Source: Spirosoma fluviale
GTDB lineage: Bacteria; Bacteroidota; Bacteroidia; Cytophagales; Spirosomataceae
NCBI GenBank assembly: GCA_945885545.1
Contig: CAMCYZ010000008.1
Location: forward strand, 1 to 40,113
Reading direction: 5' to 3'
Length of the DNA: 40,113 nucleotides
Position 1 is the stretch's first letter; each line of letters opens with the position of its first letter. The position numbers and the translations under genes were made by a program. Below are positions 1 through 40,113 of the stretch, in pieces. The notes below the pieces were generated by a model, which had not been told where the DNA came from, ran no database searches, and worked only from the letters and a program-made list of their open reading frames with translations.

Positions 1-3
1 AAC

Positions 4-306
4 TTAAAGCCCTCTGAATTTCACTGTTAGGAGTTTTTCAGTCTTTTTTGTAAATCCATTTAGCAAAATCACTAATTTTCCTTTGTCAAAAAAACAAAAA
101 ACTCCCCAAATATTGGAGGCCAACTTTATTCTAGCCTCATATAGCCCGTTTGTGCCTTCTAAATGTTTTAAATAATTCGAAGGAATCCTTTCTAAAGTCT
201 CAATTGCATCAATTATTTTGAAAATCTTATCTTGAACTTTTCTATCTTGGTCTTTCAGAAAGTTAATAAAGTGATCTTCATACGCAACTACTTCACGGAT
301 TTTCAT
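4..306 (-). CDS. RelE/HigB-type (Gp49-like) toxin
   Basis: A 100-residue basic protein that looks like the Gp49/HigB branch of the RelE/ParE toxin superfamily; members cleave mRNA on the ribosome. The features seen are an N-terminal helical half, the stretch LKHLEGTNGLYEARIKL (residues 46-62), where the family carries its conserved LYELR-like strand, then a hydrophobic core strand (WGVFCFF), LLNGFTKKT and a short basic tail. The stop codon TAA lies at the window edge, so the gene is complete. In HigBA order the antitoxin, usually an XRE-type HTH protein, follows the toxin; here that position is outside the window, so the pair cannot be confirmed. A strong promoter lies directly upstream. Confidence 0.75.
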   Translation of the reverse strand: MKIREVVAYEDHFINFLKDQDRKVQDKIFKIIDAIETLERIPSNYLKHLEGTNGLYEARIKLASNIWGVFCFFDKGKLVILLNGFTKKTEKLLTVKFRGL

Positions 307-313
307 GATTATA

Positions 314-344
314 CAAAAGTAACTTAAAGGTTACGGTATTCAAA
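314..344 (-). promoter_or_regulatory. Bacteroidota-type promoter of the toxin gene
   Basis: On the minus strand TACTTTTG (314-321) matches TAnnTTTG perfectly, and TTTG (341-344) lies 19 nt upstream as the -33 element. The -7 box ends only seven bases from the ATG at 304-306, so the transcript would have almost no 5' leader. Confidence 0.6.
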
Positions 345-380
345 TATTTTATCGATTATGATTTTAGTTTACCGTTTACT

Positions 381-1832
381 TCAAGCATTAAATGCCAAGC
401 CCAACTCTTCTTTATCATCAAAATGGCTTTTTACTCCTTTAACATCTTGATAGGTTTCGTGGCCTTTGCCAGCTACCAAAATAATATCTTGCGAACCAGC
501 CAATTCCGCTGCTTTTCTTATGGCTTCTCTCCTATCCGTAATTTGCATCACCTTTCGTTTCTGCGTAATACTTACACCCGCTTGCATATCTTCCAAGATA
601 TCTTCTGGTTCTTCATTTCTTGGATTATCGGATGTAAGTATCACTATATCAGACAATTCACATGCAATCTTGGCCATCAGTGGTCGTTTACCTTTGTCTC
701 GGTTTCCACCACAGCCCACCACGGTTATTACTTTTTGGTTGCCTTCTCTGAGGTCTTTTATGGTTTCTAAGACGTTCTCTAAAGCATCTGGCGTATGTGC
801 GTAATCCACTATTCCAACACGGTGGTCAGTGGCTAGTATCTGCTCAAAACGGCCTGGTGGTGGTTTTAATTCTGAAAGAATTGTTAGAACATTTTCCGAA
901 TTTTCACCCAAAAGCATGGCTGTACCATAAACTGCCAAAAGATTATATGCATTGAAATTTCCGATCAATTTAAACCAAACTTCCTGACCGTTTACATCCA
1001 TTTGCAGACCAAAAAGGCCGCAATCCATCACCTTGCCTTTGAAGTTTCCTATGTTTTTAAGTGAATAAGAATATTTGGTGGCGGAAGTGTTTTGCAACAT
1101 TACTCTGCCATTTTTATCATCGGCGTTGGTGAGTGCAAAGGCCGATTTTGGCAACATATCAAAAAAACCTTTTTTGGCTTTTATATAATTATCAAATGTC
1201 AAATGAAAATCGAGGTGATCTTGCGTGATGTTGGTGAAAATACCTCCAGCAAAGCTCAAGCCCGAGATTCGTTGCATTTCTACTGCATGAGAGCTCACCT
1301 CCATAAAGACATAGACACAGCCTTTTTGGTGCATTATGCTCAGTAGTTCATTAATTTTTACAGAATCTGGCGTGGTGTGTGTGGAAGGAATAATTTCGTC
1401 TTCCACCTGATTTTGAACCGTAGAAAGCATTCCACATTTATAACCCAATTTTCTAAAAAGGTTAAAAAGCAAGGTAGCAATAGATGTTTTGCCATTTGTG
1501 CCGGTCACTCCAACCAAGGTTAAATTTCTTGACGGATTCCCGTAAAAATTACCTGCTGCAATGCCCATGCATTTGGCCGAATTTTCTGCCAAAATATAAG
1601 TAATGTTTTCTGCCAAAAGTTCTGGAAATCTCTCGCACAGAATTGCCGCAGCACCTGTTTCTATTGCTTTTTGAATAAAATCATGGCCATCAACTTGCGT
1701 GCCTGGAACAGCCACAAACAGCGTATTAGCCTCTATCTTTCTAGAATCAAACTCGATTTTTGATATTTCTATATCCGTTCTGCCCGATACAGATTTGAGA
1801 GGAATTGTATATAAAAGTTCGCTTAGAAGCAT
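381..1832 (-). CDS. murE: UDP-N-acetylmuramoyl-L-alanyl-D-glutamate--2,6-diaminopimelate ligase
   Basis: This cytoplasmic Mur ligase adds the third amino acid of the peptidoglycan stem peptide in an ATP-dependent step. At 483 residues it has the usual length. Visible motifs are the P-loop TGTNGKTS (110-117), THTTPD (151-156), EVSSHA (178-183), NITQDHLDFH (201-210) and DNPRNEEPED (402-411). The DNPR tetrad is the known signature of enzymes that use meso-diaminopimelate rather than lysine, which fits a Gram-negative wall. The start MLLSELL agrees with the family's N-terminus. The usual mra/mur partners (mraY, ftsI) are not beside it: upstream is a gene-poor stretch and downstream the orphan toxin, so murE stands alone here or is separated from its cluster. 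Confidence 0.97.
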   Translation of the reverse strand: MLLSELLYTIPLKSVSGRTDIEISKIEFDSRKIEANTLFVAVPGTQVDGHDFIQKAIETGAAAILCERFPELLAENITYILAENSAKCMGIAAGNFYGNPSRNLTLVGVTGTNGKTSIATLLFNLFRKLGYKCGMLSTVQNQVEDEIIPSTHTTPDSVKINELLSIMHQKGCVYVFMEVSSHAVEMQRISGLSFAGGIFTNITQDHLDFHLTFDNYIKAKKGFFDMLPKSAFALTNADDKNGRVMLQNTSATKYSYSLKNIGNFKGKVMDCGLFGLQMDVNGQEVWFKLIGNFNAYNLLAVYGTAMLLGENSENVLTILSELKPPPGRFEQILATDHRVGIVDYAHTPDALENVLETIKDLREGNQKVITVVGCGGNRDKGKRPLMAKIACELSDIVILTSDNPRNEEPEDILEDMQAGVSITQKRKVMQITDRREAIRKAAELAGSQDIILVAGKGHETYQDVKGVKSHFDDKEELGLAFNA

Positions 1833-2068
1833 CTGAAAGTAAATTTCTGGTAAATATAATTTAGTATTTCTAATGGGAACAGAAATTCAGAGCAATTCTA
1901 AGAATTTAATTTATCATTTAATCAAAAAACCATAATTTGACGTAAACAACCCAAATTTTTCTTTAACCTAAAAATATAGCACAATTATGTCTCCTTGATA
2001 ACAGCCTGTCTCGCAAATTTCTCTAACTCATTTATTAATTTACCTTAGATTATCAGTGACACTTCCAT

Positions 2069-2415
2069 TATGGATCCGAAATACTTGACAGCAGAATTTG
2101 TTGAGGCAAAGGCCACTCTTCTTATTTTCCAACATTTGGGAATCTTAACGGTAGTCCTCGCTTTCAGTTGCTGAGTAAACAAAAAAAAGTCGTGTCTTTA
2201 TTTTACTTATATCGGCTTTTACCTATTCCTTCCCTACTTTTTAAGTTAGATTGGTTGATAATTATTATAGGTTCTTGGCATTAAAATTTGTGGTGGGATA
2301 TGGTTTGGCACCTGACTTAGGTATTGGTTGGTGAACTTTTCACGAAAGGAAAAACCAGTTTGTACGTAGCATTAATTACTGCTGTACGATTTGTGCAGTC
2401 TTGCTTTTGAGTTTT
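2069..2415 (+). pseudogene. Possible decayed membrane-protein gene
   Basis: From the ATG at 2069 a frame reads MDPKYLTAEFVEAKATLLIF and continues hydrophobic until a stop at about 2172. The next frame then continues with a membrane-like stretch (LFYLYRLLPIPSLLFKLDWL). Further pieces follow in other frames (ALKFVVGYGLAPDLGIGW, then TSLYVALITAVRFVQ). Successive hydrophobic pieces that change frame about every 100 bases suggest a small multi-pass membrane protein that has lost its reading frame. I do not recognise the family. AT-rich DNA readily gives hydrophobic translations, so confidence is low. Confidence 0.25.
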
Positions 2416-2556
2416 GAATAAAATATTCGAAACTATTCAAGTCAATTTAGGAAATTTTATAAATTTGGTTAAAATCGAACTGATGATAAGCATTTGTTAT
2501 TAAAAAGACTCAAATTTCAATTACTCAACTTTGTTTAACTTACTTTTTTTTAGAAT

Positions 2557-2575
2557 TTTGCATTATAAATGCAAA
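2557..2575. repeat. Perfect 7-bp palindrome
   Basis: TTTGCAT, a TATAA spacer, then ATGCAAA. It could be an operator or small hairpin about 210 bases upstream of the CPBP protease gene; no function can be assigned. Confidence 0.3.
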
Positions 2576-2783
2576 GGTAAATTAGCAATGTATTGATTCT
2601 TTTAAACTAATTGCTGAATTTGAAACTGAATAGTTACACGACTTAAAAATCGATATAAATAATCGTTTAGCAACTATCCATTTTTGTATTTTTTCAATAA
2701 CCATCAATTGAGGCTAGCTTTAGTTGGATGAACGTAGTTTATAATTCAAAAAAAGTAATTGTTAACAAAAACATACAAATAAA

Positions 2784-3644
2784 ATGAAGAAAATAATTTT
2801 AGAGGTTCTCAGTTTTATAAAAAATCCAGATGATCAAAGAATTGAAAATTGGAGTTTAAAAACAAACATAAAATACATATTTTATATTTTGTTTTTTGAG
2901 TTTATCCTAAATATGGTTGTCATTAATGCCATAATCTACGTGATTAATAAAATAGAGCCCATCGTTACCAATACAAGAATTATATATGAAGACAACAAGC
3001 TTTTACCCATGTTAATTGCGGCGTCACTTTGGGCTCCATTGATTGAAGAAGTTATTTTTAGACTCGGACTGAGATACAACAAATTTTATTCAGTTTTCAT
3101 CAATAGAAAAAGATGGGATTTTATCTTCAGATTCCTAGTATATTTTACTGTTTTAGCTTTTGGTTTTGTGCACAGTGTGAATTTTTTAAATGATTCCACC
3201 TTTTTTTATTGGGTTCTTCCCTTGCTTGTGGCTACTCAAACTATCGGCGGGTTTATATTGACGTTTTTAAGAGTTAGATTTAACTTTATTTCATCCCTTT
3301 TCGCTCATGTATTATGGAATTTTTCGATGATGTTAATTTTCATAGTCAGTCCGTATTTTTTCAAGCCTTATGTAAAAGAAAATGAAAGTTATTCTGTAAA
3401 AATTGAACAGCTAAGCTACAGCCAAGTTGAACTACAAAAATTTGAAGTAGATTCTTCTGCTAACAAAGTATTTAAGCTAAAAATCAATGAATATTCCTTG
3501 AATCATGTTTTGGATACACTATTTCAACATGAAAGATTACTTGAGGATTATGTGATCAATCTTCACTTTGAATCCAAAAAAGGCACAAGCAAAGAAGACC
3601 TAAAAAAACTTCTTTTGGAATACGATAAAGAAGAAAATCAGTAA
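2784..3644 (+). CDS. CPBP family intramembrane glutamic endopeptidase
   Basis: A multi-pass membrane protein of the CPBP (CaaX protease and bacteriocin-processing, formerly Abi) family. The three active-site motifs are all present: EEVIFR (E88, E89, R93), FVHSVNF with H130, and LFAHVLWNF with H175 and N179. Hydrophobic segments lie around residues 28-55, 74-92, 114-135, 140-162 and 168-190. The C-terminal ~90 residues form a soluble tail not usual for minimal CPBP proteins, ending in a charged helix. Bacterial members act in bacteriocin self-immunity or prenyl-protein processing, but the substrate here is unknown. It appears monocistronic; the following 560 bases contain a hairpin that probably terminates it. 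Confidence 0.85.
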   Translation: MKKIILEVLSFIKNPDDQRIENWSLKTNIKYIFYILFFEFILNMVVINAIIYVINKIEPIVTNTRIIYEDNKLLPMLIAASLWAPLIEEVIFRLGLRYNKFYSVFINRKRWDFIFRFLVYFTVLAFGFVHSVNFLNDSTFFYWVLPLLVATQTIGGFILTFLRVRFNFISSLFAHVLWNFSMMLIFIVSPYFFKPYVKENESYSVKIEQLSYSQVELQKFEVDSSANKVFKLKINEYSLNHVLDTLFQHERLLEDYVINLHFESKKGTSKEDLKKLLLEYDKEENQ

Positions 3645-3755
3645 AAATAATTGAATCCTAAGCTGAATTTTTGTTCTGTGAATTCATCGTAAACAAAAGA
3701 TTTTCGAATCGAGGGCAAGGTGACATCCAGCCGTTAAGAATCTCTAATTTAGGAC

Positions 3756-3784
3756 TTCCCAAATCAAATTCATTGAATTGGGAA
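3756..3784 (+). terminator. Hairpin downstream of the CPBP gene
   Basis: TTCCCAA-A-TCAA, loop ATTCA, TTGA-A-TTGGGAA: a 12-position stem with one A-A mismatch, followed by an AT-rich run. It lies 112 bases after the CPBP stop codon and could end that transcript. It has no perfect U tract. Confidence 0.4.
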
Positions 3785-4147
3785 AATAATATATTTTAGA
3801 AAACATAAAACCAGTATTCAACAAAAATCTGCACAACTTTCAGCACCCAATCTGTCAATAAATCAAGAGTTTATTCGATGTTTTATTAACCCAACTTCCA
3901 ATCAGACCCAACCAATAAACCGAAACGGTTTTATCGCTTATTTCTCAGTATCAGTAGAAATGATAAGTGATAAAAGTATCGCTTACAGGTGTGTTCTACT
4001 TTAGCCTTTCAACAATCCCGCTATCGAAGGTTCTAGCCTTGATACAGCGAGTTTTATTTGGATTCTTCGAAATACCAAAATAAAATTAACCTTTTTACGC
4101 TCGCCTGAACTAACCCTTTGCTCTCAATAACAAAATTGAATTGAGTA

Positions 4148-4179
4148 TTGGTATTCTTCCAAAAACCTTTGTAATTTAG
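4148..4179 (+). promoter_or_regulatory. Candidate promoter of the GH43-like gene
   Basis: TTG (4148-4150), a 21-nt spacer, then TAATTTAG (4172-4179), seven of eight bases of TAnnTTTG. This would give a leader of about 20 nt before the ATG at 4203. Confidence 0.4.
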
Positions 4180-4202
4180 CACATAATTCAACCTCATTTT
4201 CT

Positions 4203-5981
4203 ATGAAAAAGATACTATTCACCCTCTTGGTATTTAGTTATATTTCTAAAGCACAACTGCCGCAACTCAACATCCCTGCTGCCAATGCTACCAAAAAGAA
4301 AACTTACTGTAACCCCATGGATGTCAATTACCAGTACAATTGGGAGCAGGTGAATGACAAAATATCTTACAGAAGTGGAGCTGATCCTGTGGTAATCAAT
4401 CACAGGGGCGAGTACTACCTTTTTCATACCATTCAAGGTGGCTATTGGCACTCGAAAGACCTCTCAGACTGGCGATACATAAAACCTAGTCGTTGGCCTA
4501 TGGAAGATATGTGTGCCCCTGCAGCTTGGAGCAAAGACGATACATTGTTTCTGTTCCAATCAACATTTCAGCAACGTCCGATTTTTTATAGCACCCAACC
4601 CAAAACCGGAAAACTGGAGTTTTATAACCGTTGGTTACCTCAACTACCTAAAGACGTTGGCCCATGGGATCCGGCTCTTTTTTATGATGAAGACCTGAAA
4701 GAATGGTATATGTATTGGGGCTCTTCTAATACCTACCCGCTTTTCGGAGCTCAGCTTGACAAAGACAAAAAACTCACTTACAAAGGCGACTATAAGCCAT
4801 TTATATACCTCGACCCCGTAAATCACGGTTGGGAACGCTTCGGTCAAGACCACAAATCAGATATAACACCATTTACCGAGGGAGCATGGATGACCAAGCA
4901 CAATGGCAAATATTACCTCCAATATGGTGCCCCAGGAACCGAGTACAACGTCTACGCCAATGGCACTTACGTAGGCGACCACCCGCTGGGGCCGTTCAAG
5001 TATGCCCCTTACAATCCGATATCGTACAAACCGGGCGGCTTTATGCAAGGCATGGGCCATGGATGTACCTTCAAAGACAATTTTGGCAACTACTGGAATA
5101 TGGGTACGCCATGGATAGCCGTAAACTGGAATTTCGAACGCAGAATTGAGATGGTACCTACGGCATTTGACAAAGATGGACAGATGTTCGCTAACACCCG
5201 TTTTGCCGATTTTCCACACAAATTGCCTACTAAAAAATGGACCAATAAAGACGAACTATTTACGGGTTGGATGTTGCTTTCGTACAAAAAACCAACGAAA
5301 TCTTCATCACAAAAAGAGGACAAATTCAGCTCGAATTTGGTAACGGATGAAAACCCAAGAACTTTCTGGGTGGCTAATACCAACAAAACTAACGAGTGGC
5401 TGAGCATAGACCTCGAAAAAGTTTGCACCGTAAATGCTCTGCAAATCAACTACACTGATTATAAGTCTGACATATATGATTCGGCACTCCCGAAAGTGTA
5501 TATTCAATACAGAATTTACAGTTCTTTAGATGGTAAAAATTGGACAAAAATAGAAGACAATACCAACGAAAAACGTGACCGACCAAATGCATATATAGAA
5601 TTGCCCAAAGCAGTAAAAGCTCGATACATAAAGTTTGAGAATGTGCATGTTCCGATGCCAAATTTGGCTGTAAGCGACATCAGAGTTTTTGGAAACGGCG
5701 GAGGCAATACCCCCGAAACACCAAAAAATCTAGAGGCCAAACGTGACACCGACGAACGCAATGCATTCATAAAATGGGAAAAAGTAGAAGGAGCCGTAGG
5801 CTACAACATATTGTGGGGCATAGCACCCGACAAACTTTACCAAACCTACCAAATTTGGGCAGACGAACCTTCGGAAAAAGAAATCAGAGCCTTGAATGTT
5901 GGCGTAAAATATTATTTCGCCATCGAAGCATTTAATGGAAATGGGGTGAGTAAGGTGAGTGAGGTTTTGGGTGGGATTTGA
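4203..5981 (+). CDS. Secreted GH43-like glycoside hydrolase with discoidin and fibronectin III domains
   Basis: An exported 592-residue protein with signal peptide MKKILFTLLVFSYISKAQ. Residues ~50-345 look like a five-bladed beta-propeller of the GH43 type. The three acidic residues expected for GH43 catalysis are in fitting contexts: SGADPVV (D61, base), GPWDPALFYDE (D156, pKa modulator) and FTEGAWM (E226, acid). Residues ~365-498 form an F5/8 type C (discoidin, CBM32-like) domain ending RYIKFENV...SDIRVFG. Residues ~505-590 form a fibronectin III domain. Members act on arabinan, xylan or galactan side chains; the substrate cannot be read from sequence. There is no C-terminal sorting domain. 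It lies alone, with a toxin-antitoxin pair convergent downstream, 4 bases away. Confidence 0.85.
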   Translation: MKKILFTLLVFSYISKAQLPQLNIPAANATKKKTYCNPMDVNYQYNWEQVNDKISYRSGADPVVINHRGEYYLFHTIQGGYWHSKDLSDWRYIKPSRWPMEDMCAPAAWSKDDTLFLFQSTFQQRPIFYSTQPKTGKLEFYNRWLPQLPKDVGPWDPALFYDEDLKEWYMYWGSSNTYPLFGAQLDKDKKLTYKGDYKPFIYLDPVNHGWERFGQDHKSDITPFTEGAWMTKHNGKYYLQYGAPGTEYNVYANGTYVGDHPLGPFKYAPYNPISYKPGGFMQGMGHGCTFKDNFGNYWNMGTPWIAVNWNFERRIEMVPTAFDKDGQMFANTRFADFPHKLPTKKWTNKDELFTGWMLLSYKKPTKSSSQKEDKFSSNLVTDENPRTFWVANTNKTNEWLSIDLEKVCTVNALQINYTDYKSDIYDSALPKVYIQYRIYSSLDGKNWTKIEDNTNEKRDRPNAYIELPKAVKARYIKFENVHVPMPNLAVSDIRVFGNGGGNTPETPKNLEAKRDTDERNAFIKWEKVEGAVGYNILWGIAPDKLYQTYQIWADEPSEKEIRALNVGVKYYFAIEAFNGNGVSKVSEVLGGI

Positions 5982-5985
5982 GGGG

Positions 5986-6273
5986 TTATTTTTTACGTCT
6001 TTTTCTATTGTCGTAAAAGTTCAAAATTACAATTACATCTCCTTTGACTTTGTAAAACACAGTTGTATTCTTGGTGAGCACGAAACCTCTGATATTATTC
6101 TTAGTGTTTTCCAAAACTCCCATCTCGGGAAACTCAGACAAAATATTTAAAAATAAAGATGCCTTTCGAACATATGTTTTGGCAGTAAATTCACCCCAAT
6201 CCTCGAGTAAATGTGTGATAATTTTGTCAAAACTTTTTGTTGCCGCCTTTGACCATCTTAACTCTAAAGCCAT
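5986..6273 (-). CDS. ParE/RelE family toxin
   Basis: A 95-residue basic protein with the ParE/RelE pattern. It opens MALELRWSKAATKSFDKII, where members typically carry a strand and then helix with W/S and F, continues with the helix WGEFTAKTYVRKA and the pair FPEMG...IRGFVLTKNTTVFYKV, and closes with VIVILNFYDNRKRRKK, the usual C-terminal strand with a D-x-R-x-x-P-like end. ParE-type members poison gyrase and RelE-type members cleave mRNA; this resembles ParE more closely, but the target is inferred. It overlaps the antitoxin upstream by 10 nt, so the two are translationally coupled. Confidence 0.8.
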   Translation of the reverse strand: MALELRWSKAATKSFDKIITHLLEDWGEFTAKTYVRKASLFLNILSEFPEMGVLENTKNNIRGFVLTKNTTVFYKVKGDVIVILNFYDNRKRRKK

Positions 6274-6506
6274 TTCTGATATTTATCAAAAGCTACTTCA
6301 TTTGAAACTGTATTTTCTAAATCATCTGTTTCTTGGTCAATTTCGAGCAACTCTTTTTGTTCCAAATCACTTAATTTACTCCATAAATTACCTAAATTTG
6401 AGTTATTAGCATTTAAAAGAACCTCGTAAAACTTTTGCAAAAGTTGCTCATTATCAATCCTATCGATTAAAGAATGAAAATTCGATCTCAATTCTAGAGA
6501 GCTCAT
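6264..6506 (-). CDS. Antitoxin partner of the ParE/RelE toxin
   Basis: An 80-residue acidic protein that opens MSSLELRSNFHSLIDRIDNE and ends FDKYQKWL. It matches the size and form of antitoxins that precede RelE/ParE toxins in Bacteroidota: an N-terminal helix beginning S-x-E-L-R, a middle predicted helical region (LLQKFYEVLLNA, LWSKLSDLEQKELLEI), and a toxin-binding tail with F-x-K-Y-x-x-W. No recognisable DNA-binding HTH, AbrB or Phd fold is visible, so autoregulation cannot be claimed. Assignment rests on its 10-nt overlap with the toxin and on general resemblance. Confidence 0.7.
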   Translation of the reverse strand: MSSLELRSNFHSLIDRIDNEQLLQKFYEVLLNANNSNLGNLWSKLSDLEQKELLEIDQETDDLENTVSNEVAFDKYQKWL

Positions 6507-6564
6507 AGTTTTATTAATTAATATTCAAAAAAACATCAGTAAATTAAAAGAATAAATTCTACTT

Positions 6565-7308
6565 TCACAACTGCGAATACTTCAGCGGCTTCAAAAACAC
6601 GCGATGAATGTTCGAAACGGTATTGGCATATTCTGGTAATTTTGAGATGCGTTTCCATTCTGGATGGTCAGAGAATTTCTTCCAGTTGGCATCACGCTCA
6701 GCCAAGTCTTTAAAGGCAAGCATATAAGTTAAACATGGCATTTGTGGTCCTGCAATTTTTTCACCAAACATAACCGAATGCAGTCCAGTTTCTTTAAAAA
6801 TCTGTAACTCACCTTCGTTAAACATCTTTATTTTTCTTTGGTAAGCATCTTCAATATAGCCTTCGTAGGTACGAAGTTCGAAAACCATCGACCCAGTTTT
6901 TGGTTTAACCATTTGTGGAATTCCTGTAAAAGCATTGAAAAACGAAGTCTCATACCTACTAAATGGCACTTTATCTTGGGTAATGCCATTATATTCCGCA
7001 GAATTTTCTGTAAAAACTTTATCAGAATTCACAGCCTTGGTTACCATTTCATAAGCCGACATGCTCTCATAAGGAATCAATACATATATTTTGGCAGGAT
7101 TGTCTTGGCTCCACTCTTCAAAAGCTCCAATGTTTTTAATGCCTTGTCTATTCAAAGCAGCAATCAGACCTTTTTCTAGATAATTGTGCAGTCCAGCAGC
7201 CGGCGAGCCAAACTTCATGGTGTAAACACGTAGCTCGTAAAATTCACGTTGGGCAGAAACCGAAATAGCAACAAAGACGAAAACGAATAAGAAAAGGTAT
7301 TTTTTCAT
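6565..7308 (-). CDS. Secreted NIPSNAP family protein
   Basis: A 247-residue protein with signal peptide MKKYLFLFVFVFVAISVSAQ. It has two ferredoxin-like alpha+beta barrel repeats of the NIPSNAP family. The first begins FYELRVYTMKFG (residues ~23-34) and the second MVFELRTYEGYIEDAYQRK (~142-160); ELR-Y-T/E is the family hallmark. The second repeat ends with the typical conserved segment around WKKFSDHPEWKRI. Bacterial NIPSNAP proteins are often found near sugar-catabolic genes in Bacteroidota, but no reaction is established. Convergent to neither neighbour; upstream is the divergent flippase gene. Confidence 0.9.
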   Translation of the reverse strand: MKKYLFLFVFVFVAISVSAQREFYELRVYTMKFGSPAAGLHNYLEKGLIAALNRQGIKNIGAFEEWSQDNPAKIYVLIPYESMSAYEMVTKAVNSDKVFTENSAEYNGITQDKVPFSRYETSFFNAFTGIPQMVKPKTGSMVFELRTYEGYIEDAYQRKIKMFNEGELQIFKETGLHSVMFGEKIAGPQMPCLTYMLAFKDLAERDANWKKFSDHPEWKRISKLPEYANTVSNIHRVFLKPLKYSQL

Positions 7309-7455
7309 TTTTTAGTTTGAATAAATTGAAGCGTAAAAATATAAAAAACCTTTGGCCTTTCGAGCAATTAGTGTTAGCAAACTCAAAATCGTAGAATCTT
7401 TTGCATTCTTGACCAAAAATTCGGAACATTGCGGCTCAATTTTGAATCTTTATAA

Positions 7456-8970
7456 ATGAGTTTATTAAAAAAACTGGCTGGTGACACCGTGCTTTATGGA
7501 ATGAGTAGCATAGTAGGTCGTTTGCTAAACTGGCTTTTGGTGATTGTACACACACGTGTTTTTGTTCAGCCCGAACTCCTCACCGAAAACGCCCAACTCT
7601 ACACTTATGTTATTCCTCTGAATATCCTGTTTACTTTCGGTATGGAGACCGCTTTTTTCAGATTTGGCTCCAAAAAAGAGAATCAATCCGAATATTTTAA
7701 TCTCATTCTGAGTTTCATTATCGTTCTGAGCGGAGTACTTTCTTTGGGTTTGATTTTAGGAGCCACGCCTTTGGTAAATGCCATGCGTTTTCCTGGCAAA
7801 GAACGCTTGGTTATTATGTTGGCCATTATTATCGCTATTGATGCCATTTGTGCCATAGCTTTTGTAAAACTGCGAGCCCAAAACAAAGCCAAGCGTTTTG
7901 TAGGCATAAAAATCAGCAACATTGCTATTAATATTTTCTTAAATGCTTTCTATCTGATTTTCTGCAATAACATACTGAAAGACAAATTCTTACCTAACCT
8001 AAAACCTTTTGCGGCTTTTGTTTACAATGCCAATATCGGCCCTGACTACATCATTTGGGCCAATTATGTGGCTAGCATGCTTACGCTTGGCTTACTTTGG
8101 AAAGAGTTCGTGGGTTTCAAATTCACCATAAACTGGCCGAAGTTAAAAGAAGTTTTGGTTTATGCCTATCCACTTATGATTATGGGTTTGGCAGGAGCTA
8201 TCAACCTTACAGCTGACCGGCTGATGTTCAGAGAATTGCTTCCAGAAGGTTTTTACCCAGACTTCCCGAAACCCGATCAAGCTTTTAGCATTTACTCCCA
8301 AGTTTATAAATTATCCATTTTTATGACGCTCGTGGTTCAGGCTTATCGCTATGCCGCCGACCCACTTTTTTTCTCAAAAATGGGTGACAAAAACTCACCG
8401 AACTTAATAGCACTCAGCACCAAATGGTTCACAATAGCCTGTATAATTCTTTGGGTAGGCGTTAGCCTCAACCTCGACTGGATAGGTCTTTTGATAGGAG
8501 AAAACTATCGTTCAGGATTATACATTGTGCCGATTCTATTGTTAGCCAACTTATTTATAGGTGTTTATGGCAATACCTCTATTTGGTTTAAACTGGTAGA
8601 CAAAACCAAATTTGGCACTTATCTCACCATTGGTGCTATGATTTTAACCATCATTCTCAATATCATTCTCATACCTAGACTTGGATATTTGGGCTGTGCC
8701 ATCACCTTCACTATTTCTTCGTTTTTTATGGTGGCGGCCTGCTATATTTTGGGGCAAAAGCATTACCCAATACCTTATGAACTAAGAGAAATCTCAGCTT
8801 ACTTGATATTTGCTGGATTAATGATCTTAGCCAATACCCAAATACACATTAATAGTTATTGGATATCGGTGCCTTACCACATGTTAATTACATTTTTGTT
8901 TATTGGGGTAGTTTATTGGAATGAGTTTAGGGTTAAAGCTAATCCTGATTTTAAAAATAAGACATTATAA
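7456..8970 (+). CDS. Polysaccharide/lipopolysaccharide flippase (MOP superfamily)
   Basis: A 504-residue integral membrane protein with about 12-14 hydrophobic segments. Its N-terminus (GDTVLYGMSSIVGRLLNWLLV) is typical of Wzx/MurJ-like lipid-linked sugar flippases in the MOP (multidrug/oligosaccharidyl-lipid/polysaccharide) superfamily. Long hydrophobic stretches such as LILSFIIVLSGVLSLGLILG and the late GTYLTIGAMILTIILNIILI, followed by LGYLGCAITFTIS, match the family's two-bundle layout. Such proteins move undecaprenyl-linked oligosaccharides across the inner membrane. No glycosyltransferase cluster surrounds it, so the substrate is unknown. Its last 6 bases overlap the convergent HIT gene. 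Confidence 0.85.
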   Translation: MSLLKKLAGDTVLYGMSSIVGRLLNWLLVIVHTRVFVQPELLTENAQLYTYVIPLNILFTFGMETAFFRFGSKKENQSEYFNLILSFIIVLSGVLSLGLILGATPLVNAMRFPGKERLVIMLAIIIAIDAICAIAFVKLRAQNKAKRFVGIKISNIAINIFLNAFYLIFCNNILKDKFLPNLKPFAAFVYNANIGPDYIIWANYVASMLTLGLLWKEFVGFKFTINWPKLKEVLVYAYPLMIMGLAGAINLTADRLMFRELLPEGFYPDFPKPDQAFSIYSQVYKLSIFMTLVVQAYRYAADPLFFSKMGDKNSPNLIALSTKWFTIACIILWVGVSLNLDWIGLLIGENYRSGLYIVPILLLANLFIGVYGNTSIWFKLVDKTKFGTYLTIGAMILTIILNIILIPRLGYLGCAITFTISSFFMVAACYILGQKHYPIPYELREISAYLIFAGLMILANTQIHINSYWISVPYHMLITFLFIGVVYWNEFRVKANPDFKNKTL

Positions 8971-9354
8971 ACTTTCTCTAATTTTCTCAGCAATTTCTGC
9001 CAATTCCTCTTGCGAAATCTTGATTTTGGAATTGAAATTCATATCGTTCATGCTGTTCATGGGTATCAAATGCACGTGTGCGTGCGGAACCTCTAAGCCA
9101 ATTACCGCCACTCCTACCCTTTTGCATGGTACAGCTTTTCTGATAGCCGGTTCTAAAGACTTTGCAAAGGCCATTAATCCACTATAAAGCTCGTCTGAAA
9201 GATCAAAGAGATAATCCACTTCTTTCTTCGGCACTACCAAAGTATGCCCCGGAGCACATGGAAAAACATCAAGAAAGGCAAAGAAATCTTCTGTTTCAGC
9301 TATTTTGTAGCAAGGAATTTCGCCATTTATTATTTTTGTGAATATGGAGGCCAT
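8965..9354 (-). CDS. HIT family nucleotide-binding protein
   Basis: A 129-residue histidine-triad protein of the HINT/Hit branch. The catalytic triad HAHVHL is at residues 91-96, with the middle histidine as nucleophile in the family. The N-terminal ASIFTKIINGEIPCYKIAE is diagnostic of bacterial HIT proteins, as is FPCAPGHTLVVPK (31-43). Members hydrolyse purine nucleoside phosphoramidates or act on dinucleoside polyphosphates in the cytoplasm. In many Bacteroidota the gene lies beside greA; that is not the case here. It ends inside the last codons of the flippase gene. Confidence 0.95.
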   Translation of the reverse strand: MASIFTKIINGEIPCYKIAETEDFFAFLDVFPCAPGHTLVVPKKEVDYLFDLSDELYSGLMAFAKSLEPAIRKAVPCKRVGVAVIGLEVPHAHVHLIPMNSMNDMNFNSKIKISQEELAEIAEKIRESL

Positions 9355-9481
9355 GATTTTAAGAATTTTTATGCAATTTTAGAAAAATCTAAACAAATAC
9401 TTCTCTCGACCTTGAAAATTCTTTCCAAAAAATATTAAAATACAAACCCATTAGCCAACTTAGCTAAATAAATTGCAACTT

Positions 9482-9739
9482 ATGGAAACCGTTAACATTC
9501 ACGATGCCAACAGTCAATTGTCGGCATTGATAAATAAGGTGCTCAATGGCGAGAAAATTATTATTGCTCGTAACAATCAGCCCGTTGTAGAGTTAATCGC
9601 TTTAAAAAAACAAAATCGAGTACCCGGACAGTTAAAGGGCAAAATCAAGGTTTTGGGCACTTGGGAAGAATCCGATGTTGCTGTAAATGAATTATTTGAT
9701 AACCGTGAGATATTCCGAAATGAGAAAAATACTAATTGA
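9482..9739 (+). CDS. Phd/YefM-type antitoxin (VapB partner)
   Basis: The start METVNIHDANSQLSALINKV (ATG at 9482) is chosen over the ATG nine bases upstream because Phd-family proteins begin with this short strand and then helix. The N-terminal domain ends with NNQPVVELIAL, the typical Phd R/N-x-G/Q-x-P-V-A-x-L pattern. The C-terminal half (GQLKGKIKVLGTWEESD...ELFDNREIF) is the disordered toxin-binding part commonly paired with PIN-domain toxins. It binds and neutralises VapC and represses the operon in known systems. It appears intact although its toxin gene is not; the two overlap by 20 nt. Confidence 0.88.
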   Translation: METVNIHDANSQLSALINKVLNGEKIIIARNNQPVVELIALKKQNRVPGQLKGKIKVLGTWEESDVAVNELFDNREIFRNEKNTN

Positions 9740-10103
9740 CACACACATATTAATTTGGTGGTTATCATAACCAGCTAAACTAAAAAAAGACCATTATGAT
9801 TTGATAATAGATTCGGAAAATACAATTTTCGTTAGCGTTGCCAGCTTCTTTGAAATTGGCATTAAAGAAAAAATAGGCAAACTCGAATTTAATGGTAACT
9901 TTGAAACCATTTTGAAATCAAACGGCTTTGAGAGTTTACCAATTACTTTAAAGCATTTAGAAACACTGAGAAAAACAGAATTCACTCATAAAGACCCATT
10001 TGACATGGTTTTGATTGCCCAGGCTATTTCTGAAAATATAGAATTGATTTCTTATAATGGTAAATTTTTAAATGTAGAAGGATTAAAGATAATTTTATGT
10101 TAA
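9720..10103 (+). pseudogene. VapC PIN-domain toxin with in-frame stop
   Basis: From the ATG at 9720 the frame reads MRKILIDTHILIWWLS, then TAA at 9768-9770, then continues without any further stop as PAKLKKDHYDLIIDSE...IFVSVASFFEIGIKEK...THKDPFDMVLIAQA to 10103. This is a VapC-type ribonuclease gene of about 127 codons disrupted by a single nonsense codon at position 17. The stop follows the first active-site aspartate (D7). A restart at TTG 9801 would give a product without D7 that should be inactive. The place of the last acidic residue also reads ISYNG, where the family usually has a D. Read-through is possible but unsupported. Confidence 0.85.
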
Positions 10104-11386
10104 AATTAAAAAGAATAAGTTTCATCATTTCCCTTTTCATTCTTTCAGGGTGTAAGTCCATTGCCATCCCCGTGATGATTTCGCATGAATCCAACTTCCA
10201 AAAAATCCCACTCGGGGGCAATGCTTGGGTCATAAATGGTGCTGAAATCACTAAAAAAGGCCTTGAAAACTGGACTAACTCTAATCAAGTGTGCAATGTT
10301 TATTTCAAAGTAAACAAGGCTGGTAAACTTAAACTTTCAGTATTTTCAGTTGCTGCAAAAAGTAAAATTAAAGTGTCAATTTCCGGCAAAAGTAAAGTGA
10401 TAGAACTAAAAGGCGAAGCCGAAACTATGGCCGGTGAATGGGATATTGTGAAGGCTGGATATGTGGAAATACAACTCGTTGGCATCGAAAAACAAGGGCT
10501 TACTTTCGGAAATATTACTGATTTGGGAATAAGCGGAAGCTGTGTAAACGCTGAAACTTCGTATGTAAAAAACAACGAGGGTAATTACTTCTATTGGGGA
10601 AGACGCGGACCTTCTGTTCATCTCAATTATAACACCGAAGCCTTAGAAAACATCGAATGGTTTTATTCAGAAATAACCGTACCCGAGAAAAACGACGTAA
10701 TTGGCTCTTATTATATGGCTAATGGATTTGGAGAAGGATATTTTGGTATGCAAGTAAATTCAGAAACCGAGAGGAGAGTTTTGTTTTCTATTTGGAGTCC
10801 ATTCACCACCGATGACCCAAGTAAAATACCCGCAGATCAAAAGATAATTTTGCTAAGAAAAGGCCAAAATGTGTACACGGGTGAGTTTGGAAACGAAGGT
10901 GCTGGTGGCCAAAGTTATTTGAAATACAACTGGAAAGTAGGTAATTCCTACAAATTTTTAGTCGGTGCCAAACCTGATGGACTTGGATTTACTACCTACT
11001 CTGCATATTTCTTTGCTCCCGAAGCGAACCAATGGTTGTTGATTGCGAGTTTCAAAAGACCAAAGACCAACACCTACTTGAAAGGCCTTTATTCATTTTT
11101 GGAAAACTTCGAGCCAGAAACCGGCAACCAAGCCCGTCAAGCTAAATACGGAAACCAATGGGCGTTTGACGCCAAAAAAGGTTGGGTCGAAATATCCAAA
11201 ATCACATTCACAGCTGATGCCACCGCCCGAATAGGTTACAGAAAAGACTATGAGGGTGGAAATTCAGGAGATGGTTTTTACCTCAAAAATTGTGGTTTTT
11301 CGAACGAAACCACAGCCATAAAAACTACCTTTGAAAGACCATTAAAAAACATGAAGCCCCAAGTAGATTTCGCCAAACTACCGTAA
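10097..11386 (+). CDS. DUF3472/DUF5077 lipoprotein
   Basis: A 429-residue lipoprotein: signal MLKLKRISFIISLFILSGCK with lipobox LSGC and lipidated C19. Residues ~35-150 form a beta-rich domain resembling DUF5077 (IPLGGNAWVINGAEI..., NVYFKVNKAGKLKLSV). From ~170 to ~400 lies the DUF3472 domain, recognisable from GNYFYWGRRGPSVHLNY, FSIWSPFTTDDP, VYTGEFGNEGAGGQSYLKYNW and LKGLYSFLENFEPETG. Proteins of this type are found near secreted carbohydrate-active enzymes in Bacteroidota, which suggests a role at the cell surface in glycan binding or degradation; no reaction is known. The ATG overlaps the end of the broken vapC by 7 nt. A hairpin follows the stop. Confidence 0.85.
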   Translation: MLKLKRISFIISLFILSGCKSIAIPVMISHESNFQKIPLGGNAWVINGAEITKKGLENWTNSNQVCNVYFKVNKAGKLKLSVFSVAAKSKIKVSISGKSKVIELKGEAETMAGEWDIVKAGYVEIQLVGIEKQGLTFGNITDLGISGSCVNAETSYVKNNEGNYFYWGRRGPSVHLNYNTEALENIEWFYSEITVPEKNDVIGSYYMANGFGEGYFGMQVNSETERRVLFSIWSPFTTDDPSKIPADQKIILLRKGQNVYTGEFGNEGAGGQSYLKYNWKVGNSYKFLVGAKPDGLGFTTYSAYFFAPEANQWLLIASFKRPKTNTYLKGLYSFLENFEPETGNQARQAKYGNQWAFDAKKGWVEISKITFTADATARIGYRKDYEGGNSGDGFYLKNCGFSNETTAIKTTFERPLKNMKPQVDFAKLP

Positions 11387-11392
11387 AGTAAA

Positions 11393-11422
11393 ATTCATGA
11401 ATCTTCAGCAAGACTCATGAAT
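11393..11422. terminator. Hairpin between convergent genes
   Basis: ATTCATGA (11393-11400), 14-nt loop, TCATGAAT (11415-11422), followed by a T-rich run on the plus strand. It lies between the stops of the DUF3472 gene and the convergent oxidoreductase gene and probably terminates both. Confidence 0.5.
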
Positions 11423-11454
11423 TCCTTTTCTATTTTAAATAGAAATTACTTTTA

Positions 11455-12774
11455 TCAAATTTTGACACCCCATTCTCCATTGAGTTTACGGCCTAATAGA
11501 TCATTTGCTTTTTTGTCACCCGCAAATATTTCCTTCTCAGGATTCCAAGCGAGTGGCCTGTTCAGTTGATAAGCGATGTTGGCAATATTGCACAAAGACG
11601 ACGTACGGTGGCCAATCTCAACATCACAAATGGGTTTACTTCGGTTACGAATTGCTTGCAAAAAGTCTTTGTAATGATTTTCGCTTTTATAGACATGTTT
11701 TTCGTTTTCACCAATCACCCTTGTGGCTAATTCTGTTGGACTAGTTTCAATTTTCTTTCGTGCTACTTTGAGTTCTCCTTCCGATCCCACGAAATGTATG
11801 GCGTTATTCCAATCCCAAGGTTCGTGGGTCATGGTAATTCCGTTGGCGTATTTTAGGGTCAAGAATTTCACATCTTTACCATCAGGAGGAGTGAGAGAAA
11901 CTGGGCCACTGCCATCCATATCTAAAGCCCACTGAACAATATCAAACATGTGAGCACCCCAGTCGGTCACCATTCCTCCGCCAAACTCCCTGTAAAGTCT
12001 CCAGTTGGGGAATACGTCCTTGCTAATAGGTGGAGCTAGTTCAGAATTGAAAGGCATATACGCGTTTGGTCCCAACCAAAGTTCCCAATCGAGCCCCTCA
12101 GGAACAGATTCTCCTGGCAAATCATATTTTACTGGCGGTTTTCCAACGTTTACCTTTATATGTTTAATTTCGCCAATATAGCCGTTCCGAACCAACTCAG
12201 CGGCTTGTCGAAACTCTGGCCAAGACCGTTGCATACTACCTGTTTGGAAAACGCTCTTGTGTTTCCGGGCTGCATTTACCATTGCCCTTCCCTCTTTTAC
12301 TGTAAGTGCCAATGGTTTTTCGCAATAAATATCTTTGCCCGCAGCGGCCGCATTGACGGACATCACTGCATGTTGGTGATCTGGCGTGGCAATAACGACC
12401 GCATCAATATCTTTTCTGGCTAATAATTCACGATAATCTTTGTAAACGGCAATGTCAGTGTATGTGCCTAAATTTGTATTTTTTTCATAAACAATCTTTA
12501 TGCGTTCAAGCATCTGATCAGCCTTTGCTTTATAAACTTCGCTTATGGCATTAATTCTCACTTCGTTAGTAGTCAGAAAAGAATTAGCCAAGCCTTTGGC
12601 CTGCTTTCCGGTGCCAATAAAACCTAGATTTATAATGTCGCTGGGAGCACGATAAAGTTCTCCAAGTGTATTTTTACCGCCTAAAACGTGGCGAGGAACA
12701 ATCATGAAACCGCCAATTGCAACGGCCGCCTGCGTAAGAAATCTCCTACGATTTTGAGTATTATTTTCTTTCAT
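11455..12774 (-). CDS. Tat-exported Gfo/Idh/MocA family oxidoreductase
   Basis: A 439-residue NAD(P)-dependent oxidoreductase with a twin-arginine signal: NRRRFLTQAAVAIGGFMIV (8-26). The Rossmann fold carries LGFIGTGKQAKG (50-61) with G-x-G at 54-56, and IATPDHQHAV (128-137). CEKPLALTVKEG (151-162) holds the family's EKP motif, whose lysine takes part in catalysis. The C-terminal half (GGGMVTDWGAHMFDIVQWAL) contains the D-W-G-x-H-x-x-D pattern typical of periplasmic members. Such exported Gfo/Idh/MocA proteins are numerous in Cytophagales and are thought to oxidise or epimerise sugars or act on glycosides; the substrate here is unknown. Confidence 0.93.
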   Translation of the reverse strand: MKENNTQNRRRFLTQAAVAIGGFMIVPRHVLGGKNTLGELYRAPSDIINLGFIGTGKQAKGLANSFLTTNEVRINAISEVYKAKADQMLERIKIVYEKNTNLGTYTDIAVYKDYRELLARKDIDAVVIATPDHQHAVMSVNAAAAGKDIYCEKPLALTVKEGRAMVNAARKHKSVFQTGSMQRSWPEFRQAAELVRNGYIGEIKHIKVNVGKPPVKYDLPGESVPEGLDWELWLGPNAYMPFNSELAPPISKDVFPNWRLYREFGGGMVTDWGAHMFDIVQWALDMDGSGPVSLTPPDGKDVKFLTLKYANGITMTHEPWDWNNAIHFVGSEGELKVARKKIETSPTELATRVIGENEKHVYKSENHYKDFLQAIRNRSKPICDVEIGHRTSSLCNIANIAYQLNRPLAWNPEKEIFAGDKKANDLLGRKLNGEWGVKI

Positions 12775-12850
12775 TTTTAATGGTTGAATATTGAAGGATG
12801 AAGATAACGTTTTTTATGGAAATGTTGGATTATTTAACCCAAAAAAGTAA

Positions 12851-13033
12851 TTAGAAAATCGGCTCCAATAAAAGTCCATAGCGACCGCCTTTAATCATCG
12901 GAAGACCAACCAACCTATTTCCGATGCTCTTAAAAACTATCTCAATAGGTTTTTCAATGTTCGTAATGACTATTTTCAGATGAGGCCGACCGCTCGGTAT
13001 TATTTCAGAAGCATGTCTATTTAGCTTTTGGGT
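12851..13033 (-). pseudogene. Coding remnant without a start codon
   Basis: The minus-strand frame is open for 60 codons before TAA at 12851-12853 and reads as normal-looking protein: IPSGRPHLKIVITNIEKPIE, IVFKSIGNRLVGLPMIKGGR, YGLLLEPIF. No ATG, GTG or TTG sits near its upstream end; the only M is late. The neighbouring frame upstream offers FKNTEITFLNPKAK before a stop, suggesting a frameshift. I do not recognise the family. It is most likely the 3' part of a decayed gene. Confidence 0.35.
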
Positions 13034-13272
13034 TTAAGAAAGTAATTTCTGTGTTTTTGAATGCTAGAATTAAATTTATCAATAAAAGTAATCTAGATAT
13101 GTGTTTAAATCAGGAATCAACAAAATCACATAAAATGGATACCAATAGCATTCCCAGAATTGTGATCTATATAATCAGGAAAGTATATGAAAGGAGTTTA
13201 GAGGGTTTAGGTTTTAGGAATTTTAAAAAAAAGACATCTTACCGAATATACCCCAAGACCATGATTTTCCAT

Positions 13273-13479
13273 TTACACAAACCCTCTAATACTCAAAGTA
13301 CCATTCTCCCTTTGAAAAATAGGCATCAAAGTTTGATTACCTTGTTTGACCGTTCCGAAATAAAAATGACTGTAAGATTTGATTTTCATGGGCATCAAAT
13401 CAGGAAACTGAGCCTTCAGTAGAGCTGGTATCTCTCCATTTGATTTCACGACGTGCTTTGGTACAATTATTCTGGCCAT
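13273..13479 (-). CDS. Small protein of unknown family, copy A
   Basis: A 68-residue protein beginning MARIIVPKHVVKSNGEIPAL and ending GTLSIRGFV. I recognise no known family. It is clearly paralogous to the next gene upstream: I count about 40 identical residues of 68, including MARIIVPKH, VKSN, FPDL, QTL-P-F and GTLSI-GF. Conservation through the whole length, including both ends, argues for selection on protein. There is no signal peptide, membrane segment or cysteine motif; it is probably cytoplasmic and basic. It follows copy B by 71 bases on the same strand and may be co-transcribed with it. Confidence 0.65.
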   Translation of the reverse strand: MARIIVPKHVVKSNGEIPALLKAQFPDLMPMKIKSYSHFYFGTVKQGNQTLMPIFQRENGTLSIRGFV

Positions 13480-13550
13480 GGCTTTACTATTTTAGACGAT
13501 GATGGTTTGATTACAGTTTTATTCTCTAATTAGCACTGAACTAGTTGGGC

Positions 13551-13763
13551 TCAATAACAAGCAAATCCCTTGATACTTAATGTGCCACCTACTCTTCTAA
13601 AAACTGGCGTTAAGGTTTGACTATCATCATTGTGAGTACCACAAAAATTATGACTAAACGAACAAGATTTTTCATAGGATAAATCTGGAAAATGAGTTCT
13701 CAAAAGAGAGATAATCTCAAGATTTGACTTCACTAAATGCTTCGGAACGATAATTCTGGCCAT
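13551..13763 (-). CDS. Small protein of unknown family, copy B
   Basis: A 70-residue paralogue of copy A, starting MARIIVPKHLVKSNLEIISL and ending GTLSIKGFACY. The middle part (residues ~32-50) has diverged most and contains two cysteines absent from copy A (CSFSH, FCGT). The conserved blocks are the N-terminal MARIIVPKH, the helix-like segment up to FPDL, and the C-terminal QTLTPVF-R-GGTLSIKGF. No function can be given. A TAnnTTTG box about 66 bases upstream may serve as promoter for both copies. Confidence 0.65.
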   Translation of the reverse strand: MARIIVPKHLVKSNLEIISLLRTHFPDLSYEKSCSFSHNFCGTHNDDSQTLTPVFRRVGGTLSIKGFACY

Positions 13764-13828
13764 GGTATTTGATATTTATAATGTTTGAAAAGCTTGAATT
13801 AGAATAGCTTACGCCTTCTATTATGAAC

Positions 13829-13836
13829 CAAATGTA
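13829..13836 (-). promoter_or_regulatory. Candidate -7 box for the small-protein pair
   Basis: TACATTTG on the minus strand matches TAnnTTTG, about 66 bases upstream of copy B. No good -33 TTG is visible at the usual spacing. Confidence 0.35.
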
Positions 13837-14013
13837 TACGGAATTTTTTATGCTAAAAAATTTTGCCACATTTTGCTAATATTTTGAGCAATCGAATTTT
13901 AACGTATGGGCAGTATCGAAGGTGAGACCCCTATTGTTTAATAAATGAACTTCGTTTTCCTGCATGCCTTATCCGATTAAAGCTGCGGTACTGAACTAAC
14001 CTCTAGCTCAAAT

Positions 14014-14121
14014 GCCCGCATGAGGGATCGTCGCGGAGCTCCCACGCCTAAGCGTGGAGCGGGAGCAGAGAGCCCGACCCCAACACATGTAGCGATAGCG
14101 GAATGTGGCGGGGACATGCCC
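14014..14121. repeat. GC-rich extragenic repeat-like element
   Basis: A 108-base block much richer in G+C than its surroundings. It starts GCCCGCATGAGGGATCG, contains a hairpin (CACGC, CTAA, GCGTG at its centre), then GAGCCCGACCCC and TAGCGATAGCGG, and ends GGGGACATGCCC. The ends are partly inverted (ATGCCCGCAT... / ...GGACATGCCC). The pattern, with CCCGC-TGAGGGAT followed by an inner hairpin and GCCCG-CCC, resembles REP-like extragenic elements that I know from other Bacteroidota genomes; only one copy is in this window. Confidence 0.5.
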
Positions 14122-14145
14122 AAATTATTTGTCAGAATTATTCAC

Positions 14146-14153
14146 TAAATTTG
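14146..14153 (+). promoter_or_regulatory. Candidate -7 box of metG
   Basis: TAAATTTG is a perfect TAnnTTTG match 54 bases before the metG ATG. The nearest upstream TTTG (14128-14131) is only 14 nt away, shorter than usual, so the -33 element is uncertain. Confidence 0.45.
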
Positions 14154-14207
14154 CAGTCGAAATCACTCTAAAATGGTGTGGAGTGAGAATTTTTTTGAGA
14201 AAATAAG

Positions 14208-16274
14208 ATGAAAAACAATCCGAAAAGATATACCGTTACTGCCGCTTTGATATATGCCAACGGCCCTATACACATTGGCCACTTGGCTGGCTGCTACTTG
14301 CCTGCTGATATTTATGTGCGGTATTTGAGGCTCAAGGGCAAAGATGTGGCTTTTGTGAGTGGCACCGACGAGCACGGGGTGCCGATAACGATCAAGGCCA
14401 AAAAGGAGGGCACTACGCCACAAGCAGTGGTGGACAAGTATTACGGTATTATTAAGGATTCGTTTGAACAGTTTGGGATTTCGTTTGACATCTATTCTCG
14501 GACATCGAACCCGATTCACCACGAGACTTCGCAGGAAATTTTTAAGACGCTTTACGATAAAGGATATTTTGACGAAGTAGTAACTGAGCAGTATTTTGAC
14601 GAGTCGGCTCAAACATTTTTGGCGGATAGATATATTGTAGGCGAATGCCCGAATTGTCATAATCCTGATGCCTATGGCGACCAATGTGAAAAATGTGGCT
14701 CAACGCTTTCGCCTACGGATTTGATTAATCCAAGATCTTCGCTTTCGGGTAATAAACCAGTGATGAAAGCAACGAAAAACTGGTACCTGCCGCTGGACAG
14801 AATGCAGCCTGAGATAGAAAAATATGTAAACAGCCACCCTGAGTGGAAGCCGAATGTGTTTGGGCAGTGTCAGTCGTGGTTGAAGCAAGGCTTGCAGCCG
14901 CGTGCCATGACCCGCGACCTAGACTGGGGCGTGAAAGTGCCTTTGCCAGATACAGAAGGAAAAGTGCTATATGTGTGGTTTGATGCACCTATTGGCTACA
15001 TTTCGATGACCAAAGAGTGGGCTACTACTGCTGGAAAAAATTGGGAGGACTACTGGAAAAGTGAGGACACAAAGCTGGTTCATTTTATTGGGAAGGACAA
15101 TATCGTGTTTCATTGTATTATTTTCCCTGCGACTTTGATGGCCGAAGGTAGCTTTGTTTTACCTGATAATGTTCCTGCAAATGAGTTTATGAACTTGGAA
15201 AACGACAAGATATCGACCTCAAGAAACTGGGCGGTGTGGCTGCATGAATATCTGGAGGAATTTCCGGGCAAGCAAGATGTGTTGCGTTATGCTTTGGCGG
15301 CCAATGCTCCAGAAAGCAAAGACAACGATTTTACTTGGAAAGATTTCCAGACCAAAAACAACTCGGAGTTGGTGGGTATTTTCGGCAACTTTGTAAACCG
15401 CACTGTGGTGCTTACGCAGAAGTTTTATGATGGCAAAGTGCCTGCAAGAGGCGAACTAAGTGAGATAGACCAACAGACACTTGACGCATTGAAACAACTA
15501 CCCTGCGACGTATCGGATGCAATAAAGAACTATAAGTTTAGAGATGCTTTGGCGAGTATGATGGAAATTGCCCGACTTGGCAACAAATATTTGGCCGAAA
15601 CCGAACCTTGGAAAGCCATAAAAGAAGACCCGGAACGTGTAAAAACCATTATGAACATAGCGATGCAGATTACGGCTACTTTGGCCTTGGTTGCCGAGCC
15701 GTTTTTGCCGTTTACTTCACAGAAATTGTTTGAGCAATTGAAGCTTTCTGAATGGAACCTTAACGGGCCTAAACACGAATGGATTGATGCCGGAAATGCT
15801 GATTTGGTGCCGATAGGATTAGAAATCGGCTCGGGGTCATTGCTTTTTGAGAAAATAGAAGACGAAACCATAGACAAACAAGTACAAAAATTACTCGACG
15901 CCAAACGCATGAACGAACTAGAAGGCAAAACCGTAGCAGCAATAAAAGAGAATATTCAATTTGATGATTTTGCGAAGCTAGACATCAGAATAGGCACCAT
16001 TCTGGAAGCAGAAGCAGTGAAAAAAAGCAAGAAATTATTAAAATTTCTAATAGATGACGGTCTAGAAAAACGCACCATTTTAAGTGGAATAGCCGAGCAC
16101 TTCAGCCCAGAAGAAATGGTTGGCCGACAAGTGACTTTCATTGCCAATCTTGCCCCAAGAATGATGATGGGCATAGAGTCGCAAGGCATGATTCTGATGG
16201 CTGAGGACAAAGATGGTTCACTTAGCCTTCTGCAACCTCATAAGGAGGTTTGGAATGGTGCTGGGGTGAGTTGA
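14208..16274 (+). CDS. metG: Methionine--tRNA ligase
   Basis: A class I aminoacyl-tRNA synthetase of 688 residues that charges tRNA-Met. The HIGH motif is at residues 22-25 ([10 protein letters not shown]). The zinc knuckle has four cysteines, C147, C150, C160 and C163 ([18 protein letters not shown]). The KMSKS loop is KISTS (334-338). The anticodon-binding helical domain follows, with the anticodon-reading region around 390-540. From about residue 585 ([18 protein letters not shown]) comes a C-terminal OB-fold tRNA-binding domain, which in known enzymes mediates dimerisation. Length and architecture match the long bacterial form. The chosen ATG has the usual N-terminus [15 protein letters not shown]. 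Confidence 0.97.
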
Positions 16275-16344
16275 GCGGGTGGATTTGCAAACATGAATAA
16301 TAGTTAGATTTTGTGTTTAAATATGAAAAACTTATTTTAGTATA

Positions 16345-16620
16345 TTGATTAAAGTTTTTATACCTGAAATTAGTAGATTTTTGGGAATCATAATTAGAAT
16401 GTTCTACAACGAACATAATCCTCCCCATTTTCATGCAATTTACAATGAATTCGAAGTGGAAATTGATATCAGGACAATGGAAATATTAAAAGGTCAGCTT
16501 CCGAAAAAGGTTTATAATCTAGTTATTGAATGGGCTATTGAACATAGAGCAGAGCTTATGATAGATTGGGAATTAATGAGAAATGAGAGCCAACCAAATC
16601 CAATTAAACCCTTAGTATAA
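16345..16620 (+). CDS. DUF4160 domain protein
   Basis: A 91-residue protein of the DUF4160 family, recognised from ISRFLGIIIRMFYNEHNPPHFHA, split here as ISRFLGIIIRMFYNEHN (9-25) and PPHFHA (26-31). The segment IDIRTMEILKGQLPKK and the ending helix VIEWAIEHRAELMIDW also fit. The start is TTG at 16345; a usual member would begin with MPEISRF, and here that position reads ATA-CCT-GAA, so the normal ATG may have been lost or the TTG used. DUF4160 genes are very often followed by DUF2442 genes, as here with a 1-nt overlap. The pair is suspected to be a toxin-antitoxin-like or regulatory module, but this is unproven. Confidence 0.85.
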   Translation: MIKVFIPEISRFLGIIIRMFYNEHNPPHFHAIYNEFEVEIDIRTMEILKGQLPKKVYNLVIEWAIEHRAELMIDWELMRNESQPNPIKPLV

Positions 16621-16853
16621 TGCACAATCAAATACCGAAAATAATTAGTGCATTCCCAAAAGAAAATTTTCAACTGGGAATTGTATTTAATGATGGAAAA
16701 AGCAAAACTGTTGATATTAATCCCTTTATTAAAAATGGAGTTTCTGCTGCTTTAAGAGACCCTCAATATTTTAAAAAAGTAATTGTCGAGAATGGATATA
16801 TTACTTGGGAGAATGGTTTTGATTTTTGTCCTGAGTTTTTATACAATTTGTGA
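16620..16853 (+). CDS. DUF2442 domain protein
   Basis: A 77-residue protein with the DUF2442 fold pattern: a short strand (FQLGIVFNDGKSKTVDINPF), then the helical LRDPQYFKKVIVENGYITWENG and FDFCPEFLY. That final block (G-x-I-x-W-x-N-G-x-D-x-x-P-x-x-L) is diagnostic of the family. It overlaps the DUF4160 stop codon by one base, so translation is coupled. DUF2442 proteins are thought to be small cytoplasmic DNA- or protein-binding partners. The next open frame begins immediately after, but it belongs to a decayed gene. Confidence 0.85.
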   Translation: MHNQIPKIISAFPKENFQLGIVFNDGKSKTVDINPFIKNGVSAALRDPQYFKKVIVENGYITWENGFDFCPEFLYNL

Positions 16854-16855
16854 AT

Positions 16856-17157
16856 ATGAGGGTAATTATTTTGAGTTTTTTCGGTGCTCTTCTTTTAACA
16901 TTACTTACTCTACCAACATTCTCCCAAAAACTATTCAACCGAAAACTCATCTCCCGTTTAGAAAGTTTAAAAAAGTTGAACAATTTTGGAGAAATGAACA
17001 TACAAACCTTCAAAATGGTGAACCAGTTTCTACAAATTTAAATGAAGACCAAATTTCTGAAAAAATGGGGCAAACAGACAGCTTAATCCATTTTGAATTA
17101 AAGAAAATAATTGAACAGTTTGGTTTTTCAGGATTTGATTTGGTCGGAAAAAGGTGA
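16856..17157 (+). pseudogene. DUF6624 protein remnant, frameshifted and truncated
   Basis: The ATG at 16856 starts a clear signal peptide (MRVIILSFFGALLLTLLTLP, then TFSQ). At the A6 run 16969-16974 the sensible frame switches: after RLESLKK the -1 frame continues VEQFWRNEHTNLQNGEPVST, and ends TDSLIHFELKKIIEQFGF, SGFDLVGKR, stop at 17157. The block D-S-x-N/I...L-K-x-I-I-E-x-G-x-x-G-x-D-L-V-G-K resembles the core of DUF6624 proteins, which normally go on with an A/S-WLLVQH segment. That segment is missing: the sequence instead runs into an ATPase end. The gene thus has a 1-base deletion and a lost 3' half. Confidence 0.6.
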
Positions 17158-17431
17158 CTATACTTATCCAGGTGCTCAGATAGACATGGTAATAGACCGA
17201 GCCGACCAATGTATAAACCTTTGTGAAGCCAAGTTTACGAAAGAGAATTTTGCAATAGATAAAAACTTTGCCGAGAAATTAAGAATAAAAAAAGCAGTTT
17301 TTAAAATCGCAACAGAAACAAAAAAAGCCCTTTTTACAACAATCTTAACTACTTATCCATCCTTGAAAAATCAATATTATCAGGAAGAAATAGCCAACGA
17401 GGTGACCATGGATAAACTCTTTGAAAGTTGA
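17144..17431 (+). pseudogene. C-terminal fragment of a DUF234-type AAA ATPase
   Basis: From about 17144 the frame reads SEKGDYTYPGAQIDMVIDRA, DQCINLCEAKFTKENFAIDK, then ends TLFES-like with stop at 17431. The GAQID-x-x-IDR-x-D-x-x-I-NLCE-x-K pattern is the PD-(D/E)xK-like C-terminal domain (DUF234) of ATPases of the AAA_14/archaeal-ATPase type; D and E-x-K fit nuclease-like positions. Full proteins are about 380-480 residues; only the last ~95 remain, without the ATPase module or a start codon. It directly abuts the DUF6624 remnant, which marks a deletion junction. Confidence 0.75.
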
Positions 17432-17432
17432 T

Positions 17433-17477
17433 ATACTTGGAGAAATCGATGTTTTTTAGCCACATTTCTCCAAGTAT
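17433..17477. terminator. Perfect 14-bp inverted repeat after the ATPase remnant
   Basis: ATACTTGGAGAAAT (17433-17446), a 17-nt loop with a T6 run, and ATTTCTCCAAGTAT (17464-17477). It starts two bases after the stop codon. Stem strength suggests a bidirectional terminator between the plus-strand remnants and the minus-strand thioredoxin-like gene. There is no trailing U tract, so a protein-binding or mobile-element end role is also possible. Confidence 0.5.
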
Positions 17478-17581
17478 CGACAAGTAAAATATTTATAAAA
17501 TACTAATTACCAAAAAGTTAATAATAAGAAAATAAAGAATTTCAATCACGTTTCAATACCAAAAAAGACCGTTCCCTACCT

Positions 17582-18832
17582 CTACAACTTCTCAATCAAA
17601 GCCGAGAATTTCGTAAGATCAACTTGTGCTTTTGATGCTAAATTTCTTGCTTGTTGGGCATCTGCTTTGGCTTTGGCTAAGTCACCAGATTTTTGGTTTA
17701 GTTTAGCTGACTCAAAATAATACTCCGCCAAAAATTTATCTTCTTTGAGCAAACCTTTGGCTTTGTTTAGCCATGCAGTGGCCTTGGGTGCATAATTTTT
17801 GTTTGGATAAAAATCATTAAAAACTCTGGCAACATACACCAACGACTGCCCATTAGCACCGAATTTCGCAGCCATTCTTTCGCCAATGGCTAATGCTTGC
17901 TCTGGCTTACCTTCTCTTATAAGTGCTTTTAAATCAAACTCCCAAGTTACGTTTTCTATATATTGTCCTGCACCGGATAGGTTCATGTATTTTTTTACCA
18001 GATTCAGCTTTGCAGTTCCATAATTTTGGCCTCTTTGGCTATACAACGAAGACTGTATGATGCCACCCAGAATGTTATTTTCATTACCTGCATGGCCATC
18101 TTTCTTCTCGAACGCTGCTGCTGTAGCTACGTTATTGAACCAATGCACGGCAAAACCATTTTCCATATCCGTTACACATTTCTTGGTCAGCTTCCAGCTG
18201 GTTTCGCTGTTGAGTTGGTCTTTTGGATAGATTTTAAAAACTTCGTCTGCGGCAGTAATGGCCAAGGTGGTGTCCTTCGTAAGCCTCGCATAAGCGGCCA
18301 ACTGTACCAACAAATCTAAAGTTCTGTCGCCTTTATCATATCTGGCTTTGTAATTAGCAGCTCTTTTATCAGGAATTAAAGCAGTTTCAGCAGCCGTCAC
18401 GATAGTTTTTATGTCTGGCGTAACCTCGGCTTGGTGTACAATTTTGCCGTCGCCATCAAAAAACAAAAACTGCGGAAAGCTTGGCAAGTAGATATTTCTG
18501 TCGTTCAAAAACTTCACTTGATCGGCATTGCCCACGTCGAGTTTGTAGTTTATAAAGCTACTGTTGTACTTGGTGGCAACTTCGGTTTTTTTGAAAAATG
18601 GCTCCATACTCTGGCAAACAGGACAAGTCGGCGAATAACACTCTACAAAAAGCAATTTGCCTGAAGCCTTGGCCTGAGCTAGTGCATCGTCAATACTTGG
18701 GTTCCACGTTACCTGAGTTTTGTCAATATTTTCGGTGGAAGCCGTTGTTTGTGTAGTGCTATTTTGCGACTTCGACTGACAGCTTGCAAAAAGCAAAATG
18801 CCGGCTAGGCTCGTAATTTTAAAGAAATTCAT
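17582..18832 (-). CDS. Thioredoxin-fold lipoprotein with TPR-like tail
   Basis: I chose the ATG at 18832 (MNFFKITSLAGILLFASCQS), five codons inside the longest open frame, because it puts the lipobox FASC at the usual distance, with the lipidated cysteine at residue 18. After a low-complexity Ser/Thr linker comes a thioredoxin-like domain (residues ~40-150) with the redox pair SPTCPVCQSM (CPVC), preceded by KLLFVECY and followed by YLPSFPQFLFFDGDGKIV, where the cis-proline position is visible. The last ~250 residues are helical and probably tetratricopeptide-like. It would act in the periplasm as a disulfide reductase or isomerase; substrate unknown. No cytochrome-maturation genes are near. 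Confidence 0.85.
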   Translation of the reverse strand: MNFFKITSLAGILLFASCQSKSQNSTTQTTASTENIDKTQVTWNPSIDDALAQAKASGKLLFVECYSPTCPVCQSMEPFFKKTEVATKYNSSFINYKLDVGNADQVKFLNDRNIYLPSFPQFLFFDGDGKIVHQAEVTPDIKTIVTAAETALIPDKRAANYKARYDKGDRTLDLLVQLAAYARLTKDTTLAITAADEVFKIYPKDQLNSETSWKLTKKCVTDMENGFAVHWFNNVATAAAFEKKDGHAGNENNILGGIIQSSLYSQRGQNYGTAKLNLVKKYMNLSGAGQYIENVTWEFDLKALIREGKPEQALAIGERMAAKFGANGQSLVYVARVFNDFYPNKNYAPKATAWLNKAKGLLKEDKFLAEYYFESAKLNQKSGDLAKAKADAQQARNLASKAQVDLTKFSALIEKL

Positions 18833-18985
18833 TGGAGTAAAAATCATTTTATGCTATTGTTTAAAAAAATGCTCGTAAAAATTGAAAATTATTAAGTTCT
18901 AAACAAATATTTGCTTGTTAATATTCAGTTAAAAGCAAATAATGAGCCAAATATGAATTTGTGTTAAAATACAAATCTTGTTTCG

Positions 18986-19014
18986 TTTGATAGCTTCAAA
19001 ATGTATTAAATTTG
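18986..19014 (+). promoter_or_regulatory. Promoter of the ArsC-family gene
   Basis: TTTG (18986-18989), 17-nt spacer, TAAATTTG (19007-19014), a perfect -7 match. The start codon follows 20 bases later. Confidence 0.6.
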
Positions 19015-19034
19015 CGAGAAAATAAAAACATAAG

Positions 19035-19379
19035 ATGCTAACAGTTTACGGAATTCCGAATTGCGACACAGTAAAAAAATCATTAGATTTTCTAAAAGGC
19101 AAAGGCGAAACTTTTACGTTTCACAATTATAAAACCGAGGGTATTTCAAGAGACAAACTCGAAGAGTGGATGCAACAAATACCACTCGACAAACTCGTAA
19201 ACAAAAAAAGTACGACTTACAAGGGCTTTGACCAAGCACAAAAAGACGCTTTAGAAACTCCTCTGTCTGCCGTAGAATTGATTATGCAAAACACATCGGT
19301 CATCAAACGCCCCATCATAGAAGATCAAAAAGTAGTAGCCGTAGGATTCGACAAAGACCTTTACGAAAAGCTTTTTTAA
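19035..19379 (+). CDS. ArsC/Spx family protein (YffB-like)
   Basis: A 114-residue thioredoxin-fold protein of the arsenate-reductase-like family. It starts MLTVYGIPNCDTVKKSLDFL with the single active cysteine C10 in the PNCDTVKK motif, typical of the YffB subgroup (the Spx group has CxxC, absent here). Further family blocks are FHNYKTEGISRDKLEEW, LVNKKSTTYKGF and the IKRPII stretch with the conserved R-P, ending VGFD. True arsenate reductase activity is doubtful because no arsenic genes are near; YffB-type proteins are glutathione- or thiol-dependent reductases of unclear role. Its stop is two bases from the stop of the convergent GMC gene. Confidence 0.9.
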   Translation: MLTVYGIPNCDTVKKSLDFLKGKGETFTFHNYKTEGISRDKLEEWMQQIPLDKLVNKKSTTYKGFDQAQKDALETPLSAVELIMQNTSVIKRPIIEDQKVVAVGFDKDLYEKLF

Positions 19380-19381
19380 TC

Positions 19382-21106
19382 TTATAAATTCCGCTTTTTA
19401 AGTTCTTTTACCGCAAAATCACAGGCACGTGCCGTGAGAGCCATATAAGTCAGCGATGGGTTTACGCAGTTAGAAGAGGTCATAGCTGCACCGTCGGTTA
19501 CAAAAACGTTCTTACATCCCCACACCTGATTGTGGGCATTGAGTACTGAGGTTTTGGGGTCTCTACCCATGCGAGCCGTTCCCATTTCGTGCTTTGAAAG
19601 CCCGAGATGAAAATCATCCTTTTTGAATGAACGAATATTTTTATAGCCCGCCACTTCCATCAATTCGGCCGCATCGTTTTGCATATCTACACGCATTTTT
19701 TGCTCATTTTCTTTTATCTCGGCATCAAATACTATTTTGGGAATACCAAATTGGTCTTTTTCAGTAGGATGAAGATACATTTGATTGTCTTCATAGGGCA
19801 GGCATTCGCCAAAAGATGTAAGATTTATACCCCAGCCTCCTATCTGAGCTGCTTGTTCTTTTAGATCTGCTCCAAATAGGTTTAGCGGCGTTTGTTTTGA
19901 CCAACTACTTCTGCTGGCACCGCCTTGGAAATCAAATCCACGCAGGTAATCACGTTTGTCGTTACCTATATTTCTGAATCTTGGCATAAAAATACCATTG
20001 GCACGTCGGCCAGTATAATATTTATCTTCAAAACCTTCTACGGTGGCCGATGCACCTACCCTTGAGTGGTGGTCCATGAGGTTTTTGCCCAGCTGACCAC
20101 TGTCATTTCCCAGGCCATTTGGGAATCTAGTTGACTTAGAATTAAGCATGATGGCGGTACTCGCCATAGCCGAGGCATTGATGAAAATGACCTTTGCAAA
20201 ATATTCGGTTACCTCTTTGGTTTCGGCATCTATTACCTCCACTCCATCGGCTTTTTGAGTTTTTTCGTTGAAAATAACCCTAGAAACTATAGAAAATGGC
20301 CTAAGAGTAAGATTCCCCGTTTTCATGGCAGCGGGCAAAGTGGCAGCCTGTGTACTGAAATATCCGCCATAAGGGCAACCCGAAGAGCAGGCATTGCGGT
20401 ATTGGCAAGACACACGACCTAGAGCCGTTTGCTCAGCAGTGGGCTGGGTGATATGAGCCACCCTACCGATGGTGACTATTCGGTCGTTGCCATATTTAGA
20501 TTTTATTTTTTCTTTAAAACTAGACTCTACGCAGTTCATCTGCATGGGCGGCTGAAATACGCTATCGGGCATGTGAGAAATATTATCGTAACTACCGCTT
20601 ACACCTACAAACTTTTCTACATAGGCATACCAAGGCTCTATGTCTTTGTATCTGATGGGCCAGTCGATAGCAATTCCTTCTCGGGCATTGGCCTCGAAGT
20701 CGAAGTCGCTCCACCTAAACACCATACGACCCCAGAGCAAAGACTTGCCCCCTACCCCAGCTCCTCTGTACCAGTCAAAAGGTTTTTTGCTGATGTAAGG
20801 GCTTGTATCTTCAGGAAGCCAAAAATCTTGATTTGCCTCGTTGATAGGGTAGTTGCCCTCAGCAGTTTGTACAGGAAATTTTGCTTTTATCTCTTGGGTT
20901 AGTCTATTGGCATGGTCTAGCTCCCATGGAGCCTTCATAGCATTTTTATAGTCCTCTATATGTTTTATATCTTTCCCTCTTTCGAGCATGAGTACTTTTA
21001 GACCTTTTTCACAAAGTTCTTTGGCCGCCCAGCCACCACTTATGCCCGAGCCCACCACTATGGCGTCGTAGGTGTTTTTTTCTTTGCCTTTGAGGTTTAG
21101 ATTCAT
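19382..21106 (-). CDS. GMC family oxidoreductase
   Basis: A 574-residue FAD enzyme. The dinucleotide motif is YDAIVVGSGISGGWAAKELC (13-32; GxGxxG at 19-24), followed by LMLERGKD. The second FAD segment GVGGKSLLWGRMVFRWS lies at about 116-132. The C-terminal part has SKHEMGTARMGRDP and VTDGAAMTSSNCVNPSLTYM, the family's H-x-x-GT-RMG and N-P-x-x-T-x-x-A patterns. A cysteine cluster CQYRNACSSGCPYGG near residue 235 is typical of the Bacteroidota subgroup that oxidises sugars or polyols. Members are commonly accompanied by a gluconate-2-dehydrogenase-subunit-3-like protein and a cytochrome; neither is adjacent here. No Tat or Sec signal is visible at the N-terminus. Confidence 0.93.
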   Translation of the reverse strand: MNLNLKGKEKNTYDAIVVGSGISGGWAAKELCEKGLKVLMLERGKDIKHIEDYKNAMKAPWELDHANRLTQEIKAKFPVQTAEGNYPINEANQDFWLPEDTSPYISKKPFDWYRGAGVGGKSLLWGRMVFRWSDFDFEANAREGIAIDWPIRYKDIEPWYAYVEKFVGVSGSYDNISHMPDSVFQPPMQMNCVESSFKEKIKSKYGNDRIVTIGRVAHITQPTAEQTALGRVSCQYRNACSSGCPYGGYFSTQAATLPAAMKTGNLTLRPFSIVSRVIFNEKTQKADGVEVIDAETKEVTEYFAKVIFINASAMASTAIMLNSKSTRFPNGLGNDSGQLGKNLMDHHSRVGASATVEGFEDKYYTGRRANGIFMPRFRNIGNDKRDYLRGFDFQGGASRSSWSKQTPLNLFGADLKEQAAQIGGWGINLTSFGECLPYEDNQMYLHPTEKDQFGIPKIVFDAEIKENEQKMRVDMQNDAAELMEVAGYKNIRSFKKDDFHLGLSKHEMGTARMGRDPKTSVLNAHNQVWGCKNVFVTDGAAMTSSNCVNPSLTYMALTARACDFAVKELKKRNL

Positions 21107-21130
21107 TTTGTTAGGTTGAGATATTTATTT

Positions 21131-21138
21131 CAAATATA
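21131..21138 (-). promoter_or_regulatory. Candidate -7 box of the GMC gene
   Basis: TATATTTG on the minus strand, a perfect TAnnTTTG match 24 bases upstream of the start codon. No convincing -33 TTG was found. Confidence 0.4.
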
Positions 21139-21363
21139 ATCAAATACCTTCTTAATTTGTTTTTCGATGAGTTGATTTTGTAATTTTTGTTTTGATTGCC
21201 CTCGTGTGTATCCTCACAGACGAGACGTATGCATAACTTATACGGTTGATGTTTTTGAGGGAAAAACATAAGTGTAATGATGTTTTTGAGAACGCAAACA
21301 TGGAAAAATGATAAAAAAATTAGCAATGTCGGATTTGAAAGTGGTGGCACTTGCTTTTTACTT

Positions 21364-21394
21364 AAAATATTACCAATTTTATGGTAAAATATTT
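21364..21394. promoter_or_regulatory. Palindromic operator-like site upstream of the LexA-like gene
   Basis: AAAATATTACCA (21364-21375) and TGGTAAAATATTT (21382-21394) form an imperfect inverted repeat, differing by a TT insertion, just before the ATG at 21399. It is a likely autoregulatory site for the repressor encoded downstream and overlaps an earlier in-frame ATG (21381). Confidence 0.4.
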
Positions 21395-21398
21395 AGCA

Positions 21399-22166
21399 AT
21401 GAAAAAAATAAGTAAAAATATAGCTCATTTACGCCATTTGAGAGGCATTTCGCAAGAATCATTAGCTGGTGATTTGAACATCACACGGTCGAGACTGAGC
21501 TCATGGGAGGAACACAGAGCAGAACCGCCGATTGATCTTATTATACAATTGGCTGACTATTTTACTGTTTCAATTGACTCACTTCTGAAAATTGATTTGA
21601 CAAAAGTAAACGACCTGAGAGATTTACTCAAGATTGGTGGTAACCGTATATTGTTTCCTGTAATGGTAGACAGCGATGGCAAAGATTTGGTAGAGCTAGT
21701 GCCTATCAGAGCATCTGCGGGCTACCTTCAGGGTTTTAGTGATGAAAACTACATAGAGAGCTTACCTCGAATCTCCTTGCCTTTTACCGACGTTGGCAAG
21801 TTTCGTGGTTTCCCAATTCAGGGCGACTCTATGCCACCGCTGGAGTCTGGTGCTTATGTGATAGGTAAATATGTAGAAGATGTAGCTGATATAAAAGATG
21901 GAAAAACATACGTGGTTTTGACCCAAAACGATGGCTTGGTTTATAAGCGATTATACAATAAAATCGAGAAAGACGGCACCATTCATTTACATTCTGACAA
22001 CAAAGCCTATTATCCTTACCAAATAAAACCCGAGGAGGTATTCGAGCTGTGGAGTTTTGTTTGTAGTCTCAATCCTACCGATAGCCCTATTTCTGATTTA
22101 GTTTATAATGCCATTCAGAATATTCAAGCAGATGTAGTAGAATTAAGGCAGAATAGATTGGGTTAA
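21399..22166 (+). CDS. LexA-like XRE repressor with S24 peptidase domain
   Basis: The start at 21399 (MKKISKNIAHLRHLRGISQE) is preferred over the ATG 18 bases upstream, which lies in a palindrome and adds unusual residues. Residues ~5-62 form an HTH_3 domain (ISQESLAGDLNITRSRLSSW). The C-terminal half is an S24/LexA-type domain, with a putative self-cleavage Ala-Gly in RASAGYLQGF, nucleophile serine in QGDSMPP and general-base lysine in DGLVYKRLY. The architecture is that of phage CI and SOS-type repressors, yet no prophage genes surround it; such lone regulators are common in Bacteroidota. Whether it self-cleaves and what it controls is unknown. Its stop overlaps the stop of the convergent glycosyltransferase by 4 bases. 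Confidence 0.88.
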   Translation: MKKISKNIAHLRHLRGISQESLAGDLNITRSRLSSWEEHRAEPPIDLIIQLADYFTVSIDSLLKIDLTKVNDLRDLLKIGGNRILFPVMVDSDGKDLVELVPIRASAGYLQGFSDENYIESLPRISLPFTDVGKFRGFPIQGDSMPPLESGAYVIGKYVEDVADIKDGKTYVVLTQNDGLVYKRLYNKIEKDGTIHLHSDNKAYYPYQIKPEEVFELWSFVCSLNPTDSPISDLVYNAIQNIQADVVELRQNRLG

Positions 22167-23404
22167 ACCTTGGGGGGTATACTGTTTTTTATCAAAATTA
22201 TATAATCGTAGAAATAAAGAATTGTTACAGTTAAGAAAATTAGCGACACAAACCAAGGCTGAAACCAGAAGGTCTCAAATTGAGCGATATTACCTTTAAG
22301 GATTTTAGATTCCCCTTCCATATTGAGGAAAATTGCCAAACTCACCAAAAAAAACCTCACAATATCTTTGCGTAGCATGGCCAAAGCTCCAGCAAACAGC
22401 ACAAGAGGATGTGAGTAACGTGAGTGCATTTGGGTATTGAAGTAAAAGAAGAAAAGAATAATCAGCACAATGGTCAACAAAACGTTTTCGAAATTAAATT
22501 CAACATCAATATGTTTTCTGAAAATATTGAGACATTTTAGCCCAAAAGGCAACAAAACAAATCCCGAGAGGCCAAAGAACACCATGAGACCATAGGAATT
22601 ATAGCTAAGATTAAATATGCCAAATCCGTCATGGAGCAACTGCGGATTTTTAAATATCAACCACCATACGTTGTAAGCACCCATGCTAACATAAGGATAT
22701 CTACCCACGCTATCAGTAAACGAATTGATGGCTAATTTAAGGTCGCCCGACAAAATAAAGGGAAGAAAAATAAGCATCTGTAGAAATACAGCGGGTAATA
22801 AAGTAGCCAGTATCATCGAAAAAGAATACTTCTTGAGTTCATCAAACAAAATCAGGCAAATAACCGGCAAAAATATAATACCTTGAAACTTGAAATTGAT
22901 ACACAATACCAAAAACAATAAACTCACTATTGGTTTCCTAAGCAATGCATAAGTGATGGAAATAAATGCAAATCCAGTGTGTACGCCATCCATCTGACCG
23001 AATAGAAAGTTGTTATACCAAAATGCGATATTCCCTAAAACCAGAAGCGGAAGCCACATTGAATGTTTCAAATCCCTTAAATCCAATATCTTATAAACAA
23101 AAAATACGCTGACTATCTCAACAAAAAGTACCAAATATTTCAAGTGAAAAACTTTCAGATAAATACTTTCAGGTGATGCATTTATTTTGCTAAAAAACCA
23201 AAGAAAGTAGTGCCACAATGGAGGATAATCTACCTCTAACTTATAAATATTTTGAATACCAAAATGGTTGATATAATTACTCCATGTAATCCAACAATTC
23301 CTATCATTGTTGCCCCAGACATAGCTATTCGGAACGAAATAACATCCTATAACAAAAATTATTGCGTATATTACAATTGTTCTATAATCCTTCGAAATTT
23401 GCAT
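22163..23404 (-). CDS. GT-C type membrane glycosyltransferase (Gpi18/DUF2029-like)
   Basis: A 413-residue protein with about ten membrane segments. The pattern resembles GT-C mannosyltransferases that use polyprenyl-phosphate sugars: an early acidic loop (NNDRNCWITWSNYI), EVDYPPLWHYFLWF with the D-Y-P-P motif, FLFGQMDGVHTGFAF with G-Q-x-D-G, and LCINFKFQGIIFLP, where a K-x-Q-G follows. The D-Y-P-P, G-Q-x-D and K-x-Q order is shared with Gpi18-like and DUF2029 proteins. It would transfer a sugar on the periplasmic side. The lipoprotein gene upstream ends two bases before, so the two form an operon; a decayed copy of the pair lies beyond. Confidence 0.75.
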   Translation of the reverse strand: MQISKDYRTIVIYAIIFVIGCYFVPNSYVWGNNDRNCWITWSNYINHFGIQNIYKLEVDYPPLWHYFLWFFSKINASPESIYLKVFHLKYLVLFVEIVSVFFVYKILDLRDLKHSMWLPLLVLGNIAFWYNNFLFGQMDGVHTGFAFISITYALLRKPIVSLLFLVLCINFKFQGIIFLPVICLILFDELKKYSFSMILATLLPAVFLQMLIFLPFILSGDLKLAINSFTDSVGRYPYVSMGAYNVWWLIFKNPQLLHDGFGIFNLSYNSYGLMVFFGLSGFVLLPFGLKCLNIFRKHIDVEFNFENVLLTIVLIILFFFYFNTQMHSRYSHPLVLFAGALAMLRKDIVRFFLVSLAIFLNMEGESKILKGNIAQFETFWFQPWFVSLIFLTVTILYFYDYIILIKNSIPPKV

Positions 23405-23406
23405 TT

Positions 23407-23766
23407 TTATCTGTTAAGCGTTTTTTGATAATAAACAAATTCCTTATTTACACCATCATAATATTGCAAAGTATTTGTTTTATAGTTTGGGAAAAGTAAT
23501 GATTCGTAATCATTCTCTAATTTAAGCGAATACGACTGCCATTTGTTGTTAGTCCATATACTCTTCCAATTTCCCGATTGATCCAAAACGATAAGAGAAT
23601 CCGTCATTTCGAAATCAATAACAATCTCAGGATATCGACTTTTACAGTTTTTTGCGGCATCCATACAAGCCATATCTACCCATTTACCTTCTAATTGAAA
23701 GGTATTTTGGTGTGATTGACAATTCGTTAATAACAATGCCAAAAAGGCAATAATTTTCGTGTGCAT
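23407..23766 (-). CDS. Small lipoprotein of unknown function
   Basis: A 119-residue protein with a lipoprotein signal (MHTKIIAFLALLLTNCQS; lipidated C16). The mature part resembles a small beta-rich lipocalin-like domain (LEGKWVDMACMD..., SLIVLDQSGNWKSIW, SLKLENDYESLLFPNYK, LQYYDGVNKEFVYYQK). Two cysteines (MACMDAAKNCKSRYP) might form a disulfide. I know no named family for it. It precedes the GT-C gene by two bases and the same partnership appears in the decayed second copy, which suggests a linked function. Confidence 0.75.
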   Translation of the reverse strand: MHTKIIAFLALLLTNCQSHQNTFQLEGKWVDMACMDAAKNCKSRYPEIVIDFEMTDSLIVLDQSGNWKSIWTNNKWQSYSLKLENDYESLLFPNYKTNTLQYYDGVNKEFVYYQKTLNR

Positions 23767-23801
23767 AAAACAAGTTGGGCTATTTGAAGATTTTTTAAAT
23801 T

Positions 23802-23809
23802 CAAATTTA
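23802..23809 (-). promoter_or_regulatory. Candidate -7 box for the lipoprotein-glycosyltransferase operon
   Basis: TAAATTTG on the minus strand is a perfect TAnnTTTG match 35 bases upstream of the lipoprotein ATG. No clear -33 TTG. Confidence 0.45.
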
Positions 23810-24045
23810 AATACAAAATAGCTAGTCTATCTTAGAATAAGATTAGAATTGTATTATAATCAGAAGTTTTTTATGCAACGGTAAATCTGTAGTCAACAAT
23901 TTTTCACGGCAAAAAAAGCACCATATCTATAAAAAATAAAGTAAATGAAAAAACTTTCAGTACTTTTTGTGACAATCACTACGAAGTCGTATAAGTATAA
24001 TACAGTAACCAATAAGAATAGCAACGAAACAAACCGCGGCTGAAA

Positions 24046-25186
24046 CTAGACTGTTTCAAACTCAATTATGTCTCCTTTGAGAATTTTAGAAGCTCCTTCC
24101 ATGTTTAGAAATACTGCCATACTTACCAATAAAAACCTTAGATAGTCTTTCCTCAGAATTGCCAAAGTTCCAGCAAAAAGGACTACGGAGTGAGAATACC
24201 TTGCATGCATCTGTGCATTGAAATAGAAAAATGTCAAAAAAATCAGAATAGTAGCGAGTAAGACATTTTCAAAACTGAACTCGAGTTGGTTTTTTTTATT
24301 GAAAATACCAAAACTCTTTAGCCCAAGTGGCAGAAGAATTAAACCAGATAAACCGAAGAATGTCAATAAGCCTATCGCATTGAAGCTGAAATTGAAAACA
24401 CCAATATTGTCGTTCATGATTTCGGGAAGGGTAAATACCAACGACCAAATGTTGTAAGCCCCCATGCTCACAAAAGGATACCTGCCCATACTTTCTGAGA
24501 AGGAATTGAAAGCGAGTTTTATATCGCCCGTAAGTATTAAAGGTAAGAAAATTATTACCTGTAGAAACAGAACAGGCAGCACTAAGAACACTAATTATTT
24601 AAAACCGTAATGCCTTAATTGATCGAACAAAGTCAAAAATATAATCGGTAAAGATATAATGCCCTGAAACTTCAAATTCACATACAAAATGAAGAAAAGC
24701 AAACTTAAGGTAGGCTTTTTAAAAACTGCAAAAGATAAAGAGATAAAACCCAAGGCGGCAGAAACTCCGTCAACCTGCCCAAAAAATACATTATTGTACC
24801 AAAAAGCTATGTTAAAAAGAATGACCAAGGGTAAAATATAAGACAATGGGTACTTCCTAGATTCTAATATCTTATAAATCAGATATATACTTAGCATTTT
24901 TACAAGTAAGACCAGGTATTTGAACTTGTTGATATTCAGGCAAATCATATCAGAACTGCCCAGTACTTTAGCAATCAACCACAAGAAATAGTGCAACAGT
25001 AGCGGATAATCTACTTGAAGTTTATAAATATTTTGGACCCCGTAATGGAGAATGTAATTACATCATGAAAACCAACAGTTTCGATCATTTTTCCCCCAAA
25101 ACGTACATATCGGAAAGAGGTAAGCACCCAATAATGAATATTATGTTGTATACAGATAATGCCTTTTGGTTTTTAGAGAATTTCAT
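24046..25186 (-). pseudogene. Decayed paralogue of the GT-C glycosyltransferase
   Basis: It begins at ATG 25184-25186 (MKFSKNQKALSVYNIIFIIG) and hits a stop after VLGEK. The equivalents of NDRNCW, NIYKL and VDYP continue in shifted frames with further stops. An open piece follows at 24595-24996 (MHYFLWLIAKVLGSSDMICL..., FFGQVDGVSAALGF, YVNLKFQGIISLP) ending at a TAA, and another at 24046-24591 (LVLPVLFLQVIIFLPLILTG..., SMGRYPFVSMGAYNIW). Together these align from end to end with the intact gene at 22163-23404, ending ILKGDIIEFETV, and it lacks the last ~35 codons. At least three disabling changes are visible. It is not functional. Confidence 0.85.
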
Positions 25187-25550
25187 TTTTTTGATGAATT
25201 TAGTTTTTTACAATAGATGATTTTTTTGTTAACACCATCGGAGTATGCCATCATATTTTTATCATAGATTGGATATAACAATGTTTCGTAGTTATTTTCT
25301 AAAGTTAGCGTAGTGGCACTGTATTTATCACTTGAACAAACGGTCATACTTTTGCCATTGTTATACTGCACCTCTACAGAATCTCCAAGATTACTATCCA
25401 TTTTTATAATGGGAAATCTGCTAGTACAATTCTCTGTAATGCCCTTGCAAGCAACATCAATTCAAATGCCATCACTTGTAAATTAACTATTTCGGTTTTG
25501 GCAGGACGTGAGATACAATAAAGCGGCTATTAGTAAGTGGGGCTTTCTGC
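25183..25550 (-). pseudogene. Decayed paralogue of the small lipoprotein
   Basis: The minus-strand frame from about 25548 reads LLIAALLYLTSCQNRNS, stop, FTSDGI, stop, IDVACKGITENCTSRFPIIK, and then stays open (MDSNLGDSVEVQYNNGKSMT..., LENNYETLLYPIYDKN, YSDGVNKKIIYCKK) to a TGA at 25183-25185. This follows the intact lipoprotein at 23407-23766 block by block, including the SCQ lipobox, the V-D-M/V-AC...NC-SR-P segment and DGVNK. Two stop codons and loss of the initial ATG inactivate it. Its stop overlaps the ATG of the decayed glycosyltransferase, as ATGA. Confidence 0.8.
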
Positions 25551-25621
25551 TTCCAATAAAGAGAAACATAATTTCCTTACGAATATACTTAAAACCTAAA
25601 TATCTTTTTGTTTTCGTGCGT

Positions 25622-25638
25622 GCTTCGTCAGGCGAAGC
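25622..25638. repeat. Hairpin with alternative pairing
   Basis: GCTTCG, TCAGG, CGAAGC pairs as a six-base stem and is followed by TGACCTTTTTTAT. GTCAG...CTGAC can pair alternatively. It looks like a terminator on the plus strand but no plus-strand gene precedes it. Confidence 0.4.
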
Positions 25639-25680
25639 TGACCTTTTTTATATAATGGCATTCCAATACGTAAAACAAGC

Positions 25681-25709
25681 AAGGGTCGAAACGCTTGTTT
25701 TCGACCCTT
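25681..25709 (-). terminator. Terminator of the hexuronate operon
   Basis: AAGGGTCGAAA (25681-25691), 7-nt loop, TTTCGACCCTT (25699-25709): a perfect 11-bp stem 45 bases downstream of the transporter stop, followed on the minus strand by a GCTTGTTTTA stretch. Confidence 0.7.
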
Positions 25710-25753
25710 ATTCTAATGTTTTTTAAAGTTCTAAATACTAGCTCAACAGTGTA

Positions 25754-27055
25754 TTATAGCTCTATTTTTTTCATTTTGGGCACTAAAAAATGCATGATTA
25801 GCCATGCCAAAAGATAAGCACCTCCACAAATTAAAAACATGATGAAGTAGGCAGTTTCTATTTGGTTGATGCTTCTATAATAAACAAACATATTCTTTTG
25901 TACTGCCCAAGTCAATAAAATACCGCCGAGGCCTCCCATCATTCCTCCAATACCAGTTACTGAAGCAGTGGCCTTTTTGGGGAACATATCAGACACGGTA
26001 GTGAAAATATTTGCCGACCAAGCTTGGTGAGCAGATGCCGCAATACCTATTACCAAAACAGCCAGCCACATATTTATACGTCCTGCATATTGTGAAAGTA
26101 CCACCGGTAAAACACAAAGAGCAAAAATAAACATAGAAGTTTTACGGGCTTTGAACGCAGGCATGTTTCTATTGATAAAAGCCATAGGCAAGTAGCCTCC
26201 ACCCACACTGCCGATTGTAGATATCATATACACCACGGCCGTCGGAATGGCTATTTCCGTTAGTGTTAGTTTGTATTCGCTCTGCAAGAAATCAGGCAAC
26301 CAGAAAAGATAAAACCACCAAACTGGATCAGTAAGGAATTTTCCGATTGCAAAAGCCCATGTCTGACGATAAGTAAGCAATTTGAACCAAGATACCTTCT
26401 CGTTTTCTGTTTCTTTCTCTATGTTTTCGTCTTCTTTGTCGGAGTGAATATAATCAAACTCAGCCTTGCTCAATTTTTTAGAGTCCTTGGGATTAGTGTA
26501 GTGTTTTTGCCATAAAACCAACCAAATAAAACCTATTAGACCTGTGATAATAAATGCCCACTGCCAGCCCCATGCCGCTGCTATAAACGGAACTGTTAGA
26601 GGTGCTATAATTGCTCCGATGTTTGTCCCAGAGTTAAAAATACCTGTAGCCAAGGCTCTTTCCTTTTTAGGAAACCACTCTGCTGTACTTTTGATAGCTG
26701 CGGGAAAGTTTCCTGCCTCGGTAACCCCCAAAAATGCTCTTGCAATCATAAAACCAAAAGCTGAATTGGCAAAAGCATGACCAACTGCCGCCAAACTCCA
26801 TAATCCTGTGGCCATGGCGTAGCCTTTTTTTGTTCCCAGCTTGTCCACAACTCGTCCAGCTATGAGCATTCCGAAGCTATAGAAAAGCTTAAAGGCTATT
26901 TCGATGTTTGCATAATCACCATCGTCCCATTTGAGTTCATCTGAAAGGACAGATTTTAAAAGGCTTATAACTTGCCGATCAAGGTAGTTTACGGTAGTCG
27001 CAAAAAACACGAGGGCACAGATAGTCCAGCGATAGTTTCCGATTTTGTTCTCCAT
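25754..27055 (-). CDS. MFS hexuronate-type transporter
   Basis: A 433-residue major facilitator of the anion:cation symporter (ACS) branch, like ExuT/UxuT/GudP. It starts with the family's N-terminal pattern RWTICALVFFATTVNYLDRQ (9-28), where N-Y-x-D-R is conserved. The loop between TM2 and TM3 reads GRVVDKLGTKKGYA (the MFS D-R/K-x-G-R/K-K motif). LGVTEAGNFPAAIKSTAEWF (TM4 region) is diagnostic of hexuronate and glucarate transporters. About 12 membrane segments are visible. It is the last gene of the operon, 10 bases after eda. Given its neighbours it most likely imports galacturonate or glucuronate. Confidence 0.88.
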   Translation of the reverse strand: MENKIGNYRWTICALVFFATTVNYLDRQVISLLKSVLSDELKWDDGDYANIEIAFKLFYSFGMLIAGRVVDKLGTKKGYAMATGLWSLAAVGHAFANSAFGFMIARAFLGVTEAGNFPAAIKSTAEWFPKKERALATGIFNSGTNIGAIIAPLTVPFIAAAWGWQWAFIITGLIGFIWLVLWQKHYTNPKDSKKLSKAEFDYIHSDKEDENIEKETENEKVSWFKLLTYRQTWAFAIGKFLTDPVWWFYLFWLPDFLQSEYKLTLTEIAIPTAVVYMISTIGSVGGGYLPMAFINRNMPAFKARKTSMFIFALCVLPVVLSQYAGRINMWLAVLVIGIAASAHQAWSANIFTTVSDMFPKKATASVTGIGGMMGGLGGILLTWAVQKNMFVYYRSINQIETAYFIMFLICGGAYLLAWLIMHFLVPKMKKIEL

Positions 27056-27065
27056 TTTTATAGGG

Positions 27066-27704
27066 TTAAGATTGAATGAAAGAAAACAATTCCTTCACTT
27101 TGGTTTTGAATATTTCGATATCGTTCATGTCTTTAAATAATTGCGAACCCAGCCCTACGGCGTTTGCTCCAGCTCCAAACCACTCTTTCAAGCTGCTTTC
27201 TGTAGGTTCTACTCCTCCTGTTACCATTATTTTCAGAGTTGGCATTGGGCCTCTTAGTGCTTTTACATAAGCTGAGCCAACTATATTCCCAGGGAAAATT
27301 TTGACCATATTTGCCCCTAAAGATAGTGCCGAGTAAATTTCGGTCGGTGTCATTACACCTGGTACCCATGCTATATTATGCTTTTTACATACATTTCCCA
27401 CTTGTTCAGTGGTGCCAGGCTGTACAACGAAATCGGCACCAAGGCCTATGTATTTTTCTGCAGCATCGGCATCTACAATAGTGCCAATGCCTAATATCAT
27501 TCCTAGGCAATTTTGTTTGACAAATGGTTGGATTTCCGAAAACACATTGATGGCATTTTCTCCTCTATTGGTAAACTCAAAAGCTCTAATTCCAGCTTCA
27601 TAACATGCTTTAATGATATTTTTTGTAATCTCAACATCAGCATTGTAATATACTGGCACCAAGGGTTTTTCTAATATAAGGGCTACGATTTCTTCTTTGG
27701 TCAT
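27066..27704 (-). CDS. eda: 2-keto-3-deoxy-6-phosphogluconate aldolase
   Basis: A 212-residue class I aldolase that splits KDPG into pyruvate and glyceraldehyde-3-phosphate. The Schiff-base lysine is K135 in NMVKIFPGN and the catalytic glutamate is E43 in AFEFTNRG, where the family usually has E-x-T-x-R. The phosphate-binding motifs IMVTGGVEP and AVGLGSQLF are also visible, as is LGIGTIVDADAAEKYI. It follows kdgK with one base between and is followed by the transporter after 10. It closes the uronate pathway in central metabolism. Confidence 0.95.
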   Translation of the reverse strand: MTKEEIVALILEKPLVPVYYNADVEITKNIIKACYEAGIRAFEFTNRGENAINVFSEIQPFVKQNCLGMILGIGTIVDADAAEKYIGLGADFVVQPGTTEQVGNVCKKHNIAWVPGVMTPTEIYSALSLGANMVKIFPGNIVGSAYVKALRGPMPTLKIMVTGGVEPTESSLKEWFGAGANAVGLGSQLFKDMNDIEIFKTKVKELFSFIQS

Positions 27705-27705
27705 G

Positions 27706-28740
27706 TTATTGATTTACCAGAATGTTATTCAAAATTTCATTTACGTCTTCCACCGACTGACTTGTGGCATCGCCATATTCGTTTAATTTACCAATGGCCG
27801 CTGCGGCAGCAAAGTTAATAATATCTTGCGGACTATGACTTTTGTATAAGCCATAAAGCAATCCAGCCATAAAGCAATCGCCACTTCCTACTTTGTCTAC
27901 CACTTTTGCTATTTTAAAGTGCGGCGAAATATACAAATGATTTTCAGCAAATATAGTGGTATAGTACTCAATACCTTCTTGTTGGTAGTCAAATCTGAAT
28001 GTATTGGCTACGAATCTACAATTTTTAAATTTGCTGAAAATTTCTCTTGAAACATTTTCGCATTCGCTCAAATAATCGTCTTTACTGGCGTTGTTAACTT
28101 CAACTTCGGGATTCAAAGACGTTCCCAGAAGCTTATTTGCCGCCCAAAGATTACCCATGATGAGGTCACAATATTGGACTATTGCTGGCATTATCTCCAT
28201 AGGCTCTTTACCATATTTCCAGAGTTTTGAGCGGTAATTGAGGTCCACAGATATTTTAACTCCGGCTTTTCTTGCCTCCACTACTGCCTCTAAACATACA
28301 TCGGCCATTTGCTGACTCAATGCTGGCGTAATGGCACTTACATGGAGCCATTCGACATCCATGAAAACTTTTGACCAATTTATTTGACCTAAATTTATAG
28401 AAGAAAACGAAGAATGTGCACGGTCATAAATAACTCCAGCATTCTTTAAATCTGCACCTTGGGGTAGCATGTAAATACCTATCCTGTCGCCGCACCACTG
28501 CATTTTGGAAGTATCGATATTCTTCGATTCTAAATGCTGTGCGATTTCTTCAGCCAATGCATTTTTTGGTAATCCACTGCAATATTGCACGGGAATATTC
28601 CAACTTGCCAAAGCCGTGGCGGTATTGAGTTCTGCCCCTCCTACAAAGGTTGGAATGGTAGATTTCCTAATCCATTCACCGCCCATTTCGGGTGATAACC
28701 GAAGCAATATTTCGCCAAATGTCAGAACTGATTTCTTCAT
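27706..28740 (-). CDS. kdgK: 2-keto-3-deoxygluconate kinase (PfkB family)
   Basis: A 344-residue ribokinase/PfkB-type sugar kinase. The N-terminal signature is FGEILLRLSPEMG and FVGGAELNTATALA (32-45). The C-terminal signature is DKVGSGDCFMAGLLYGL, with catalytic base D288 and the anion hole GSGD (285-288). The role as KDG kinase, phosphorylating 2-keto-3-deoxygluconate to KDPG, is inferred from its place between uxaC and eda, from similarity to Bacteroidota KdgK proteins, and from the typical N-terminal LTFGE-I-L-R-LSP. The stop is one base from the eda start and the gene follows uxaC after 3 bases. Confidence 0.92.
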   Translation of the reverse strand: MKKSVLTFGEILLRLSPEMGGEWIRKSTIPTFVGGAELNTATALASWNIPVQYCSGLPKNALAEEIAQHLESKNIDTSKMQWCGDRIGIYMLPQGADLKNAGVIYDRAHSSFSSINLGQINWSKVFMDVEWLHVSAITPALSQQMADVCLEAVVEARKAGVKISVDLNYRSKLWKYGKEPMEIMPAIVQYCDLIMGNLWAANKLLGTSLNPEVEVNNASKDDYLSECENVSREIFSKFKNCRFVANTFRFDYQQEGIEYYTTIFAENHLYISPHFKIAKVVDKVGSGDCFMAGLLYGLYKSHSPQDIINFAAAAAIGKLNEYGDATSQSVEDVNEILNNILVNQ

Positions 28741-28743
28741 TTT

Positions 28744-30162
28744 TTAGAATCCAAAATACGTTTTGGCATTGTTGTAACAAATATTCTGAATCGTTTTTCC
28801 AATAAAAGCCTGATCATTTGGAAGTTCGCCGTTTTCTATGTCATTTCCATAAATGTTGCACAATATCCTCCTGAAATATTCATGACGAGGAAACGAAAGA
28901 AAACTACGGGAGTCGGTAAGCATACCCACAAACTGACTCAAAAGTCCCATTTGTGAAAGGGTGTTTATCTGTTTTTCCATGCCGTCTTTTTGGTCAAGAA
29001 ACCACCAGCCCGAGCCCCATTGGATTTTGCCAGCCACCGAGCCATCGTTGAAATTACCTATCATAGTGGCCATCAGTTCATTATCTGCTGGATTGAGGTT
29101 ATAAATTATCGTTTTTGTCAATTGGTCATATTCGCCCAATTTTCCCAAAAACTTAGACAAGGCCTTGGCTTGAGACCAGTCTCCTATGCTATCCCAACCT
29201 GTATCAGGGCCAAGCGTTCGCATGGCTTTTTTGTTGTTATTTCTTAAAGCTCCCAAATGAAACTGCTGAATCCAACCTAGTTCGGCATACATAGTTCCCA
29301 AAAAGTGTAGTATGGCAGATTTGAAAACTGCTGCCTCACTTGTTGAAATGGCTTGCTGACTCAAGGTTTTTTTGAAAATTGCATCTGCTTGTTCATCGGT
29401 GAAGTCTTCAGCATATATTTCCTCCAAACCGTGGTCAGAAACTTTGCCACCATTGGCAGCAAAGAAATCTGCTCTAGATTTTAGGGCTTTTTGTAAGTCT
29501 GAATAATCTTTAATTTCGAAGCCAACTATTCCGCTAAGTTTTTCTATGTACGATACAAAGCTTGGATTTTCTATCAATATAAACTTATCTGGCCTAAATG
29601 CTGGCAACATAACTACTTCTGAACCAGCTGGTTTGACTGCCAATTCTTTATGGTAGGCGATGTGGTGTTCCAGCGAATCAAGCGGATCGTCGGTACTGCA
29701 AACCGTGGTGACGTTCATCTTTTTCAATAAACCACGCACGCCATATTCTTTTGTGGCAAGCTTGGCTGTACAGTCGTCATAAATTGCTTTTGAAGAACCA
29801 GGATTAAGTACTTCTTTTACATCAAAATAACGTTGTAACTCCAAATGCGACCAATGATAAAGCGGATTTCGCATCGTATTTGGAATCGTCTCTGCCCACT
29901 TTTCGAACTTCTCGTAATCGGTTTTGTCGCCTGTGCAATAAGCCTCATTTATGCCATTCGTACGCATGGCTCTCCATTTGTAATGGTCGCCATAAAGCCA
30001 AGCATGGGTAAGGTTATTGAAATTTATATCGTTTAATATTTGATCAGGAGGAAGGTGATTGTGATAATCGATAATAGGCATTTCTTTAGCATATTCATGA
30101 TAAAGTATCTCTGCCGTTTTGTTTTGTAAAAGAAAGTTCTCGTCTAAAAAAGCCTTTGCCAT
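28744..30162 (-). CDS. uxaC: Glucuronate (uronate) isomerase
   Basis: A 472-residue enzyme of the amidohydrolase-like superfamily that interconverts D-glucuronate with D-fructuronate and D-galacturonate with D-tagaturonate. The start MAKAFLDENFLLQNKTAEIL is typical. The metal-binding H-x-H is in PIIDYHNHLPPDQI (H34, H36). Further family blocks are DHYKWRAMRTNGI, VCSTDDPLDSLEHH, LGPDTGWDSIGD, SGWWFLDQKDGME and LTDSRSFLSFPRHEYFRRIL. Length matches the family. It is the second gene of the operon, 27 bases after uxaA. Confidence 0.96.
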   Translation of the reverse strand: MAKAFLDENFLLQNKTAEILYHEYAKEMPIIDYHNHLPPDQILNDINFNNLTHAWLYGDHYKWRAMRTNGINEAYCTGDKTDYEKFEKWAETIPNTMRNPLYHWSHLELQRYFDVKEVLNPGSSKAIYDDCTAKLATKEYGVRGLLKKMNVTTVCSTDDPLDSLEHHIAYHKELAVKPAGSEVVMLPAFRPDKFILIENPSFVSYIEKLSGIVGFEIKDYSDLQKALKSRADFFAANGGKVSDHGLEEIYAEDFTDEQADAIFKKTLSQQAISTSEAAVFKSAILHFLGTMYAELGWIQQFHLGALRNNNKKAMRTLGPDTGWDSIGDWSQAKALSKFLGKLGEYDQLTKTIIYNLNPADNELMATMIGNFNDGSVAGKIQWGSGWWFLDQKDGMEKQINTLSQMGLLSQFVGMLTDSRSFLSFPRHEYFRRILCNIYGNDIENGELPNDQAFIGKTIQNICYNNAKTYFGF

Positions 30163-30189
30163 ATTCGTTTTAAAATTATAAATCTGTAA

Positions 30190-31839
30190 TTATAAACTCA
30201 CTCCTCTTTTCCAAGGAATAAAGTCATCTTGTCCGTTTGTAACTGCTTTTACTTCTTGAATACCGCTTGCGGCATTGATAACGAAGTCGAGAATTCGGCG
30301 TCCAGCCTCTTCTATAGATTCTTTCCCTTGAATGATAGAACCCGTATTGATGTCAATGATGTCTGGCATTTTATCTGCCAATTTAGTATTGCTTGAAATC
30401 TTTATAACTGGCACTATCGGATTACCCGTGGGTGTACCCAAACCAGTAGTAAAAAGCACAATATTTGCTCCCGAACCCACCTCCGCAGTGGTCGACTCCA
30501 CATCGTTGCCAGGGGTGCACAGTAGGTTCAGACCTATTTTTGTTACTTTTTCAGGATAATCCAAGACGTCAGTGACTGGCGAAGTTCCGCCTTTTTTAGC
30601 TGCACCAGCTGATTTTATAGCATCTGTTATTAGACCATCTTTGATGTTTCCTGGTGAAGGGTTCATGTCAAAACCTGAACCTACAGCTTTGGCTCTGTCG
30701 TTGTAAGTGGTCATCAAATGATTAAACTTTTCAGCGTTTTCTGCTGTCATACACCTATCGCTGAGTTCTTGTTCCACACCACAAAGCTCTGGGAATTCTG
30801 AAAGTATAACGGTTCCACCCAAAGCCACCAAAAGGTCTGAAGTAAAACCGATTGCGGGATTAGCGGAAATCCCCGAAAAACCATCCGAGCCACCACATTC
30901 TAAACCCAGTATGAGTTTATCTATGGAGGCGGGTTTTCTTTCTATTTTGTTGGCTTCTATTAAACCACAAAACGTCTGGTTTATGGCCTTGCTTACCAAA
31001 AGCTCCTCTGTTCCGAGTTGTTGTTGTTCCAAGAAATAAATAGGCTTTTGATTCATTCCGCCACGTTTTTCTATCTCTTCTTGTAGCATGTGATATTGTG
31101 CATTTTGGCAGCCCAAACTCAAAACAGTAGCTCCAGCCACATTTGGGTGTGTTATATAACCCGCCAACAGACCACACAGGGCTTGAGCATCTTGACGTGT
31201 ACCTCCGCAGCCCATGTCGTGGGTCAAGAATTTTATACCATCAACATTCTTAAATATTTTTTCAGTGGCTGAGTTTTCTTTACCATCTATTTCTACGGAG
31301 AGAATTTCCTCTATGTTTTTGCCTGCTGAATAGAGTTCAATTAAACTTTTGGCATAGTTTTTATATTTCGTCTTTTTGCCATAACCTAGGTCGTCCACCA
31401 AGGCAGATTTCATGATATCGAGATTACGATTTTCACAAAAAACCATAGGTAAAACCACCCAATAGTTAGCTGTTCCTACTTCTCCATTGGCTCGATGATA
31501 ACCCATAAAAGTACGTTGACTAAACTCGCCTACATCTGGCACTTGCCATTCGGTATTTCTTTCACCCAGATTAAAGTCACTTGCGGCGTGCTTGACATTG
31601 AAAGTGGTAATCCACTCTCCTTTTTTTATTTTTTGATATGCCTTTCCCACCAAAACCCCATACATATATATTTCCTCGCCTATTTCGAAGTCAGCCTGAG
31701 CAAATTTATGCTTGGCAGGAATGTCAGATGTTAGTTCGTACGATTTGTCATCGTAAGCTACGATTTCGCCTTTTTTGATATCACTTAGTGCGACTATTAC
31801 GTTGTCGTCAGGATGTACTTTTAATACGCTATTGTTCAT
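30190..31839 (-). CDS. uxaA: Altronate dehydratase family protein
   Basis: A 549-residue UxaA-type protein. An N-terminal SAF domain (residues ~1-95: VLKVHPDDNVIVALSDIKKG..., ITTFNVKHAASDFN) is followed by the large catalytic region with FMGYHRANGEVGTANYWVV, DGIKFLTHDMGCGGT, LGLECGGSDGFSGISANPAI and TPGNDVESTTAEVGSGANIV. Such enzymes dehydrate D-altronate to 2-keto-3-deoxygluconate with an iron cofactor; the cysteines in CGG and LGCQNAQ are candidates for binding. Galactarate and other UxaA-family specificities are possible, but the operon with uxaC, kdgK and eda favours altronate. It is the first gene of the operon. Confidence 0.93.
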   Translation of the reverse strand: MNNSVLKVHPDDNVIVALSDIKKGEIVAYDDKSYELTSDIPAKHKFAQADFEIGEEIYMYGVLVGKAYQKIKKGEWITTFNVKHAASDFNLGERNTEWQVPDVGEFSQRTFMGYHRANGEVGTANYWVVLPMVFCENRNLDIMKSALVDDLGYGKKTKYKNYAKSLIELYSAGKNIEEILSVEIDGKENSATEKIFKNVDGIKFLTHDMGCGGTRQDAQALCGLLAGYITHPNVAGATVLSLGCQNAQYHMLQEEIEKRGGMNQKPIYFLEQQQLGTEELLVSKAINQTFCGLIEANKIERKPASIDKLILGLECGGSDGFSGISANPAIGFTSDLLVALGGTVILSEFPELCGVEQELSDRCMTAENAEKFNHLMTTYNDRAKAVGSGFDMNPSPGNIKDGLITDAIKSAGAAKKGGTSPVTDVLDYPEKVTKIGLNLLCTPGNDVESTTAEVGSGANIVLFTTGLGTPTGNPIVPVIKISSNTKLADKMPDIIDINTGSIIQGKESIEEAGRRILDFVINAASGIQEVKAVTNGQDDFIPWKRGVSL

Positions 31840-31897
31840 ATTTTGATGTTTCCTATTGGCAATATTTATTGTTTTTCATGCCTAGCTTTTGGAAATT

Positions 31898-31905
31898 CAA
31901 ATCTA
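31898..31905 (-). promoter_or_regulatory. Candidate -7 box of the hexuronate operon
   Basis: TAGATTTG on the minus strand, a perfect TAnnTTTG match 58 bases upstream of uxaA. No TTG is found at the standard spacing; an activator-dependent promoter would be consistent. Nested inverted repeats (AACAC-CAC...GTG...GTGTT, about 31966-31994) lie further upstream. Confidence 0.4.
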
Positions 31906-32051
31906 TGCAGATTATTTAAATTAAAATTCCGACTGCGGCTCTTTTTTTAATACTATTTTGACAAAAACACCACTTGAGGTGGAATTCTAGTGTTATTTTA
32001 TAATCATTCTATTAAAATTAGAATATTTTATAGAATATATTGAAGATGAAA

Positions 32052-32486
32052 TTAAATATATTTCACAGCCTGTCTGCCCAATAAAACCCAGCCAGATTTA
32101 TTCTGAACAAATACTAGCATGACTTTTATATTAATTTTTCCTACTTGTTTAGATTTGTCTATGGTTTCACCGTTTAGTAAATGTCTAACCATTGCTGTTT
32201 TACCTACAATTTCTATTTTTATATCTGAAAAACTGAGAGCCGTAAAATCCGATGTACCCGTTAACAACGCTTCCATAAATTCTTTTTGGTTTTCTATTTT
32301 TCCATTGGAATGGCCATAAGTTATACTCGGATGTGAAATAGCTTTCAAACCTGATTCTGTAGGGTCAATCATCTGAATCCTTAAGGTTTCTAATGCTTTT
32401 TGTACTGCTGATATATCTTTGTTTTGTCCAAAGCCTGTGACTGTGGTGAGAACAGATAAAAGAAAAACTGTCAGAATAGACTTCAT
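32052..32486 (-). CDS. Secreted NTF2-like (DUF4440-type) protein
   Basis: A 144-residue protein with signal peptide MKSILTVFLLSVLTTVTGFG. The remaining ~120 residues form a nuclear transport factor 2-like cone: an N-terminal helix (ISAVQKALETLRIQMI), LKAISHPSITYGHSNGKIEN, the K-E-F helix, then strands including KIEIVGKTAMVRHLLNGETI and VMLVFVQNKSGWVLLGRQAV. The order matches DUF4440/SnoaL-like proteins. The family covers many activities and binding roles, so no reaction is proposed. It lies upstream of the hexuronate operon on the same strand but 212 bases away with an own operon promoter between, so it is probably independent. Confidence 0.85.
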   Translation of the reverse strand: MKSILTVFLLSVLTTVTGFGQNKDISAVQKALETLRIQMIDPTESGLKAISHPSITYGHSNGKIENQKEFMEALLTGTSDFTALSFSDIKIEIVGKTAMVRHLLNGETIDKSKQVGKINIKVMLVFVQNKSGWVLLGRQAVKYI

Positions 32487-32587
32487 TTTATTTTCGGTTT
32501 AATTGAATTAATAATCGAATCTAATATGAAACTTTGATGGTATCAATAAATACTTCTAAAATATTTATGCAATCGATTTAAAACAAA

Positions 32588-32618
32588 AAAAACCTCGAAG
32601 AAAACCCCCAAGGTTTTT
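32588..32618 (-). terminator. Terminator of the PspC operon
   Basis: On the minus strand AAAAACCT, then TGGGGGTTTTCTTCG, then AGGTTTTT followed by more T: an 8-bp core stem extended by GU and GC pairs with a U run. It starts 19 bases after the PspC-GIN gene stop. It has the form of an intrinsic terminator. Confidence 0.75.
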
Positions 32619-32636
32619 ACTAAAAAGAAGTTGCTT

Positions 32637-35060
32637 CTAATCTCTTTCTATCACACTACCACCGCTGATGTCAGACCTCAGGTCTTTGATTTTGCTAAGC
32701 TTTGCTACACTGGCACCATGTGCTTCTACGTTCGCTTTTTCCACCTTTAAACCTTTGGCATCTAGTTGTGATGCTCCAGAAAGATTGACTTGCATAGCAG
32801 TTGCTGAACCTTTTACTATCATTTGAGATGCTCCAGATGCACTGATATTTAATAATTTAGAAATAATATCCATAGCCACTTGAGATGCCCCTGACAATTC
32901 AATATTCAAATCGTTCAAGTTTTCAAATCCCAATATTTTAGCCTTTGCTGCTCCCGAAATATCAAGATTTTCCAGGATATTAGTCACGATATAAATATGA
33001 ACTTCTGAATCATGATCTCTAAACGGATCATCATATTCTATCTCCAAGGTACTTCCTTTTACTTTTGCCTCAATGTTGTCCAATTCTTTTTGGTCATTGC
33101 TATAAATGTCAATCGATGTTTTGTCACCATGTTTGATTGTAACAATAAAGTTTGACCCAAAATCAATATTCTTGAAGCTTTCAACTCCTACCGATTTGTG
33201 GAATTCGCCATGTTCATTGAAATCTTCACCTCCAAAAGAGCCATTGTTGCCATTTCTATCCAAAGCTTCTTTTTCGTCTTCGGTTAGAACTGGGCAATCT
33301 ACACAGGCAATTTCGCCACTTTCATCCATCAAAAATGTGTATTTCTCGATATTGTCACTGTCAATTCCAAACTTAGAGTCGAGGTTCCATGATTGGCTGT
33401 AAACCCTTCTTGCAAACTCTCTAGACATTTTAAACTTCTTGTTTTTCGGAATAAACAAGGTAGCCTCCACTTTCTGATCACGAAAAACATTTTTATCTTT
33501 CATGACGAAGTTTTCTGGGAAAATAATTACGGAATCGGTTTGTGCAACTAAATATGAAATATCTTTAGCCAATGCCAATGCTTGTTCTTTCGACCTTCCA
33601 TGCGAACTATATTTGGTCTTTAAAGTCAGGTTAGAATTTTCAGAAGCCTCAAGAAGTACTCTGGTATTGAACACATCATCTTCATCCTCATCTCTTTCGA
33701 GAGCATCCAAATAAAGCGTTCCATTCGGTAAAGTCAAGGCGGTTTCTTCTGAATAACCATTTAATTTTGAGAAGTTTAGTGCGTATTTCGAACCTACAGC
33801 ACTTACTCCAACTACGCCCATTAGCCACAGTGCAAGCATAGTGAGCCAAAAGTTTCTTTGTCCGCTCAATTGGCCTGTCAATAATTTTATACCTATTAAA
33901 ACAATCGCAATGGCCGGAATAAACAAGGCAAGGAATCCAAAGAATCCACCCAATGGAGGCAAATCTCTACTCAACATGCCTATAACATGGTCGCCCGAAA
34001 TCCACTCTTTGCTCGATATCAATCCGAAGAATACGCCTGTTGTAACAATAGCGGCAAAGCCAAAAGAAGCACCGATTATCATGAGCAGTAAGCCAAAAAA
34101 CATTTTCACCAAAGTGCCAATTGGCCCGAGAATTTTACCTAAGGCCTTCAAAATAATTCCAATCAATCTAAAAGGAAAAAGTAGAAGTTTGGCGATGGCA
34201 CTCTCTTCATTTGCTGACTCTGAAAGGCTGTTTGTTTTGATTGATGATTCTATATTTTCAATGGTTACGGCTTGTCCTTTGAGTTCCATTTTCTGTGTAA
34301 TTGTAACCGCATTAGGTGCTACAATCCAGAATATTATATACAAAACAACACCTATAAAGAAAAATCCACTCACTACAAAAAGCACACGCACCAAAACCAA
34401 ATCCATACCCAAATAAGCAGAAAGGCCGGTAGAAACACCCCCTAAAACCTTGTTTTCGGGATTCCGGTAGAATTTCTTAACATTCTTAACTTCCTCCAAA
34501 TCGTTTCTTTCTGGAAAAGCTATCCAACAAACAAAATAGGCTATAAAAATAAAGAATCCAATACCAAGGTCAATCAGTCCAAATCCTAAAACTATGAACA
34601 GAATTCTTGCCCAAACTACATCAAATTCAAACCTGTGGGCAAGGCCTGCCAATACGCCCGCAAGAGCTTTGTGTTTGCTATCGCGGTAAAATTTCGTTGG
34701 AGGTATTCCTGTTTTTTGTGGTTCCTCATATTTCGGCTCTTCGGCACTTTTAAAAGAACTATTTTCAGAAGTTTCTTTGGACAAATCTTCGTCTTCTTTG
34801 ATGGCCTCAAAGTCAGAGACCGTTCCCATAGACTTGATGATTTTGTCCACATCATCCATTTCTATGGCACCACCATTTTGGTTTTTCTCGAAAAATTTCT
34901 CAGCTATTCTGGCCTCAATGTCCTGAGTGATTTCGTCGCAACTTTCGTAACTCGAAAAATACTTTTTTATGGCTTCAAGATATTGGCTGAGTTTGTTGTA
35001 GGCATCTTCTTCAATGTTAAAAATGAGCCCACCTATTGTTATTTGTAATGTCTTTTTCAT
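32637..35060 (-). CDS. Double PspC-domain membrane protein with C-terminal GIN (DUF2807) domain
   Basis: An 807-residue protein. Residues 1-70 are a small helical domain (MKKTLQITIGGLIFNIEEDA). Two PspC domains follow at ~122-177 (FYRDSKHKALAGVLAGLAHR) and ~196-250 (FYRNPENKVLGGVSTGLSAY), each with a membrane segment. Several more hydrophobic segments lie between ~295 and ~425. The last ~170 residues (FKNIDFGSNFIVTIKHGDKT through the ISASGASQMIV and VNLSGASQLDAKG repeats) form the beta-helical GIN/DUF2807 domain, presumably periplasmic. PspC proteins belong to phage-shock-type envelope stress systems. It is co-transcribed with the PadR regulator upstream, six bases away, which probably controls it. 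Confidence 0.93.
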   Translation of the reverse strand: MKKTLQITIGGLIFNIEEDAYNKLSQYLEAIKKYFSSYESCDEITQDIEARIAEKFFEKNQNGGAIEMDDVDKIIKSMGTVSDFEAIKEDEDLSKETSENSSFKSAEEPKYEEPQKTGIPPTKFYRDSKHKALAGVLAGLAHRFEFDVVWARILFIVLGFGLIDLGIGFFIFIAYFVCWIAFPERNDLEEVKNVKKFYRNPENKVLGGVSTGLSAYLGMDLVLVRVLFVVSGFFFIGVVLYIIFWIVAPNAVTITQKMELKGQAVTIENIESSIKTNSLSESANEESAIAKLLLFPFRLIGIILKALGKILGPIGTLVKMFFGLLLMIIGASFGFAAIVTTGVFFGLISSKEWISGDHVIGMLSRDLPPLGGFFGFLALFIPAIAIVLIGIKLLTGQLSGQRNFWLTMLALWLMGVVGVSAVGSKYALNFSKLNGYSEETALTLPNGTLYLDALERDEDEDDVFNTRVLLEASENSNLTLKTKYSSHGRSKEQALALAKDISYLVAQTDSVIIFPENFVMKDKNVFRDQKVEATLFIPKNKKFKMSREFARRVYSQSWNLDSKFGIDSDNIEKYTFLMDESGEIACVDCPVLTEDEKEALDRNGNNGSFGGEDFNEHGEFHKSVGVESFKNIDFGSNFIVTIKHGDKTSIDIYSNDQKELDNIEAKVKGSTLEIEYDDPFRDHDSEVHIYIVTNILENLDISGAAKAKILGFENLNDLNIELSGASQVAMDIISKLLNISASGASQMIVKGSATAMQVNLSGASQLDAKGLKVEKANVEAHGASVAKLSKIKDLRSDISGGSVIERD

Positions 35061-35066
35061 ATTTGT

Positions 35067-35402
35067 TTATTTTTGAGTTTTGGCAATGATAGATTTAACT
35101 GACTCTGCAAGTTCTATCCATGTAGCATCCAAGCCTACTAGGAAATTCGTCCCTTTTTCGGTTAGAATATAATACTTACGAGGCGGCCCCGAAGTTGATT
35201 CTTTCCATTGATAATCCAATAATTCGGCGTTTTTTAGTCTTGTCAATAAGGGATACAGTGTACCTTCCACCACCATTATTTTTGCATTGAGCAGTTCGTC
35301 TAATATCTCAGAGGCGTAAACTTCGCCCCGAGATATAATCTGCAAAATGCAATACTCCAAGATGCCCTTCCGCATTTGTACCTGTGCATTTTCTAAATTC
35401 AT
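35067..35402 (-). CDS. PadR family transcriptional regulator
   Basis: A 111-residue winged-helix protein of the small PadR (PadR-s2) type. The wHTH is visible from RKGILEYCILQIISRGEVYA through SEILDELLNAKIMVVEGTLY and PLLTRLKNAELLDYQW; the wing is ESTSGPPRKYYILTEKG with the conserved G-P-P-R-K-Y-Y. A C-terminal helix serves dimerisation. PadR proteins are repressors, usually autoregulated. In many Bacteroidota a PadR gene directly precedes a PspC-domain gene, as here. The palindrome in its own promoter (35477-35503) is the likely binding site. Confidence 0.93.
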   Translation of the reverse strand: MNLENAQVQMRKGILEYCILQIISRGEVYASEILDELLNAKIMVVEGTLYPLLTRLKNAELLDYQWKESTSGPPRKYYILTEKGTNFLVGLDATWIELAESVKSIIAKTQK

Positions 35403-35464
35403 ATTCTTGTTGTTTTAAACTGTTTCTTAAAAAAGAAATTATAGCTTTTTCATAATTGATGATG

Positions 35465-35503
35465 CAAATATATAGGATAGTACTTTGTTATGCAAGATAC
35501 TAT
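35465..35503 (-). promoter_or_regulatory. PadR promoter with palindromic operator
   Basis: On the minus strand the -33 TTG (complement of 35493-35495) and the -7 box TATATTTG (35465-35472) are 20 nt apart. Between and over them lies the inverted repeat ATAGTACTT (35477-35485) and AAG-A-TACTAT (35494-35503), with 9-bp arms and one bulge. A repressor bound here would block RNA polymerase, which fits PadR autoregulation. Confidence 0.65.
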
Positions 35504-35563
35504 GTCAAATTTTTTCAAATATTTTCAAAAAACGTGTAATAACTAAGTCAAAATAGTTGTTGT

Positions 35564-36013
35564 ATGAATTATATGTTGAGAATTTCAGAGTATTTGGCGG
35601 TTGCTTTGGCGGCAACCATAAAGTTTGTAGGTGGTCCATTGGCAGGAGTGGCTTTTAAACTTAGCTGGTGGGAGACTAGCATATTTTCGTCGTTGGGCAT
35701 GATGTTCACTGTCTTTCTGGTGGTTTATGGCGGAGATATTATCACGAAACTTATTGCCAGATTTAGAGGCCATAAACCCAAAAAGATTTTTAGCAGAACT
35801 ACCAGAATAGCCATTAGAGTCAAAAAAAAGCTGGGACTTTGGGGAATAGCCTTGCTAACGCCGTTCATTTTTACGCCAATCCTTGGTAGTTTTTTGGCCT
35901 TACATTTTAGATTCAACAAAGTTGAAATCCTTTGGAAGATGTTGTTATGTGCATTATTTGCCGGAGCTGTTCAGACTTGGTTTTTCTATTTTGTTAAAAG
36001 TTGGTTTGTGTAA
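35564..36013 (+). CDS. Small integral membrane protein
   Basis: A 149-residue protein with about four membrane segments: LAVALAATIKFVGGPLAGVA, SIFSSLGMMFTVFLVVYGG, GLWGIALLTPFIFTPILGSF and MLLCALFAGAVQTWFFYFV. Between the second and third is a basic cytoplasmic loop (KLIARFRGHKPKKIFSR). The third segment resembles the small multidrug-export (COG2426) group, where a P-x-x-x-x-P pattern is conserved, but the match is too weak for a firm call. It is divergent from the padR operon and shares its upstream region, so PadR might influence it. Confidence 0.65.
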   Translation: MNYMLRISEYLAVALAATIKFVGGPLAGVAFKLSWWETSIFSSLGMMFTVFLVVYGGDIITKLIARFRGHKPKKIFSRTTRIAIRVKKKLGLWGIALLTPFIFTPILGSFLALHFRFNKVEILWKMLLCALFAGAVQTWFFYFVKSWFV

Positions 36014-36063
36014 AAAAGCTAAATCCCTTTAACAATTCAGTTTCTCCATAACATTTAATAGTA

Positions 36064-36275
36064 TTACTTTATCTGCAAAAGAAAATAAATTGAGGATTCT
36101 TTTCCCCAATTTGGAGCGTTGGCCGTTGCCGATTTGAAAGTCTTGAATTTGGCCAAAGCTTTTTCAAAATATGGCTTGGCTTTTGCCGGACCTCCACCAA
36201 ATCCTTCCGGCCTGCAAAAAAAATAGTGGATTACGCTAAAAAAGAAATGAGTATTCGGCGAGTGCTCTAATAATT
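36064..36275 (-). pseudogene. C-terminal remnant of a TPR-like protein
   Basis: The minus-strand frame ending at TAA 36064-36066 reads RPEGFGGGPAKAKPYFEKAL, AKFKTFKSATANAPNWGKES, SIYFLLQIK. The F-GGG/D-x-x-K-A-K-P-x-F-E-K-A-L...P-x-W-G-K-E pattern is the conserved end of a family of secreted tetratricopeptide-like proteins of Bacteroidota. Upstream the frame stays open only to about 36275 and has no start codon; the 5' part of the gene is gone. The surrounding 480 bases (36014-36494) hold no other recognisable gene. Confidence 0.55.
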
Positions 36276-36551
36276 ACCAATGAATGGATTTTTCGCACCG
36301 ATTTACGAATTGTGGAAAAGTGTGCAAATTCGAATGTCCCTAGAAGATCCGGAATTAATTTAAAACTTTCTGATTCCAATGCTTTATTAAATAGCCAAAC
36401 ATACTAGCCAAACTAAATCAAATTCAATTCATCTGGAATTCGCCTGAAAACCCCACCCTACTATTTCGGCATTCTTACAATTTCTAAACAGCAAATGTTT
36501 TATAAAAAAAATTACATTAAATTGTCACTTCAATTATCAATCTTAATAAAA

Positions 36552-38129
36552 ATGTTCAAAAAACTCTGCATTTTATTACTCATCAGCCCTTTGGCTTTTT
36601 CCCAAAAAATAATAAAATTGTATCCTTCTGTCGCTCCTGGCTCAGAAAACTGGAACTGGAAAGAATCCGAAATAAAAACACCAGATGGCAACACCATAGC
36701 ATACAATGTGATTGAACCTACCCTTACAATCTTTTTGCCAGACAAAAACAAAGCCACTGGAACCGCCATGCTGGTAGCACCTGGTGGGGCGTTTCATATA
36801 CTTTCGATGGATAGCGAAGGACACCAAGTAGCCAAAATGCTCCAAGCCAAAGGAGTGGCTGCCTTTGTACTAAAATACAGATTGGTACAACTCAAAACCG
36901 ATAATCCATTCAGTGAATTGATGGGCAAAATGAAGGATTTCAAAAAACTAGATGAAGAAAATGCCCCAGTAGTAGAATTAGCGATAAAAGACGCACAAGC
37001 AGCACTTAAGCACATTAGAGAAAATGCTACTGAATACGACATCAATACCGACAAAGTAGGCATGATGGGTTTTTCGGCAGGCGGAACACTTACGCTTGGA
37101 GCTTTCTACGCATCTACAAAAGAAACGAAGCCAAACTTCATTGCCCCAATTTATCCTTATGTGCCAGCAGTAGATTATCTCAAAAATATCCCGAAAGAAA
37201 AATACCCGATTTTCATAGCACTTGCCGATAATGACAACCTCGGCTTTGCTCCTGCCAATGCCCAACTGTATCTCGACTGGCACAATGCGGGTCAAGCTGC
37301 CGAAATGCACATTTACGAAAAAGGCCTACATGGATTTGGAATGAATAAAAACAAAATACCAACAGATACCTGGCACGAAAGACTTACGGATTGGATGAAA
37401 CTCCAAGGATACCTGAAAAAGAGATATCCAAACCAATGGGAAGTAGGTAAAACCGATGAACAATTAGAGGCTGAAGCCAAGAAAAATGCCGAAAGAGAAC
37501 GTAGAGACTGGACCAACCTTGGCAGATATAAAGAGGCAAACGCTAAAATAGGTGCACCCAAAGCTGGGAAAACCAGAGTTGTGTTAACCGGAGATTCTAT
37601 AACCGATGGCTGGGCATACAACAGTCCTGATTTCTTCGAAAAAAATAACTATGTGGGCAGAGGAATAAGCGGACAAACTTCGCCACAAACAGTTTTGAGG
37701 TTTCGTCAAGATGTGATAGACTTAAAACCCAAATTGGTGGTAATCAACATCGGCATCAACGATATTGCTGAAAACACAGGCGACTATATGCCAGAGTTTA
37801 CCTTGGGCAACTACCGCTCCATGATAGAAATGGCCAAAGCCAACAAAATGAAAGTTATTTTGGCGTCTGTATTGCCCGCGTACTCTTTTCCATGGAGACC
37901 AGAAATTAAGGATATTCCTGCTAAAGTAATTGCCTTAAACGAAGGCATCAAAAAACTGGCTATAGAATATGGCGTAGGATATTTAGACTATTTCAACACC
38001 CTGAAAGACGAAAGAAACGGCCTAAGCAAAGAAATGGCAGAAGACGGCGTGCATCCGACCAAAGCTTGCTACGCCATTATGGAAAAAATGGTAAAAGCGG
38101 CAATAGACAAAGAATTGGCAAAAAAGTAA
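36552..38129 (+). CDS. Secreted double esterase: alpha/beta hydrolase fused to SGNH/GDSL hydrolase
   Basis: I chose the ATG at 36552 because it gives a normal signal peptide (MFKKLCILLLISPLAFSQ); the ATG 57 bases upstream adds residues with no signal. From here the protein has 525 residues. Residues ~60-290 are an alpha/beta hydrolase with the oxyanion HGG-like APGGAF (76-81), nucleophile elbow GFSAGG (S175) and LHGFGM with H260. Residues ~340-520 are an SGNH hydrolase: block I LTGDSITDGW (S349), block II GISG (371-374), block III GINDIAENTG (N403) and block V DGVHPT (D498, H501). Both modules resemble carbohydrate acetylesterases. Substrate is unknown; pectin or xylan deacetylation is plausible. 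Confidence 0.9.
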   Translation: MFKKLCILLLISPLAFSQKIIKLYPSVAPGSENWNWKESEIKTPDGNTIAYNVIEPTLTIFLPDKNKATGTAMLVAPGGAFHILSMDSEGHQVAKMLQAKGVAAFVLKYRLVQLKTDNPFSELMGKMKDFKKLDEENAPVVELAIKDAQAALKHIRENATEYDINTDKVGMMGFSAGGTLTLGAFYASTKETKPNFIAPIYPYVPAVDYLKNIPKEKYPIFIALADNDNLGFAPANAQLYLDWHNAGQAAEMHIYEKGLHGFGMNKNKIPTDTWHERLTDWMKLQGYLKKRYPNQWEVGKTDEQLEAEAKKNAERERRDWTNLGRYKEANAKIGAPKAGKTRVVLTGDSITDGWAYNSPDFFEKNNYVGRGISGQTSPQTVLRFRQDVIDLKPKLVVINIGINDIAENTGDYMPEFTLGNYRSMIEMAKANKMKVILASVLPAYSFPWRPEIKDIPAKVIALNEGIKKLAIEYGVGYLDYFNTLKDERNGLSKEMAEDGVHPTKACYAIMEKMVKAAIDKELAKK

Positions 38130-38142
38130 ACAAAGAGAAATC

Positions 38143-38173
38143 AAAGCGGTCAGACGCTAGTCGGACCTAAAAA
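38143..38173. repeat. Hairpin repeat, copy 1
   Basis: AAA, then GCGGTCAGACGCTAGTCGGA and CCTAAAAA. GGTCAGAC and GTCGGACC pair over seven of eight positions around a GCTA loop. It follows the double esterase stop by 13 bases. Confidence 0.65.
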
Positions 38174-38270
38174 TGGCAAGTTAATTAGTCAAAAAGCTAT
38201 TGTAACAAAAGTGGCAGGATGATTCTTGAAAAAAACAAAAAGAACGTTAAAATAATTAAAAATCAAAGAA

Positions 38271-38903
38271 TTGAAAAAAAGAACAATTCAAGCAAAAAAA
38301 ATTCTTAAAAGTCTAAACAATTATAAAACGGATATTGACTCACGGTTTGACATTAATAAACTTCGAGAAAATAATTGTTTGTACTTTCAAATGGAAGATT
38401 ACTATGGTTTTACTAAGGACAAACGAGCAAATGGAGAACTAAAACAAAAAACAATTGAAGTTCTTTTAAACATTTTTCATGATTGGCAAAATAAATTAGA
38501 AGGCTTAGGTTTTAACTATTACCTAGCCATTTGGTTGTACAATCCGAGAATAAGTCTGAGCGAAGTAGTTTGCGGTATTAATAATACAATTGAGTATTAC
38601 GAAAATTATGTTTTTTTGCAAAATGATAAAAAAATAAATTTCAACTCTTTAAATTTTGGCAAATTAGACGAAGAATTGAAAAAATTGACTTGGGATTTAA
38701 AAATCGATTTGGATAATGTCAGTGATTGGGAAGTAAATTACCCAAAAGAACAATACAAGAACTTAAAGGAGTACAATGTTGAACAACGATACCACAAGAA
38801 AAATATCAAAAATGCAATAAAAATAATAGAGGAACCTTCCGGAAGTTTGTACCTATTTCCAGCTGGTGATGTATGGGTTGGACAATTTAAATCAAAAAAG
38901 TAG
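38271..38903 (+). CDS. Protein of unknown function
   Basis: A 210-residue protein starting from TTG at 38271 (MKKRTIQAKKILKSLNNYKT). It is rich in Lys, Asn, Ile and Tyr and has no signal peptide or membrane segment. Notable stretches are YYLAIWLYNPRISLSEVVCG, LNFGKLDEELKKLTWDLKID and, at the end, PSGSLYLFPAGDVWVGQF. I do not recognise a family. Its codon use looks more AT-rich than that of the esterase upstream, as is common for acquired accessory genes. It lies between two copies of a hairpin repeat, 100 bases upstream of a toxin-antitoxin pair. Confidence 0.7.
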   Translation: MKKRTIQAKKILKSLNNYKTDIDSRFDINKLRENNCLYFQMEDYYGFTKDKRANGELKQKTIEVLLNIFHDWQNKLEGLGFNYYLAIWLYNPRISLSEVVCGINNTIEYYENYVFLQNDKKINFNSLNFGKLDEELKKLTWDLKIDLDNVSDWEVNYPKEQYKNLKEYNVEQRYHKKNIKNAIKIIEEPSGSLYLFPAGDVWVGQFKSKK

Positions 38904-38974
38904 ATTCAATTAAACCAGATCTAACATTTTCAATATAAATCAAGCCTTAACATTTAAAATATTCTAAAATTCTA

Positions 38975-38982
38975 TATTTTTG
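38975..38982 (+). promoter_or_regulatory. Candidate -7 box of the toxin-antitoxin operon
   Basis: TATTTTTG matches TAnnTTTG 22 bases before the antitoxin ATG. No -33 TTG was seen at standard spacing. Confidence 0.4.
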
Positions 38983-39004
38983 TTATCAAAAACGCATCTA
39001 AACA

Positions 39005-39259
39005 ATGGAAGCTACTTTAAAATACAGTATTCCTCAGTCTGTCATGGAATTAGCCGAACTTATTAAAAGTAAGTTTACTGCGAAGGAACAATTGAAATTG
39101 GTGCAAATTCTTCAAAAAGAGCCTGAAGAAGATGAGTATGAAGAACCTACCAAAGAACAACTCCTTCAAGAAATTAGAGAAGCTGCTGAGGAAGTAAAAT
39201 TAGCAAGGCAAGGCAAAATTAAACTTAAAACCCTGGAACAACTTTTGGATGAACTTTAG
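39005..39259 (+). CDS. Antitoxin of a RelE-type pair
   Basis: An 84-residue acidic protein starting MEATLKYSIPQSVMELAELI. The first ~30 residues look like a short strand and helix, then a strongly acidic stretch (EPEEDEYEEPTKEQ) and a C-terminal amphipathic helix (EEVKLARQGKIKLKTLEQLL) with the L-A-R-Q/E-G pattern near residue 66, followed by L-K-T-x-E-x-L-L-D-E-L. This tail is typical of antitoxins that wrap around RelE-fold toxins. It overlaps the toxin gene by 11 nt. A degenerate copy of the gene lies 860 bases downstream. Confidence 0.8.
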   Translation: MEATLKYSIPQSVMELAELIKSKFTAKEQLKLVQILQKEPEEDEYEEPTKEQLLQEIREAAEEVKLARQGKIKLKTLEQLLDEL

Positions 39260-39578
39260 AATTGAACTTTCCAACAACTTTAGAAGACAATTTAAAAAAC
39301 TTCAAAAAAGGTATCCATCGTTAAAAATTGATATTGCCAAACTGGGTACAGAGTTGAGAGAAAACCCACAGAAAGGAACTCCACTTGGCAAAAACTGCTT
39401 TAAAATAAGACTTTCTATTACAAGTAAGGGAAAGGGGAAATCTGGCGGAGCAAGAGTCATCACTTATGTACAAATAATTGACGAAACCATTTATTTACTC
39501 ACCATCTACGATAAAAGCGAAAAAGAGAATCTTAATGAGGGTGAAATAGATACATTACTCGACGAGATTTTAGACTAA
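39249..39578 (+). CDS. RelE/ParE family toxin
   Basis: A 109-residue RelE-fold protein. It begins MNFRIELSNNFRRQFKKLQK with the family's strand and then basic helix (F-R-R-x-F-K-K-L-x-K-R-Y). The core follows: GTPLGKNCFKIRLSITSKGK with conserved K-I-R, and GGARVITYVQIIDETIYLLT with Y-D-K-S-E-K-E-N near the end. It is of the longer RelE subgroup with the GKSGGARVI motif known from Bacteroidota and Cyanobacteria pairs. Members cleave mRNA at the ribosome; the cleavage site here is unknown. The gene is coupled to the antitoxin and has a hairpin-repeat copy 20 bases after its stop. Confidence 0.88.
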   Translation: MNFRIELSNNFRRQFKKLQKRYPSLKIDIAKLGTELRENPQKGTPLGKNCFKIRLSITSKGKGKSGGARVITYVQIIDETIYLLTIYDKSEKENLNEGEIDTLLDEILD

Positions 39579-39595
39579 TTGTTACTAATGTTTTA

Positions 39596-39629
39596 AAGTA
39601 GCGGTCAGACGATAGACAAGCCTGATAAT
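39596..39629. repeat. Hairpin repeat, copy 2
   Basis: AAAGTA, then GCGGTCAGACGATAGACAAG and CCTGATAA. The left arm equals copy 1, but the right arm is more degenerate (GACAAGCC), so pairing is poorer. It lies right after the toxin stop. Confidence 0.6.
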
Positions 39630-39660
39630 TAAAACTTCTCAGTTGAACCAAAAAGCCTAA

Positions 39661-39690
39661 AGCGGTCTGACGATAGTCGAACCTGAAAGC
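39661..39690. repeat. Hairpin repeat, copy 3
   Basis: AGCGGTCTGACGATAGTCGA then ACCTGAAAGC. Arms GGTCTGAC and GTCGAACC pair at seven of eight positions including one G-T. It is only 39 bases from copy 2 and precedes the dead antitoxin copy. Confidence 0.65.
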
Positions 39691-39864
39691 CCTTGCCAAT
39701 AAAACTCATCAATAGCATAAATCACAAAACAGATTTATGCTGTTTTTTTCAAGAATAACAACAACCCAAAACAATAAGATTGGATTGTCCTTAATTGAAA
39801 ACCTACTCCATCTACTAACATATTCCTAAATTATTTATTTCTGTTTTACAAAACGTATCCAAAA

Positions 39865-40050
39865 ATAGCAGCAATTCTGAAATACAATAACCCGCAGTTT
39901 GTCAATGAGTTAACCGAAATCATAAAAAGCATGTTTACTGCCAAAGAACAATTGAAAAAGACCCAAATTATTCAAACTGAACCCAAAGAATATACATACT
40001 AAGAACCTAAGCCTCCAATGGATAACGAATTATTAGAAAAGATTGCTTGA
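39865..40050 (+). pseudogene. Decayed antitoxin paralogue with lost start codon
   Basis: The frame from 39865 reads IAAILKYNNPQFVNELTEII, KSMFTAKEQLKKTQIIQTEP, KEYTY, stop at 40000-40002, then EPKPPMDNELLEKIA, stop. This follows the intact antitoxin at 39005 residue by residue (M-E-A-T-L-K-Y-S-I-P-Q-S-V-M-E-L and onward). The codon matching the ATG is ATA. An in-frame stop cuts the acidic part and the toxin-binding tail is gone. The upstream 60 bases are also alike, so the promoter was duplicated with the gene. No toxin copy follows. Confidence 0.8.
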
Positions 40051-40062
40051 GTATCATTTTTA

Positions 40063-40108
40063 CCACAAATACACGAATGGAATTCAGAAATTATTCGTGA
40101 ATTCGTGG
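40063..40108. repeat. Imperfect 16-bp inverted repeat at the window end
   Basis: CCACAAATACACGAAT (40063-40078) and ATTCGTGAATTCGTGG (40093-40108) pair at 14 of 16 positions around a 14-base loop. I recognise the CACGAAT...ATTCGTG pattern as a dispersed extragenic hairpin seen in many Bacteroidota and other environmental genomes. The window ends five bases later, so it may be longer. Confidence 0.55.
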
Positions 40109-40113
40109 CATTG

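Follow-up and report, generated by a model that had tools for sequence, protein, structure and literature searches.

Tandem small proteins confined to the genus Lacihabitans are preceded by predicted SOS-type operators

The DNA analyzed here (the window, 40,113 nucleotides) is contig C8 of a 3.9 Mb assembly that is 92.9% complete. Two short genes, A and B, lie side by side in it, with B read first and then A, and predicted promoter elements precede B (Table 1). A reading made from the sequence alone had described ORFs of 68 and 70 codons in a common orientation that share about 40 residues. Both ORFs are present as described, on the minus strand, and the estimate of shared residues is right, with A and B aligning at 60% identity across 67 residues (E 2.9e-19). 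Since both genes recur next to each other, in B-A order, in 7 of the 10 Lacihabitans genomes, the pair is not a product of chance. An antisense ORF that overlaps A (13051-13422, plus strand) was rejected because the substitution pattern favors the minus strand.

Table 1. Positions of the gene pair, its predicted promoter elements and the presumed regulator gene in the window
Feature	Position	Strand	Remarks
Gene A	13273..13479	minus	68 aa; second gene, paralogue of B; pI 10.2
B-A gap	13480..13550	minus	71 nt; no high-scoring box
Gene B	13551..13763	minus	70 aa; first gene of presumed operon
Small predicted hairpin in 5′ leader, GGCGTAAGC	13800..13820	minus	-3.8 to -7.3 kcal/mol in 6 genomes
Predicted -7 element, TATACATTTG (TAnnTTTG)	13829..13838	minus	9/10 columns invariant (6 genomes)
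SOS-type operator box 2, TGGCAAAATTTTTTAGCAT	13850..13868	minus	predicted, weaker; score 12.6; 17/19 columns invariant (6 genomes)
SOS-type operator box 1, TTGCTCAAAATATTAGCAA	13873..13891	minus	predicted; top motif score of the window; 16/19 columns invariant (6 genomes)
Three operator boxes upstream of repressor gene	21308-21326, 21358-21376, 21381-21399	plus	predicted; last two 23 bp apart
HTH-S24 repressor gene, presumed SOS regulator (non-canonical LexA type)	21399..22166	plus	HTH_3 E 2.5e-9; Peptidase_S24 E 7.6e-9

We call the genus Lacihabitans because the pair is present in records of four Lacihabitans strains, among them Lacihabitans soyangensis KCTC 23259 (L049), and of three metagenome bins, of which one bears the label Leadbetterella. 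Among 59 genomes from the genus, family and order, seven carry the pair, and all seven fall within the genus, where G005, G008 and G009 lack it. A scan of contigs identified seven pair loci, one of which (L051) lies outside these seven genomes. A profile search of 222 family genomes revealed no full-length relative in the 215 others. Using profile A1, 26 of the 222 had matches at E values up to 0.1, seven of them the genus copies; the remaining 19 were rejected as homologues because they covered at most 50 of 70 positions and had in-frame stops in nine cases. The match in G196 contains three TGA codons in its 50 positions, and its opposite strand resembles part of a longer protein; a scan of G124 for four short peptides gave no match. 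When 390 genomes of the order were searched, matches occurred in nine, four of them the genus copies, with no further full-length member. Viral contigs yielded no match, and phages (searched with B) and plasmids (searched with A) yielded matches only at E 3 or worse. Within the genomes and databases searched, the pair is restricted to one genus.

Within that genus, both genes are conserved. Ortholog dN/dS values (Nei-Gojobori; 20 of 21 pairs with computable dS for each gene) are 0.014-0.082 for A and 0.036-0.189 for B, ratios that are rough because many ortholog dS values exceed 1; dS between A and B is saturated. Strong purifying selection among orthologs (dN/dS 0.014-0.19) bears out the proposal that these are real, selected small proteins. 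A copies are 78-97% identical among themselves and B copies 71-96%, while identity of A to B is 54-65%, and an unrooted tree separates all A from all B sequences with support of 100/100. We read this split, together with purifying selection, as one duplication that preceded the species split and after which both copies were kept. Both genes are present in all seven genomes with either, apart from an extra truncated copy in G004, and a family of many tandem copies, which the sequence-only reading had named as possible support, was not found: there are only two copies, plus the truncated third. That third copy, of A (L021 8350-8568), has only residues 18-68, behind an unrelated N terminus, and looks like a relic.

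The surroundings of the pair are less constant. A metG-like gene adjoins B in the window and at four of seven loci (L047, L049, L051 and L052); at L048, only short antisense ORFs are listed there, and L050 and L053 have other neighbors. Directly downstream of A at L050 (8184-9020, G001) are what we take to be a PIN-domain-like fragment and an antitoxin-like ORF. Elsewhere in the window, positions 9801-10103 hold a presumably PIN-like ORF, and two adjacent small ORFs at 16345-16853, which we take to resemble DUF4160 and DUF2442 proteins, form a possible toxin-antitoxin-like pair. By eye, 22163-25401 appears to be a tandem duplication of a gene for a 413-aa membrane-protein-like product and a small lipoprotein-like gene, in which the second large copy is split into ORFs at 24046-24591 and 24595-24996.

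Alignment of 14 family members showed that both ends of the proteins are as nearly invariant as had been claimed. M1-H9 is identical in all 14 sequences, and at the C terminus G60, L62-S63-I64 and G66-F67 are invariant, T61 is nearly so and residue 65 is variable. N14, E16, L20-L21, F25-P26, L28, S37-H38, T43, Q49-T50-L51 and P53 are also invariant. Both proteins are basic (pI 10.2 for A and 9.0 for B), and from their GRAVY values near zero (-0.03 and -0.06, respectively), they look soluble. The description of an undescribed family holds up, in that the 14 members had no significant match in Pfam (best E 0.021), NCBIfam (best E 0.054) or PHROGs (best E 0.025), PDB sequences gave a best E of 0.39, and in PADLOC neither A nor B of the window matched anything at E up to 0.01. 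Neither a dN/dS near 1 nor a match to a known domain emerged, and the original observation is sound and the reading correct as far as it went. AlphaFold2 returned one good model of A (pLDDT 83.8; a strand, a helix and three strands), with the other four at 53-59, and the best model of B reached 56.6. Since one of five A models is good and all B models are poor, the fold is not settled. Against PDB structures, the A model matched nothing at E up to 0.001 (best 0.34), and the highest Z in a second structure comparison was 3.3, with none at 5 or above, a weak result that does not show that the fold is new.

The best clue to the function of the pair is its promoter. Upstream of B are two 19-bp palindromes, exactly 23 bp apart in 8/8 copies and located at -128 and -105 relative to B in seven of these and at -141 and -118 in the eighth. 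When the 450 bases upstream of B were aligned for the eight copies, the stretch from -135 to B was closely alike, whereas past about -135 the whole set could not be aligned, though metG-bearing genomes share the start of metG. By gap-free count in six genomes (leaving out G001, in which the boxes are shifted by 13 nt, and L051, which is close to G006), 5 of 116 columns are invariant between -250 and -135, and 39 of 65 are invariant in the leader. The putative -7 element TATACATTTG fits TAnnTTTG in 8/8 copies, which is the Bacteroidetes -7 promoter consensus in the part of PMC6847099 covered here. Box 2 would fall roughly where a -33 element should be, the right place for a repressor to act. 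The loop of the leader hairpin, which lies near the predicted mRNA start, is GTAA in five of six genomes and ATAA in G002; the hairpin is not kept in G001. A sigma-70 scan detected no promoter excess, and the single Rfam match, in the metG region, fell below the gathering score.

The two boxes differ in quality. The dyad of box 1 is CTnA-N5-TTAG in 8/8 copies (CTCA or CTTA), which retains seven of the eight dyad letters of CTAA-N5-TTAG, while box 2 has CAAA or CAAT as its left half-dyad and is a weaker match; strict CTAA occurs in neither. Between B and A, the gap contains none of the 15 best window positions for the operator motif (scores down to 8.1). In the seven other copies this gap measures 34-74 nt, and the top box score there is 11.0 (G004). 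A gap that lacks a high-scoring box is consistent with predicted co-transcription of B and A.

Similar sites occur at other genes of the genus. The motif was first noticed at the pair. We scored 34 promoters with a version trained on other genomes' S24, polymerase IV and recQ sites, with no pair sites and none from this genome, a leave-out test that is not fully independent because the polymerase IV training sites had been located via an earlier motif that included pair sites. Box 1 of the pair ranked first of 40,095 window positions (score 22.1), followed at ranks 2-4 by the repressor-gene boxes, which are orthologous to training sites, and by box 2 in fifth place. In 40 simulated sequences, maximum scores averaged 13.5, and the largest was 19.1. 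Box 2 scores range from 8.6 to 12.6 across copies, and the 12.6 found in the window is also reached by chance; its pattern alone is unselective, giving 10 matches in this genome against 7 for the control at up to three mismatches.

The 23-bp spacing was not part of motif training. Tandem boxes at this distance precede the pair in 8/8 cases, the S24 gene in 6/9, the polymerase IV gene in 5/8 and the DnaE-type gene of G005 in 1/1. Polymerase IV here is the second dinB as assigned by NCBIfam, in a count that leaves out G000 and G003, where the extra matches are partial or of other types. The first dinB (dinB1) lacks a box in all eight genomes examined, where the first motif scored no higher than 6.0. 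At recQ, a second box is found in 0/8, and a single box scoring at least 13.5 is found in 6/8, the other two being G007, where the site is weak, and G005, which has none; these single-site scores, like those at the S24 and polymerase IV genes, carry some circularity, since the motif was trained on orthologous sites. Eight of the 10 genomes have two recQ genes, and the 711-aa one, with a box in 6/8, is absent from G008 and G009. The operator type of the pair is thus also present at core SOS genes of the genus, namely the S24, polymerase IV and recQ genes and the DnaE-type gene of G005.

A scan for double boxes in all fetched DNA (899,208 positions, with overlapping loci multiply counted and loci chosen for such genes or sites) found 28 distinct cases, of which 21 have the boxes 23 bp apart, five 50 bp apart and one each 22 and 26 bp apart. 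Twenty of the 21 are the scored promoters. The other precedes a restriction gene in G004: at L080 7273-7314 (G004:C54), a tandem operator with 23-bp spacing is flanked by the gene for a 1244-aa type IIG restriction-methylation enzyme and by an 89-aa ORF in divergent orientation. Judging by the operator, a restriction system may be under SOS control in this one genome.

Are these palindromes the sites of another regulator, so that the pair is unrelated to DNA damage? We consider this quite unlikely. In its favor, the strict published dyad is in neither box, and the motif in relaxed form is widespread, with 42 matches in this genome at two mismatches against 28 for the control, which made it too loose to list a regulon. 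A second relaxed pattern found 12 places in the 10 genomes, six of them at pair, S24, recQ or DnaE-type genes and six elsewhere. Pattern sites at other genes include L104, L105, L124 and L126-L130, six of which count against the selectivity of the motif. Strict forms, however, are rare. With up to two mismatches, TTGCTNAAAATATTAGCAA occurs at three places in this genome, which are the pair, C236 before recQ and the position just before the 21399-22166 (S24) gene, against one for its reversed control, and a strict pattern with up to one mismatch occurs at nine places in the 10 genus genomes (six pair, two recQ and one restriction gene), against three for its reversed control. The 23-bp spacing common to the pair, polymerase and repressor genes and the boxless state of the other dinB gene also argue against an unrelated regulator. 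What lies in the DNA, then, is a pair of genes under selection and boxes at a fixed spacing, with similar boxes at repressor, polymerase and recQ genes.

The candidate regulator is the HTH-S24 protein encoded in the window 7.6 kb from the pair. Its sequence contains Ala-Gly, GDSM and the VYK lysine. Searching the 10 genus genomes with PF00717 identified an HTH-S24 protein of this size in nine; the assembly without one, G002, is 77% complete. The seven HTH-S24 proteins of the types in G000-G007 retain Ala-Gly, while the proteins of G008 and G009 have diverged further and read Met-Gly at the presumed cleavage site. Three further PF00717 matches are of other kinds, two being frames of 743-744 aa and one short and UmuD-like. 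The S24 gene of G005 is flanked by the DnaE-type and polymerase IV genes, an arrangement that looks like a mutagenesis gene cluster.

HTH-S24 repressors are described as non-canonical LexA proteins of Bacteroidetes (PMC8565304), and the protein described here resembles them in its HTH_3 and S24 domains and in its Ala-Gly and Ser-Lys signature. In the parts of PMC8565304 covered here, CTAA-N5-TTAG is one of two operators and is bound specifically in gel shifts, dyad substitutions abolished binding by the Pontibacter-type regulator of P. actiniarum, and mitomycin C induces regulon genes. The boxes of Lacihabitans have the same spacer and nearly the same dyad, with the layout TTG-CTnA-N5-TTAG-CAA when flanks are included, but box 1 has CTnA instead of CTAA. 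Since the repressor-gene boxes also deviate from the CTAA dyad, this genus may rely on a shifted motif. For other regulators, palindromes are described that share the layout but have diverged, one of which was shown to be bound, and Cytophagaceae regulators could be assigned to neither motif group (PMC8565304). Predicted targets in that work include dinB, imuA-imuB-dnaE2, recQ and the repressor gene; dinB, a dnaE-type polymerase gene, recQ and the repressor gene are shared with the set found here, as is the occurrence of more than one box at several promoters. The regulon known from the same source consists of repair, polymerase, topoisomerase and regulator genes, and in those parts of it, neither a fixed 23-bp tandem spacing nor a small-protein target was found. 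Searches for literature on Lacihabitans (by title) and on such proteins, within limited coverage, found none on the pair.

Because the promoter has paired sites like those of DNA-damage genes, the pair is probably switched on by DNA damage, and we regard SOS control as highly likely. According to this model, B and A would form a two-gene operon, repressed by the HTH-S24 protein binding both palindromes; upon DNA damage, RecA filaments would trigger self-cleavage of the repressor and derepress the operon, such that B and A, as small soluble basic proteins, would be made along with the polymerase in the SOS response. From the sequence, we infer repressor binding, repression, induction by damage and co-transcription. 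The fixed 23-bp tandem spacing suggests that the repressor may bind cooperatively, as does lambda CI. Against SOS control, G005 has the repressor, polymerase and recQ genes yet lacks the pair.

How would the proteins act? This is the least certain part of the explanation. Probably together, A and B might bind and restrain a cellular target, such as the divisome, the replisome or the RecA/repressor machinery, while repair is under way. We tentatively prefer such a checkpoint or regulatory role, since SOS proteins that are small and lineage-specific have such functions in other bacteria, an argument by analogy and not by membership. SulA, SidA and YneA are small lineage-specific SOS division inhibitors (PMC9578287, parts covered here), and A and B resemble them in being SOS-controlled (by prediction) and in differing between lineages. 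However, SidA and YneA are membrane proteins, whereas A and B look soluble from their GRAVY values.

Another possibility, which we find rather doubtful, is that A and B, made in the SOS response, serve as co-regulators that modify how the S24 repressor binds DNA. The precedent is DdrR, a small Acinetobacter-specific co-repressor that works with the S24-family protein UmuDAb and enhances its DNA binding (PMC11332147, PMC10808703, parts covered here). Like DdrR, A and B are small proteins of a single genus, basic, and predicted to be controlled by an S24-family damage repressor in a lineage that presumably lacks canonical LexA. However, A and B are two tandem paralogues, the pair does not adjoin the repressor gene, which is 7.6 kb away in the window and on separate contigs in G001, G006 and G007, and in G005 a comparable repressor and boxes are present while the pair is absent.

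It is also conceivable, if rather unlikely, that A and B assist in repair as small basic proteins, binding to DNA, RecA or a translesion polymerase in a role like that of DinI. E. coli DinI is a small SOS protein that begins with a strand and then a helix, as does the A model, and both the basic charge of A and B and their predicted co-regulation with polymerase IV, recQ and (in G005 only) the DnaE-type polymerase would suit such a role. However, the relation to DinI, which had been suggested by topology, was rejected when hhalign of 13 sequences against E. coli DinI gave a probability of 1.2% and an E of 0.044, and the DinI model is absent from Pfam matches of the 14 members at E up to 1. The likeness is thus without detectable homology, and the lack of an informative fold match for A also weighs against this role.

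Two small basic proteins encoded in tandem behind a predicted damage-responsive promoter could instead be a toxin and a neutralizing paralogue released under SOS control, and A evolves more slowly than B. Nonetheless, we view this as very unlikely, as A and B share one sequence pattern, which is unusual for toxin-antitoxin pairs, neither has a PADLOC match, and no genome has one gene without the other, save for the truncated copy in G004.

Taken as a whole, the explanation that the pair is an SOS-regulated operon encoding a soluble DNA-damage effector specific to the genus seems likely to us. In its most specific form, which we offer as a speculative possibility, A and B would be a heteromeric damage checkpoint or repressor co-factor that was born within the genus and wired into a phage-like LexA network via 23-bp tandem operators, making them SOS proteins new to Bacteroidetes. 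Small orphan proteins commonly stay "hypothetical"; in this case the promoter points to a condition that can be tested, DNA damage, and to a candidate regulator. If the explanation is true, the SOS regulon of Bacteroidetes would extend to a genus-specific effector, and the findings suggest that repressors of this phage-derived type may use tandem sites at fixed spacing.
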